NCBI GenBank assembly: GCA_021296325.1
Contig: JAGWAR010000006.1
Location: 36,577-100,576, forward strand
Direction of reading: 5' to 3'
Origin: Alphaproteobacteria bacterium
GTDB lineage: Bacteria; Pseudomonadota; Alphaproteobacteria; GCA-2746255
Length of the DNA: 64,000 nt
Shown piece by piece: positions 1 through 64,000 of the stretch. Within the stretch, counting starts at the first letter, position 1, and each line of letters starts with the position of its first letter. The notes beneath the pieces were generated by a model that saw only the letters and a list, made by a program, of their open reading frames with translations, had not been told where the DNA came from and searched no databases. The position numbers and the translations under genes are program-made.

Positions 1-2
1 TC

Positions 3-1172
3 ATCACGGGTGAGCTGGATGGCGCCCACATGCTGGCGGGTCAACCGCTGGCAGCCACCATCGGCTACGGAACAAAGGCGCATATCATTACGCCCTTTTC
101 CATGGACCTGAACGGGAACGGAATCACCGTCTCGAACGCGGTGTGGGAGATGATGAAGCCCAATCTCCCCAAAATGCCGGACGGCCGTCCCGCACACCCG
201 ATCAAGGCCGATTACCTGAAGCCGGTCATCGAAAAATTCAAGACCGAGGGACGCACCTTCAACATGGGCATGGTGTTCCCGGTCTCGACCCACAACTACG
301 AGCTGCGCTATTGGCTCGCGGCGGGCGGGATTCATCCCGGCTTCTATTCCCCAACAGACATTTCCGGACAGATTCAGGCGGAAGCCTTGCTTTCCGTGAC
401 GCCGCCGCCACAGATGCCGGCGACGCTCGAAGCGGGCACGATCTTCGGCTATTGCGTCGGCGAGCCCTGGAATCAGCAGGCCGTTTTCAAGGGCATCGGC
501 GTTCCGGTCATCACCGACTATGAAATTTGGAAAGACAATCCCGAAAAGGTTTTCGGCATCACGGCTGAGTTCGCGGAAAAATACCCCAATACCACCCATG
601 CGATTACCAAAGCCCTGATCCGAGCGGCCCAATGGCTTGACGAGAACAACAACGCAAACCGCATGGAAGCCGTCAAGATTTTGTCGCGCCCAGAATACGT
701 CGGCGCGGACGCCAAGGGTATTGCGAATTCGATGACCGGCACCTTCGAATACGAAAAAGGGGACAAGCGCGACGTTCCTGACTTCAACGTCTTCTTCCGC
801 TACCACGCGACCTATCCCTACTACTCGGACGCCGTCTGGTATCTGACACAGATGCGCCGTTGGGGACAGATTGCCGACAGCAAGCCTGACTCCTGGTATG
901 CAGAAATCGCCAAGAAAGTATACCGGCCGGATATTTACATCGAAGCGGCCAAGCGGCTCGTAGCAGAGGGGCACGTCAAGCAAGCGGACTTTCCGTGGGA
1001 AACGGATGGCTATCGCAAGCCGACCTCCGACTTTATCGATGGCATTGAATACAACGGCCGCAAACCGATCGCCTTTCTCTCGCACTTCCCGATCGGACTG
1101 AAGGATGGCCAAAGCGTTAGCAATAACGGCGTGAGCGGAGCCGCTCCCGCATCCGCGGAACCAGCTACATGA
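3..1172 (+). CDS. nrtA: nitrate/nitrite ABC transporter substrate-binding protein NrtA/CmpA family (5' truncated by window edge)
   Basis: Frame stays open upstream of the ATG at 30 to the window start; NrtA-like sequence ([29 protein letters not shown]); followed by permease and ATPase genes. Confidence 0.9.
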
Positions 1173-2245
1173 CAACGACCAGCACCCTGTCCCGCCCTTC
1201 AAGGGCCGAGCGCAATTCCCAGTGGCTGCTGCGGATAAACCGGATCAGCACCTATCTCAACATGCTCGGGCTCTCGTTTGTGGTCTCCATCCTTCGCGTC
1301 ATAGCAGGCGAGGATCCCCGGCAGCAGTTTCTGGAGTTCTGGCGCGTGTTCGTGGTGCCACTGACGGGCATTCTCGCCTTTCTGTTTCTCTGGTCAGCGC
1401 TTGCACCGAAGGTCAACACCTCCCTTGGCGCAATTCCCGGCCCCGCCATGGTCTGGGAACAAACTGTCAATCTATGGAATGACCATGTGTCCGAGCGCCA
1501 AAAAGAAGTCGCGTTTTTGGAACGCCAGGAGGAACGCAACGCACAACTGGCGGAACAGGGCCACGAAGACCGCGTGAAACAGCGCGAATACACCGGCAAG
1601 CCCACCTACATCGATCAGATCTTCACCAGCCTGAAAACGGTGGCCCTAGGCTTTTTTGTGGCAACCCTCATCGCCGTTCCCCTGGGCATTATGTGCGGGC
1701 TTTCGCCGTTAATAAACGGCGCCCTGAATCCATTGATACAGATCTTCAAGCCCGTATCACCCCTGGCCTGGCTACCGATTGTGACCATGGTCGTTTCGGC
1801 GCTCTACATGAACGTAAGCGACAGCTTTCCGAAATCCTTGGTTATCTCGGCGCTGACCGTCACGCTTTGCTCGCTTTGGCCGACGCTCATCAACACAACG
1901 CTTGGCGTGGCTTCCATTGATCGCGACCTGGTGAACGTGGGCCGCGTGCTTCAGCTTTCACAAATCACGACAATCCGCAAAGTGGTGCTGCCCTCGGCGT
2001 TGCCACTGATTTTTACGGGATTGAGACTGTCCCTCGGGGTCGGCTGGATGGTGCTGATCGCGGCCGAGATGCTGGCGCAAAACCCCGGTCTTGGAAAATT
2101 CGTCTGGGACGAATTCCAGAATGGTTCGTCCTCTTCACTTGCACGCATCATCGTTGCCGTGCTGACGATCGGCCTGATTGGCTTTTTGCTGGATCGGGTC
2201 ATGTTCATGCTGCAAACGCTCTTTACCTACTCGACGCAACGTTAG
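1169..2245 (+). CDS. nrtB: nitrate ABC transporter permease (NrtB-like)
   Basis: BPD_transp_1-like permease region ([19 protein letters not shown]); 4-nt overlap with nrtA stop. Confidence 0.9.
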
Positions 2246-2255
2246 GAAGGTCGAC

Positions 2256-3968
2256 ATGGCGTTTCTGGAACTCAAGGATGTGACAAAGGGTTACGGCGAA
2301 CACGACGCCCGGTCAGAAGTCCTTGCCGACATCAATCTGGAGGTCGAGGAAGGCGAGTTCATCGCCATCGTCGGCTTTTCCGGCAGCGGCAAAACAACGC
2401 TCATCTCTTCCATCGCAGGGCTTATCAAACCGGATAAAGGCACGGTCCGGGTCAAGGGCAGGTCCGTGACCGGGCCAGGACCGGATCGCGGGGTCGTTTT
2501 TCAGTCCTACTCGCTGATGCCGTGGCTCACCGTCTATGAAAACGTGCGCCTGGCCGTTGATGCGGTTTTTAAAAACCAGCCGCGCCAGGCGCGCGATGCG
2601 CAATCCAGAAAATATATTGAGATGGTCGGCCTCAGCCACGCCGCGGACCGCCGGCCCGCCGAGCTTTCCGGAGGCATGCGCCAGCGTGTCGCGGTGGCGC
2701 GGGCCCTGGCAATGGACCCTGACGTGCTGCTGTTGGACGAGCCCCTTTCCGCCCTGGACGCGTTGACGCGCGCCAAGCTACAGGATGAAATCGAGGCGAT
2801 CTGGGAGGGCAATAAAAAGACGGTCATCCTGATCACGAACGACGTGGACGAAGCCATTCTGCTGGCCGACCGGATCATCCCCCTCAATCCGGGGCCGCGG
2901 GCAACGCTGGGTCCAGCTTTCGAGGTGACGCTTCCCCGGCCCAGGGAGCGCGCAAGCATCAATCACAACCCGACCTTCAAGGCGTTACGCGCCCGCGTCA
3001 CGAATTATCTGATGCAAATCGGCATGGATGCGAAGTCCAAGAACGAGGATAGCCTCCGCACCGCACCCAATGTCACGCCGATCAATCGGGACGACCCGCC
3101 CCGAACCTATCGGCAGGCCGCCTCCTCACCCATCGAAAACAAATACGTCGAACTGTTCGAACTGAAGAAGATCTACCCAACGCCGAGAGGCCCGCTGACG
3201 GTGCTCGAAAATTTCTCCCTAACCATGGACAAGGGTGAATTTATTTCCCTGATCGGGCATTCCGGCTGCGGAAAATCGACCGTGCTTTCCATGGTTGCCG
3301 GACTGAACGAGATTTCTGGTGGCGGCGTCGTTCTCGACGGCCGTGAAATCTCCGGCGCCGGGCCGGACCGTGCCGTTGTCTTCCAGTCCCCGTCGCTGAT
3401 GCCGTGGCTGACGGCTCGCGAAAATGTCGCCCTTGGCGTGGACAAGGTTTATCCAAAAGCGACGCCCGCCGAACGTCGGGAAGTCGTTGAATATTACCTT
3501 GAACGCGTCGGGCTTTCCGACGCGATGCACAAACAGGCCGTCGAACTTTCAAACGGCATGAAGCAACGCGTCGGCATTGCGCGCGCCTTCGCCCTTTCGC
3601 CAAAGTTACTGCTGCTGGATGAGCCGTTCGGCATGCTCGACAGCCTGACCCGCTGGGAACTGCAGGAAGTCCTGATGGAGGTCTGGAAACGCACCCAGGT
3701 CACGGCCATTTGCGTAACCCACGACGTTGATGAGGCAATCCTGCTGGCCGACCGCATCGTGATGATGACGAATGGCCCGCGCGCCACCATCGGTGAAATT
3801 CTCGATGTCAATCTTCCCCGGCCACGCACCCGCGCCGCCCTATTGCAGCATCCGGATTATTACCAATACCGAGAAAAGGTCCTGACTTTCCTCGAGAAAT
3901 ACGAGCACGGGGCCGACCCCAAGCAAAAGCCCGCGGCTGAAAAGACCGCTCGGGCAGCCACAGCATGA
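2256..3968 (+). CDS. nitrate ABC transporter ATP-binding protein with two fused ABC domains (NrtD/CmpD-like)
   Basis: Two Walker A motifs ([18 protein letters not shown]), two Walker B motifs and two signatures (LSGGM, LSNGM); ATG at 2256 preferred over ORF start 2178 because it follows nrtB. Confidence 0.88.
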
Positions 3969-3978
3969 GGGCAAGGCG

Positions 3979-6456
3979 ATGGCGGATGACATAATCAACC
4001 TACCCAAACGAAAAAAACTGGTCGTGATCGGAAACGGCATGGCGCCCGGGCGCATGCTGGAGGCGCTGTTTAAACAAACGCCCTCCATCTACGACGTCAC
4101 CATTTTCAACGCCGAACCGCGGGTTAATTACGATCGTATCCTGTTGTCACTGGTTCTTTCCGGCGAAAAGTCCTACGCAGATATCGTCATCCACGACGAC
4201 GCCTGGTACGCCGAACACGACATCACGCTTTACAAAGGCAGAAAAGTCACAGCCATCGATCGCAACGCCAAACGGGTTATGGCGGAAGGCGGCATTTCGG
4301 CTGCATATGACACCCTTGTCATCGCCATGGGTTCGTCTCCGGTCACCCTTCCGGTGCCGGGGGCGAACCTAGGGGGCGTTCTTGCCTATCGCGACCTGGA
4401 CGACGTCAACAACATGCTGGCTGCCGCCGAAAAAGGCGGGCGCGCTGTTGTCATCGGCGGCGGCCTGCTTGGGCTGGAAGCGGCCGCAGGGCTGCAGTCG
4501 CGAGGCATGCAGGTAACCATCGTACATCTCGGACCGACGTTGATGGAGCGTCAGCTCGACATGGCGGCGGGACACCTTCTTCGCAAATCGATCGAAGCGC
4601 GCGGTATTGCCGTCCGCACCGAGGCTCAGACCCAGGCCTTGCTGGAATCAAACGGCCACGTGCGCGCCGTGCAATTGGCCGACGGCACGGAACTGCCCGC
4701 CGACCTTGTCGTCATGGCCGTGGGCATCCGGCCAAACGCAAAGCTGGCTGAAGCTGCCGGTCTCGAAGTCAATCGCGGCATCGTCGTCAACGACCGGCTC
4801 TCCACCACCGATCCGAATATTTTTGCACTTGGCGAATGCGCCGAACATCGCAAAACCTGTTATGGCCTGGTCGCACCGCTTTACGAGATGGCCAAGGTTT
4901 TGGCGGGGAATCTCACCGGCAAAGAGGATACCTATCAAGGCTCGGTCACCGCGACGAAGCTAAAGGTAACCGGCATCGACCTGTTTTCCGCCGGGGATTT
5001 CACGGACAGCGAAGAACGCGAAGAGATCGTTCTGCGGGACGGGGCGCGTAGCCTATACCGCCGGCTGGTGCTGGAAGACGGCCGGGTCGTCGGGGCGGTC
5101 ATGTATGGCGACACCTCCGACAGCGCCTGGTTCTTCGAGCTGATCAAGAACGGCACCGACATTGATGACATCCGTGAAACGCTGATTTTCGGCCCGAATT
5201 ACGCGCGAGGTGCCCCTCAGGACCCTACGGCAGCCGTTGCAGCCTTGCCGGATGAGGCAGAAATCTGTGGCTGCAACGGCGTATGCAAACGCTCAATCCT
5301 CGAATCGATCGCCGCGCATGGGATCGCGGATGTCGATGGCGTGCGCAAACACACAAAGGCCTCGGCATCCTGCGGTTCCTGCACCGGACTGGTCGAACAG
5401 CTTCTGAAACTGGAACTTGGCGAGACGTTCAATCCCGCGGCCGTCGCGCCCATGTGCGGATGCACGGCGCTCGGTCATGATGATGTCCGCCGCCTGATCC
5501 TGGCCAGGGAACTCAAGACCATTCCGGACGTCATGCAGGCCCTTGAATGGACCACCTCCTGCGGCTGCGCCAAATGCCGTCCGGCGCTTAACTACTACCT
5601 GCTCGCCGCCTGGCCCGGCGAATACACGGACGACCCGCAGTCGCGCTTTATCAACGAGCGCGCGCACGCAAATATTCAGAAGAACGGCACCTACTCCGTC
5701 GTGCCGCGCATGTGGGGCGGCATCACGAACGCCAAGGAACTGCATGCCATTGCCGACGTGGTGGAGAAGTTCAATATCCCGACGGTCAAGGTTACCGGCG
5801 GTCAGCGCATCGACCTGCTCGGCGTGAAAAAAGAAGACCTGCCGGCCGTGTGGGCGGATTTAAGCGCGGTTGGCCTCGTCTCCGGCCATGCCTATGGCAA
5901 GGCGCTGCGCACGGTGAAGACCTGCGTGGGCACCGACTGGTGCCGATTCGGCACCCAGGATTCGACGGGACTCGGCATACGAATCGAACGCTTCATGTGG
6001 GGCTCATGGACGCCCGCCAAGGTCAAAATGGCGGTATCCGGCTGTCCGCGCAATTGCGCCGAGGCAACCTGCAAGGACGTCGGCATCGTTTGCATCGACT
6101 CTGGCTACGAAATTCATTTCGCTGGCGCCGCCGGGATGGACATCAAGGGCACGGAAGTGTTGGGGCACGCAAAAAGCGAGCAGGAAACCCTGGAAATCGT
6201 CGTTGCGCTTGTCCAGCTCTACCGTGAACAGGGGCATTACCTCGAACGCATGTACAAATGGGCAAGACGGGTGGGCGTTGACACCATCCGCAACCTAGTC
6301 CTCGAGGACGAGAACCGCCGGGCTGATCTGTTTGAGCGTTTCGTCTACTCGCAAAAATTCTCGCAACACGATCCCTGGAGCGAACGGGCAAAGGGTGCCG
6401 AGGCGCACGAATTTCGCCCGATTGCCGACGTGTCCAACTTGCAGGCGGCGGAATGA
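3979..6456 (+). CDS. nirB: nitrite reductase [NAD(P)H] large subunit
   Basis: N-terminal FAD/NAD(P) domain, BFD-like Cys motifs (CGCNGVC...CGSC), siroheme/4Fe4S Cys motifs (SGCPRNCAEATCKDVG). Confidence 0.95.
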   Translation: MADDIINLPKRKKLVVIGNGMAPGRMLEALFKQTPSIYDVTIFNAEPRVNYDRILLSLVLSGEKSYADIVIHDDAWYAEHDITLYKGRKVTAIDRNAKRVMAEGGISAAYDTLVIAMGSSPVTLPVPGANLGGVLAYRDLDDVNNMLAAAEKGGRAVVIGGGLLGLEAAAGLQSRGMQVTIVHLGPTLMERQLDMAAGHLLRKSIEARGIAVRTEAQTQALLESNGHVRAVQLADGTELPADLVVMAVGIRPNAKLAEAAGLEVNRGIVVNDRLSTTDPNIFALGECAEHRKTCYGLVAPLYEMAKVLAGNLTGKEDTYQGSVTATKLKVTGIDLFSAGDFTDSEEREEIVLRDGARSLYRRLVLEDGRVVGAVMYGDTSDSAWFFELIKNGTDIDDIRETLIFGPNYARGAPQDPTAAVAALPDEAEICGCNGVCKRSILESIAAHGIADVDGVRKHTKASASCGSCTGLVEQLLKLELGETFNPAAVAPMCGCTALGHDDVRRLILARELKTIPDVMQALEWTTSCGCAKCRPALNYYLLAAWPGEYTDDPQSRFINERAHANIQKNGTYSVVPRMWGGITNAKELHAIADVVEKFNIPTVKVTGGQRIDLLGVKKEDLPAVWADLSAVGLVSGHAYGKALRTVKTCVGTDWCRFGTQDSTGLGIRIERFMWGSWTPAKVKMAVSGCPRNCAEATCKDVGIVCIDSGYEIHFAGAAGMDIKGTEVLGHAKSEQETLEIVVALVQLYREQGHYLERMYKWARRVGVDTIRNLVLEDENRRADLFERFVYSQKFSQHDPWSERAKGAEAHEFRPIADVSNLQAAE

Positions 6457-6797
6457 AGGAAGATCAGGACTGGGTGGATGTTGGCACGATCGAGGACGTC
6501 CCGCCGCGAGGCGCCCGTCTCATCAAGGCTCCACAAGGGCCCGTTGCCCTGTTTCGTACCGCGGACGATGTGCTGTTCGCGCTCGACGACCGATGCCCCC
6601 ATCGCGGCGGCCCGCTTTCCCAGGGCATCGTGCACGGCCATTGCGTCACCTGCCCACTTCATAACCTGGTGATCAACCTGGAAACCGGCAACACCCAGCA
6701 GCCCGAGGACGGCCGCGTTTCAAGCTATAAGGTTGAACAGCGAGACGGCCGCATACTTCTCAATCTGCGTGCGCTCCCCCATGAAGACATCGCCTGA
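6453..6797 (+). CDS. nirD: nitrite reductase small subunit, Rieske-type
   Basis: CPHRGGPLSQG...CPLHN Rieske motif; 4-nt overlap with nirB. Confidence 0.93.
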   Translation: MKEDQDWVDVGTIEDVPPRGARLIKAPQGPVALFRTADDVLFALDDRCPHRGGPLSQGIVHGHCVTCPLHNLVINLETGNTQQPEDGRVSSYKVEQRDGRILLNLRALPHEDIA

Positions 6798-6800
6798 CCA

Positions 6801-9456
6801 ATGACTCCGGCCGCCACCCGGACAACGTGCCCATACTGCGGGGTTGGCTGTGGCGTGACAGCCCGCGCCGGAGCAGATGGCGCCATTGCCATCGAAGGGG
6901 ATCCCGATCATCCCGCCAATCGGGGACGGCTGTGCTCGAAAGGCTCCGCCCTCGGAGAAACCCTCGCGTCAACCAGCCGTCTACTGCGCCCGCGCGTCGG
7001 GGGAAAGGATACGGATTGGGATACGGCGCTTTCGCATGTTGCCCGAGGATTGTCCGAAACGTGCGAGCGGCACGGGCCGGATGCAGTGGCATTTTACGTT
7101 TCAGGACAATTACTTACCGAAGATTACTACGTCGCAAACAAGCTTCTGAAAGGATTCGTCGGAACCGCCAACATCGACACGAATTCCCGCCTTTGCATGG
7201 CGTCTTCCGTCGCCGGCCACAAGCGCGCCTTCGGAAGCGACACCGTACCGGGTTGTTACGAAGACCTGGAGCAGGCGGATCTCGTCGTTCTCGTCGGCTC
7301 CAACTTCGCCTGGTGCCATCCGGTGCTGTTTCAGCGGCTACAGGCGGCGCGCGCAGACCGCAACACGCGCATCGTTGTTATCGATCCGCGTCGGACAGTT
7401 ACGGCGGAATCGGCGGATTTTCACCTGTCCCTCGCCTCCGGGTCCGACGTCGCGCTTTTCAACGGGCTGCTTGCCTATCTCGCAAGCAACGGGGCCGCCG
7501 ATTCCGATTACCTCGATTCTTACACCTCGGGATGTGCGGACACCCTTGAAACCGCCCGCCCTTTCAACATCGAAGAAGTGGCGCGTATCACGCACCTCCC
7601 CCCCGACCAGATCAACGCCTTCTACGAGGCCTTTCTCAAAACCGAACGGGTCGTGACGGTTTACTCGCAGGGCGTCAACCAGTCGAGCGCCGGCTCGCAT
7701 AAGGTCAACGCGCCTCTATACGGGCCGTATCGGACGTGCCGGCATGGGGCCTTTCTCGATCACCGGCCAGCCAAATGCGATGGGCGGTCGTGAGGTGGGC
7801 GGGCTGGCCAATCAGCTGGCGGCCCATATGGAAATCACGAACCCATCGCACCACGATCTCGTACGCCGTTTCTGGGACGCGCCGACGATGCCCGAACGTC
7901 CAGGCATGAAGGCGGTTGACCTGTTCCGTGCGGTGGGGCGCGGTGAAGTAAAGGCTGTCTGGATCATGGCGACAAACCCCGTCGCCAGCCTACCCATGGC
8001 CGAGACAGTCGCCGAGGCTCTGCGCACCTGCCCACTGGTCATATTGTCGGACGTCACGGACACCACGCGCACGGCCGCCATGGCCGACGTGCTGCTGCCC
8101 GCCGCGGGATGGGGAGAAAAGGACGGCACGGTCACCAATTCCGAACGGCGCATCTCGCGCCAACGCCCCTTTCTGCCGCCGCCCGGCGAGGCCCGCCCCG
8201 ACTGGCAGATTGTCGCCCAGGTTGCACAGAAGATGAAATTCCGGGGTTTCGATTACCCAAACGCCGCCGCCGTCTTCCGCGAGCATGCCGCGCTTTCCGC
8301 CTTCGAAAACAACGGCACCAGGGATTTCGACATCGGCGGCCTCGCATCCCTGACGGACGAAGCCTATGACACCATGGAACCCGTCCAATGGCCCGTCCCC
8401 AAGGGCCGTCGCCAGGGCACGGCGCGGCTGTTTGGAAAAGGCGGATATTTCACGGCGACCGGCCGCGGTCATTTCGTGCCCACCCTCTTCCGCCCACCGG
8501 CATCCACGCCAAGCGCGGGCTACCCCCTAGTCATGAACACGGGCCGTATCCGCGATCAATGGCACACGATGACACGGACCGGCATGGTGCCGCGGCTGCT
8601 TGTGCACACGGCCGAACCTTTCGTGGAGATACACCCCGAGGACGCGGCAGCGGCCGGCGTTGCACCAGCCACGCTGGCTTGCGTGGAAAGCCCCCATGGC
8701 TGCCTGATTGCGCGCGTCCTTCCAACCTCGCGCCAGTCCCGCGGCACCGTCTTCGTGCCGATGCACTGGACGGCACCCTATGCCGCCTGCGCACAACCGG
8801 ATTCCCTGGTTGCCAATCACGTTGACCCGGTTTCGGGCCAGCCGGAACTCAAGCATACGCCCGTGCGGGTAACGCCCTATGCGGCGGCCTGGTACGGCTA
8901 CCTTGTGACGCGACGCCAGCCTCGGCTGGATGGTTTCGGTTACTGGGCGCTGGCGCTGGCGAAGGATGGCTGGCGCGCGGAACTTGCGGACAGGACGGCT
9001 CCGGATTCCTTCCCACGTCTCGCACGCGCCCTGCTTGGCCTGGATGCAGACGACCCGGCGGCCGACGACGCCCTGCTCACCTACCACGACACGGCGGGCG
9101 GCGAGCACCGCTTCGCGCATTTCCGGGAAAACCGGTTCGAAGGCGCCCTGATGACGGCACCCCTGCCGGTGGCGGCCGGGCGGACATGGTTGGCCGACCA
9201 GCTCGGCGAAACGCTGTCGCAAACGGCGCGGCACCACGTTCTGGCCGGGCGGGCGGGAGCGGATTGCCCGGACCCGGGAGCCATCGTGTGTGCCTGTTTC
9301 GAAATCGGCATCCATCAGATTACGGACGCCATCGCGGCCGGCGCGACCAGCGTCGATGCCGTCGGCACCGCCGTGAAAGCAGGCATGAATTGCGGTTCGT
9401 GCCGCGCCGAGATCAACCGCATCCTGGCACAGACTGCGATCAAGCAGGCCGTCTAG
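6801..9456 (+). pseudogene. nasA: assimilatory nitrate reductase catalytic subunit, split by a frameshift at ~7713
   Basis: ORF 6801-7793 has the N-terminal 4Fe4S/Mo-bis-MGD region (CPYCGVGCGV); frame +1 continues LYTGRIGRAGMGPFSITGQPNAMGGREVGG to 9456 including a C-terminal BFD-type motif (CACFEIG...NCGSC). The two parts join if ~14 nt are missing. Confidence 0.85.
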
Positions 9457-9482
9457 GCAACCGTCTCGGGCTGCACGATGGA

Positions 9483-10055
9483 GATCGAGCGCAGAACGCC
9501 TGGCTGCTCCGTTTCTGTCCGGGCAACCTTGCCCTTGCCGTCAGGCTCCTCCGGCAAACCGGCATGAGGGCCGAGGAAGGCTTTTCCCTCGAGCACGGCC
9601 AGTGTGACCTCAAGCGCCACGAGCGCCTGTTGCCGCGGACCAAGACGAACCGGCCGCGGGTGATACCGCTCGCCGATCCCCTGCTCGCCGACGCCGGTAT
9701 CACGCTGAGTATCACACCCCGCCACCTTACCTCCCCCTTCGTGTTCTGGCACGGTGACGGAACCCGCTACCGCAACGTCGCCTCCCGGTTTGCCGAGATC
9801 ATGCGCCGGGCCGAGCGTCAGGCCCTCGTCGAAAAGCGCCAGTTTCAACGCTTTCGCTGCCACGACCTGCGGCACAAGTTTGCGGTCGAATATCTGAAAA
9901 GCGGCGGCGATATTTACGCGCTCGCCCGTATCCTGGGGCACTCATCGGTCAAGACGACGGAAATCTATCTCGCCTGCACGAGCGAAGGTGTATCCCAAAA
10001 AGTATCACAGCAGCGGCGGTTTTCTCGGGCCGGTGAAGGCGAGATATCCATCTAA
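9483..10055 (+). pseudogene. tyrosine recombinase/phage integrase, C-terminal catalytic domain remnant
   Basis: TGMRAEE, HDLRH, GHSSVKTTEIYL catalytic motifs in the frame ending at 10055; N-terminal arm/core-binding domain absent because nasA ends at 9456. Confidence 0.8.
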
Positions 10056-10065
10056 CGCATTGAAT

Positions 10066-10158
10066 TGGCGGAGGGAGAGGGATTCGAACCCTCGATAGGG
10101 CTTTACACCCTATAACGGTTTAGCAAACCGCCGCCTTCAGCCACTCGGCCACCCCTCC
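10066..10158 (-). tRNA. tRNA-Ser (anticodon GCT), 3' CCA encoded
   Basis: Minus strand GGAGGGG...TTTGCTAAA anticodon loop, long variable arm, GGTTCGAATCC T-arm, TCCCTCC acceptor 3' half, then G-CCA. Confidence 0.96.
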
Positions 10159-10410
10159 GGAACGGGAAAACGCGCAAACCGCGCCCGCAGCCGGGTTCTA
10201 GCGGCGGGGCCGAAGGCTGTCAATGAAGTGCCCCCCGCGGAACCCTTAAAAAACCCTTGGTTTCCGGGCCTGCACGCCCGGTCCGGCGAAGCGCCTTGCC
10301 TCGCCTTCGTTTTCCGTTAACATTTCCGTATAAGGGGGGAGGCTATCCTCTAGGAAGACACAAAGAAACCGGCGTCGGCGGGCGTTGCCCGCTGCGGGAA
10401 AGGCTGGTGC

Positions 10411-10938
10411 ATGAGAAAGCGGATAGCAGGTTTTGCCCTGGCGGCCCTCTGCCTATGGGCCGTTACCGGCAATCAAACCTTTGCGGAAGAGCCGAGCGTG
10501 GCGGTCGCAAAGGCGGCGTCCGTGCGCGCGCTGCAATCCGAATTGATGGTGGCCGCCCTCGCCTGCCCCGGCGACCTCGGGGTTTCACTGGTCCGGAACT
10601 ACAACCGTTTCGTCCGGCATTTCTCGCCCGCCCTCATCCGCAGCGCCAATACGCTTCGCACCCACTTCCGGACGACCTATGGCGCCGAACACGTGATTCG
10701 TTTCGATTCTTTCCTGACCCGCCTTGCCAATCAGGCGTCCCTTAGCTCGATCCGCGAGGCGGCCTATTGTCAGGACCGCGCCCGGATGGTCGAGGCGGCG
10801 CTGGGCTTGAATGACGCCGACCTCGAAAGCTTCACGATCACGGCCTATGCGGCCTCGGCCGACCTCACCGGCGAAGAGTTATTCCCCTCCCACGCGACGC
10901 GCCTTGCCGCCCGCGAGGCGATCGAACGCGCCGAATAG
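10411..10938 (+). CDS. hypothetical secreted protein
   Basis: N-terminal signal peptide (MRKRIAGFALAALCLWAVTGNQTFAEE); GC-rich coding pattern. Confidence 0.7.
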   Translation: MRKRIAGFALAALCLWAVTGNQTFAEEPSVAVAKAASVRALQSELMVAALACPGDLGVSLVRNYNRFVRHFSPALIRSANTLRTHFRTTYGAEHVIRFDSFLTRLANQASLSSIREAAYCQDRARMVEAALGLNDADLESFTITAYAASADLTGEELFPSHATRLAAREAIERAE

Positions 10939-10951
10939 GCCTCTTTCCGTT

Positions 10952-12094
10952 TTAAGGTAGTTGAATTTCGACCCGGCGGTTCCGGGGCTCGCGCACATTG
11001 TCCGGCGTCGCGACAAGCGGGTCGTCCTCACCCCTGCCAAGTGTCACGATCTGATTGGCCGCCACCCCCTGACCAACCAGAAAATTTTTCACTGCTGCGG
11101 CCCGGCGTTCGGAAAGCCCCTGGTTGTATCCGCGCGAGCCGGAACGGTCCGCATGACCGGTCAGCTGAATGACGGTGGCGACGCCCTGTTTCGCGACGGC
11201 CGCCGCCTCGGCCAGGATCTGAGCCGCATCCGGCCGTACGGCCGTCTGGTCCCAATCGAAGAAGACGAGGAAGGTCTGTGTCGTGCGGGGCGCCGGGGCC
11301 GGGCTGCCCTCGGCGACGCGGCGTTCGGCCGGCCGGGTAACGGCTGGAACCGGCGCCGGGGCCGAAGGCTGGGACTTCATGCCGGGTTCGGGACCGAAAT
11401 GCCAGGTGAGGCCGAACAGGATCGAATGGTCCTCGACGCCGCTTTCGACGCTTTCATTGGCGGCCGTCACGAATTCCGGCCCGACCGTCGTCAGATACCG
11501 GTAGTCCACATTGGCCGTAAGCCGGGGTGTGAGCGTGTGGCTTACGCCGAAAATCGCCTGATAGGCGAAAACGCTGTCGTCGCTATCGATCAGCAGCGTG
11601 CCGCCCTGCGTCACGCCGTTAAGCGAAACCTGTGCGGTGCCAAGGCCAAAACCCGCATACACACCCAAGAAGCGGTCCGGCGCAATTTCGGTTTTATAAA
11701 AATCGTAGATGAAGTTCGCCGTCACGGTGCGGATCGATCGGTCCCCGCTCACGACTCCGGTACCGCCGATCAGGGCTTCGACGTCATTCTCGCGGTAGAG
11801 AAACTCGCCTTCGATACGGAACCCGTTGAAGTCATAGCCCACCGCCGCGCCGGCCAGATAACCGGACTTGAATTCGCTGGTGCGGTTGAAGGTGCTGCCC
11901 AACAGGCCGGTGATGGACTCCGGATCCGCATAGTTCCCGCCGCCCTGGGCGCGCACGTACCACGCTTCCTCGGCGGCGGCGCCGACCGGCGCCGCAACCG
12001 CAAGGACGAACAGAAGCACTGCACTTCCCGCTCGAAGACTCGGGAACTTCCTGTCAACCACGGTAGGGTACTCCCATGAGGGTGAATGGCCCAA
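10952..12094 (-). CDS. outer-membrane beta-barrel protein with C-terminal OmpA domain
   Basis: Signal sequence, barrel region (AQGGGNYADPESITGLLG...YDFNGFRIEGEFLYRENDVEA), OmpA motif (LTGHADRSGSRGYNQGLSERRAAAVKNFL). Confidence 0.88.
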   Translation of the reverse strand: MGHSPSWEYPTVVDRKFPSLRAGSAVLLFVLAVAAPVGAAAEEAWYVRAQGGGNYADPESITGLLGSTFNRTSEFKSGYLAGAAVGYDFNGFRIEGEFLYRENDVEALIGGTGVVSGDRSIRTVTANFIYDFYKTEIAPDRFLGVYAGFGLGTAQVSLNGVTQGGTLLIDSDDSVFAYQAIFGVSHTLTPRLTANVDYRYLTTVGPEFVTAANESVESGVEDHSILFGLTWHFGPEPGMKSQPSAPAPVPAVTRPAERRVAEGSPAPAPRTTQTFLVFFDWDQTAVRPDAAQILAEAAAVAKQGVATVIQLTGHADRSGSRGYNQGLSERRAAAVKNFLVGQGVAANQIVTLGRGEDDPLVATPDNVREPRNRRVEIQLP

Positions 12095-12129
12095 GATAAG
12101 GGAAACCGGGGCAAAATGTCGAGGCCCAC

Positions 12130-12137
12130 GAGAACCG
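12130..12137 (+). repeat. target-site duplication, left copy
   Basis: GAGAACCG immediately outside the left IR; identical copy outside the right IR. Confidence 0.9.
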
Positions 12138-12157
12138 GGTAGTGTCTCAGTTTGAAA
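12138..12157 (+). repeat. left terminal inverted repeat of the element
   Basis: GGTAGTGTCTCAGTTTGAAA; reverse complement found at 15912-15931. Confidence 0.95.
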
Positions 12158-13034
12158 TCTGGCGTTTCCTATAAGCCTTCGGCCTGCCCGGCTTCGGGGC
12201 GCGGGCGTCTATCAGACCCACGATCCATTCCATGTCATGCAGGGTATAGGAAATACCGGCTTCCATCGCCGGGGATATTCCGCCCAGCGCCTTGTGCTGA
12301 CGGCAGAAATTATACCAGACAAAGTATAGCGCCAGCGCATGACAGTGGTTTTCGAATTTCTTGGAGAACGCATTGGTCAGCCTAGTAAATCGCCGCATGG
12401 ACATCCGCATCGTCAGGTTCTGCCGCTCGACGTAGGATGTAGAGACGTGCTTGGGATCGGGCTTTCCCCGAAGACGGTCCTTTTTAACGCCATTGCAAAC
12501 AGGCGGGCTATATCGCTTTTCGCTTTCTGGGGCTGTGCCGTACATCTTTACAAGCTGGGCATAATCAATACCCCTATCAGCAAACGCCCCGATCACAGCA
12601 TCCAGATAGGCATAATGCCCGTCGGTGGTTAGCTGGACGCGATTTGTTAGGCGACCCGCTACATCATCCATGAAGGCGTTTGCTAACTCGGAGTCCCGGC
12701 CACCGACCAGCCAAGAGACAATCAGCTTGCTATCGGCATCCAAAGCCGTCCACGTCCATACATCGCCCGCACCCTCTGGCGCGGCCTTCGCCGTGGGTAC
12801 GTTCTTCGCCTTGGCGTAGGCAAAGCTCCAGATTTCATCGCACTGGACGCGCTTGGATTTAAGCCCGCGCACATGTTCGTCATGATAGGCCGCGCAAGCG
12901 TTCCCGGCATCCACCAACAATTTGGATACTGTATTGATGGAAACGCCCACCACGCGGCTGATGGACCGCATGGAAGACCCCTCGCAGAGCATGGAAAGGA
13001 TTTGGATGCGCTTCTCTAGGGGCAATTTGTTCAT
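12147..13034 (-). CDS. IS1-family-like DDE transposase (single ORF)
   Basis: N-terminal HTH (SMRSISRVVGVSINTVSKLL), D-D-E candidates CDEIW / TTDGH / VERQN; lies inside the IR-bounded element. Confidence 0.9.
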   Translation of the reverse strand: MNKLPLEKRIQILSMLCEGSSMRSISRVVGVSINTVSKLLVDAGNACAAYHDEHVRGLKSKRVQCDEIWSFAYAKAKNVPTAKAAPEGAGDVWTWTALDADSKLIVSWLVGGRDSELANAFMDDVAGRLTNRVQLTTDGHYAYLDAVIGAFADRGIDYAQLVKMYGTAPESEKRYSPPVCNGVKKDRLRGKPDPKHVSTSYVERQNLTMRMSMRRFTRLTNAFSKKFENHCHALALYFVWYNFCRQHKALGGISPAMEAGISYTLHDMEWIVGLIDARAPKPGRPKAYRKRQISN

Positions 13035-13040
13035 GCCCCT

Positions 13041-13069
13041 ATTATCTGAACTTATATACTTAGCGTCAA
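13041..13069 (-). promoter_or_regulatory. predicted sigma70-type promoter of the transposase gene
   Basis: Minus strand TTGACG-N17-GATAAT, with the ATG only 6 nt after the -10. Confidence 0.6.
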
Positions 13070-13079
13070 GTATTTTTGT

Positions 13080-14252
13080 TCACTTAAGGGTTGGTTCAAT
13101 AATCGGGGGCTCTCCCATCGTAAGCGAACCCTTTTTAAGGTTGCACATGGCCTCAATGAAGCGTGGATTGATCTGGACAGCAGCTTTTAATCCGTCAGCA
13201 GTCATTTTGCCGCTCTCCGCTGCCAAATCGAATGCCCGAGTCAAAAGGCGTGGGCTCTCTAGGGGGATGAGTGACGGGTCATCTAGCGGCTCTTGTGTGC
13301 GCCACTTCCTGAAAGAAACCTGCTTACGCATATTCAAAATTTGGTTCTCATCGAAAATCCCAAGATCAGAACAACGGTAAATCATAGCTTGAATTGAAAC
13401 ACGCCATCGGCGTTTCAATTCCACAAATGCATCTAACCGTGGTGTAAATACTTCGTTGGGAAACGAGTGTTTTGGAAGTAGGAAAGCCCCAGCAAAACGA
13501 TCCGCTTGTCTCTCTATTTCCTTTAAAAATGTCCTATCCTCAATTTCAGATGAATCAATATGTCGGTGCATCACCAAATGCCCAAGCTCGTGAGCAAGAT
13601 CGAATCTAGTCCGCACCCCGGCCTTTTTCTCGGATGCCATAAAAATGAACGGACGTGGGCCATTCCAGAATGAAAACGCCTCTACATTTTCGCCAGCCAT
13701 TTCATAGCGACAAGCAATGACACCATTCGATTCCAGCAGGGCCAATACATTAGAAATTGGCCCCAAACCAAGCCCCCAGTCTGAGCGAACCCGCTCTGCT
13801 ATTTCGTCAATCCCATCTTCGCCAAAGTCAGCGTGGTCATATTGAGGAACCTTAACTGCCGGATAATTCACAAAGCGATCAAACGCCTTCGCCACTTGCA
13901 CAAACCAGCCAGCATAAGTGTCGCACGCCTCGCGCCGACGAGCGGTATCGGAGCCAAATTTGCGATAAAACCGTGTGGTCGATTGCCCGAATACAGGCTC
14001 ATCTTCCGACGTAAAGAACCCCGGCGGCTGCTCAAGTGCAGAGACGAGCGCCGTAAAGGTTTCTGGATCGGGAAGTCTGTCCCCGCGCTCGAATTGCGAA
14101 ATTGCTTGGCGCGTAACACCAATTCGGTCGCCCAATTCTTCCTGCGATAGGCGCAAAAACTTACGCGCATCCCTAACGCGCGCTGGAATCAAAAGCCGCC
14201 CACCACGATCAGGGCGGGCGGCTGGGAAATGGACGATGTTATTCGTTGTCAC
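13080..14252 (-). CDS. XRE-family HTH + ImmA/IrrE-type metallopeptidase-like protein
   Basis: N-terminal HTH (LRLSQEELGDRIGVTRQAISQFERGDRLP) and HExxH motif (FDLAHELGHLVMHRH). Confidence 0.9.
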   Translation of the reverse strand: MTTNNIVHFPAARPDRGGRLLIPARVRDARKFLRLSQEELGDRIGVTRQAISQFERGDRLPDPETFTALVSALEQPPGFFTSEDEPVFGQSTTRFYRKFGSDTARRREACDTYAGWFVQVAKAFDRFVNYPAVKVPQYDHADFGEDGIDEIAERVRSDWGLGLGPISNVLALLESNGVIACRYEMAGENVEAFSFWNGPRPFIFMASEKKAGVRTRFDLAHELGHLVMHRHIDSSEIEDRTFLKEIERQADRFAGAFLLPKHSFPNEVFTPRLDAFVELKRRWRVSIQAMIYRCSDLGIFDENQILNMRKQVSFRKWRTQEPLDDPSLIPLESPRLLTRAFDLAAESGKMTADGLKAAVQINPRFIEAMCNLKKGSLTMGEPPIIEPTLK

Positions 14253-14874
14253 GCCTTAGCCTGTCGATTTCTTCTTTAAGAGTCATCACCGCTTCAACGT
14301 CCGTTTCCTCCATCGGAACTTCCGACTGGGGAACCGAATGAGCCATCAACATCAAATTGGGCGACCTATGCTGAAACCCTTCAGAGTGGCGAGGGTGTGG
14401 AATCGCAAGGTGTGCGAAATCAAGCGTCTGATGGCCATGCAGCAGCAGAATGTGCGGCGCCCCATTCCATTCCCCTAAATCTTCCCGCATGAACTCCATG
14501 GAGATCTGGCTAGTTAGCCTTTTATTCCGGCGAAATTTTACGTCACGCGGCTGCTTGTCCGGATGGGCGACTTGGCTGATGGTTAACACAGAGTGGCTGA
14601 ACAAAACTTCCAAGTAGCGGCCCGTCGGGCGTTCGAATAAACGCCAGCACCGATCAACACCGAACTGGCCCGAATCGACCAGCTTCTCGAACGCCAAATC
14701 GACCGCCCACTGAATGATCCGCCCTCGATTGGCCTTTGCGCTCTCTACGGAAAGAATGGGCTCTTTGTCTATGACAAGGCTTGCTGCCGCATAGGCTTGC
14801 TTCAGGGTAGTTGGAACAACCGCCCGACGAACAAGCGGAATCTGGTCGAGAAGAAACGCTTCAGAGAGTTCCAA
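14239..14874 (-). CDS. hypothetical protein, partner of the XRE-ImmA gene
   Basis: Longest ORF reaches a TTG at 14913, but this abuts the predicted -10, so TTG at 14874 is more likely; 14-nt overlap with the XRE-ImmA gene. Confidence 0.75.
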   Translation of the reverse strand: MELSEAFLLDQIPLVRRAVVPTTLKQAYAAASLVIDKEPILSVESAKANRGRIIQWAVDLAFEKLVDSGQFGVDRCWRLFERPTGRYLEVLFSHSVLTISQVAHPDKQPRDVKFRRNKRLTSQISMEFMREDLGEWNGAPHILLLHGHQTLDFAHLAIPHPRHSEGFQHRSPNLMLMAHSVPQSEVPMEETDVEAVMTLKEEIDRLRRDNE

Positions 14875-14914
14875 GGAGGAGGCCCTTTCCGGGTTGCCGA
14901 AGTCAGTAGGCAAC

Positions 14915-14943
14915 TATTTACGAAATTACCAGGTTTTTGTCAA
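14915..14943 (-). promoter_or_regulatory. predicted sigma70-type promoter of the partner/XRE-ImmA operon
   Basis: Minus strand TTGACA-N17-TAAATA. Confidence 0.6.
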
Positions 14944-15179
14944 CTGCAAGATTTCCCCCATCGCTTGGCAGCCGCCTTCTTAGCGATCTCCGCCCGCTTC
15001 TTCTTGCTCAGGCTCTTGGCCCGCGCTTGGCCGCCCTTTTTCCCTAGGGCAACGGCGGCCTTGTTTTTGCCGTTCTCATCTACGCTATCTTCAATCTCGC
15101 CCGTAGCGATCTTGGCAACCTTGACGGCGGCTCCAATCACATCGGCAGGGCGTTTCTCGCCTTTGGGGCCCTTAGGCAT
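14940..15179 (-). CDS. small Lys/Ala-rich protein (79 aa)
   Basis: MPKGPKGEKRPADVIGAAVKVAKIATGE...KKGGQARAKSLSKKKRAEIAKKAAAKRW; resembles a recurrent family of small basic proteins. Confidence 0.7.
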   Translation of the reverse strand: MPKGPKGEKRPADVIGAAVKVAKIATGEIEDSVDENGKNKAAVALGKKGGQARAKSLSKKKRAEIAKKAAAKRWGKSCS

Positions 15180-15385
15180 CAGGCGTCCACCTCAGAAATG
15201 ATGGTGTAGCCTGCGGAAAGCGTGCCCGTGCCGGTCGCAGAAGGGCGGGACGGCTGCCAAGTGAAGCCCACAATGCGAACGTGGCCCTTACGCGTTGCGA
15301 TGTTCTGCAAAACCTCGTTTAGATTGGAAATATCATCCCGTGCGGTATCTGCTTGGTACTTTTTAGCTTCAGCTCTTTCAGCCAT
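15179..15385 (-). CDS. hypothetical protein (68 aa)
   Basis: Stop overlaps the start of the next gene (TGATG); predicted promoter upstream. Confidence 0.6.
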   Translation of the reverse strand: MAERAEAKKYQADTARDDISNLNEVLQNIATRKGHVRIVGFTWQPSRPSATGTGTLSAGYTIISEVDA

Positions 15386-15412
15386 AGTCGCTTCCTCATG
15401 TGCTTTCCGCTA

Positions 15413-15441
15413 AGCATATAGGGATTTAAGGCGTGCTGCAA
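15413..15441 (-). promoter_or_regulatory. predicted promoter for the 15385/15179 small-gene pair
   Basis: Minus strand TTGCAG-N17-TATGCT. Confidence 0.45.
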
Positions 15442-15492
15442 ACAGCAGCCTTTGGTATCTTTCTCACGTTCACAATTGATGGGGGATTAGCT

Positions 15493-15660
15493 ATGGCTAG
15501 AGTATCTCCTTTCCATAGTAAGAAGAATCCTGGCGTCTACCACGTTTGCTCAAATTGTACTGAGGGCAATAATATCGAACGTGAAAATAGAGCCTCCGGG
15601 ACTGGGGGTGGGTCGCTTTGCCAGCGATGCAGCGAGCTACAGCGTTCGGGTAATTGTTAA
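15493..15660 (+). CDS. small zinc-ribbon-like protein (55 aa)
   Basis: MARVSPFHSKKNPGVYHVCSNCTEGNNIERENRASGTGGGSLCQRCSEL; two CxxC pairs; ATG at 15493 chosen over ORF start 15433. Confidence 0.65.
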   Translation: MARVSPFHSKKNPGVYHVCSNCTEGNNIERENRASGTGGGSLCQRCSELQRSGNC

Positions 15661-15927
15661 CTCATTAATATGGTTTACGCGGGGGGCGGCCTCCAAGCGC
15701 TTGCAGTGATCCCAAATCAATTCGCCAAGAGTTGGGAGGCTGACCCCCCACTTTCGAGAAAGCCACTCAAATGTCATTCCGTTAGAGTGGATTTCCCAAC
15801 ACAGGATTTCGCCAAAGCTTTTTCCACATCCAGTCGGGCATGCCTCATATTGCTCGACAATTAATCGCCGTAGCCTTGTTAGGTGGGATTCCTCCATGTC
15901 AACCGCCCGATTTTCAAACTGAGACAC
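15637..15927 (-). CDS. hypothetical protein with HTH-like segment
   Basis: GMTFEWLSRKWGVSLPTLGELIWDHCKRL; GTG start lies in the right IR, alternative ATG at 15897. Confidence 0.55.
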   Translation of the reverse strand: MSQFENRAVDMEESHLTRLRRLIVEQYEACPTGCGKSFGEILCWEIHSNGMTFEWLSRKWGVSLPTLGELIWDHCKRLEAAPRVNHINELTITRTL

Positions 15928-15931
15928 TACC
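15912..15931 (-). repeat. right terminal inverted repeat of the element
   Basis: TTTCAAACTGAGACACTACC, exact reverse complement of the left IR. Confidence 0.95.
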
Positions 15932-15939
15932 GAGAACCG
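15932..15939 (+). repeat. target-site duplication, right copy
   Basis: GAGAACCG immediately outside the right IR. Confidence 0.9.
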
Positions 15940-16024
15940 GCCCCGGCCCCGCCTTATTCGGCCAGCTTCTTCTTCAGGATCTCGTTGACGAGTTTCGGGT
16001 TCGCCTTGCCCTGGGTCGCCTTCA

Positions 16025-17377
16025 TCACCTGTTGCCGCCCTTGTAATCGGCCACTTTTTCGGCCTCGCCGGCCAACACCTGGGCGATCGCCGCCTCGATG
16101 GCGCCGGTATCCGTCACCTGGCGCAGGCCCTTTTCCTCGACGATGGCGGCGGCCGGCTTACCGGTCTCCACCATCTCGGCGAAGACATCTTTGGCGATCC
16201 GCCCCGAAATCGTGTCGTCCGCGATGAGGTCGACCAACCCGCCCAAATCCTCCGCCGAGACGGGCGAGGCCGTGACCGGAACGCCTTTCTTGTTGAGCGC
16301 GCCGAAAAGCTCGCCGATGACCCAGTTGGCGGCCAGTTTCGGGTCGCGGCCCTTCGCCACCTTCTCGTAATAGGCCGCATTCTCCTGCTCGGCGACCAGC
16401 ACGCCCGCATCGTACGGCTGAAGACTGTATTCGGTGATGAAGCGTTCCTTCTTGTCGTCGGGCAGCTCCGGCAAGGCGGCGCGCAGTTCCTCGACGCAAT
16501 CCTCGCTCAGGCGAAGCGGCAGCAAATCCGGGTCCGGGAAATAGCGGTAGTCATGCGCCTCTTCCTTTGACCGCATCGGGCGCGTCTCGCCCTTCGCCGA
16601 ATCGAACAACCGCGTTTCCTGACGAATCGTGCCGCCGTCTTCCAGAAGGTCGACCTGACGGCGCGCCTCGTATTCGACGGCCTGCATGGCGAAGCGAACC
16701 GAATTCACGTTCTTGATTTCGCAGCGCGTGCCGTAAGGCTCGCCCGGCCGGCGCACGGAGACGTTCACGTCACAGCGCATCGAACCTTCTTCCATGTTGC
16801 CGTCGCAGGTGCCGAGATAGCGCAGGATCGAGCGCAGCTTCCGAAGGTAAGCGCCAACCTCCTCCGATCCGCGCAAATCCGGCTCGGAAACGATTTCCAT
16901 CAGCGCCACGCCGGCCCGGTTGAGGTCGACATAGGTCTGGTTCGGATGCTGGTCGTGGAGGCTCTTGCCGGCGTCCTGCTCCAGGTGCAACCGCGTGATG
17001 CCGACCGTGCGCGTCTTGCCGTCCGGCAGGTCGAGCAGCACCTCGCCCTTGCCCACGATCGGATGCGTCCATTGGGAAATCTGGTAGCCGGCCGGCAGGT
17101 CCGGGTAGAAATAGTTCTTGCGGTCGAAGATCGAGACCCGGTTGATCTCGGCCTTCAGCCCCAGCCCCGTGCGCACCGCCTGGCGGACGCATTCCCCGTT
17201 GATGACGGGCAGCATGCCCGGCATCGCCGCATCGACCAGCGAGACCTGGGTGTTTGGCTCGGCCCCGAAATCGGTCGGCGCGCCGGAGAAAAGCTTCGCC
17301 TTCGAGACGATTTGGGCGTGCACCTCGCAACCGATAACGATCTCCCATTCGCCGGTGGCCCCCTGAATGCCCATCAC
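16025..17377 (-). CDS. gatB: Asp-tRNA(Asn)/Glu-tRNA(Gln) amidotransferase subunit B, C-terminus apparently frameshifted
   Basis: GatB sequence ([13 protein letters not shown]...); ORF stops at 16025 but the expected tail [25 protein letters not shown] is in another frame down to 15954. Confidence 0.93.
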
Positions 17378-18837
17378 GCGCCCCTCTGGATGCCGGGCGC
17401 GGCCGCCTCCAGGGCGGCGGCGGCGCGCAGCAGGGTGGCCTCGTCGAAGGCGCGGCCGATCAACTGCAGGCCCAGGGGCAACCCGTCGGCCGACAGGCCG
17501 GCCGGCACTGACACGCCCGGCAGACCCGCCAGGCTCGCCGGCACCGTGAAGACGTCGTTCAGGTACATGGCGACGGGGTCATCTTCCTTTTCGCCGATCG
17601 GGAAGGCCGGCGTCGGCGTCGTCGGCGTGAGCAGCACGTCCACCTTGCCGAAGGCCTCTTCGAAATCGCGGGCGATCAGGGTCCGCACCTTCTGCGCCTT
17701 CAGGTAGTAGGCGTCGTAATAGCCGGCCGACAGCACATAGGCGCCGATCAGGATGCGGCGCCGGACTTCCCGGCCAAAGCCTTCGGCCCGTGTCTTCTTA
17801 TACATGTCGTTGAGGTCCTCGCCTGCGACCCGAAGGCCGTAGCGGACCCCGTCATAGCGCGCCAGGTTCGACGACGCCTCCGCTGGCGCGATGATGTAAT
17901 AGGCGGGCAGTGCATATCTCGTGTGGGGCAGCGAAACGTCGACGATTTCCGCTCCTGCGTCTTTCAGCCAGACCTTGCCCTGCTCCCACAGGGCGGTGAC
18001 TTCCTCCGCCATGCCATCGGCCTGGTATTCCTTCGGAATGCCGATTTTGAGCCCGCGGACGCCTTGCCCGAGGGCAGCCTCGAAGTCCGGGACCGGCACG
18101 TCGGCCGAGGTCGAATCCTTCGGGTCGAACCCCGCCATGGCGCCTAGCAGGATGGCGGCGTCGCGCACGCTACGGGCAAAGGGCCCAGCCTGGTCGAGCG
18201 AGGAAGCAAAGGCGACGATGCCCCAGCGCGAACAGCGTCCATAGGTGGGCTTCAGCCCGACGACGCCGCAGAAGGCGGCGGGTTGGCGGATCGAACCGCC
18301 AGTGTCCGTCCCCGTCGCTCCCAGGCACAACCCCGCCGCCACGGCGGCGGCCGAGCCGCCGGAGGAACCGCCGGCCACCAGCGGCCGGTTGTCGCCCTCC
18401 CGCCGCCAGGGGTTCTCGGTCGGTCCGAAATGGCTCGTCGTCGTCGACGAGCCCATGGCGAATTCGTCCAGGTTCGTCTTGCCCATGGGCACGGCGCCGG
18501 CATCCCATAATTTCGCGGTGACCGTCGATTCGTAGGGCGGCACGAAACGGTCCAGGATGCGGGAGGCGGCGGTGGTGCGAATGCCTTCCGTGCAAAACAA
18601 ATCCTTCACCGTGACCGGAATGCCTTCCAGCGCGCGGCCCTCGCCCTTGGCCAGACGCGCATCGGACGCCTTCGCGGCCGCAAGCGCCGCCTCCGGCGTC
18701 TCCGTGATGATGGCGTTGAGGCCACGGGCCGCCTCCACCGCCTGTACATGGGCGGCGACCAGTTCCTCGGCGCTGAATGCCTTCTTTCGAAGGCCGTCGC
18801 GCGCCTCGGCAAGGGAAAGATGGGTAAGCGCGGCCAT
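17374..18837 (-). CDS. gatA: Asp-tRNA(Asn)/Glu-tRNA(Gln) amidotransferase subunit A
   Basis: Amidase signature [16 protein letters not shown]; 487 aa. Confidence 0.96.
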
Positions 18838-18843
18838 GAGCCC

Positions 18844-19131
18844 CTACTCGACGACCTTCGGAACCGTGAAGAAACCCGCCGTAGCTTCCGGCGCGTTGGC
18901 CAGGATCTTGTCGCGCTGGTCGCCTTCCGTCACCTCGTCCGCCCGGCGGCGCAATTCCATCGCGGCGACGGAGGCCATCGCTTCGACGTTTTCGGTGTCG
19001 ACTTCCTCCAGCTGCTCGACAAAATCGAGAATTTTGGAAAGCTCTCCGGCCAAATCCTCGAGTTCTTCCTCGCCCACCCGAATACGGGCAAGCGATGCGA
19101 TGCCTGCCACGGTGGCCTTGTCCAGAGACAT
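18844..19131 (-). CDS. gatC: Asp-tRNA(Asn)/Glu-tRNA(Gln) amidotransferase subunit C
   Basis: MSLDKATVAGIASLARIRVGEEEL...; start refined from ORF 19332. Confidence 0.93.
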   Translation of the reverse strand: MSLDKATVAGIASLARIRVGEEELEDLAGELSKILDFVEQLEEVDTENVEAMASVAAMELRRRADEVTEGDQRDKILANAPEATAGFFTVPKVVE

Positions 19132-19216
19132 GAGGTAAGTCTCTCCAGGTAAATGATCGGAATGCCTTGAAAACCGGGGCGTCCGGTGGAATATGGAGCG
19201 GAAGGTATCACCCGCT

Positions 19217-19699
19217 ATGGCGATCTGCAACCCTATGGAGCTTCGCGCACGCCTCGCCCCCGACGCGTGCCTGATCGGCCTCGACGTCGGCGAGAAAACG
19301 ATCGGGATCGCATTCTCCGACCCTTCTTGCACGATCGCGACACCTTATGAGACGCTCCAGCGATCGAAATTTCGAGACGACGTTGAAAAGTTGAAAGCGC
19401 ACATCGCCTCCCATCATGTCGGCGGCATCGTCGTCGGCCTGCCCATCAACATGAACGGAACGGAAGGTCCGCGTTGCCAATCGACGCGCGCCTTTGCCGA
19501 CAATTTGCTGCAGGTCATCGACCTGCCGCTCGTCTTCTGGGACGAACGCCTGTCCACGGCCGCTGTGACGCGCACGCTTCTGGAGGCGGACCTCTCCCGC
19601 AAACGCCGCCGCGAAGTCGTCGACAAACTTGCCGCCGCATACATTCTGCAAGGTCTGCTCGATTCCTACGCCGCCCTCAAGAAAGAGGCCGGACCGTGA
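19217..19699 (+). CDS. ruvX: Holliday junction resolvase-like RuvX/YqgF
   Basis: LIGLDVGEKTIGIAFSD; GLPINMNGTEGPR; WDERLSTAA. Confidence 0.93.
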   Translation: MAICNPMELRARLAPDACLIGLDVGEKTIGIAFSDPSCTIATPYETLQRSKFRDDVEKLKAHIASHHVGGIVVGLPINMNGTEGPRCQSTRAFADNLLQVIDLPLVFWDERLSTAAVTRTLLEADLSRKRRREVVDKLAAAYILQGLLDSYAALKKEAGP

Positions 19700-20913
19700 C
19701 GGGCCCGCTTGCAGACGTCCGTATCCTGGATCTGACGCGCGTGCTGGCGGGACCTACCTGCACGCAGCTTCTGGGCGATTTCGGCGCCGACGTCATCAAG
19801 ATCGAACGGCCCGGCATCGGCGACGACACGCGGAAATGGGGGCCGCCCTACCTCAAGGACGCGGCCGGCAAGGAAACCTCCGAAAGCGCCTATTACCTGA
19901 GCGCCAACCGCAACAAGCGTTCGGTGACGATCGACTTTGCGCAGCCCGAAGGCCAGGCCCTCGTGAAACGCCTTCTGGAAAAGTGCGACCTTCTTGTCGA
20001 AAACTTCAAGGGCGGCACATTAAAGAAATATGGCCTTGCCTTCGATCAGCTCCAGCCCGACTTCCCCGCCCTGATCTATTGCTCGATCTCCGGTTTCGGA
20101 CAGACCGGACCTTACGCCCACCGGGCCGGCTACGACTACCTCGCCCAGGCCATGGGCGGATTGATGAGCATCACCGGCGAACCGGAGGGCGAGCCGGTCA
20201 AGGTCGGCATCGGCATCGCCGACATCATGGCCGGCATGTACGCGACCAGCGCCATCCTTGCCGCCCTTCACCGGCGCACCGAAACCGGCGAAGGGCAATC
20301 CATCGACGTCGGCCTGCTCGATTCCCAGGTCGCCTGGCTCACCTACGAAGGCCAGAACTACCTCACCTCCGGCCAGCTGCCGCAGCGGCGCGGCAACGCG
20401 CATCCGAACATCGTCCCCTACCAAACCTTCGCGGCAGCCGACGGCTACTTCGTGCTGGCCGTCGGCAACGACCGCCAGTTTCAGAAATTCTGCGGCTTTG
20501 CGGGCTGCCCGGAGCTGGCCGAGGATCCGCGCTATCGGACGAATTCGAAGCGCATCGAAAACCGCCAGGAACTCGCCAGGATCCTAAGCGACGTGATCGC
20601 GCAAAAGCCGATCAAATACTGGACGGAGGGGCTGGAAAAGCTGGGCGTGCCCTCCGGGCCCGTCAACGACATCCAGGGCGTTTTCGAGGACCCGCAGATC
20701 CGCCACCGCGCGATGAAGATCCGGATGCCCCATGCGCTCCGCTCGGACCCCCCGATCGACCTGATCGGCAATCCGGTCCACCTTTCGGGGACGCCCGTCT
20801 CCTATCGCCACCCGCCGCCCGTCCTCGGCCAGCACACCGACGAGATCCTGGCCGATCTGCTCGACATGCCCGAGGCCGAACGGGAAGCGTTGCGGGAAAA
20901 GGGTATTATCTAG
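19696..20913 (+). CDS. CaiB/BaiF family (family III) CoA-transferase
   Basis: VRILDLTRVLAGPTCTQLLGDFGADVIKIERPG; GTG start overlapping the ruvX stop. Confidence 0.93.
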   Translation: MTGPLADVRILDLTRVLAGPTCTQLLGDFGADVIKIERPGIGDDTRKWGPPYLKDAAGKETSESAYYLSANRNKRSVTIDFAQPEGQALVKRLLEKCDLLVENFKGGTLKKYGLAFDQLQPDFPALIYCSISGFGQTGPYAHRAGYDYLAQAMGGLMSITGEPEGEPVKVGIGIADIMAGMYATSAILAALHRRTETGEGQSIDVGLLDSQVAWLTYEGQNYLTSGQLPQRRGNAHPNIVPYQTFAAADGYFVLAVGNDRQFQKFCGFAGCPELAEDPRYRTNSKRIENRQELARILSDVIAQKPIKYWTEGLEKLGVPSGPVNDIQGVFEDPQIRHRAMKIRMPHALRSDPPIDLIGNPVHLSGTPVSYRHPPPVLGQHTDEILADLLDMPEAEREALREKGII

Positions 20914-20967
20914 GGCCTCCCCTCTTGCTTGCAGAAAGCGGGAAAGACGGCTTATAGTGGCGCTTTA

Positions 20968-21936
20968 ATGAACAAGATTGTCTCTAACACCTTCTTTCCC
21001 CACGGACATTTGCTGGGGATCGAGGGCCTTTTGGCGGGTGAGATTTCCTCTCTCCTCGACCTTTCCGAATCCCACGTCGAACAGAACCGTCAGGCCAACA
21101 AGAAGCGCCCGCTGCTGCAGGGCCGCACCGTCATCAATCTTTTCTTCGAAAGTTCGACCCGCACCCGGACCTCCTTCGAGCTTGCCTGCAAGCGCCTTGG
21201 CGCCGACGTGATCAACATGTCCGTCTCGACCAGCGCGATCAAGAAGGGCGAGACCTTGCTGGATACGGCGATGACCCTGAACGCGATGCACCCGGACGTG
21301 CTGGTCGTGCGTCACCCCCATAGCGGCGCCGTCAAACTGCTTTCCGAAAAAGTCGCCTGCTCGGTGATCAATGCGGGCGACGGCAGCCACGAACATCCGA
21401 CCCAGGCGCTGCTTGACGCGCTGACCATTCGGCGGCGCAAGAAACGCCTGCAGGGATTGCGGGTCGCCATCTGCGGCGACGTGCTGCACAGCCGGGTTGC
21501 GCGGTCGAACATCCACCTGCTGAACACGATGGGCGCGAACGTCTGCGTCGTCGCCCCCGTCACCCTGCTGCCGATCGACATCGAACGCCTCGGTGTCGAA
21601 ATCTTTCACGACATGGCGCAGGGCCTCAAGGGCTGCGACATCGTCATGATGCTGCGGCTGCAACGGGAACGGATGAACGGGAATTTCATCCCCTCGCTTC
21701 GGGAATATTTCCGCTTCTTCGGCCTCGACGCCGAAAAGCTGGCCAGCGCCAAGCCGGACGCGCTGATCATGCATCCGGGCCCCATGAACCGTGGCGTCGA
21801 GATCGACAGCGAAGTCGCCGACGACATCGCGCGCAGCGTTATTCACGAACAGGTCGAGATGGGTGTCGCGGTGCGAATGGCCTGCCTCGAAACCGTCATC
21901 CAGGCGGCTGAAACCAAAGGGAAAGCGGCGCCATGA
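20968..21936 (+). CDS. pyrB: aspartate carbamoyltransferase catalytic subunit
   Basis: [13 protein letters not shown] carbamoyl-phosphate motif; MHPGPMNRG. Confidence 0.95.
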
Positions 21937-23234
21937 CGGCAAAGAAAAACCGCACGGCTTACGTCAACGCCCGCCTGCTGGACCCGGCAAGCGGGCTCGA
22001 CGCAAAAGGTGCCCTGCTCACGGAAGGGGGCGAGATTCTCGACCTCGGGCCGAAGCTGTTCGCCGACGGCGTGCCGGACGGCATCGAACGCATCGACTGC
22101 CAGGGCCATTGCCTGGCGCCTGGCCTGATCGACGCCCGTGTGCAGTTGCGCGAGCCTGGCTACGAGCACAAGGAAACGATGACGACGGCAAGCCTTGCGG
22201 CGGCCTCCGGCGGCGTCACGACGATGCTGTGCCTGCCGAACACGGACCCCGTCATCGACGGGGTCGCCCTGGTCGAACTGGTCAAGCGCCGCGCCCTCGA
22301 CGCCGGCCTTATCAACGTTCACCCCTACGCCGCGCTTACCCAGGGCCTCGGCGGCGAACAGATCACGGAAATGGGGCTGTTGGCCGAGGCCGGCGCCGTC
22401 GCCTTCACGGACGGCATTGCCACCGTCGCCAACGCGATGACCTTCCGCCGCGCCCTCGACTACGCGCGCACCTTCGATCTCCTGATCGTCCAGCATCCGG
22501 AAGACCCGGCGCTGGCAAACGGCGGCGTCATGAACGAAGGCGAGCTTGCCACCCGCCTGGGCCTTGCCGGCATTCCCACCGCCGCCGAAACGATCCTGGT
22601 CGAGCGCGACCTGCGCCTGCTGGAACTGACCGGCGGGCGTTATCACGCGGCGCATCTCTCGACGGCGGACGCGATCGAAGCCGTGCGCCGGGCCAAGAAA
22701 AAAGGGTTGAACGTCACCTGCGAAACGGCGCCACCCTATTTCGCGTTGAACGAAACGGCGGTGGGCGATTACCGGACTTTTGCGAAACTTTCCCCGCCAC
22801 TTCGCGACGAGACCGACCGCGAGGCCGTTATCGAAGGCCTGAAGGACGGCACGATTGATCTCATCGCAAGCGACCACGCGCCCCACGACCAGGACAGCAA
22901 GCGGCTGCCCTTCGTGCAGGCCGAAAACGGTATCGTCGGTCTCGAGACCCTGTTGCCGCTGACGCTCGAGCTGGTTCACAACGGCTCGCTGCCGCTGCTT
23001 CGCGCGCTCGAAGCGGTGACGGTGGCGCCGGCGCGTGTCTTCCGCCTTGCCGGCGGCGTCCTGGCCAAGGGCAAGCCGGCCGATCTCGTGCTGTTCGACC
23101 TGGAGAAACCCTGGAAGATCGACGTCGAACGGTTCCGCAGCAAATCGAAGAATTCGCCCTTTGACGGCCGCCCCGTGCAAGGGGTCGTGCTGCGGACGGT
23201 CGCCGCCGGGCAACCGGCCTTCGTTCAGGAGTAA
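21933..23234 (+). CDS. pyrC: dihydroorotase
   Basis: [29 protein letters not shown]; 4-nt overlap with pyrB. Confidence 0.94.
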
Positions 23235-23236
23235 CC

Positions 23237-23857
23237 ATGGCGACGCTTGCGGAAATCGCGTCGGACCATCTGTTGCTGACGGCGGCAGCGGGCTATTTGC
23301 TCGGCTCCATTCCCTTCGGGTTGCTGCTCACGCGCCTGACCGGCCGCGGCGAGCTTCGCAAGATCGGCTCCGGCAATATCGGGGCGACGAACGTGCTGCG
23401 CTCGGGCTCGAAGCTGCTGGCCCTGCTCACCCTGCTGCTGGACGCCGGCAAGGGGGCCTTGGCCGTCGGCATCGGGCTTGAATTCGGCTTTCCGGCCGCC
23501 ATGATCGCGGGCGGCGGCGCCGTCCTTGGCCATCTCTTCCCGCCCTGGCTCGGCTTTCGCGGCGGCAAAGGCGTGGCGACGACCCTTGGCGTGCTGCTGA
23601 CGCTGGCCTGGCCGGTCGGCCTCATCGCCTGCATCGTCTGGCTGCTGGTCGCAGCTCTCTTCCGCTATTCTTCCCTCGCCGCGCTGATCGCCATCGGCAC
23701 GGCGCCACTTGCCGCCGTCTTCTTCGGCGACATCGCCTTCACCGCTTTCACCATCCTGATCGCTGGCATCGTGCTGCTTCGCCATCACGCGAACGTCCGG
23801 CGGCTGATCCGGGGAGAAGAATCCAGGATCGGACGTTCGACCGATGCAAAAGGCTGA
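23237..23857 (+). CDS. plsY: glycerol-3-phosphate acyltransferase
   Basis: GSIPFGLLLTR, GSGNIGATNVLR, GFRGGKGVATTLG motifs. Confidence 0.95.
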   Translation: MATLAEIASDHLLLTAAAGYLLGSIPFGLLLTRLTGRGELRKIGSGNIGATNVLRSGSKLLALLTLLLDAGKGALAVGIGLEFGFPAAMIAGGGAVLGHLFPPWLGFRGGKGVATTLGVLLTLAWPVGLIACIVWLLVAALFRYSSLAALIAIGTAPLAAVFFGDIAFTAFTILIAGIVLLRHHANVRRLIRGEESRIGRSTDAKG

Positions 23858-24984
23858 TGTCAGCCACGCCGCGAACGCTTGCCGATGAAGAACGCCTCGA
23901 CTGGCTTCGCCTGATCCGAAGCGAGAACGTCGGCCCGGTCACCTTCTACAAGCTCCTTGAGGCCTATGGCACGGCGGCGGCGGCCCTTGAAGCGGCACCG
24001 AAGCTCGCCCGCCGGGGCGGCCGGCAGAAACCGATCGCGGTCTGCCCGAAGGAGGAAGCGTTGCGCGAGGTCGAGGCCCACGCGACGCATGGGACGCGCC
24101 TGGTTGCCCTGGGCGAGCCCGACTACCCGGCCGAACTGGCCCACATTTACGACCCGCCACCGATCCTGAGCCTGCGCGGCCACGCCCATCTGTTTGAAAA
24201 GCCCGTCTTCGCCATCGTCGGCGCCCGCAACGCTTCGACGAACGGCCGGCGATTGACGGAACGGATCGCGGCCGATCTGGGAACGAACGGATTGGCGATC
24301 GCCTCGGGTCTTGCGCGCGGCATCGACACCTCAGCTCACGAAGGAAGCCTTGCCTCGGGTACCATTGCCGTTCAGGCTGGCGGCATCGACGTCCCCTACC
24401 CGCAGGAGAACGCGCCGCTCTACGAGCGGATCGCAAGCGAGGGGATCCTGCTTTCCGAACAGCCCTTCGGCACGACGCCCCAGGCCCGCCACTTCCCGCG
24501 GCGCAACCGCCTCATCTCCGGCGTCGCCCTTGGCGTGTTGATCGTCGAGGCGGCGCCGAAATCCGGCTCGCTGATCACGGCGCGGATGGCGCTGGAACAG
24601 GGCCGCGAGGTCTTTGCCGTGCCGGGCTCGCCGCTTGATCCGCGCGCGCAGGGGACGAATCACCTCCTGCGCCAGGGCGCCGTCCTCACCGAATCGGCAA
24701 AGGACATTCTGATGGCGCTGGAAGGCCGGTTGCGCCGGCCGCTCGAAGAGCGCAAAGCCTTGCCTATCAAGCCGCCCGCCGCCCCGCCGCCCAGTGAATC
24801 GGAAGTCGATGCAGCCCGCACGCAAGTGCTGGAAATGCTGGGTCCCTCACCAGTAATGGTTGACGAAGTCCTTCGACGATGCCAATTGTCACCCGCCGTT
24901 CTATCCACAGTTCTTCTCGAATTAGAGCTGGCAGGCCGCCTCGAACGCCATCCCGGTAATCAGGTCTCGTTGCTGTCTCTATAA
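23857..24984 (+). CDS. dprA: DNA-processing protein DprA
   Basis: Rossmann-like DprA core (FAIVGARNAS, SGLARGIDTSAHEGSL, FPRRNRLISG). Confidence 0.94.
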   Translation: MSATPRTLADEERLDWLRLIRSENVGPVTFYKLLEAYGTAAAALEAAPKLARRGGRQKPIAVCPKEEALREVEAHATHGTRLVALGEPDYPAELAHIYDPPPILSLRGHAHLFEKPVFAIVGARNASTNGRRLTERIAADLGTNGLAIASGLARGIDTSAHEGSLASGTIAVQAGGIDVPYPQENAPLYERIASEGILLSEQPFGTTPQARHFPRRNRLISGVALGVLIVEAAPKSGSLITARMALEQGREVFAVPGSPLDPRAQGTNHLLRQGAVLTESAKDILMALEGRLRRPLEERKALPIKPPAAPPPSESEVDAARTQVLEMLGPSPVMVDEVLRRCQLSPAVLSTVLLELELAGRLERHPGNQVSLLSL

Positions 24985-25029
24985 AGAGAGAACAGGGTTT
25001 TACCTTTTTTCGGCACGGGTTGAGGGCAT

Positions 25030-27630
25030 ATGAGCGTCGTTATCGTCGAATCGCCGGCCAAGGCAAAGACGATCAATAAATATCTCGGCAGCGACTATGA
25101 AGTCATTGCGAGCTATGGCCACGTGCGCGACCTGCCGCCCAAGACGGGTTCCGTCCTCCCCGATGAGGACTTCGCCATGCGATGGGCCATCGGCTCGAAG
25201 TCCGAAGGGCGCGTGAAAGAGATCGCCAACGCCGTGAAGGGAACGAGTCACCTTTACCTGGCGACGGACCCCGACCGCGAAGGCGAGGCAATCGCGTGGC
25301 ACATCCGCGAAGTGTTGCAGGAACGCGGCGTGCTGGAAAACGTCGAGGTGCATCGTGTCGTTTTCCACGAAATCACGAAGTCGGCCGTGCTGGAAGCTAT
25401 GCAGCACCCACGCGACCTCGATCACAAACTGATCGAATCCTATCTGGCCCGCCGCGCGCTCGACTATCTGGTCGGCTTCACGCTTTCGCCGGTGCTATGG
25501 CGCAAGCTGCCCGGCAGCCGCTCGGCCGGCCGCGTGCAATCCGTGGCATTGCGCCTGATCTGCGAGCGGGAGGCCGAGATCGAGGTCTTCAAGCCCCGGG
25601 AATACTGGACGATCGAAGCCGCCTTCGAAACGGCGGCGGGCGACAAGGTCCCGGCCAAGCTTACCCAGCTCGACGGCGCAAAGATCGAGAAGTTCAGCCT
25701 CGAGACGGAGGCCGCGGCCAGGGCCGCGCTGGCCCGCCTGGAGCCCCAGGATTTTGCCGTCCAGCGCATCGAACGCAAACAGTCCCACCGCCATCCGCCG
25801 CCGCCCTTCACGACCTCGACCCTGCAGCAGGAAGCCTCCCGCAAGCTCGGCTTTTCCGCGAAGCACACGATGAGCGTCGCCCAACGCCTCTACGAAGGCC
25901 TCGACGTCGGCGGCGACACGGGCGGATTGATTACCTATATGCGAACCGACAGCGTGCAGATCGCCAAGGAAGCCGTCACCGGCGCCCGCGGCACGATCGG
26001 TGACGAATACGGCAATTCCTACCTGCCGAAAGCGCCGCGCACCTATCGCAGCCACGCCAAGAACGCCCAGGAAGCCCACGAGGCGATTCGCCCGACGAAT
26101 TTCCGCCGCCGGCCGCAGGACATTGCCCGTTCGCTCAACCCGGACCAGGCAAAACTTTACGAACTCATCTGGAAACGCGCAATGGCAAGTCAGATGTCGA
26201 GCGCGCTGCTCGACAACGTCGCCATCGACATCGAAGGGCCGGACGGCAAGGACGTCTTTCGCGCCACCGGCTCCGTCGTCGCCTTCGATGGATTCCTTAA
26301 ACTCTATCAGGAAGGGCGCGACGAACCGAGCGAGGACGAGGAAAGCAAGGAACTTCCCAACGTTTCGGAAAAAGACCCGTTTCCGAAAAAACAGATTCAA
26401 CCGGAACAGCATTTCACCCAGCCGCCGCCGCGTTTTTCCGAAGCAAGCCTCGTGAAGCGACTCGAGGAACTCGGTATCGGCCGGCCTTCGACCTATGCCT
26501 CGATCATTTCCGTGCTTCAGGACCGCGACTACGTCCGGCTTGAGAAGAAACGCTTCATCCCCGAGGATCGCGGCCGGCTGGTAACTTCCTTCCTCGCGAA
26601 TTTCTTCCGGCGTTACGTCCAGTATCATTTCACGGCCGAGCTTGAAGACCAGCTCGACGACGTTTCCGAAGGACGCACGAACTGGAAACAGGTCCTGCAC
26701 GACTTCTGGACGAAGTTCGAGGCTTCCGTCGGCGAAACGAAGGATTTGGCGATCAAGGACGTGCTCGACGCCCTGGATGAGGCCCTTGGCCCCCACTTCT
26801 TCCCGCAGACGGACCCGAACGTCGATCCCCGCCGCTGCCCGGCCTGCAATCAGGGCCGGCTGGCCCTCAAGCTTGGCAAGTTCGGCGCCTTCGTCGGCTG
26901 CTCGACCTATCCGGACTGCACCTATACGCGCCAGCTGGCCGAGGGCCTGCAGGAAAACGGCGGCGGCGCCGTCCTCGAAGGCCCGGTCGAGCTTGGCCAG
27001 GACCCGGAAACCGGCGAGACGGTGAGCCTGCGCAAAGGCCCCTACGGCCTTTACCTGCAGCTTGGCGAGGCGAAGGAGAAAGGCGACAAGCCGAAGCGGG
27101 TATCCCTGCCGCCGGACCGTTCGCCGGACAATATCGAACTCGACTACGCGCTTCAGTTGCTGCGCCTGCCGCGCGAGGTGGGCAAGCATCCCGAGAACGG
27201 CGCGCCGATTCTGGCCGGCATCGGCCGGTATGGCCCCTATGTCCAGCACGAAAAGAATTATCGCTCGCTTCCCACCGTGGATGATGCGCTGACGATTGGC
27301 CTCAACCGGGCCGTCGACCTGCTGGCGCAACCGGCCAAGCGCGGGCGGGCAGCCAGTGCGCTGCGTACCCTTGGCGACCACCCGGACAACGGAAAACCCA
27401 TCACCGTCCATGACGGCAGGTACGGCCCCTACGTAAAGCACGGCAGCACGAACGCAACCATTCCGAAGGGTAGCTCGCCGGAAACAATCACGCTGGAAGA
27501 GGCCCTGCCGCTGCTCGCCGCGCGCGAGGAAAGAAAAAAGAAGAAAAAGACATCGAAAACCCGTTCAAAAACTGCAAAGAAGAAGAAAGAAAAGAAGACG
27601 GAGACGGACGCGCCGGTTTCTTCCACGTAA
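25030..27630 (+). CDS. topA: DNA topoisomerase I
   Basis: VIVESPAKAKTINKYLG; TYMRTDSVQI; C-terminal zinc motif and Lys-rich tail. Confidence 0.96.
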   Translation: MSVVIVESPAKAKTINKYLGSDYEVIASYGHVRDLPPKTGSVLPDEDFAMRWAIGSKSEGRVKEIANAVKGTSHLYLATDPDREGEAIAWHIREVLQERGVLENVEVHRVVFHEITKSAVLEAMQHPRDLDHKLIESYLARRALDYLVGFTLSPVLWRKLPGSRSAGRVQSVALRLICEREAEIEVFKPREYWTIEAAFETAAGDKVPAKLTQLDGAKIEKFSLETEAAARAALARLEPQDFAVQRIERKQSHRHPPPPFTTSTLQQEASRKLGFSAKHTMSVAQRLYEGLDVGGDTGGLITYMRTDSVQIAKEAVTGARGTIGDEYGNSYLPKAPRTYRSHAKNAQEAHEAIRPTNFRRRPQDIARSLNPDQAKLYELIWKRAMASQMSSALLDNVAIDIEGPDGKDVFRATGSVVAFDGFLKLYQEGRDEPSEDEESKELPNVSEKDPFPKKQIQPEQHFTQPPPRFSEASLVKRLEELGIGRPSTYASIISVLQDRDYVRLEKKRFIPEDRGRLVTSFLANFFRRYVQYHFTAELEDQLDDVSEGRTNWKQVLHDFWTKFEASVGETKDLAIKDVLDALDEALGPHFFPQTDPNVDPRRCPACNQGRLALKLGKFGAFVGCSTYPDCTYTRQLAEGLQENGGGAVLEGPVELGQDPETGETVSLRKGPYGLYLQLGEAKEKGDKPKRVSLPPDRSPDNIELDYALQLLRLPREVGKHPENGAPILAGIGRYGPYVQHEKNYRSLPTVDDALTIGLNRAVDLLAQPAKRGRAASALRTLGDHPDNGKPITVHDGRYGPYVKHGSTNATIPKGSSPETITLEEALPLLAAREERKKKKKTSKTRSKTAKKKKEKKTETDAPVSST

Positions 27631-27647
27631 CCCAACGGTCGAGGTCA

Positions 27648-29903
27648 GTGTCTACGCAGAAACGCCCGTCTGACAGTTTCCCGAGCGAAGACGAAATCCT
27701 CGATTTCATCCGAGAAAGTTCCTCGCCTGTCGGCAAGCGTGAAATTTCGCGCGCCTTCCGGCTTTCCGGCAACGATCGCATCCGGCTCAAGGCAACCCTG
27801 AAACAGATGATCGAGGAAGGTCGGATTGCGCGAACCGCAAGCCGGCTCCTTGTCATCCCGGAAGGCCTGCCGCCGGTGGCCGTGCTCGAAATCACCGGCA
27901 CGGATTCGGACGGCGAGGTCATGGCCCGGCCCCTTGCCTGGGAGGAATCGGAACCACCACCGGCGATCTACGTCGCCATGGAACGACGCGGCCGGGCGGC
28001 GCTGTGGCCGGGCGAGCGGATTCTCGCCCGCGTCCGGCAAACCCGGGACGGCGCTTACGCGGCGCGAATCGTCCGGCGCATTGGGGCGGCGCCGGACCGC
28101 ATCCTGGGCGTCCTCGAGGAAACCTCCGGCGGCCTGCAACTGGTGCCGACGGACCGCCGGCACAAACACGTATACGTCCTCAACCGCGGCGACCTCGGCG
28201 GCGCCCGCGCCGGCGAACTGGCCCTGGCCGAAGTCACCCACAGCTCGAGACGAACCCGCGAGGCCCGCATCGTCGAAACCTTCGGCCCCTCGGATAAGCC
28301 CTCGGCCGTCAGCCTGATCGCCATCCAAAGCCACGACATCCCGACGGAGTTTGCGCCCGAAGCGCTGGCCCTCGCCAAACGGGCCACCGCCGCCGGGCTG
28401 GATGGCCGGCGCGACCTTCGCGACATTCCCCTGGTGACGATCGACGGCGCCAATGCCCGCGACTTCGATGACGCCGTCTGGGCGGAAGCCGACAGGGACC
28501 CGGCCAATCCCGGCGGCTGGCACCTGCTGGTCGCCATCGCTGACGTTGCCCACTACGTGCGCCCGGGCGATGCGCTCGACCGCACGGCCTATACGCGCGG
28601 CAATTCCGTCTATTTCCCGGATCGGGTCGTGCCGATGCTGCCGGAACAACTTTCCAACGGCTGGTGCTCGCTCAAGCCCGGCGAGGACCGGCCCTGTCTC
28701 GCAGCCCATCTCTGGATCGACCGCGAGGGCAAATTGCAGCGGCACGAATTCGTCCGTGGCCTGATGCGCTCGGCGGCGCGGCTCACCTACGAACAGGTCC
28801 AGCGGGCCGAGGACGGTTTTGCGGACGCGACGACGAAGCCGCTGCTCGATCCCGTGCTGAAGCCGCTTTACGGGGCGTATCTGGCACTGAAATCGGCCCG
28901 CGCCGAACGCGGCACGATCGAGCTTGACCTGCCGGACCGCGAGGTCGTGCTTGATGACACCGGCGAGCTTGTCACCATCCGCAGCGCCTCGCGTTTCGAG
29001 TCGCACCGCCTGATCGAGGAATACATGATCCTCGCCAACGTGGCCGCCGCCGAAACGCTTGAGAAACGCCGCGCGCCCTGCCTTTACCGCGTCCACGACA
29101 CGCCGCCCGAAAACAAGCTGGAACCGCTGCGGGAATTCCTAAGCTCGCTCAACATCCGGTTGGCCAAGGGCCAGGTACTGCGCCCGCACCACTTCAACCA
29201 CATCCTGCACAAAGCGGCCGGCACGCCCTATGCGGAGATCATCAACCTCGTCGTGCTGCGCAGCCAGTCGAAGGCGGAATACGGCCCCGAAAATCACGGC
29301 CATTTCGGGCTCGCCCTTCGCCGGTACTGCCACTTCACCTCGCCGATCCGCCGCTACGCGGATTTGATCGTGCACCGTTCGCTTATCCGCTCGCTCAACT
29401 TCGGGCCGGACGGCATCGCGGCGGAAACCGAATCGAAACTTGCCGACATCGGCGAGCATATCTCGCTCACGGAGCGCCGGGCCGAAACGGCCGAGCGGGA
29501 CGCCATCGACCGCTACGCCACCCTGTATTTGAAGGACCGGGTCGGCGCCCAGTTCTCCGGCCAGATCGCCGGCGTGACGCGCTTCGGCCTTTTCATCACC
29601 CTCGACGAAACCGGCGCCGACGGCTTTGTCCCCATCCGGACCCTAGGCTGGGAACGCTTCGTCCATGACGAGGTGCACCACCGCCTCACCGGCGAGCGAA
29701 GCGGCCTTACCTTTCGCCTCGGCGACCGGGTGCGGGTGCAGCTTGCCGAGGCGAACACGGCGACCGGCAGCCTGCTGTTCAAGCTCATCGAGGGGGGCGC
29801 GGTCGAAAAGGGGCGCGCGCGGGCCGCCAGGAGCCAAAAACCGCGGGCAAAGCACCCCCGCAGCGCCAGGAAAAGAAAGGCCCGGGCACGCCGAAAGCGC
29901 TAG
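27648..29903 (+). CDS. rnr: ribonuclease R
   Basis: RNB motif DGANARDFDDAVWAE; S1 domain and basic C-terminus; GTG start. Confidence 0.94.
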   Translation: MSTQKRPSDSFPSEDEILDFIRESSSPVGKREISRAFRLSGNDRIRLKATLKQMIEEGRIARTASRLLVIPEGLPPVAVLEITGTDSDGEVMARPLAWEESEPPPAIYVAMERRGRAALWPGERILARVRQTRDGAYAARIVRRIGAAPDRILGVLEETSGGLQLVPTDRRHKHVYVLNRGDLGGARAGELALAEVTHSSRRTREARIVETFGPSDKPSAVSLIAIQSHDIPTEFAPEALALAKRATAAGLDGRRDLRDIPLVTIDGANARDFDDAVWAEADRDPANPGGWHLLVAIADVAHYVRPGDALDRTAYTRGNSVYFPDRVVPMLPEQLSNGWCSLKPGEDRPCLAAHLWIDREGKLQRHEFVRGLMRSAARLTYEQVQRAEDGFADATTKPLLDPVLKPLYGAYLALKSARAERGTIELDLPDREVVLDDTGELVTIRSASRFESHRLIEEYMILANVAAAETLEKRRAPCLYRVHDTPPENKLEPLREFLSSLNIRLAKGQVLRPHHFNHILHKAAGTPYAEIINLVVLRSQSKAEYGPENHGHFGLALRRYCHFTSPIRRYADLIVHRSLIRSLNFGPDGIAAETESKLADIGEHISLTERRAETAERDAIDRYATLYLKDRVGAQFSGQIAGVTRFGLFITLDETGADGFVPIRTLGWERFVHDEVHHRLTGERSGLTFRLGDRVRVQLAEANTATGSLLFKLIEGGAVEKGRARAARSQKPRAKHPRSARKRKARARRKR

Positions 29904-29911
29904 AATGTGCC

Positions 29912-31432
29912 ATGGGCAAAAGCCATAAGAAGAAGTGGGGACCACCTCCTCCCTCTTCGGTGCTGGTGGTCGCCTCGCTTCTTTTTTCGGCCTGTGCGGC
30001 CGAACGGCCCCTTTCCGAAGTGCCCCCCGCCGACACGCCGGCCGCCGTCTTCGCGGCGGGGTATGGCGGCATCGTCGCCAAGTACATCGAGCCGAGAACG
30101 GCCCGCGAACTAGCGCTCGAAAGCCTCGAGGGCCTTGCCGATGCCGACCCGGCGCTGAACCTCAAGGTCCAGGGCCGCTTGCTTCGCTTGAGCCGGGACG
30201 ACCGTCTGCTCCGCGTGGGCGTTGCGCCGCCGCCCCAAAGCATCGATGGCTGGGCCGACCTCAGCGCGGATTTTCTCGCCGTCTCCCTGGCTAATCAGCC
30301 CGCCGGCGCCGATCGGGACGCCTTCATGGCGGCGATGTTCGATCGCGCGCTTGGCTCGCTCGACGAATATTCACGCTACGCCGCCGCGCCGCAGGCACAG
30401 CGCCAGCGCGAAAAACGCAAAGGCTATAGCGGCGTGGGCCTGCATGTGCACGCCTTCGAAGGGGTCGTGCTGGTGACGGACGTGATTCCGGGCAGTCCCG
30501 CCAACAAGGCCGGCATCCGAACCTCGGACGAATTGCTGAAAATCAACGGCCTTTCCGTCGACGGCCTCGACATCGATGACGTCCATGACTGGCTTCGCGG
30601 TCCTGTCAGCAGCCGGCTCGACCTTGTCCTGCGACGGCCGGATGCGGCCGAACCCTTCGAGGTGACGCTTCACCGCCGCCACATCTTCGCGCCCACCGTC
30701 GAATACAAGCACCGCGATTCGATCGCCCACATCCAGCTCAGCGGCTTCAACCGCGACACCGCCCGCAGCCTCACCCGCCATTTGCAGAAGATCCCCGAAA
30801 AAACCGGCAAGCCGCTTCGGGGAATCGTGTTTGACCTGCGGGACAACCCCGGCGGCCTCATGGATCAGGCGATTGCCGTCGCCGACCTGTTCCTCGAATC
30901 GGACGGGATCATCTATACGCGCGGGCGGCATCCGAACAGCAGCCAGACTTATAGCGCCGCACCGGGCGATATCAGCGGCGGCGTCCCGATGGTCGTGCTG
31001 CTGAACGGCAAAAGCGCCTCTTCCGCCGAGATCGTGGCCGCCGCGCTTCAGACCCGGCATCGTGCGCTTGTCGTCGGCAGTCGGTCTTATGGCAAGGGCA
31101 CCGTCCAGACGGTCATCCCCCTGCCGAACGGCGCTGAAATCACGCTTACCTGGTCGCTTCTCTACACGCCTTCCGGCGAGCCCCTGAACCAGCTCGGCGT
31201 CCTGCCGGACATCTGCACGGCGGGGCTGAAGGAAAAGGCGCCCAGCCCGCTGCGCGCACTGGCCGGCGGCAAATCCGCCGGAAAAACGGCCTGTCCCACC
31301 GCCCATGCGGAAAGCCCGCTGGACCTACCCATCGCCGAGGAACTTCTGGGAAACGCCGCCCTCTACGCAAGCTTGCTGCAGGAAACCCACGAGGAAATCG
31401 CCGCCACGGCCAAGCCGCCGCCCGGGAATTAG
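29912..31432 (+). CDS. S41-family carboxyl-terminal processing peptidase
   Basis: PDZ domain; VFDLRDNPGGL and NGKSASSAEIVAAALQ motifs. Confidence 0.92.
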   Translation: MGKSHKKKWGPPPPSSVLVVASLLFSACAAERPLSEVPPADTPAAVFAAGYGGIVAKYIEPRTARELALESLEGLADADPALNLKVQGRLLRLSRDDRLLRVGVAPPPQSIDGWADLSADFLAVSLANQPAGADRDAFMAAMFDRALGSLDEYSRYAAAPQAQRQREKRKGYSGVGLHVHAFEGVVLVTDVIPGSPANKAGIRTSDELLKINGLSVDGLDIDDVHDWLRGPVSSRLDLVLRRPDAAEPFEVTLHRRHIFAPTVEYKHRDSIAHIQLSGFNRDTARSLTRHLQKIPEKTGKPLRGIVFDLRDNPGGLMDQAIAVADLFLESDGIIYTRGRHPNSSQTYSAAPGDISGGVPMVVLLNGKSASSAEIVAAALQTRHRALVVGSRSYGKGTVQTVIPLPNGAEITLTWSLLYTPSGEPLNQLGVLPDICTAGLKEKAPSPLRALAGGKSAGKTACPTAHAESPLDLPIAEELLGNAALYASLLQETHEEIAATAKPPPGN

Positions 31433-31450
31433 GCCATCTCCCCTCCCCCC

Positions 31451-31478
31451 TTGACAGAACCCGTCCAGCGGCTAAGTT
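31451..31478 (+). promoter_or_regulatory. predicted promoter of rpmG
   Basis: TTGACA-N16-TAAGTT upstream of ATG 31522. Confidence 0.5.
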
Positions 31479-31521
31479 GGCGGCCCCGAAGCGGGATCAC
31501 GGCGTCCAGGGACCCTGAAAA

Positions 31522-31692
31522 ATGGCGAAATCGAAGAACACGGTTCTGATCAAGCTCGCGAGTACGGCCGACACCGGCTATTACTATCTGCGCAAGAAGA
31601 ACCCGAAAAAACTGACCGAAAAGATCGAACTCAAGAAGTACGATCCCGTCGCCCGCAAACACGTTCTTTTCAAGGAAACGAAGTTGAAATAG
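31522..31692 (+). CDS. rpmG: 50S ribosomal protein L33 (absent from ORF track)
   Basis: Direct translation [56 protein letters not shown]. Confidence 0.96.
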
Positions 31693-31720
31693 GCCGGCCC
31701 TCCCGGCCTGCCCGTTTATG

Positions 31721-31742
31721 ACCGCCTGCGGGCGGTTTTTTA
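31721..31742 (+). terminator. Rho-independent terminator after rpmG
   Basis: ACCGCC-TGCG-GGCGGT followed by T-run. Confidence 0.85.
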
Positions 31743-31758
31743 TTAGCCGGACTTGCGA

Positions 31759-33168
31759 CTAGGCAAAACGCTCTATGTCGCTCTCGTCGTCCTCGTCGTC
31801 CAGCACCCACACCTTGTTGCGTCCCAATTCCTTGGCCTTGTACATGGCGTGGTCGGCCCGCTTGAGCAGCGCCTCGGCCGTATCGGTCGGGCCGGTAATC
31901 TGGGCGCAGCCAAGACTCACGGTAACGGGGATGCGCTCGCCCCCGCTTACGACGATCGGAAGATCGGAAAGTCTGGCGCGGACACGCTCGGCCGTTGCCC
32001 GCACGAACTGCATCGAACAGTCCGGCATGACGACGACGAATTCCTCTCCGCCCAAGCGTGTAACCAGATCAAAGCTTCGGACGTTGTCGCGGACACGTTT
32101 CGCCACTTCTTTCAGGACGTCGTCGCCCGTCGCATGACCGTAGCGGTCGTTCACGTCCTTGAAGTGATCGATATCGACCATGATGACGGTCAGATCCTTC
32201 ATGTCATGGATGGCTTCCTGCATCATCCGGGGCAAATGGGTCTCCAGGTACCGCCGGTTGTAGAGACCGGAAAGGCTGTCCGTGATCGCCATCGCCAGCG
32301 TGTCACGGTAGTCGCTGTTCAACCGGTCCTGGTAACGCCGGTGACGGACCTGCGTGCGGCTACGCAGGATAAGCTCGCTGGTCTCGATGGGACGGACCAG
32401 GTAGTCGTTGACGCCAAGCTCGAACGCTTTTGCCAGAATTTCTTCTTCACGCTCCTCGACGAGGACAAGGATCGGCAGGTTGCGAAGCTCTTCGCGTGCC
32501 CGCAACTGGGCAACCAGCCTTAGCGAATCCTCTTTCAGCAGGTCCAGGCTCAGGATGACGATCTCGTAGGAATCTTCCAGCGCCGAATCGATCGCGACCG
32601 TGCCGTCTTCGAACACGGCCACGTCGTCGTCCATCCGGGTCTGCAGGATTTCCCGGATATGGCTGGCACTGTCCGCGTTGTCCTCGATCAAAAGCACGCT
32701 TGCCTTGCTGGCATCCTCTCTGGCAATGGCCGGGATGCCGTATTCAAGGCCGAGCTGTTCATAGGTTTCCGCCCGGCTCTGGAAGGCGTCCATCATCATC
32801 TTGAGGCGCGTCAGGTTGCGTACCCGTGCCAGCAATGCCTTGTCGTTGACCGGTTTTGTCAGAAAGTCGTCGGCGCCCGCCTCAAGCCCCTGAATGCGAT
32901 CCTTCGATTCGCTCAACGCCGTTACGATGACGATCGGGATATGGGGGGTTTTCGGATTCGATTTTACCTTCTCGCAGACCTCGAAACCGCTCATGCCAGG
33001 CATCATGACATCCAACAGCACGATGTCGGGCGCCTCCTTCTCGATCCGCTCGAGCGCGGAGGGGCCGTCTTCCGCCGTCATGACCTCGAAATATTCGCTT
33101 GAAAGGCGCGCTTCCAGCAACTTTACGTTGGCCGGCATGTCATCGACGATTAGGACGCGTGCAGTCAT
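31759..33168 (-). CDS. pleD: PleD-like response regulator diguanylate cyclase (REC-REC-GGDEF)
   Basis: First REC with VLLDVMMPGMSG, second REC degenerate, GGEEF active site with RSFD I-site; adjacent to divK. Confidence 0.94.
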   Translation of the reverse strand: MTARVLIVDDMPANVKLLEARLSSEYFEVMTAEDGPSALERIEKEAPDIVLLDVMMPGMSGFEVCEKVKSNPKTPHIPIVIVTALSESKDRIQGLEAGADDFLTKPVNDKALLARVRNLTRLKMMMDAFQSRAETYEQLGLEYGIPAIAREDASKASVLLIEDNADSASHIREILQTRMDDDVAVFEDGTVAIDSALEDSYEIVILSLDLLKEDSLRLVAQLRAREELRNLPILVLVEEREEEILAKAFELGVNDYLVRPIETSELILRSRTQVRHRRYQDRLNSDYRDTLAMAITDSLSGLYNRRYLETHLPRMMQEAIHDMKDLTVIMVDIDHFKDVNDRYGHATGDDVLKEVAKRVRDNVRSFDLVTRLGGEEFVVVMPDCSMQFVRATAERVRARLSDLPIVVSGGERIPVTVSLGCAQITGPTDTAEALLKRADHAMYKAKELGRNKVWVLDDEDDESDIERFA

Positions 33169-33182
33169 ATTGCCCCGTTGTC

Positions 33183-33548
33183 CTAGCTTAAGACCTTCTG
33201 GATGGTTTGCAGAAAGTGGGGGACTGAAATCGGTTTTGCGATATAGGCCTCGCAGCCACCTTCCCGGATTTTTTCTTCGTCACCCTTCATCGCAAAGGCG
33301 GTAACCGCGATGACGGGAATCGATTTCAGGTCCATGTCTTCCTTGATCTGTTTTGTAATGGCCAGACCGGAGACTTCCGGCAACTGAATGTCCATCAGCA
33401 CGAGATCGGGCCGTTCCTTGCGTACGATCTCCAGCGCCTCGTAACCGTCTTTCGTCTGCAACGTGCGATAGCCGTTCGCCACCAGAAGATCTTGGAAGAG
33501 CTTCATGTTCAATTCGTTGTCTTCAACGATCAGGATGGTCTTCGGCAT
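33183..33548 (-). CDS. divK: single-domain response regulator DivK
   Basis: [19 protein letters not shown]...[13 protein letters not shown]; upstream of pleD. Confidence 0.92.
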
Positions 33549-33673
33549 CGCCTGAATCCTTGTTTGTCCCCTAGGTCTTAAACCGGGATGGTTAGCATAT
33601 TGTTAAGCTTTTTCGCCCCGCCGGCCGGTTTGGCCCGGCCGATTCCGCCAAAAACGGCGGAAGCCTTGGGGTT

Positions 33674-34582
33674 CTAGCAGTCAGGCTGGGGCAGCCAGTC
33701 GATCCGCTCGAGCGTCCCGATAATCGTGAAATCCCCATGATCGAAGACCATGCGCTCGGCGATGCCGGACTCCAGCAGGCGAATGCTGATTTCGACTTCC
33801 GGCACGGCATCGCCGGTGCCGAAGGGAAAATAAGCCAGCCGCATCGGCCAGCCGCGCTCGCCGGCCAGCCGGCCAAGGCTTGCCTCCCCTTCCGCCGGCT
33901 TGGCGATGAAGGGCTTTCCGATGAAGGCGTTGACGTCGTACAGGCCGTCCACCTTCGTCCCGTCATAGAGGGGCGCCTCGTAAATCTGCGTGCCGGCCTC
34001 GGCCTGTTCCAGCAGGCCAAGCAAATGCTCGGTCGGAAAACGGACGGATGCCGGCAGGGCGAGGCTCGTTTTCGACGGCTTCGAGAAGGTGACGCGGCCC
34101 GCCTCTCCCCGCGCCGGGAAAGTCGCCCGGCCAAGCAGCTCTTCCTGGATCTGCCCGTTGCTTCGGTGCACGTAATTGAAGTGAAACTGCAACCCGTCGC
34201 GGGATTCCCAGCTCGTATAGTGTACGTCGGCCAGGAATTCGTCGCCCCGGCTGTTCAGCAGGACCAGCCGCGTGCCCTGCACGGATTCCCATCCTTCGCA
34301 GGATTCGGTCAGCTCCATGACCATGCCGCCGTTGGCGTCGACGATCTGGCTGGTGTTCTTTACCTCGCCGATTGCGGCCGAGTAATAGGCACGGTGCGAA
34401 GCAAGCTTCGTCCCCGCCAGGGTTTCCTGGAAAGGAAACAGCACGAACAGCAGCAAAAGAACGGGAATGCCTTCCCGACGGACCGTCACCACGCGCCTGA
34501 TCTCCCGTTTCGCCGCCCCTTGAGGCGGGCGGCAAGAAGGTGCCACCCGGAAATTTTTACCCCCTTCGCCGGCGAAGGGCAA
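33674..34582 (-). CDS. EipB/DUF1849-family cell-envelope protein
   Basis: LASHRAYYSAAIG...LTESCEGWESVQGTRL...TFSKPSKTSLALPASVRFPTEH pattern; signal peptide-like N-terminus. Confidence 0.8.
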   Translation of the reverse strand: MPFAGEGGKNFRVAPSCRPPQGAAKREIRRVVTVRREGIPVLLLLFVLFPFQETLAGTKLASHRAYYSAAIGEVKNTSQIVDANGGMVMELTESCEGWESVQGTRLVLLNSRGDEFLADVHYTSWESRDGLQFHFNYVHRSNGQIQEELLGRATFPARGEAGRVTFSKPSKTSLALPASVRFPTEHLLGLLEQAEAGTQIYEAPLYDGTKVDGLYDVNAFIGKPFIAKPAEGEASLGRLAGERGWPMRLAYFPFGTGDAVPEVEISIRLLESGIAERMVFDHGDFTIIGTLERIDWLPQPDC

Positions 34583-34613
34583 TCATAACCTATTCTTTTT
34601 ACGTGATTTTTTC

Positions 34614-34630
34614 TTGGCATGGGGCTTGCT
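34614..34630 (+). promoter_or_regulatory. putative sigma54 (-24/-12) promoter
   Basis: TTGGCATGGGGCTTGCT, close to YTGGCACGrNNNTTGCW, with 10 nt between GG and GC. Confidence 0.55.
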
Positions 34631-34683
34631 TTCTTAAACCTAGCTATCCGCCATTACGGGTGCACAAAGGAACAAGAACGATT

Positions 34684-35436
34684 ATGACGACGGCGAAACT
34701 GCAATCCGAAACGACGGGCGAAAGATTCCCGGCAAGGAATCTCGCGCAAGGCAAGGGGCCGAAACCTGAGCTTGGCCTGCCCATGGCGAAGCGCCTGCAG
34801 CCGTGGGAAGACCGCCTCCGGGGCGTGAGCCAGCTGACCCTGCTGGAACAGGCCCTGCGGATGGCGTCCGACGCCGAACGCCGGCTGGCCGCCCAGGCCG
34901 ACCGCATCGCCCGGCTCGAAGTGCTGACGATGACGGACGAATTGACTGGGCTCCTCAACCGCCGCGGCTTCGACGCCCAGCTCGGCCGCGCACTGGCCAC
35001 GGTCAACCGAAACGGATCGACCGGCATCCTGGCCATTTCCGACGTCGACAACTTCAAGGCCATCAACGATCACTACGGCCATCCGATCGGGGACGAGGTT
35101 CTGCGCGAACTCGCCCGGCGGATCCTGGCCAATGTGCGCGAAACGGACTACGTCGCCCGGATCGGCGGCGACGAATTTGCCGTGCTGATGGTTGAAACGG
35201 GCATTGCCTACGGCATGCGCCGGATCAATGCCTTGAGCCAGTTGATCGGGCGCAGCGTCGTAACCCTGAACGGTCATCGCATTCCGGTCCATGTCAGCTT
35301 CGGGATCGAATCCTTCGGTCCGGGCGACCGCAAAAAGGATCTAATCAGCCGGGCCGATGCCGCCATGTTCGACAACAAGCGGCGCAAGCCGGCCACCTCC
35401 AGTGCGCCAAGCGCATCGCTTGCCGGCAACCGCTAG
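34684..35436 (+). CDS. GGDEF-domain diguanylate cyclase
   Basis: MTDELTGLLNRRGFD, RIGGDEFAVLM, RETD I-site; ATG at 34684 chosen. Confidence 0.9.
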   Translation: MTTAKLQSETTGERFPARNLAQGKGPKPELGLPMAKRLQPWEDRLRGVSQLTLLEQALRMASDAERRLAAQADRIARLEVLTMTDELTGLLNRRGFDAQLGRALATVNRNGSTGILAISDVDNFKAINDHYGHPIGDEVLRELARRILANVRETDYVARIGGDEFAVLMVETGIAYGMRRINALSQLIGRSVVTLNGHRIPVHVSFGIESFGPGDRKKDLISRADAAMFDNKRRKPATSSAPSASLAGNR

Positions 35437-36227
35437 CCCGCCTTTTCACAATTCAGCCCGACCCCCTCGACGCCGCACAGCTGCACGCGCCAAGGATGCG
35501 CCACGCCGGCCGCCTCCAGCCGCGTTCGCGCCGCCTCGATCTCGGTTTCCTCATAGGGGCCCGCCACCACCCGGTAGTAGCGCTCGCCGTTCAGGAAGAC
35601 GCTCACGATATAGGGGGAATGGGCCGCGTAGCGTTCAGCCACCTGCACCGCGTTGGTGCGGAAGCGATAGCTGCCAAGGGCGAGAAAGGTGGCCGTGACC
35701 CCGGGCGCGCCCGGATAGACCCAGCGCCGCTCCGCCGGCATGGGCGGGCCAAGCGCGGCGATTTCTTCCTTCTCCTCCGGCGCTTCCGGCTGCGAAGGCG
35801 ACACCGTTTCGACCGGTGGCGTCACGGATTCCTCGGACGCCGCCGGTGTCTCGACAAGGTTGATCGGCGCCGCCGCGCCCTCAAAGGCGCGTGTCTGTTC
35901 CGTCCCTTCCTCCGCGCGGCAGATGCTTTCACCCTGCACGGCCCGGTAAAGGGCGCAATCCTCCTGGGCCGCGAACGAGATAGCGTGATCGGAAACGGCG
36001 CGCCCGCTCACCGCGTAGGACATGCCGTCCGCGGCCAGGCTCGCCACCGTCACGGCGGGCGGCAGGGCGCACCCGGCGGCCAGGAACGGCAGGGTCATCG
36101 CCGCTGCCATGCCCACCGTTCGGCCGATTCGTTTCGCCATTCCGTCCATCCGACTCCACCATCGAGGCTGCGCCCAAGCGTAGCGAGTGGCGCTTAACGT
36201 CTCGTTAAGAATTAGCTCTAAGTTCAA
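35433..36227 (-). CDS. SPOR-domain envelope protein
   Basis: Hydrophobic/lipoprotein-like N-terminal region (AAGCALP) and C-terminal SPOR-like repeat (FLALGSYRFRTNAVQVAERYA...YRVVAGPYEETEIEAARTRLEAAG); start uncertain. Confidence 0.72.
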   Translation of the reverse strand: MNLELILNETLSATRYAWAQPRWWSRMDGMAKRIGRTVGMAAAMTLPFLAAGCALPPAVTVASLAADGMSYAVSGRAVSDHAISFAAQEDCALYRAVQGESICRAEEGTEQTRAFEGAAAPINLVETPAASEESVTPPVETVSPSQPEAPEEKEEIAALGPPMPAERRWVYPGAPGVTATFLALGSYRFRTNAVQVAERYAAHSPYIVSVFLNGERYYRVVAGPYEETEIEAARTRLEAAGVAHPWRVQLCGVEGVGLNCEKAG

Positions 36228-36257
36228 GTGAATAAAGATAAAATCCCTGCCGTCCGG

Positions 36258-38042
36258 CTAGGATTTCTTGGGCGGCGGAACGACGCGCAGATGCAGTTCT
36301 GCAAGCCGTTCCTTCGTCACCGGCGCCGGCGCCTGCATCAGGGGGTCCTGGGCGTGCTGGTTCATCGGGAACAGGATGACCTCGCGGATGTTCGGCTCCC
36401 CGGCCAGCAACATGACGATGCGGTCGAGCCCCGGCGCCACGCCCCCATGGGGCGGCGCTCCGAATTTCAGCGCGTTCAGCATGCCGCCGAAGCGCGATTC
36501 GACCTCCTCCTGGGGGTAACCGGCAATGGCGAAGGCCTTGTACATGATTTCCGGCAGGTGGTTCCGGATGGCGCCGCTCGAAAGCTCGACCCCGTTGCAG
36601 ACGATGTCATACTGGTAGGCCTTGATGCGAAGGGGGTCCTCCTTCTCCAGCGCCTCCAGCCCCCCTTGCGGCATCGAAAAGGGGTTGTGGCTGAACTCGA
36701 CCTTCCCCGTTTCCTCGTCCAGCTGATAGAGCGGGTAGTCGGTGATCCAGCAGAACCGGAAGGCGCCCTTCTCCAGCAGCGCCAAATCGTGACCGAGCTT
36801 GTCCCGGACGACGCCGGCGAACTTGGCCGAGGCCGCCCTCGAATCGCAAACGAAGAAAAGGGCATCGCCATCCTTGACGCCGGCCGTCTCGCGTAAAATT
36901 TCAAGGCGCGCCGCATCCAGGAACTTGGCGATCGGCCCCTTCGCCGCTCCTTCCTCGAACACGATGTAGCCAAGGCCCGCCGCGCCCTCTTCCCGTGCCC
37001 ATTCGTTCAGCTTGTCGAAGAAGCTGCGCGGCCGCGAAGCGGTGTCGGGGCCGGGGATGGCGCGCACGACGCTGCCCTTCGCGATGGCGCCGGCGAAAAT
37101 CTTGAAGTCCGAGCCCTGAAAGGCCTCCGTCACGTCGAAGACGCGCAACGGGTTGCGCAAATCTGGCTTGTCCGTGCCGAAACGCTCAATCGCCTCCTCA
37201 TAGGGGATCTGCGGAAACGGCAGCGGGGTCACCGAACGGCCATCGGCGAATTCCTCGAACAGGTCATGCAGCACCGGCGCAACGGCCTCGAAGACGTCCT
37301 CCTGGGTCACGAAGGACATCTCGATGTCGAGCTGGTAGAACTCGCCGGGCGATCGGTCGGCGCGTGCGTCCTCGTCACGAAAGCAGGGCGCGATCTGAAA
37401 GTAACGGTCGAACCCGGCCACCATCAGAAGCTGCTTGTATTGCTGGGGCGCCTGGGGAAGCGCATAGAAACAACCCGGATGAAGCCGGCTTGGCACCAGA
37501 TAGTCGCGCGCGCCCTCCGGCGAGCTTGACGTCAGGATCGGCGTCTGGAATTCCGTGAAGCCGGCTTCCGTCATGCGGCGGCGCAGGCTGGTGACGATCG
37601 CCGTGCGAAGCAGCATGTTCGCGTGCACCTTTTCCCGGCGCAGGTCGAGGAAACGGTATTTGAGGCGCGTCTCTTCGGGGTAATCCATCTCGCTGTTAAC
37701 CTGCAGCGGCAGCATGTCAGCCATTGCCTGAACGGTGACGTCCTCGATGCGGACCTCGACGTCACCGGTGGGCAGTTCCGGGTTCACCGTATCTTCGGTG
37801 CGCGCCACAACCTTGCCGGTGACGGTGATGACGCTTTCCACACGCGCCTCCTCGGCGATCCGAAAGATCGGGCTCGTCGTCTCGATGACGCATTGGGAAA
37901 GCCCGTAATTGTCGCGCAGGTCGATAAAAAGCAGGCTGCCATGGTCGCGCTTGCGGTGGATCCAGCCGGAAAGCCGGACCGTCTCGCCCACATGGGAGGG
38001 CCGCAGATCGTTGCAGGTATGGGTTCGGTATGGGTGCATCAT
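36258..38042 (-). CDS. aspS: aspartyl-tRNA synthetase
   Basis: [34 protein letters not shown]; class II motifs; start refined. Confidence 0.96.
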
Positions 38043-38222
38043 CCTCCGTCTCCGGTGCCGGAGACTATACCATCGGCAAGTTTTCGGCGCTTCCCGCGAA
38101 CCCGGCCGCGACGGCGGGAACAGCGCATAAAACAATCTAGCTTGTCAAGGCGTCTCGATCACCCTTGACGACGGCAAGGGACTCCGCTTTCGCCGATACC
38201 CGTTTCCGTGTATAGCTCGCCC

Positions 38223-39374
38223 ATGCAGGTGATCACCGACACGGCCTCGCTCTCCAGGCTCTGCAAGCATCTCTCTACGGCCCAATACATCACCGTCGAT
38301 ACGGAATTCATCCGCGAGAAAACCTACTGGCCCAGGCTCTGTCTCGCCCAGGTGGCCGGTCAGGACGAAGTGGCGGCGATCGACCCCTTGGCGGCGGGGC
38401 TTGAGCTCGACCCGTTCCTCGAGCTGCTGGCCAACAAAAACGTGCTCAAGGTGTTCCACGCCGCCCGTCAGGACGTCGAAATTTTCTACCATCTGAACGG
38501 GACCATCCCCAACCCGCTGTTCGATACCCAGATCGCGGCGATGGCCTGCGGTTTCGGCGATTCGATCGCCTACGAAACCCTCGTCCGGCGATTGGCGAAC
38601 GCCCGCATCGACAAGGCGCAACGCTTCACGGATTGGTCGCACCGCCCCCTGACCAAGAAGCAGCTCGAATATGCGCTCGCCGACGTCACCCATCTGCGCA
38701 TCGTCTATGAAAAGCTCCACGCCAAGCTGAAAGCGACGAAACGGATGGGCTGGCTGGAAAGCGAGATGACCATCCTCACGGACCCCGCCACCTACTGCTC
38801 CGAGCCGGAAGATGCGTGGCGCCGGCTGAAGACACGGAACGCCAACCGGCGCTTCCTCGGCACCGTCCGCGAAATCGCCGCCCTGCGGGAAAGGATGGCC
38901 CAGGAACAGGACGTACCGCGCAACCGGGTCCTGCGCGACGACGCCATCCTCGAAATCGCCGCCCAGCAGCCGGAAGACCAGGACGATCTCCGCCGCTGCC
39001 GGGGGATCGGCAAGGCGGCCGAAAACCGTCTCGGCGAAGCCATTCTCGCCGCCGTCAAGACCGCCCGCGGCCTGCCCGAGGCGGCGCTGCCGCCCCAGCC
39101 AAAAACGCCGGGCAAGCCCGGCGGCATCGGCCCGACGGTCGATCTTCTGAAGGTGCTGCTCAAGATGAAATGCGAGGAGCACTCCGTCGCCCAGAAGCTC
39201 ATCGCCACCAGCGAGGAGATCGAGCGGATCGCCGCCGACGACGAGGCCGACGTGCCGGCCCTGCGCGGCTGGCGGCGGGAGGTCTTCGGCGCCGCGGCGC
39301 TCGACCTGAAACACGGAAAGATCGCGCTGGCCATCGAGAAGGGGCAGGTGCGCCTCACCCCTGCGAAGGGCTAG
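38223..39374 (+). CDS. rnd: ribonuclease D
   Basis: DEDD motifs (VDTEFIREKTYWP, FHAARQDVEIF) and HRDC-like C-terminus. Confidence 0.94.
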   Translation: MQVITDTASLSRLCKHLSTAQYITVDTEFIREKTYWPRLCLAQVAGQDEVAAIDPLAAGLELDPFLELLANKNVLKVFHAARQDVEIFYHLNGTIPNPLFDTQIAAMACGFGDSIAYETLVRRLANARIDKAQRFTDWSHRPLTKKQLEYALADVTHLRIVYEKLHAKLKATKRMGWLESEMTILTDPATYCSEPEDAWRRLKTRNANRRFLGTVREIAALRERMAQEQDVPRNRVLRDDAILEIAAQQPEDQDDLRRCRGIGKAAENRLGEAILAAVKTARGLPEAALPPQPKTPGKPGGIGPTVDLLKVLLKMKCEEHSVAQKLIATSEEIERIAADDEADVPALRGWRREVFGAAALDLKHGKIALAIEKGQVRLTPAKG

Positions 39375-40042
39375 TTCTCGCCTCCCAGAACCTCGCGAAC
39401 GAACGGCACGGTGACACGGCGCCGGCGCGCCAGGGCTTCCTGGTCAAGCGCCTCGACGGTGGCGCGCGCCGTAGCGAAGGAGCGCTCGATCCGGCTTAAG
39501 AGATAGGCGATCACCTCTTCCCCGACGCCGATCTGGCGATCGTTGAAAAGCTTGACCAGCACGGCGGCAAAGAGCCGGTCATCGGGAGGGCCCATGCGCA
39601 CGGCCGGCAGCGCCACCAGGCGCGAGCGCAAATCCGCCAGCGCGATGGTCCAGCGCGCCGGCGCCTCCCGCTCCGTCAGAAGCAGATGCCCCTTCCGTTC
39701 GGCCAGCACGTTGTAAAGGTGAAACAGCGCGCTTTCGTCACAGCCCGCGCCCGCCCCTTCGACGATGCAGGCCTTCGCCTCCTTCAGGATTTCGCGGGGC
39801 TCGACCCCGCCAAGCGCTTTCGCCTCCACCAGCGGCGCACCGCTTTTCGCCTGCCAGACATGGGCCAGATGCGTCTTGCCGCACCCCGCCGGCCCGCACA
39901 GCACCAGGCCCTGCCCCGGCCAATCCGGCCAGCGGTCGATCCAGGCGACGGCCGCCTCGTTCGAAGGCGCGATCAGGAAATCCTCGTCCCCGAAGGCCGT
40001 GCGGTGGCCAAGGTCGAGCGGAAGCTGCAGGGCACCGGTCAC
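39371..40042 (-). CDS. hdaA: DnaA-related regulatory inactivator (Hda/HdaA)
   Basis: QLPLDLGHR N-terminus; CGPAGCGKTHLAHVW; AAA+ DnaA-like, 223 aa. Confidence 0.85.
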   Translation of the reverse strand: MTGALQLPLDLGHRTAFGDEDFLIAPSNEAAVAWIDRWPDWPGQGLVLCGPAGCGKTHLAHVWQAKSGAPLVEAKALGGVEPREILKEAKACIVEGAGAGCDESALFHLYNVLAERKGHLLLTEREAPARWTIALADLRSRLVALPAVRMGPPDDRLFAAVLVKLFNDRQIGVGEEVIAYLLSRIERSFATARATVEALDQEALARRRRVTVPFVREVLGGEN

Positions 40043-41091
40043 GATCTGCCCGAATAGTAGTCGCTCGCCAGGTAGCGTTCGATCCCGAACCGGGCCATGA
40101 CCCCGATGACCGCCGCGACCGGCACCGCCAGCAACAGCCCCAGGAAACCGCCGACGGCGGCCCCGGCAAACAGCGCGAAGATAACCCAGACCGGGTGCAG
40201 CCCGACCCGTTCGCCGACCAGCTTCGGCGTCACGAAGTTTCCCTCGATCACCTGCCCGGCGAGAAAGATGCCGCCGACGATCGCCACCGGCAGCCAGTCC
40301 GAGAACTGGAGCAGTGCCAGCGTCATGCCGATGGCAAACCCGATCAGCATGCCAAAATAGGGAATGAACGAAAGCAATCCCGTTCCCAAACCGACGATCA
40401 GTCCGAAATCAAGACCGGCCAGCGTCAACCCGATGCCGTAGAAAAGTCCCAGCAGGACGCAAACCGTTGCCTGGCCACGGATGAAGCCGGCTAGCGTACG
40501 GTCGATTTCCCGAAGCTGCGCCCGGATGACGCCGGCCTGCGCCTGCGGCAGCCAGCCGTTCACCCGCGCCACGATCCGGTCCCAGTCGCGCAGCAGATAG
40601 AAGATGACGATCGGCGTCACCAACAGCAGCGAGATCAGGTTGAAAATCGCGACCCCGCCACTGAACAGGCTGCCGGCAAGGCTGCCCACCAGGCCCAGCA
40701 CCTTGCCCGCCTCGGCGCCGGCCGCAGCTTCCAGCTTGCCCACCATCTCCGGCGAAAGGCCCGCGAACAGATTGGTCAGGTACGGCACCAGCGTCTCGCG
40801 GATTTCCTGCAAATAACCCGGGACACGTTCGGCAAAGGTCGCAATCTGGTTTTCCAGAACCGGCCAGAACAACAGGAAGAAGACAAGGATGAGCACGTAG
40901 AAGCCGAACATGGCCAGAATCGCCGCCAGCGTCCGCGAACGCACCAGTGCCTCGAGGCGGTCGGCCACCGGGTCGAGAAAATAGGCGACGCCCAGCCCCA
41001 CCACGAAAGGCAGCAGGATATCCCGGAAGAGAAAGAGAAATGCGAGGACAAGAAGGGTCGCAACGCCCCAGAACCGAAGCGATCTGGCCAT
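40039..41091 (-). CDS. AI-2E family transporter / PerM-like permease
   Basis: Multiple TM segments; DPVADRLEAL...; GLLLAVPVAAVIGV. Confidence 0.9.
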   Translation of the reverse strand: MARSLRFWGVATLLVLAFLFLFRDILLPFVVGLGVAYFLDPVADRLEALVRSRTLAAILAMFGFYVLILVFFLLFWPVLENQIATFAERVPGYLQEIRETLVPYLTNLFAGLSPEMVGKLEAAAGAEAGKVLGLVGSLAGSLFSGGVAIFNLISLLLVTPIVIFYLLRDWDRIVARVNGWLPQAQAGVIRAQLREIDRTLAGFIRGQATVCVLLGLFYGIGLTLAGLDFGLIVGLGTGLLSFIPYFGMLIGFAIGMTLALLQFSDWLPVAIVGGIFLAGQVIEGNFVTPKLVGERVGLHPVWVIFALFAGAAVGGFLGLLLAVPVAAVIGVMARFGIERYLASDYYSGRS

Positions 41092-41097
41092 TGGATT

Positions 41098-41649
41098 CTA
41101 CTCCTCCGATTCGGCCGCGCGCTGCGACCAGACGACAAGATAACACCCGCCCGAAAACAGGATCGACACCGCGACGAAATAGATAAGAAGTTCCGTCAAG
41201 GCAGCGACGGGAAGTTCAAGCCCGAGCCCGGCCAGAACGAACCCCGCCAGAAGAATCTGCGCCAGCGTGTTGAGCTTGCCGCTCAACAGCGGCTGCATCC
41301 GCAACTGGTTGGTCAGGCCCTGGAACACCATGGCGCCGCCGACGATGACCGCGTCCCGGAAAACGGCCAGCGTCACCAGCCACATCGGCAGATGTCCCTC
41401 CAGGCCGAGCACAATATAGACCCCCATCAACAGCGCCTTGTCCGCAATCGGATCGAGATAGGCGCCAAGGGTCGTGCGGGAATTCAACCGCTTGGCAATG
41501 AAGCCGTCGACGCCGTCCGAAAAGCTCGCCACGAGAAAAAGCCAGAAGGCGGTGGTGAAGGCCTGCTCCAGCAGCAGCCACAGCGTCAACGGCACGGCAA
41601 GCAGTCGGAACAGACTAATGACGTTGGGGATGGTGGCCACGCCGTTCAT
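41098..41649 (-). CDS. CDP-alcohol phosphatidyltransferase
   Basis: CDP-OH-P motif DGVDGFIAKRLNSRTTLGAYLDPIADK. Confidence 0.92.
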   Translation of the reverse strand: MNGVATIPNVISLFRLLAVPLTLWLLLEQAFTTAFWLFLVASFSDGVDGFIAKRLNSRTTLGAYLDPIADKALLMGVYIVLGLEGHLPMWLVTLAVFRDAVIVGGAMVFQGLTNQLRMQPLLSGKLNTLAQILLAGFVLAGLGLELPVAALTELLIYFVAVSILFSGGCYLVVWSQRAAESEE

Positions 41650-41671
41650 GATCGGATTTTCCCGCGTTCCT

Positions 41672-42850
41672 TCACGGCGCGCCCGGCGCGCTTTCCGCGC
41701 CTTCCCCCAGCTTCAGGACAAGCGCCTGCCCACCCTGATAGGGCTGGAAGGAAAGGACGAGATCGCTTTGCAGAAGCGCCCGCTGTAGCTGCATGCCACC
41801 CCCCTGGAACCTGAGCCGGACCCGCGCCTCTTCGCGGGAAAGGTAGACGAGCCGGCTTTCGAGGACGGAGGGGATGCGCTCCAGGCGCTTTTCGATTTTT
41901 AGCCAATCCTCCAGTCCCCGCAACGGGATAACCACCGTTACCTCGCCCTCATCCCCCGACTGCAGGAGATTGTCAAGTTTCCAGCTTTCCTCGATGCGGT
42001 GCAGGGTCTGCTCGACCGCCTGGCGCAGCAGCTCCTTTATGGATTCGCCGCCGGTCCCCACGAAACTCGCCACGTATACGTCGCCCCAGGCACCGGCGCC
42101 ATAGCGGCTCAGGCTCAAATAGACGGCCGGCAGGTTGAAGATGGTGTCCGTCGTCGAACGGACCTGGGCGACGAGGGTGGCCGTTGCCTCGTAGCGCTTC
42201 GAAATCGTGGCCAGGCGGTCCTGATCGCCAAGGGCGGCCTGCGCCGCGTCGATGGCGGTAACGTCCTCAAGGTCGCCAAGCGGAAGCACGAATGGCACCA
42301 ACCCGTCGCGTGGCGTTTGCGCCACCCATGTCTCGCGCCAGGGATTCGGGTCGCGCCATAACATGCGCTCCTCGCCGGAATCGAAAACCGGCAGCACCAG
42401 CACCGGCTTGCTGCGGGTCGTCGCATAGGGAATTTCATGCAACTGAAGCAGGTTCAGGAATGCCTCGCCCTTGAAATGAACCGTCAGCTTGGCGAGGTAG
42501 CGAATCCCGGACGTCTTTTCGTCGCGCACCTCGAAGGACCGTACCAGATTGGCGACGTCGTCCGGTTTGACTTCCGGCAGGCGAATACGGTCCTGGCGCA
42601 GCGTCAGCCGATTGAACAGACGCAGGAAGGCCTCGTACTGGCCCTCGGCAAGGGCCACCTTGCGCGCCTCGTCGGCGGTACGGGCCGTGGCGTCGACGGC
42701 CACGTCTTCCACGGTAAAGACATCCGCCGAGGCGGTGTGCGCCGTGACGGAAAAACCAAGCGCGACGGCGACCGCGAAAGCGGCCGCAAGGCGCCGAGTC
42801 GGACAAAGGGCCATTGCAAACCGTCGGCGATCAAGTATCTTCAGCGTCAC
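41672..42850 (-). CDS. DUF2066-family protein
   Basis: Signal peptide; [39 protein letters not shown]; position next to purM and CDP-alcohol PT. Confidence 0.8.
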
Positions 42851-42886
42851 AAGGCATGCTCAATTTCACCTACTATTACTATCACG

Positions 42887-43963
42887 GGCGGAACGGCCAT
42901 TAACAGCCGCACGTATAAAGGGGCAGGTGTCGATATCGAGGCCGGTGCGGCCCTCGTCGAAGCGATCAAACCGCTTGCCGGCGAAACCGCCCGGAAGGGA
43001 ATCCTCGGTGGCCTGGGTGGATTTGGCGGCCTTTTCGACCTGAAGGCCGCCGGCTTTTGCGACCCCCTCCTCGTCGCGGCGACGGACGGGGTGGGCACGA
43101 AGCTCCGCATTGCCATCGCCAGCGGACACCACGAAACGATCGGGATTGACCTTGTCGCGATGTGCGTGAACGACATCGTCGTTCAGGGCGCCCAGCCGCT
43201 TTTCTTTCTCGATTATTTCGCCACCGGTCGCCTCGACGTCGAAACCGCGAAACGCGTGCTCGGCGGCATCGCGAAAGGCTGCACCGAGGCGGGCTGCGCG
43301 CTGATCGGCGGCGAGACCGCCGAGATGCCCGACATGTACGGCGAGGCCGATTACGACCTTGCCGGCTTTGCCGTCGGCGCCGTCGAACGGCCTCGCCTGA
43401 TCACCGGCGAGACGGTAGCGGCCGGCGACGTCGTGCTCGGCCTGCAATCGAACGGGTTGCATTCGAACGGCTTCTCTCTCGTCCGCCAGATCGTCGCGGA
43501 TGCAAAACTTGCCTTCGGCGACGCCTGCCCCTTCGACGAAAGCCGAAGCCTCGGCGAAGCCCTGCTGCAACCGACCCGGATCTACGTGAAAAGCGTGCTG
43601 GACGCGCTCGACAACGGAAAGATAAAGGCGCTTGCCCATATCACCGGCGGCGGATTGGTCGAAAACATCCCGCGCGTCCTGCCCGCAGGCCTCACCGCCG
43701 ACATCGACGCCACCGCCTGGCCCTACCCGGCCCTGTTCCGCTGGCTGGCCAAAACGGGCGGGGTGCCGACCGCCGAAATGGCGCGCACGTTCAACTGCGG
43801 GATCGGCATGGTGGCGATCGTCGCGCCGGAAGGCGCCGACGCGGTGGCCGCCCGGCTTCGGGAAGGCGGCGAGATCGTCCACGCAATCGGTCGCATCGCC
43901 AAGGGCCGGGACGGGCCGGCAACCGTCCGGCTGAAAGGGATTGAAACGGCATGGATCGGGTAA
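42887..43963 (+). CDS. purM: phosphoribosylformylglycinamidine cyclo-ligase (start codon unresolved)
   Basis: [21 protein letters not shown]...[14 protein letters not shown]; no ATG/GTG/TTG near the expected N-terminus, ATT at 42887 proposed. Confidence 0.92.
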
Positions 43964-44610
43964 GGGTCGGCGTCCTCATCTCCGGGCGCGGCAGCAATCT
44001 CGAGGCCCTGATGGCGGCTGCCAGGGCCCCCGACTACCCGGCCGAGATCGTGCTCGTCATCTCGAACGTCGCCGGGGCCAAGGGACTCGACCTTGCCACG
44101 CGCGCCGGCATCCCGACCCGGGTGATCTCCCACAAGGACTTCCCGGACCGCGCCGCCTTCGACGCGGCCCTCGACACGGCCCTGCGGGAAGCCGGTGCCA
44201 CGCTCGTCTGCCTGGCCGGCTTCATGCGCCTGCTTGGCGAAAAATTCGCCGAGGACTGGCGGGACCGGGTCCTCAACATTCACCCCTCGCTGCTGCCCGC
44301 TTTTCCCGGCCTCGATACCCACCGCAAGGTGCTGGAGGCCGGCGTCAAGATCAGCGGCTGCACGGTGCACATTGTGCGCCCGGAACTCGACGACGGGCCC
44401 ATTCTCGTCCAGGCGGCGGTGCCCGTCGCCGAGGGCGACACGCCCGAGTCGCTGGCGGCACGCATCCTCGAGTTGGAACCTCAATGCTACCCGCTGGCGC
44501 TTCGCCTGCTGGCTTCCGGCCAGGTCCGCATCCAGGGCAGGCGGGCAAGCCTTGCGGCCGCGTCTGCCGGAACCGGCCTCGTGAACCCGGCCGGGCCCAA
44601 GCGGCCCTAG
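43951..44610 (+). CDS. purN: phosphoribosylglycinamide formyltransferase
   Basis: [32 protein letters not shown]. Confidence 0.95.
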
Positions 44611-44709
44611 CCTGCGGGCCCATGCCCGAGGGTGTTCCCATAATCGGGATTCTGCGCTATATCAGCGGTCGAACCTGACCGCAGTTTTTCAAGCGAAGGA
44701 GCGGATTTG

Positions 44710-44832
44710 ATGGCCGACGATCATAACCTGCAATCCCACAAGGACACGTGGAGCGGCTTCCTGAAACTGATCTGGGTCTCGGCCGCCTTTACGGCCATCC
44801 TGTTGAGCCTGATGGCCTATTTTCTGGTCTAA
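44710..44832 (+). CDS. aa3-type cytochrome c oxidase subunit IV-like small membrane protein (absent from ORF track)
   Basis: Direct translation MADDHNLQSHKDTWSGFLKLIWVSAAFTAILLSLMAYFLV. Confidence 0.8.
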   Translation: MADDHNLQSHKDTWSGFLKLIWVSAAFTAILLSLMAYFLV

Positions 44833-44844
44833 TTTCCCCTACCC

Positions 44845-45267
44845 CTAGCCGACGACTTCATCCTCGCTGAAGAAGAAGGCGATTTCCTTCTCGGCATTTT
44901 CCAGCGAGTCCGACCCGTGGACGGAATTTGCCTCGATCGATTCGGCGAATTCCTTGCGGATCGTCCCCGGCGCCGCCTCGGCCGGGTTTGTCGCCCCCAT
45001 CACCTCGCGATTGCGCGCCACGGCGTTCTCACCTTCAAGAACCTGCACGACGACGGGACCGGACGTCATGAAGGTGCAGAGGTCGTCGAAGAAGGGACGC
45101 TCGGCATGCACCGCGTAAAAGCCTTCCGCCCGCTCCCGCGTCAGCCGAATGCGTTTCTGGGCGACGATGCGAAGTCCTGCCTCTTCAAGCATGGCGTTGA
45201 CCCGGCCGGTCAGGTTGCGGCGCGTAGCATCCGGTTTGATGATGGAAAGCGTGCGTTCAATGGCCAT
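44845..45267 (-). CDS. ndk: nucleoside diphosphate kinase
   Basis: [30 protein letters not shown]. Confidence 0.96.
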
Positions 45268-45272
45268 GCTTC

Positions 45273-45725
45273 TCAGGTCTCCTTCTTTTCCCAGCCGCCA
45301 CTCGACGTCTGTTGCCAGTAGATAAGTTCGTGGCCTTCCTCCCGGTAGCGGCGCCACCGCTCGCGCGCGGCGTTAACGGCATCCGGATCCTGGCCATTGA
45401 AAAGTTCGAGACAGCGCTCGTATTCCCCCATGCGGGCGGACGCCATGTCGTCCGTCAGCACCAGAACGGAAGCCGCGTTCGGGTTCTCGTCCTCGGTCGT
45501 CAGCCACACCGGCTGGTCGGCCGCGTGGCCGTCCTGACGGCTGCCATGGGGCAGGAAGGCATGGGGCGGCGACACCCAGAGGGCAGCGTTCAGCGCCTCG
45601 ACCCGCTCCTCGGAACCGGCCAGCACAACGGCCCTCGCCTGATTCGCAAGCACCTTCTCGAGAAGCTGCGTCAGTGCCTGCTCCAGCGTACTTCGCTCGA
45701 GATGGTAGAAGTTGATCGCCGTCAT
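45273..45725 (-). CDS. holC: DNA polymerase III chi subunit
   Basis: [35 protein letters not shown]; upstream of ndk, downstream of pepA. Confidence 0.9.
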
Positions 45726-45738
45726 TCTGCGAAGGTGT

Positions 45739-47244
45739 CTACCTTCCTTCGTAATTGTCCGCAACGAAACGATTCAAAAGGCGCACGCCGAATCCGGTGC
45801 CCCCTTTCGGCACGGTCGGTTTCTTCCGGTTCGACCACGTCACGCCGGCGATATCGATATGGGCCCACGGAATGTCTTGGATGTAGCGCTTCACGAACTG
45901 GGCCGCCGTGCTGCTGCCGGCGCCGCGGCCGGAACCGACGTTCTTCATGTCGGCAATGTCGGAGTCGATGTCCTTGTCATAGGCGTCATCCAGCGGCATC
46001 CGCCACAAACGCTCGCCCTCCTGCTCGCCGGCCTTGGCCAGCTTGGCGGCAAGCTTGTCGTCCGTCGAGAAAAGCCCGGCGAACTCCGCTCCCAACGCCA
46101 CGATGATGGCGCCGGTCAGCGTGGCAAGATCGACGATAACTTTCGGCTTGAAGCGATTCTGGCAATACCAGAGCGCGTCCGCCAGCACGAGTCGGCCTTC
46201 CGCGTCCGTGTTGATGACCTCGACCGTCTGGCCGGACATGGAGGTGACGACGTCGCCCGGCCGCTGCGCGGTTCCCGATGGCATGTTCTCGACCAGCCCG
46301 ATGACGCCGACGGCGTTTACCCGTGCCTTGCGGGCGGCCAACGCGCGAAGCACGCCCAGTACGACGGCGGACCCGCCCATGTCCCACTTCATGTCCTCCA
46401 TATGGGCGGAGGGCTTGATCGAAATGCCGCCGCTGTCGAAGGTGACGCCCTTGCCGACGAAGGCGACCGGAGCCTTGTCCTTGGCCCGTTTGGTGGCCCC
46501 CTGCCAGCGCAGCACGACGAGACGGGGCTTGCGCACGCTGCCCTGGGCGACGCCCAGCAACGCCCCCATGCCGAGCTTGCGCATATCCGCCTCGTCCAGA
46601 ACCTCGACCCGGACGCCCAGGCGACGAAGTTTGAGCGCCTCGCGCGCCAGCGTTTCCGGGTAGATGACGTTGGCCGGTTCCGAAACGAGGTCGCGCGTGA
46701 AAAAGACGCCCTCGGCGATCTCCGCCAGCGGCTCGTAGCGCCGTCGCGCCTGGGCAGCGCCCTTCACCTGGAGGGAAAGCTGCTCAAGCGACGGTTTTCC
46801 GTTGGTGTTTTTCTTCTTCCGGTACTTGTCGAAACGGTAACTGCTCAAATAGGCGCCATAGGCGATGCTGGCGGCAATCTCCGGCGCGCGCAGCCGGCAG
46901 CCGGTCGGCCGGTCGACAAGCACGACACCATGCCTTTCCTTCGCCGCATTGACCTGCCCGGCGATCTCCCCGCCGAGATTCTGGCACTCGGTTTCGGAAA
47001 GCCCCTTCGCATCGCCGAGACCGATCAGGACGATCTGGTTCGCCGGAACGTTCTGAGGCGCCACGATCTTCAACGCCTGTTTTCGCTTGCCTTCGAAATG
47101 GCCGCTCTTGATGGCGCGCCGGATGAGGCCGCCGCCTTCCTTGTCGAGACTGGCGGCAGCCGGGCCCAGGCGGTTGCCTTCGGGCACGCCGATGACGATG
47201 GCGCCGGCCTTGGATGAACGTGACTCGGAAAAATCGATTTTCAT
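45739..47244 (-). CDS. pepA: leucyl aminopeptidase
   Basis: [30 protein letters not shown]. Confidence 0.96.
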
Positions 47245-47446
47245 GAACGGGCCCCTCCCGACTCCGCAATCAAGGGGTTTGTACGCGTGTGCCCCTTACT
47301 CTACCGATCCACGAGCCAAAGAAAAGCGGGTTGTCCGCTTGGCGCACCCGGCGCCAAAAGGTACTCGTCCCTTCCATAACTGTCCGGAAAACAGTAAAGA
47401 ATGCCTGTCCGGCTCGGGATGACAGGACTATAATCCGGCTCGAAGC

Positions 47447-48577
47447 ATGAGAAAAATCGCCTTTCTTTATGTCCTTCGCCAACTTGCCTGGGGGACGGCG
47501 CTCGTTTGCGTGGGCCTCACCTGCGTCATTTGGCTGACCCAGTCGCTTCGCTTCGTCGACCTGATCGTCAACCGCGGCATTGATCTGGCGGCCTTTGCCT
47601 CGCTGACCCTGCATCTGCTGCCGACCTATCTCATCATCGTCATCCCGATCGCGTTGTTTGCCTCCGTGCTGTTCACCTACAACAAGCTGATCGTGGACAG
47701 CGAATTGATCGTGCTGCGCGCGGCGGGACTGCGGCCGCAAACCCTGGCGGGACCCGCCATCGTGCTTGCGCTCATGCTGACGGTTCTTTGCTACAGCATC
47801 ACGCTTTACTTCCTTCCCCACTCGTATCGGGAATTCAAGGACCTTCAATTCCTGTTCCGGCACACCCACTCCGCCGTCCTGCTAAGGGAAGGCGTTTTCA
47901 ATTCCCTGGGTGAAGGACTTACCGTCTATGTGCGCGAGCGCGCCGGCAATGGCGAACTCTTTGGCATTCTCATGCACGACAGCCGCGACCCGGAACAGTC
48001 CGTCACGATCATGGCCGAGCATGGCAAATTCGTGCGAACGGATACCGGCCCCAAGGTCATCTTGATCAACGGCAACCGCCAGGAAGTCGACGACGCGACG
48101 TCGCGCCTGCAGCTTCTCTACTTCGACCGCTACACGGTCGATCTGGGCGACCTCGGGCAGGCCCCCGGCTACCGCTGGCGGGAGCCACGCGAACGCTACC
48201 TGCCAGAACTCTTCTTCCCGGAAAGCTCCTATGACGATCAGAACAACAAGGGCAAACTGATTGCCGAAGGGCACCAGCGGCTGATTTCGCCCTTCTACAA
48301 CCTTTCCTTCCTGTTCCTCGCGCTGGCCTGCTTGCTCTCCGGCGACTTCAACCGGCGCGGACAGGCCATGCGCATTCTCACGGCGGTCGGCCTGGCGATC
48401 GCCGTTCAGTTCCTCGGCGTCGGCCTGAACAACCTGGCCGCGAAAATGCCGGTGACGATTCCATTGATGTACCTGAACGCCCTCTTGCCCATCGCCTTCG
48501 GTTACCACGTGCTGGCGACGGGAGGCCTTCGCAAACGGCCGATCCCGGCGGCCGAACAGGAACCGCGGGCCGGATAG
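47447..48577 (+). CDS. lptF: LPS export permease LptF
   Basis: YjgP/YjgQ family; first of the tandem permease pair upstream of lptD. Confidence 0.92.
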   Translation: MRKIAFLYVLRQLAWGTALVCVGLTCVIWLTQSLRFVDLIVNRGIDLAAFASLTLHLLPTYLIIVIPIALFASVLFTYNKLIVDSELIVLRAAGLRPQTLAGPAIVLALMLTVLCYSITLYFLPHSYREFKDLQFLFRHTHSAVLLREGVFNSLGEGLTVYVRERAGNGELFGILMHDSRDPEQSVTIMAEHGKFVRTDTGPKVILINGNRQEVDDATSRLQLLYFDRYTVDLGDLGQAPGYRWREPRERYLPELFFPESSYDDQNNKGKLIAEGHQRLISPFYNLSFLFLALACLLSGDFNRRGQAMRILTAVGLAIAVQFLGVGLNNLAAKMPVTIPLMYLNALLPIAFGYHVLATGGLRKRPIPAAEQEPRAG

Positions 48578-48585
48578 GAGAAGCG

Positions 48586-49680
48586 GTGCAAGTTTCAGCC
48601 ACACTTTCGCGTTATATCGGCCGGCAGTTTCTGTACGGGTTTCTGGCCGTGCTGGTTTTGCTGATCACGCTCACCCTGTTCATCGACATCATCGAGCTGC
48701 TGCGGCGCTCGGCCGTTCGCGAGGCCGTCACGATGGGTGACGTTTTCGGGATGGCACTCCTGAAGATGCCAGAAATGGCCCAGGAGGTAACGCCGTTCGC
48801 CATCCTGTTCAGCGGCTTGTTCATCTTCTGGCGTCTTGCACGAAGCCATGAGCTTGTCGTCATCCGGGGCGCTGGCATTTCCGCCTGGCAATTCCTGCTG
48901 CCGGTGCTGGTCGTCGCGATCGGGGTTGGGATCTTCAAGATCACGGTATTCAGCCCGCTCGCATCCACCATGCTTTCCCGCTACGAACTTCTGGAAAACA
49001 AACTGCTGCGCGGACGCTCGAGCCTGCTTGCCGTCTCCTCTTCCGGCCTTTGGCTGCGCCAGGCGAACGAAAACGACCAATCGGTCATTCATGCGCAGCA
49101 CATCTCCCAGAACGACATGTCGTTGCAGGACGTCACCATTTTCCTTTTCGAAGGCGCGGACCGTTTTGCAAGCCGCATCGATGCCAAGTCGGCGCGTCTG
49201 CAAAAAGGCCACTGGCAGCTGGAAGAGGCATGGCTTACCTCGCCGGATCACCCGGCGAAATTCGCCGGCAGCCACCGCGTCAAAACGGACCTCACCCTTG
49301 AAAAAATTCAGGACAGCTTCGCCTCGCCGGAAACGCTGTCCTTCTGGGAACTGCCGGTCTTCATCGATACGCTGGAAAAAGCCGGCTTTTCCGCCCGGCG
49401 CCACCGGATGCACTGGCATTCCCTGCTGGCCGAGCCCCTGCTTTTCTGCTCGATGGTGCTGATTGCCGCCACCTTCATGCTCCGGCGCAACCGCACGACG
49501 AACAACGCGGCGCTGATTGCGATGGCGGCGATGGCGGGGTTCCTGCTTTTCTTCCTTTCGGACCTCGTGCACGCGCTTGGCCTTTCGGAAAAACTGCCCG
49601 TCATCCTGGCCGCCTGGACACCGGCGGGGGTTACCACGCTGCTGGCGCTTGCCATGCTGCTTCACCTTGAGGATGGCTAG
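48586..49680 (+). CDS. lptG: LPS export permease LptG
   Basis: YjgP/YjgQ family; second of the pair; GTG start. Confidence 0.92.
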   Translation: MQVSATLSRYIGRQFLYGFLAVLVLLITLTLFIDIIELLRRSAVREAVTMGDVFGMALLKMPEMAQEVTPFAILFSGLFIFWRLARSHELVVIRGAGISAWQFLLPVLVVAIGVGIFKITVFSPLASTMLSRYELLENKLLRGRSSLLAVSSSGLWLRQANENDQSVIHAQHISQNDMSLQDVTIFLFEGADRFASRIDAKSARLQKGHWQLEEAWLTSPDHPAKFAGSHRVKTDLTLEKIQDSFASPETLSFWELPVFIDTLEKAGFSARRHRMHWHSLLAEPLLFCSMVLIAATFMLRRNRTTNNAALIAMAAMAGFLLFFLSDLVHALGLSEKLPVILAAWTPAGVTTLLALAMLLHLEDG

Positions 49681-49685
49681 GCGTC

Positions 49686-51866
49686 ATGCGCCGGCTGGGT
49701 CTCGCTAGTCTGGTTTTTTGTTGGTCGCTTGGTCTCGGGCTCGCGACGCCCGGCCTTGGTGCGGAAACGGAAAGCGGCACCGAAAGTGGTGGGGAAACCC
49801 CGATCCTGCTGCGCGCCGACGAGGTGCGCCATGACGAAGAGCACGACGTCCTCATCGCCCACGGCAACGTGGAAATCACCCAGGGGGCCCGCGTGCTTCT
49901 GGCCGACACGGTGACCTACAACCAGCGCGCCGATCTCCTCAGCGCCTCCGGCAACGTCGTTCTGATGGAACCCACCGGCGAAGTCGCCTTCGCCGATTAC
50001 ATGACGCTGACCGACGACATGCGGGAAGGCGTCGTTCGCCACATCCATATTCTTATGGAGGACGATTCGCGGCTCGCCGCCGTCTCCGGCACGCGCAAGA
50101 AAGGCGTCTTCTCCGAATTCCAAAAGGCCGTGTTCTCGCCCTGCGATTTGTGCAAGGAGGACCCGACCCGCGCGCCCCTGTGGCAGCTGAAATCGATGAG
50201 CGTCGCCCACGACCAGAACGCCCGGGAAATCGAATACAAGGACGCCTTCTTTGAATTCTTCGGTGTCCCCCTGCTCTACACGCCCTACCTTTCCCACCCC
50301 GACCCCACCGTGAAGCGGCGAAGCGGCCTGCTGGCCCCAAGCTATGGCAGCTCGACCGAGCTCGGGCTGCGGGCGCAGGTGCCCTACTACTTCAACATCG
50401 CGCCCGACAAGGACGCGACCTTCGCCCCCATCTTTACCTCGAAGGAAGGGGTCGTCCTGGCCGGCGAGTATCGCCAGCACTTCACCGACGGCGAAGTCTC
50501 CATCGCCGGCAGCATCACCGAGGTCGACGAGCGCCAGGGCGGCGTGGTCGTCCCTGGCCAGAAGGAAATCCGCGGCCACGTGAACGGCAAGGCCCGCTTC
50601 GACCTCGACCCGACCTGGCGAACCGGTCTCGACGTCTTCCGCTCGACGGACGACACCTACCTTCGGCGCTACGACCTGTGCAGCGAGGACACGCTCACGA
50701 CACATGCCTTTCTCGAAGGGTTCCGCGGCCGCAATTACGCTTCGGTGAACACCTATCTCTTCCAGGGCCTGCGCGAAACGGACGACCCCGACGAAACGCC
50801 CCTCATCCTGCCCATGATCGACTACCGGCATGTCGGCAAGGCGGACCGGCATGGCGCCCGCTGGAGCCTGGACGCCAACGTGCTTTCGCTTACCCGCAAG
50901 GAAGGTGCCGACAGCCACCGGCTGTCCGTCAAGCCGGGCTGGCAGCTTGCCCACACGGCGGACGCGGGCTACGTGACGACGCTTTCGGCTTCGCTGCAGA
51001 TGGACGGCTATTTGAGCAACGACGTCACCGACCCGACCGACCCCGGCGGCGAGCTGCGGGACGGCTTCGCCGGGCGCGCCCACCCGCAGGTCATGCTGGA
51101 CTGGCGCTACCCCTTCATTCGGGAAGACGGCGAGGCGCACCAGATGATCGAGCCGATCATCACCGTCGTCGCCGCCCCCAATGGCGGCAATTCGGCGAAA
51201 ATCTCCAACGAGGACGGCCAGAACTTCGAATTCGACACGACGAACCTGCTGAGCGCCAACCGCTTCACCGGCCTCGACCGGGTCGAGGGAGGCCAGCGGG
51301 TGAATTACGGGCTCAAGCTCGGCGTCTTCGGCGCCGGCGGCGGCAGCACGTCCATCTTCTTCGGCCAGAGCTTCCGGCTTCGGGACGACACCACCTTCCT
51401 TCCGGGGTCCGGCCTGGAACACAACCTTTCCGACTTCGTCGGCGAGGTCGAAGTCTCCCCCATCAGCGACCTTAACGTGATTTACCGCTCCCGCCTCAAC
51501 AAGGACGACCTCCTGGCCGAGCGCAGCGAGCTGGAATTCGGGGCCGGGCCGCCCGCCCTCCACGTCGACGTCAACTACTTCTTCATCCGCGGCTCGCCCA
51601 CGAACCCGGAATTTGGCGATCGCGAAGAGCTGACCACGGCAATTCGCTCGAAAATAACGAAAAACTGGCTGCTGACGGCCTCGAACCGGCGGGATTTCGA
51701 GCTCGACGACACGCTCTACTGGAGCGCCGGCATCGGCTATGCCGACGAATGCATCGATCTCCTGTTCAGTTTCACCCGCAGCTTCACCCAGGACCGGGAC
51801 GTGAAGCCGGCCAACGTCTTTTTCCTTCGCATTATTCTCAAACACCTTGGAGAAGTGGCCCTCTGA
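49686..51866 (+). CDS. lptD: LPS-assembly protein LptD
   Basis: OstA-like N-terminus, RSGLLAPSYGSS, beta-barrel C-terminus. Confidence 0.94.
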   Translation: MRRLGLASLVFCWSLGLGLATPGLGAETESGTESGGETPILLRADEVRHDEEHDVLIAHGNVEITQGARVLLADTVTYNQRADLLSASGNVVLMEPTGEVAFADYMTLTDDMREGVVRHIHILMEDDSRLAAVSGTRKKGVFSEFQKAVFSPCDLCKEDPTRAPLWQLKSMSVAHDQNAREIEYKDAFFEFFGVPLLYTPYLSHPDPTVKRRSGLLAPSYGSSTELGLRAQVPYYFNIAPDKDATFAPIFTSKEGVVLAGEYRQHFTDGEVSIAGSITEVDERQGGVVVPGQKEIRGHVNGKARFDLDPTWRTGLDVFRSTDDTYLRRYDLCSEDTLTTHAFLEGFRGRNYASVNTYLFQGLRETDDPDETPLILPMIDYRHVGKADRHGARWSLDANVLSLTRKEGADSHRLSVKPGWQLAHTADAGYVTTLSASLQMDGYLSNDVTDPTDPGGELRDGFAGRAHPQVMLDWRYPFIREDGEAHQMIEPIITVVAAPNGGNSAKISNEDGQNFEFDTTNLLSANRFTGLDRVEGGQRVNYGLKLGVFGAGGGSTSIFFGQSFRLRDDTTFLPGSGLEHNLSDFVGEVEVSPISDLNVIYRSRLNKDDLLAERSELEFGAGPPALHVDVNYFFIRGSPTNPEFGDREELTTAIRSKITKNWLLTASNRRDFELDDTLYWSAGIGYADECIDLLFSFTRSFTQDRDVKPANVFFLRIILKHLGEVAL

Positions 51867-51939
51867 TCCCTATAATTCGGGGGCCGGGCAACGCTGCCTC
51901 TTTACCGGACGGCCGGTCGAACGGTAAAAAGTCCTGCGG

Positions 51940-53262
51940 ATGACGGGCTTAGATCAAAACAACGTGCATAACCTTCGAAAGCATATGCGATTCTTTCTTC
52001 TCGTCGCGTTCCTGACGGCGCTGGCGTTTCCAACCGCTCAGGCGGCGGAATCACAGCGGATCGCCGCCGTCGTCAACGAGGACGCCATTTCCGACTTCGA
52101 CCTCGAGGCGCGTATGCGGCTGATCGCCTATACAGCGAACCTGCGCGGCTCGCAGGAAATTCTCCGCCGGATGATGCCGGAAATCCTGCGCGCCCTGATC
52201 GACGAGAAACTGAAGATTCAGGAAGCGGCGCGCCTCGAAATCACCATCGACGACGAAGAGATGGAAGCGGCCAAGCGGCGCATCGAAAGCCGCAACGGCA
52301 TCCCGGACGGCAGCCTGAACGACACGCTGGCAACGGAAGGCATCCCCGCCTCCACGGTCACCTCGCAGATTCGGGCGGCCCTTGCCTGGGAGAAAATCGT
52401 TCGCCGGCGGCTTTACCCGCGGATCAACGTCAGCAAGGACGAGGTCGACGAACAAATGGTCCGCCTGCAGCAGTTCGAGGGGGCGCCGGAATATCTGGTA
52501 TCGGAGATTTTCCTTGAGGTTGAGAACCAGGACCACGAGGACGCCGCCTACCAGACCATCAAGCGGGCAAGCGACGAGGCGCGCGCCGACCTCAAGGCCC
52601 CCGAAAGCGAAGTCGAGCCCAAGTTTCTCCGTCTCGCCCGGCAGTTCTCCCAGGGGGTGACGGCGCTTTCCGGCGGCGATCTCGGCTGGGTCCGTCAGGG
52701 ACAGCTGAAGCCGGCCGTCGATCAGGCCCTGCCGCAAATGGAGGTTGGCGCCATCTCGGACCCGATCCGTTCGGAGGAGGGCTACCACGTCCTCTGGCTG
52801 CGCGATCGGCGCAAGATCGGTGAAACGGGAGAAATGGACACCATCAGCCTGAGCCAGATTCTGTTTCCGCTGCCGCCGAATGCGGGCCCCAACGACGTGG
52901 ATGCCGCCATGACCCGGGCGCGGAACGAAGGGGCAAGCGTCAGCGGCTGCGTTGCGATGAACCGCCTGGCCGAAGTCCTGGGCACGCCCATGTCCGGCAA
53001 TTTGGGCACGGTCGAGATCGGCCAACTGACGCCGAAACTGCGCGACGCCGTCAAGGACCTTCCCATCGGGGTTGCCAGCGAACCGATCCAATCGGAAGCC
53101 GGCGTGCACCTGATGATGGTGTGTGACCGCCCCGATGTGACCAGTCCGGTCAACGACCGCCACCAGGTTCAACTGAACCTGACGATGGAAAAGCTGGATC
53201 TCCTTTCGCGCCGCTACCTCCGCGACCTTCGCCGCACGGCCTTCGTAGACATTCGCTTATGA
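51940..53262 (+). CDS. surA: peptidylprolyl isomerase SurA
   Basis: RIAAVVNEDAISDFDLEARMRLI; parvulin-like domain (SGGDLGWVRQGQL); between lptD and pdxA; start could be at 51985. Confidence 0.9.
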   Translation: MTGLDQNNVHNLRKHMRFFLLVAFLTALAFPTAQAAESQRIAAVVNEDAISDFDLEARMRLIAYTANLRGSQEILRRMMPEILRALIDEKLKIQEAARLEITIDDEEMEAAKRRIESRNGIPDGSLNDTLATEGIPASTVTSQIRAALAWEKIVRRRLYPRINVSKDEVDEQMVRLQQFEGAPEYLVSEIFLEVENQDHEDAAYQTIKRASDEARADLKAPESEVEPKFLRLARQFSQGVTALSGGDLGWVRQGQLKPAVDQALPQMEVGAISDPIRSEEGYHVLWLRDRRKIGETGEMDTISLSQILFPLPPNAGPNDVDAAMTRARNEGASVSGCVAMNRLAEVLGTPMSGNLGTVEIGQLTPKLRDAVKDLPIGVASEPIQSEAGVHLMMVCDRPDVTSPVNDRHQVQLNLTMEKLDLLSRRYLRDLRRTAFVDIRL

Positions 53263-54278
53263 CCGCCGCGGCCGACCGCCTGCCGCTGGCGCTCACGATG
53301 GGGGAACCGGCAGGTATCGGCGGCGAGATTGCCCTGAAGGCCTGGGCAAACCATCGCGCGAACCTTCCCGCCTTTTTCCTGATCGACGACCCGGCCCGGC
53401 TGGAACGCATCGCCGGCGATTGCGGCCTCGACGTCGCGCTCTGCCCGATCGGTGGCCCTGCCGAGGCGGTGGACGCCTTCCCGAAGGCCCTGCCCGTCCT
53501 TCCCCAGCCGATCCCGAAGCCAACGGCCCCCGGCAAGCCGGCGGCGGAAAACGTGCCCGCCGTCCTCGACGCGATCCGCCGCGCCGTCGAGTGCGTCCGG
53601 ACCGGCTTGGCCGCGGCGCTCGTCACCAACCCCATCCACAAGCACAGCCTCCAGGCGGCGGGCGTGACCTATCCCGGCCACACGGAATATCTGGCCCATC
53701 TCGCCGGCGGCGGCGCCCAGTCGGTCATGCTGCTGGCCATCGACACGCTTCGGGTCGTCCCCGTCACCGTGCACGAGCCCCTTCGCACCGTCGCCAATCA
53801 CCTGACCCGGGAACGCATCGTCCTTTGCGGGCGCATCACGGCGGAAGGATTGCAACGCGATTTCGGAATCGCCCACCCCCGCCTTGCCGTCGCCGCCCTG
53901 AACCCCCATGCCGGCGAGGCGGGCGCGCTTGGCCATGAGGAGGAAACCATCATCGCGCCGGCCATTGCCGACCTTGCCGAACTCGGCATCGCCGCCACCG
54001 GCCCGCATCCCGCCGACACCCTGTTTCATGCCAGCGCGCGCGACGCTTACGACGCCGTCCTTTGCATGTATCACGACCAAGCGCTGATCCCCTTGAAGAC
54101 GATCGATTTCGCAGGCGGGGTCAACGTGACGCTTGGCCTTCCCTTCGTCCGCACCTCGCCGGACCACGGCACCGCCTTCGGGATCGCCGGCCAGGGCATC
54201 GCCGACGAAACCAGCCTCGTTGCCGCCCTTCGCCTTGCCGATGCCATCGCCGCCCGCCGCCAGGCCACGCCCCGATGA
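53259..54278 (+). CDS. pdxA: 4-hydroxythreonine-4-phosphate dehydrogenase
   Basis: LALTMGEPAGIGGEIALKAW; VLCMYHDQALIPLKT; TSPDHGTAFGIAG. Confidence 0.96.
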   Translation: MTAAADRLPLALTMGEPAGIGGEIALKAWANHRANLPAFFLIDDPARLERIAGDCGLDVALCPIGGPAEAVDAFPKALPVLPQPIPKPTAPGKPAAENVPAVLDAIRRAVECVRTGLAAALVTNPIHKHSLQAAGVTYPGHTEYLAHLAGGGAQSVMLLAIDTLRVVPVTVHEPLRTVANHLTRERIVLCGRITAEGLQRDFGIAHPRLAVAALNPHAGEAGALGHEEETIIAPAIADLAELGIAATGPHPADTLFHASARDAYDAVLCMYHDQALIPLKTIDFAGGVNVTLGLPFVRTSPDHGTAFGIAGQGIADETSLVAALRLADAIAARRQATPR

Positions 54279-55114
54279 CGGACGCCGACGCCCGGCCGCC
54301 CTTGCGCGACGTGATCCGGCGCCACGGCCTCGGTGCCGAGCGGCGGCTGGGCCAGCATTTCCTGCTCGACCGGAACCTGACCAACAAGATCGCCGGCGCC
54401 GCCACCGGCCTGGACGCCGCCTCCGTCATCGAGATCGGCCCCGGTCCGGGTGGCCTCACCCGCGCGCTGCTGGACGCCGGCGCCAGGGAGGTCGTGGCGG
54501 TCGAGCTTGATTCGCGCTGCGTGCCGGCGCTGGAAGAACTCGCCGGCGAAAGCGGCGGACGCCTGCGCGTGATCGAGGGCGACGCACTGACGATGGATCT
54601 GGCCGAACTTGCACCACCGCCCTGGCGCATCGTTGCCAACCTCCCCTACAACGTCGCCACGCCGCTGCTTCTGAAGTGGCTCTACGCGGCGGACCAGGTG
54701 GAGGAAATGGTCCTCACCTTCCAGAAGGAGGTGGCGGCCCGCCTCACCGCCAAGCCGCGCTCGAAGGCCTATGGGCGGCTTTCCGTCATCGCCCAGCGAC
54801 AGATGGAAGTGACGCACCTCTTCGATATCGGCCCCAAGGCCTTCGTGCCGCCGCCGAAGGTTTCCTCCACCGTGCTTCGTCTGCGCCCGCGCCCACAGCC
54901 GCTGACGCCGGACGCGCTTGCCTGGCTGGCCCGGACCACCCGGGCGGCCTTCGGACAGCGGCGCAAGATGCTGCGCGCGAGCCTGCAATCGCTTGGGGTG
55001 GAGACGGAGGCACTGATCCGGGAGGCGGGCGTTCCGCCGACGGCCCGCGCCGAGGAATTGACGGTCGAGGCCTTCTGCACGCTGGCGCGCACGCTCGCCG
55101 AACGCAACGGCTAG
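54275..55114 (+). CDS. rsmA: 16S rRNA (adenine1518/1519-N6)-dimethyltransferase
   Basis: RRLGQHFLLDRNL; IEIGPGPGGLTRALL; NLPYNVATPLL; ATG at 54275. Confidence 0.95.
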   Translation: MTDADARPPLRDVIRRHGLGAERRLGQHFLLDRNLTNKIAGAATGLDAASVIEIGPGPGGLTRALLDAGAREVVAVELDSRCVPALEELAGESGGRLRVIEGDALTMDLAELAPPPWRIVANLPYNVATPLLLKWLYAADQVEEMVLTFQKEVAARLTAKPRSKAYGRLSVIAQRQMEVTHLFDIGPKAFVPPPKVSSTVLRLRPRPQPLTPDALAWLARTTRAAFGQRRKMLRASLQSLGVETEALIREAGVPPTARAEELTVEAFCTLARTLAERNG

Positions 55115-55746
55115 CTTTCGCGCAAGCCCTGAACGAAATGCCCGAGTCCCACCCGGCGCGCCCGGCGCAGCCGTTCGGCCTTCAGGATGCTGCAAATCGC
55201 CTCGACACTGGCTGCGACGTCGTCGTTGACGACCACGTAGTCGAATTCCTCCCAGTGGCTGATCTCGTCGGCCGCCCGGGCCATTCGCGCCGCGACGACC
55301 TCTTCGCTGTCCTGGGCACGGTTGTGAAGCCGGCGGTTCAGCTCTTCCGTCGAAGGCGGCAGGATGAACACGCTGACCAGGTCACCGTCGCCGGCGTCGC
55401 GCAGTTGCCGGTTGCCCTGCCAGTCGATGTCGAACAGCAAATCCCTGCCCGCCTTCAGGCTTGCTTCCACGGCCTCTTTCGGCGTGCCGTAGGCATGGCC
55501 GAAAACCTCGGCGTGTTCGAGAAAGGCGCCCTCCGCAACCATGCGGTTGAAGGCTTCCAGATTCACGAAGTGGTAGTCCTTGCCATCCGTCTCGCCCGGC
55601 CGTTTCGGCCGGGTCGTGTAGGAAACGGACATCGCGATTCCCGGGTCACGCTGAAGCAGCGCATGGGCGATCGTCGTCTTTCCCGCCCCGGACGGCGAGG
55701 AAATCACCAGCATCAATCCACGGCGGGGGATTTCCGGCTTCGGCAT
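55111..55746 (-). CDS. gmk: guanylate kinase
   Basis: SSPSGAGKTTIAHALL; SVSYTTRPKRPGETDGKDYHFV. Confidence 0.95.
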   Translation of the reverse strand: MPKPEIPRRGLMLVISSPSGAGKTTIAHALLQRDPGIAMSVSYTTRPKRPGETDGKDYHFVNLEAFNRMVAEGAFLEHAEVFGHAYGTPKEAVEASLKAGRDLLFDIDWQGNRQLRDAGDGDLVSVFILPPSTEELNRRLHNRAQDSEEVVAARMARAADEISHWEEFDYVVVNDDVAASVEAICSILKAERLRRARRVGLGHFVQGLRES

Positions 55747-55971
55747 GTCGGCTACATATCCGCAATCCACCGTCCCGGCAAGGACTTCGTGCGCCGCGAC
55801 CGACGCCCCGCAAGGATCGGGGAATAAGTTGAAATTCCTCCGGTTTTCAAGCCCGCGGGCGACCCGGCAACACGGGCTGGAAAAGCGGGGGCATCCATTG
55901 GCATAATGGAAGAAATGGGGACGCCTATCGGCGCGGCTCCAAGAAAATGTTGTTCAGGAGAGGAAATCCAG

Positions 55972-57075
55972 ATGCAAATTACTGCTGCGATTGCACGCGA
56001 GCCCAACAAGCCCTTCGCGGTTGAGAAAATCGAACTCGATGAGAATATCCGGGATGACGAGGTGCTGGTCCGCGTCGTCGCCGCCGGCATGTGCCACACG
56101 GATATCGTCTGCCGCGATCAGTATTACCCGGTTCCTCTCCCCTTCGTTCCTGGCCACGAGGGTTCCGGCGTCGTCGAGGCCGTCGGCAAGGGCGTTACGA
56201 AAGTGGCCCCCGGCGATCACGTCGTGCTTACCTTCAACTTTTGCGGTGCCTGCCCGAGTTGTCAGGAAGGCGACCCCGGCTATTGTCACAGCCTCTTCGG
56301 CTACAATTTTGGCGGCGCGCGGCCAAGCGACGGCTCGGGCACGCTGAGCAAGAACGGCGAGCTTATCCACGGCTATTTCTTCAGCCAGTCCTCCTTCGGG
56401 GAACGCGCGATCGCGACGGAACGCAACGTCGTAAAGGTGCGTGACGATGCGCCGCTGGAACTGCTCGGCCCACTCGGCTGCGGCATCCAGACGGGGGCCG
56501 GCGGCGTCATGAATTCGCTGCATCCGCGCGCCGGCAGCAGCATCGCGGTTTTCGGTGCCGGCGGCGTGGGCCTGAGCGCGATCATGGCCGCCGTCGTCGT
56601 CGGTTGCACGACGATCATTTCGGTCGACGTAAAGCCGGGCCGGCTGAAACTCGCCAAGGAACTGGGCGCCACCCACACGATCGACGCCTCGAAGGGCAAC
56701 GCGGTCGAGGAAATTCAGAAGATCACCGGCGGCGGCGCCAATTACACCCTGGAGACGACGGCCCTGCCCCAAGTGCTGCGTCAATGTGTCGATTCGCTAA
56801 CGCTCCGCGGTGTTTGCGGTGTCATCGGCGCCGCGCCCCTTGGCACGGAGGTTTCGCTCGACATGAACAGCATCATGTTCGGGCGCACGATCCGTGGCAT
56901 CATCGAGGGCGACAGCGTGCCGGACATCTTCATCCCGCGAATGGTTGATCTCTTCATGCAGGGACGCTTCCCCATCGACAAGCTGATGAAGAAGTACCCG
57001 CTCGACAAAATCAACGACGCGGTGGCGGATTCGGAAAAAGGCACGACGATCAAACCGATTCTGATGATGTCGTAA
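55972..57075 (+). CDS. NAD(P)-dependent, Zn-containing alcohol dehydrogenase (aryl-alcohol DH-like)
   Basis: AAGMCHTDIVCRD; GHEGSGVVEAVGKGV; CGACPSCQEGDPGYC; GAGGVGLSA. Confidence 0.9.
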   Translation: MQITAAIAREPNKPFAVEKIELDENIRDDEVLVRVVAAGMCHTDIVCRDQYYPVPLPFVPGHEGSGVVEAVGKGVTKVAPGDHVVLTFNFCGACPSCQEGDPGYCHSLFGYNFGGARPSDGSGTLSKNGELIHGYFFSQSSFGERAIATERNVVKVRDDAPLELLGPLGCGIQTGAGGVMNSLHPRAGSSIAVFGAGGVGLSAIMAAVVVGCTTIISVDVKPGRLKLAKELGATHTIDASKGNAVEEIQKITGGGANYTLETTALPQVLRQCVDSLTLRGVCGVIGAAPLGTEVSLDMNSIMFGRTIRGIIEGDSVPDIFIPRMVDLFMQGRFPIDKLMKKYPLDKINDAVADSEKGTTIKPILMMS

Positions 57076-57102
57076 GGCATTCGTCCGTTCTGGACGGATA
57101 AG

Positions 57103-57133
57103 GCGGCCATGAAGGGATCCCCTTCATGGCCGC
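57103..57133. terminator. strong, probably bidirectional terminator between convergent genes
   Basis: Perfect 14-bp stem GCGGCCATGAAGGG-ATC-CCCTTCATGGCCGC. Confidence 0.75.
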
Positions 57134-57145
57134 AATCGTTTTGCG

Positions 57146-58120
57146 CTACTTCTGAAGCCGCTTCCAGCGCCGGACGTTCTTCCGGTGCTCCTTCAGGGTG
57201 CGGGCGAAGACATGGCCGCCGCTGCCGTCGGCGACGAAGTAAAGCTCGTCCGTTTCAAGCGGGCGCATCACGGCCTCGATGGCGGCCCGGCCCGGATTGG
57301 CGATCGGGCCCGGCGGAAACCCGCGGACGCGATAGGTGTTGTAGGGATCGTCGGTCTCGAGATCGGCCTGGGTCAACGGCCGGTCGAGCCGGCCCTCTTT
57401 CGACAGCGCGTAAACGACGGTCGGGTCCGACTGCAGGCGCATGCCCCGCTTCAGCCGGTTGAGAAAGACGGCGGCGATCCGCGGGCGTTCTTCCGGCAAC
57501 GCCGTTTCCCGCTCGACGATCGAGGCCAGGATCAATGCCTCTTGCGCCGAATCGAGCGGCAGGCCTTCCGCGCGCGCCGCCCACGACGACGCCAGCGTCT
57601 CGGCCATGGCGCGTTGCATCCGCGCGATCATCGAATCCCGCGTCTCGCCCCACACATAGGCATAGGTTTCCGGCAACAGCGTGCCTTCCGGCGGCGACGC
57701 CGTGATCGCGCCCTCCAGCCCTTCCGCTTCCCGGATCAGCGCCAGCACGGCAGCCGTCGTCAGCCCCTCGGCCACCGTAAGTCGGCGCAGCACGGCCTCG
57801 CCCCGAACCAGGGTGTCCATCACCCCGTGGGGCGAAACGAAAGCCGGAAAGGCGTATTCGCCGGCCCGCAGCGCGCGGTCCTCGCCGGAAAGCCGCACGC
57901 CCAGCCGGAAAAGAAAGCCATTGCCGAGAACGCCGGCCGCCTCAAGACGGCGCGTCACCGCCGCCATCCCCTCGCCCTTCGGGATGAGAAGCCGGACCGG
58001 CTCGCGCAACGGGCCCGGCTGATGAAACCGGTCGATGCCATAGGCGACAACGCCGCCCAGGGCCAAAACAAGGATAAGAAGGATAAGCCCAGCTCGGAGC
58101 AGGATGCGCCCCATGGGCAA
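57146..58120 (-). CDS. mltG: endolytic murein transglycosylase MltG
   Basis: YceG-like: LASIVERETALPEERPRIAAVFLNRL...LQSDPTVVYAL. Confidence 0.94.
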   Translation of the reverse strand: MPMGRILLRAGLILLILVLALGGVVAYGIDRFHQPGPLREPVRLLIPKGEGMAAVTRRLEAAGVLGNGFLFRLGVRLSGEDRALRAGEYAFPAFVSPHGVMDTLVRGEAVLRRLTVAEGLTTAAVLALIREAEGLEGAITASPPEGTLLPETYAYVWGETRDSMIARMQRAMAETLASSWAARAEGLPLDSAQEALILASIVERETALPEERPRIAAVFLNRLKRGMRLQSDPTVVYALSKEGRLDRPLTQADLETDDPYNTYRVRGFPPGPIANPGRAAIEAVMRPLETDELYFVADGSGGHVFARTLKEHRKNVRRWKRLQK

Positions 58121-58130
58121 TGCGTTCCGC

Positions 58131-59390
58131 TTAACCCGCCGCCGAAAAGATCAGCGACGCATTCGTTCCGCCGAAACCGAAGGAATTCGAAAGCACGGCC
58201 TTTACTTCCCGTTCCTTCGCCTCGTGCGGCACGAGATCCATGTCACAGCCTTCCGACGGATTTTCGAGATTAAGGGTCGGCGGCACGATGCCGTCCCGCA
58301 TGGCGAGAATCGAGAAGATCGCCTCCGTGCTGCCCGCCGCCCCCAGCAGATGCCCGATCGACGACTTCGTGGACGACATGGACACCTTGTTGGCGGCGTT
58401 GCCGAAGAGGCGTTTGACCGCGCTATGCTCAATCTCGTCGCCAAGCGGCGTCGACGTGCCGTGGGCGTTGATGTAGTCGATGTCCTCGGGCTCCATCTTC
58501 GCGCTCTTCAGCGCGTTGCGCATCGCCCGATAGGCACCGGAACCGTCCTCAGCCGGCGCCGTCACGTGATGGGCGTCGCCCGACATGCCGTACCCGACAA
58601 ACTCCGCGTATATCGTCGCGCCGCGTTTCTTCGCGTGCTCGTATTCCTCCAGCACGACGACAGCGGCCCCTTCGCCGATGACGAAGCCGTCCCGGTCCTT
58701 GTCCCACGGGCGGGACGCCTTCTCCGGGGTCTCGTTGAAATGGGTGGAAAGGGCGCGCGCCGCCGCGAATCCCGCGACCCCGATCCGGCAGACGGCCGCT
58801 TCGGTGCCGCCGGCGACCATGACGTCGGCGTCTTCGCGCTGAATCATGCGGGCCGCGTCCCCGATCGCGTGCGCGCCCGTCGAACAGGCGGTAACGACGG
58901 CGTGGTTCGGCCCGGTAAAGCCGTAACGGATCGAAACGTGGCCGGAAACCAGGTTGATCAGGGACGCCGGGATGAAGAAGGGGCTGATGCGCCGGGCGCC
59001 CTTTTCGTGCAGGGTAATGGAGGTGTTGTAGATGTGTTGAAGCCCGCCGATACCGGACCCGATCAAGACGCCGGTGCGCTCGCGGTCCTCGCCCCCCTCC
59101 GGTTTCCAGCCCGAATGCTCGACCGCCTGGGTCGCTGCCGCGACTCCATAGACGATGAAGTCGTCAACCTTGCGTTGTTCTTTTGGCTCCATCCAATCAT
59201 CGGGGTTGAATTCGCCCGGCCCGGTGCCGGCTGGAACGAGGCCCGCGATCTTCGAAGAAAGATCCGAAACGTCAAAAGTATCGATTTTGCGGATACCGGA
59301 TTCGCCTTTGACAAGACGCTGCCACGTGACGTCCACCCCGCACCCAAGGGGGGTGAGCAACCCCATTCCGGTAACGACAACCCGTCTCAT
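58131..59390 (-). CDS. fabF: beta-ketoacyl-ACP synthase II
   Basis: RRVVVTGMGLLTPLG; VTACSTGAHAIGDA; INAHGTSTPLGD. Confidence 0.96.
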   Translation of the reverse strand: MRRVVVTGMGLLTPLGCGVDVTWQRLVKGESGIRKIDTFDVSDLSSKIAGLVPAGTGPGEFNPDDWMEPKEQRKVDDFIVYGVAAATQAVEHSGWKPEGGEDRERTGVLIGSGIGGLQHIYNTSITLHEKGARRISPFFIPASLINLVSGHVSIRYGFTGPNHAVVTACSTGAHAIGDAARMIQREDADVMVAGGTEAAVCRIGVAGFAAARALSTHFNETPEKASRPWDKDRDGFVIGEGAAVVVLEEYEHAKKRGATIYAEFVGYGMSGDAHHVTAPAEDGSGAYRAMRNALKSAKMEPEDIDYINAHGTSTPLGDEIEHSAVKRLFGNAANKVSMSSTKSSIGHLLGAAGSTEAIFSILAMRDGIVPPTLNLENPSEGCDMDLVPHEAKEREVKAVLSNSFGFGGTNASLIFSAAG

Positions 59391-59465
59391 GCTGAGCGAT
59401 TTTTCCGCTCTGACGATCCAGGTGAACGATGCAACACGACGATCACCCGCTGGGATCCGAGCCTA

Positions 59466-59702
59466 TTACGATTCCGAGTTTTCGATAAAGTCGACAGCAT
59501 CTTTGATGGTGACAATCTTTTCCGCCACGTCGTCCGGAATCTCGACGTCGAATTCCTCCTCGAACGCCATGACCAACTCAACCGTATCCAGGCTGTCCGC
59601 ACCGAGGTCATCAATGAAACTCGCGTTGCTAACGACTTTACCTTCATCGACACCAAGATGTTCAACGACGATTTTCTTCACGCGTTCCGCGACGTCACTC
59701 AT
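59466..59702 (-). CDS. acpP: acyl carrier protein
   Basis: [21 protein letters not shown] phosphopantetheine site. Confidence 0.97.
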
Positions 59703-59816
59703 TTCGACTTTTCCTTCGGAAGGTTCATTCAGATTCGGGTGTTAAATAAGGGAATTGCGTCGTTCGTAACACACTTTCCTGCCCTTTGCCAGCACCGGCT
59801 AGACGGCGCATATCGG

Positions 59817-60554
59817 CTATATCATGGCCATCCCGCCGTTGATGTGCAAGGTCTGGCCAGTGACGTAGCCGGCCTCGTCGCTGGCCAAAAAGACGACACC
59901 CGAGGCGACGTCTTCGGGGTTTCCCAAGCGGCCATTCGGTATCCGCTCGAGCAGTTTTTCCTTCTGGGCTTGCGCAAGCGCATCCGTCATGGCGGTCACG
60001 ATGAAGCCCGGCGCAATGCAATTGACCGTGATGCCGCGTGAGGCAACTTCGACCGCCAGCGACTTCGACATGCCGATCATGCCGGCCTTTGACGCGGCAT
60101 AGTTTGCCTGGCCGGGATTACCGGTGACACCGACGATCGAGGTGATGTTGACGATGCGCCCGAAGCGTTCCTTCATCATCCCGCGCAGGCAGGCGCGGCT
60201 CAACCGGAAGGCCGCCGTCAGATTCACGTCCAGCACCTCTTGCCACTCCTCGTCCTTCATCCGCATCATAAGATTGTCGCGGGTAAGGCCTGCGTTGTTG
60301 ACGAGGATGTCGATCCGCCCCATCCGCTCCGCTGCCGCCTTGGCGAGCCGGTCCACCCCGTCCGGGTCGCCAAGATCGGCGACGATGACGTGGGCGCGCT
60401 CGCCCAGTTCCTTGGCAAGCGCTTCCAGCGCGTCCCGGCGCGTCCCCGAAAGGGCGACGGTGGCGCCGGCATCGGCCAGCGCACGGGCAACGGCGCCGCC
60501 GATCCCACCCGAAGCCCCCGTCACGAGTGCGTTTTTCCCGGTGAGATCAAACAT
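59817..60554 (-). CDS. fabG: 3-oxoacyl-ACP reductase
   Basis: NALVTGASGGIGGAVARAL; YAASKAG; NCIAPGFI. Confidence 0.96.
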   Translation of the reverse strand: MFDLTGKNALVTGASGGIGGAVARALADAGATVALSGTRRDALEALAKELGERAHVIVADLGDPDGVDRLAKAAAERMGRIDILVNNAGLTRDNLMMRMKDEEWQEVLDVNLTAAFRLSRACLRGMMKERFGRIVNITSIVGVTGNPGQANYAASKAGMIGMSKSLAVEVASRGITVNCIAPGFIVTAMTDALAQAQKEKLLERIPNGRLGNPEDVASGVVFLASDEAGYVTGQTLHINGGMAMI

Positions 60555-60564
60555 CGTCCTCTCC

Positions 60565-61515
60565 TTATTTCAGGCTCGCCAAAAAGGCGTCCACGTCCGC
60601 CGGCGTGCCGACCGCAATGGACTGAAGCTCCCGGTCGATCCGGCGGGCAAGACCGCTCAACACCTTGCCAGCCCCAACCTCGACCAGCGCCGTAACGCCC
60701 AGTGCCTGCATGCCAAGCACCGATTCCCGCCAGCGCACCATGCCCGTGACCTGCTCCACCAGAAGCTTGCGGATGGTTTCCGGGTCGCTGACGGCCTTCG
60801 CCGTCACGTTTGCCATCAATGGCACAACCGGCGGCGCAATGGAAACGTCGGCAAGGGCTTCCCGCATCCGCTCGGCCGCGGGCTGCATCAGCGGGCAATG
60901 GAAGGGCGCGCTGACCGGCAGGCGCACGCTTTTCTTCGCACCCCGCTCGGTGGCAAGCGCGATGGCGCGCTCGACCGCCGCCACGCTGCCGCTGATGACG
61001 GCCTGGCCGGGGGCGTTGTCGTTCGCCGCCGCACACACGCCGCCGGTTTCCTCGGCGGCCTTGGCCGCAACCTCGGCCGCCGCCTCGAGATCCAGCCCGA
61101 GCAGAGCGGCCATCGCCCCCTCGCCGACCGGCACGGCCTTCTGCATTGCCTCGCCGCGCGTCTTCAAAAGCCGCGCCGTCACCCCAAGCTCCAGCGCGCC
61201 GGCCGCCGCCAGGGCCGAATACTCGCCGAGCGAATGCCCCGCCACGCAGGCCGCCGCTTGCCCAAGGGCGATGCCGCCCTCCTTCTCCAGCACGCGAAGC
61301 GCCGCAAGGCTCACCGCCATCAGGGCCGGCTGGGCGTTTTCGGTGAGCGTCAGCTCGGCTTCCGGCCCCTCGAACATTAGTCGGCTTAACGACTGGCCAA
61401 GGGCGTCGTCCACCGCCTCGAACACTTCCCGCGCGGAATCGAAGGCGTCCGCCAGCTCCTTGCCCATGCCGACGGCCTGGGACCCCTGCCCCGGAAAAAC
61501 AAACGCACGCGTCAC
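60565..61515 (-). CDS. fabD: malonyl-CoA:ACP transacylase
   Basis: TRAFVFPGQGSQAVGMG; GHSLGEYSAL; GTG start inferred. Confidence 0.94.
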   Translation of the reverse strand: MTRAFVFPGQGSQAVGMGKELADAFDSAREVFEAVDDALGQSLSRLMFEGPEAELTLTENAQPALMAVSLAALRVLEKEGGIALGQAAACVAGHSLGEYSALAAAGALELGVTARLLKTRGEAMQKAVPVGEGAMAALLGLDLEAAAEVAAKAAEETGGVCAAANDNAPGQAVISGSVAAVERAIALATERGAKKSVRLPVSAPFHCPLMQPAAERMREALADVSIAPPVVPLMANVTAKAVSDPETIRKLLVEQVTGMVRWRESVLGMQALGVTALVEVGAGKVLSGLARRIDRELQSIAVGTPADVDAFLASLK

Positions 61516-61582
61516 CCCTGAACTCCTCTCTTGATACGCCGAGGGCCAGTGATAGCGCCTCTCCCCCACCTGTCAAGCGGCC

Positions 61583-61610
61583 TTGCGGGTCAAGGGGTTT
61601 CGTGTATAGT
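61583..61610 (+). promoter_or_regulatory. predicted promoter of the rpsF operon
   Basis: TTGCGG-N16-TATAGT, ~110 nt upstream of the rpsF start. Confidence 0.5.
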
Positions 61611-61721
61611 GCGGCGCGTTTCCACTCCTTGCCGGCCCATGCCGGCTAGGTTCGGGCGGCTAGCCAGGCCTGCGGGCCGTAGCGCCGGACCGCGAACAGC
61701 CAGAAGGGGTTCATCGGTCTC

Positions 61722-62159
61722 ATGCCTCTCTACGAGCACGTCGTTATCGTGCGCCAGGACGTTTCCTCGGCGCAGGTCGAAAGTCTGGCAAGCAACTTTG
61801 CCGACGTCGTCAAGGAACATGGCGGCAAGGTCGAAAAGACGGAGCATTGGGGGCTTCGCTCGCTTGCCTACCGGATCAAGAAGAACCGCAAGGGCCATTA
61901 CGTCCTTCTCAATCTCGACGCCCCGCCCGCGGCCCTTCAGGAACTCGAACGCACCGAACGCCTGAACGAAGACATTCTTCGTTACATGACGATCCGCGTC
62001 GACGCACTGGAGGAAGCGCCCTCCATCATGATGCGAAACCGTTCCGACCGGGACGACTCGCCGAGAGAACGCAGCAACGACACGGACCGGCGCCCGCCAC
62101 CAAAGGCCGAGCGCGCGGAATCCGAAAACGCAGAAAAAGAAAAAGAGAAGGAGGCATAA
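61722..62159 (+). CDS. rpsF: 30S ribosomal protein S6
   Basis: [22 protein letters not shown]...[24 protein letters not shown]. Confidence 0.96.
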
Positions 62160-62405
62160 ATGGCGCCGCCACCCACCGGCGAGCGCCGGCAATTCTTTCG
62201 CCGTAAGAAAAGTTGCCCGTTTTCCGGGCCGGACGCGCTGAAGATCGACTACAAGGACGTACGCCTTCTCCAGCGCTTCGTTTCCGAGCGCGGCAAGATC
62301 GTGCCAAGCCGCATCACCACCGTTTCCGCGAAGAAGCAGCGCGAACTCGCCCGGGCGATCAAGCGCGCACGCAACATTGCGCTGTTGCCGTTCCTGATTA
62401 AATAG
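62160..62405 (+). CDS. rpsR: 30S ribosomal protein S18
   Basis: [15 protein letters not shown]...[25 protein letters not shown]. Confidence 0.97.
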
Positions 62406-62415
62406 AACGGTTGTA

Positions 62416-63372
62416 TTGACCTCGAAAACGATGTCGAAACACCTGCCTCTTGCCGTTATTGCCGGCCTGCTTGCGGCCCTGTTCTACGTCTCCATCGTGA
62501 CGGGCCGTCAGGAGATGCTGTTCTTAAGCTTCTTCACCCAGCTGCCGCTTTTCCTGGCGGGGCTCGGGATCGGCTACGCGGCGATCAAGGTCTCCGCCAT
62601 CGTCGGCGTCGTGCTTTGCCTGCTGATGGGGGGCATCTACTACAGCCTCGCTTTCCTGTTGCTGAACGCCGCCCCCGTCGTCTTCTTCGTCCGCCAGGCC
62701 TTGCTTAGCCGGACCGGCAGCGAGGGCGAGGAGGAATGGTACCCGCTCGGTCATCTGATCAGCTGGGTTGCGGCCACCGCCGTCGTCATGTTCGTTGCCC
62801 TCTTCCTGCTGCTTGCCGGCGACGGGCAAGGCGTTGAAGCAACCGTTCGCCTTTTCCTTTCCGAGGTCCTGACCGTCTTCCTCGGCAACACGGACACCGA
62901 AACGGCGACGGTCGTCGAGGCGATCGCGCCCTTCTTCCCGGCCTTCGTGATCGGCTGGCGGCTCTTCATGGTCATTGCCACCGGGGCCCTGGCTCAGGGG
63001 CTCGTGGCCCGGTTCAACCGGAACGTCCGGCCATCGCCGGACTTCTCGAAGATGGAGCTTCCGGACTGGATCACCTACGCGCTCGCCGTGGCGGCGCTTC
63101 TGTTCTTCGTGACCGGGCCGGGAACGCTGGAATTCTTCAGCCGCAACCTCGTTCTCATTCTCTGTATCCCGTTTTTCCTGCTGGGGCTTGCGGTCATTCA
63201 TGCTTTTGCGGGAACGGCGGCCCAACCCCGTTGGGTGCTGATCCCGTTTTACACCCTGCTTATCATGTTCGGTGGCTTCGCCGCGATGGTGGTGACCGGA
63301 TTCGGATTCGTCGAACAGGTCATCGGCATCCGCAGCCGCCTGCCGGACTCGGCCAACCGTCTGGAGAGATAG
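62416..63372 (+). CDS. DUF2232-family multi-pass membrane protein
   Basis: Several TM segments; located between rpsR and rplI; start may be 62431. Confidence 0.82.
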
Positions 63373-63374
63373 CC

Positions 63375-64000
63375 ATGCAAGTCATCCTGTTGGAACGAAT
63401 CGAAAAACTCGGGCAAATGGGCGACGTGGTGGACGTGAAGGCCGGTTACGCCCGGAACTTCCTGCTGCCGCAGAAAAAGGCGCTGCGCGCCACCAAGGAC
63501 AACATCTCCCATTTCGAGACCCAGAAGAAACAGCTGGAAGCGCAGAATCTCGAACGGCGGGCAGAGGCCGAAACCGTCGCCAAGAAGATGGAAGGACTCA
63601 GCGTCGTGCTGGTCCGCCAGGCAAGCGAATCCGACCAGCTCTACGGGTCAGTCACCGCACGTGACATCCTGGTCGCCATGGAGGAAACGGGTTTCACCCT
63701 CCATCGCAAGCAGTTGTTGCTGGATCACCCGTTCAAGACGCTTGGCCTGCACAAGGCCCGCGTCGCACTCCATCCGGAGGTCATCGTCGAGGTGACGGTG
63801 AACGTCTCCCGTTCGGCCGAGGAGGCCAAGCTGCGCACGAAGGGCAAGGATGCCAAGCCGGCCAAGGCCGGGGATGCGTCGGCGCCGATCCCGAAGGCCG
63901 AGGAGGTCTTCGAGGAAAGCGTGCTGGAAGAAATGGCCGCCGTAGAAGAGGGCGAGACCGCCACCGAAACCGAGGCCGAGACCACCGCCGCCGAGGCGGC
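63375..64000 (+). CDS. rplI: 50S ribosomal protein L9 (3' end beyond window)
   Basis: Direct translation [37 protein letters not shown]...; frame open to window end. Confidence 0.95.

Follow-up and report, generated by a model that had tools for sequence, protein, structure and literature searches.

Most of what is known about bacterial defence systems concerns large islands, prophages and plasmids; the movement of small defence modules between replicons is less well understood. IS1 elements are typically ~0.8 kb long, with transposition genes only, and have inverted repeats (IRs) of ~20 bp and target site duplications (TSDs) of 8 to 9 bp. Classic IS1 has overlapping insA and insB ORFs connected by a frameshift. 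Single-ORF members exist in ISfinder, as do some IS1 members of several kilobases, and some of the elements described here may be catalogued there. In transporter IS (tIS), one IS-type transposase, IRs and a TSD surround genes that do not serve transposition. Tn3-family transposons make 5-bp duplications. Toxin-antitoxin (TA) genes are recurrent passengers of the Tn3 family, according to one report (PMC7157771). RosmerTA systems combine an ImmA-type antitoxin with diverse toxins, and one such system, that of Gordonia phage Kita, makes E. coli resistant to some phages (PMC10440598).

The locus studied here lies in a window of 64,000 nucleotides (the whole stretch of DNA that was analyzed). Like the single-ORF branch of IS1, it has a predicted DDE transposase related to IS1 models, ~20-bp IRs starting with GG and 8-bp duplications. 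Unlike IS1, the element and its relatives are 2.1 to 4.4 kb long with universal cargo and a companion protein, and the transposase falls short of the NCBIfam IS1 cut-off. As in tIS, an IS-type transposase and its ends enclose passenger genes, but here all members of the clade carry cargo, which is exchangeable among them, and the cargo is accompanied by a companion gene that stays constant and by an operator held in common. Tn3-family TA transposons differ in transposase class and duplication length (here 8 bp), and in family profile searches the element's seven main ORFs matched neither a Tn3 transposase nor a resolvase family. As in RosmerTA, an HTH-ImmA antitoxin (RmrA) adjoins the toxin RmrT, and the toxin partner varies both there and among these elements; the difference is that the pair is here the cargo of a small transposon. 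Insertion sequences with passengers and TA-bearing transposons are already known, and this is not a new category. The apparent novelty, on the literature searched, is that one IS1-like clade combines universal, exchangeable, defence-rich cargo with a constant companion and a shared operator; a search of the literature, outside ISfinder and TnPedia, found no cargo-bearing IS1 elements.

Boundaries and transposase of the element

The element spans 3,794 bp (12138-15931); its 20-bp ends are perfect inverted repeats of each other, and the 8-bp duplication that flanks them is exact. Its features are as follows.

12130-12137, no strand: target site duplication, copy 1, GAGAACCG (exact direct repeat)
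12138-15931, minus strand (the strand on which the transposase reads): whole element, defined by the IR pair and TSD; architecture shared with 63 listed relatives
12138-12157, plus strand: terminal IR at the transposase end (IRR in element orientation), holding the transposase stop codon; 20/20 complementary
12147-13034, minus strand: predicted IS1-like single-ORF DDE transposase, 295 aa (D66, D138, E203; PF03400, NF033558, conservation in 81 relatives)
13056-13073, minus strand: operator-like palindrome ATACTT-N6-AAGTAT in the transposase promoter, covering its -35-like region
13080-14252, minus strand: predicted RmrA antitoxin, HTH plus ImmA/IrrE (M78) domain with HELGH (PDLC03952, E=2e-180; PF06114, PF01381)
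14239-14913, minus strand: predicted RmrT toxin, 224 aa (PDLC03938, E=2.2e-88)
14940-15179, minus strand: companion protein, 79 aa (MPKGPKGxKRPADVIG...GGxARA...RW)
15179-15385, minus strand: 68-aa ORF in a variable slot, overlapping the companion start by one base
15400-15417, minus strand: operator-like palindrome in the leader, ATGCTT-N6-AAGCAC
15433-15660, plus strand: 75-aa ORF, doubtful gene
15637-15927, minus strand: doubtful gene, a 96-aa ORF whose start lies in the IR
15912-15931, minus strand: terminal IR at the cargo end (IRL in element orientation); 20/20 complementary
15932-15939, no strand: target site duplication, copy 2, GAGAACCG (exact direct repeat)

Chance origin of the IR pair and TSD is excluded. 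The first-pass annotation had proposed an intact IS1-like element with passenger genes, a 20-bp IR pair, an 8-bp duplication and an intact DDE transposase, and all of this was borne out within the same bounds; the same ends and 8-bp duplications recur in relatives. It had also allowed a reading of the junction as 19 and 10 bp. Since 61 listed elements share GGTAGTG-like ends with 8-bp duplications, the 20/8 reading holds and the 19/10 reading does not. The possibility that the two IRs belong to different elements was ruled out, as the same ends, TSD and skeleton recur across the family.

Searches with the 20-bp IR and with the transposase indicated a single copy in this genome, an incomplete MAG of 1.63 Mb: the IR occurs nowhere else in it, even with 2 mismatches allowed, and neither does the transposase gene. 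The GC content of the element is 52%, versus 63% for the window. A look for empty sites with a single GAGAACCG between gatB and the OmpA-like gene of relatives had been suggested as a check. In two congeners (L086 and L087) these genes do adjoin without an insert, which indicates a real insertion at a site empty in relatives; the single copy of the octamer could not be traced because the intergenic DNA is too diverged.

Two peculiarities were seen on the cargo side. Compared with three congeners, gatB lacks ~28 bp near its 3′ end (window 16025-16060), which shifts the frame and shortens the C terminus; this may be either a real mutation or an assembly error. Within the element, ~430 bp between IRL and the conserved leader (window 15418-15911) are extra relative to relatives and hold no recognizable genes.

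The transposase ORF is unbroken. It matched PF03400 with 25.7 bits (cut-off, 24.1) and the NCBIfam IS1 model NF033558 with 63 bits (E=2.6e-17), below that model's cut-off of 100 bits. D66, D138 and E203 are kept in at least 97% of 81 listed relatives, consistent with an intact DDE triad. The insA/insB arrangement is absent, a single 295-aa ORF taking its place; the ends and duplications, here and in the 61 listed elements with 8-bp TSDs, are those of the IS1 family, and RefSeq labels the plasmid relatives "IS1 family transposase." Judged by these profile matches and conserved residues, the protein is probably a distant IS1 relative, a predicted single-ORF DDE enzyme.

Cargo of the element and of its relatives

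The main cargo is a predicted RosmerTA toxin-antitoxin defence pair. RmrA retains the HELGH motif (residue 221), and its gene adjoins that of RmrT with a 14-bp overlap. An AlphaFold model of RmrT had a mean pLDDT of 47 and was set aside; we found no mechanism assigned in the literature to the present RmrT subfamily. The "novel cargo set" of the first-pass annotation is thus at its core a described phage-defence toxin-antitoxin (PDLC03952 and PDLC03938 matches). Its count of about six passenger genes stands for RmrA, RmrT and the companion, and plausibly for the coupled 68-aa ORF, which formed a weak cluster with ORFs of L012 and L026. It does not stand for the 96-aa and 75-aa ORFs, which overlap on opposite strands and had no relatives in family or cluster searches. 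The cargo is probably dispensable for transposition.

Relatives were collected in two sets. The first comprised 80 transposase loci from a scan of genome contigs, the best 80 of at least 579 relatives. Ends were located as IR pairs adjoining exact 8-bp repeats, without supplying the IR sequence to the search, and ends of the same type with an exact 8-bp duplication were found at 60 of the 80 listed loci. With the window and curated cases, this gave 64 elements of 2.1 to 4.4 kb among the matches listed, 61 of them with 8-bp TSDs, all 61 different. None of the 64 listed elements is cargo-free. In the second set, drawn from viral contigs and plasmids, 41 of 62 loci had such ends and a TSD, and 32 of the 41 had a match to the companion. 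At least ~100 relatives, mostly alphaproteobacterial, on genomes, plasmids and viral contigs, share these ends and carry different, often defence-related cargo, which suggests a mobile-element family that shuttles bacterial immunity modules.

The companion, a protein of ~75 aa, was found by profile search in all 64 listed elements, in transposase orientation and mostly within 500 bp of IRL. When 142 genomes of the class were searched, all but three of the clear matches to the companion lay near such a transposase; these three adjoin an IR-like end, and two are near a contig end. Several distant elements of the second set, 1.8 to 2.6 kb long, lack the companion, which therefore marks one clade. 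These shorter elements (L202-L206 and L217) have ends of the form GGTAGTGGGCTACTTTGA or GGTAGTGGCCTGATTTGA and 8-bp duplications.

Exchangeable cargo occupies the interval from companion to transposase (slot 2). Among the 64 listed elements it holds RosmerTA in 15, P63C proteins in 13, SDH/ClpP-like proteases, some with a small partner, in 6, and DUF6941 operons and STAND-like ATPases in 5 each; Panacea antitoxins, a methylase-HNH cargo, a BRO-N/PDC-S13 protein, a HEC-04-like ATPase and unknowns make up the rest. For roughly half of the cargo classes, no role in defence is known. RmrA was found in only 7 of the 142 class genomes, so its presence in 15 of 64 listed elements is a strong excess; it was also found in 11 of the 41 second-set elements. 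An optional slot 3 beyond the transposase carries NYN/HEC-09, Abi_2/PD-T4-5-like, PemK-like or Panacea proteins. Upstream of the companion, ORFs of 55 to 114 aa, often overlapping its start, are unrelated between most listed elements. On an Acidiphilium plasmid (L104, 5883-6721), such an element is directly adjoined, at its transposase end, by a toxin-antitoxin pair of the RES-domain/Xre type.

Origin and role of the cargo

Cargo tracks transposase phylogeny hardly at all: cargo class required 39 changes on the transposase tree of the listed elements, versus 42.1 changes with shuffled labels and a minimum of 8, almost as if shuffled. In pairwise DNA alignments, the conserved blocks were IRL with ~80 to 100 bp, the companion gene, and the transposase gene together with the ~45 bp that precede it. 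The DNA between these blocks was unrelated, with clean breakpoints even between near-identical elements. Two elements of one MAG (L059 and L068) share 91% transposase-block identity and carry DUF6941 and SDH cargo, respectively; L015 and L027 share 90% and carry STAND and another cargo class. Recombination between elements at the conserved blocks would be the simplest route of exchange. Independent capture of host genes by each element would fit the many cargo classes, several of which occur once among the listed elements, but the same classes recur in the same slot with the same boundaries beside distant transposases (RosmerTA in 15 and P63C in 13 listed elements), and the blocks on both sides stay conserved; we regard such capture as unlikely.

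Taken as a whole, the locus is probably an IS1-like DDE transposon that is autonomous and belongs to a family in which the skeleton is fixed and the cargo slots are exchangeable, the main slot here holding RosmerTA. The skeleton would consist of IRL, a leader with an operator, the companion gene, a transposase promoter with the same operator, the transposase and IRR. The transposase would recognize the 20-bp ends and insert the 3.8-kb unit as a whole, without target specificity and at cuts staggered by 8 bp, and the element may still be active. The earlier view of the element holds as to its bounds and IS1-likeness. It is incomplete in that the element is no one-off but belongs to a large family with universal and exchangeable cargo, and it missed the companion and the shared operator. 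An ordinary IS1-like element that once captured neighboring genes, as a classic tIS with no family-wide system behind it, would agree with the single copy in this genome and with the passenger genes known in several IS families (PMC7986276, PMC9330008). This account is largely refuted by the family, given the companion in 64 of 64 listed elements, all with cargo, and the clean modular breakpoints, and we consider it very improbable.

A further question is whom the cargo serves. In the fixed-skeleton transposon proposed here, cargo may favor retention by protecting the host from phages or by toxin-antitoxin addiction. Alternatively, it may serve the element itself, through addiction or as parts of the transposition module, with phage defence incidental. 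Many cargos are TA-like (RosmerTA, Panacea, PemK-like), and TA pairs of Tn3 transposons have been argued to be part of the transposition module (PMC7157771). Against this, one RosmerTA has measured anti-phage activity (PMC10440598), and methylase-HNH, Abi_2-like, STAND-like ATPase and NYN/HEC-09 proteins are found among the cargo as well. We give the alternative a substantial chance, short of even. In its broadest form, our own proposal is similarly tentative: a widespread IS1-derived system might shuttle and reshuffle small immunity modules in Alphaproteobacteria, with swaps between the companion and transposase genes and the companion as a palindrome-binding regulator. Defence modules would have a simple carrier in an element of 2 to 4 kb that can move by itself, always has the companion gene and offers a slot with replaceable contents. 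The slot would also offer a guilt-by-location route to new defence genes, its uncharacterized cargos (P63C proteins, SDH-type protease pairs, DUF6941 operons and others) being testable candidates. The elements are also easy to clone and would suit a study of whether the control of transposition is linked to the immunity cargo.

The shared palindrome and the companion protein

A palindrome of the form ATGCTT-N6-AAGCAT occurs in 40 of the 64 listed leaders, upstream of the companion gene, and in 45 of the 64 transposase promoters, with both sites in 35 elements; the background was 32 matches in 574 kb of flanking DNA. Most promoter copies are at -39, over a -35-like TTGAC. In the window, the promoter copy preserves perfect symmetry via paired changes (ATACTT...AAGTAT). 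That leader and transposase promoter have the palindrome in common implies that some regulator acts on the two and, with it, regulation at the level of the element. This regulator would be encoded by the element itself, the companion being the simplest choice, and would bind both promoters and keep transposition low.

The companion is only a candidate binder, because an association of its subtype with the palindrome failed in the second set. Subtype correlated strongly with palindrome presence in the first set, where it was defined after looking; the association was absent among the viral and plasmid elements, and subtype as a predictor of the operator was dropped. Neither Pfam nor NCBIfam has a family that the companion matched. 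The GGxARA...RW motif at its C terminus gave a weak match to PHROG 2384, and the AlphaFold model of the protein has three helices, with no match in a fold search of the PDB. A tblastn search with the companion found no match in plasmids and phages; this search was insensitive, since plasmid loci carry the companion by profile. P63C cargo proteins (L010, L014, L016, L032, L037, L051 and L054) have an N-terminal GGxARA...IAxxAA motif that is also the motif of the companion C terminus, hinting at shared binding or shared origin. Around the inner palindrome, an outer inverted repeat (TGAA...GTTC) was present in 25 of the 64 listed transposase promoters, compared with 18 of 4706 background windows; the corresponding region of the window is 13040-13085.
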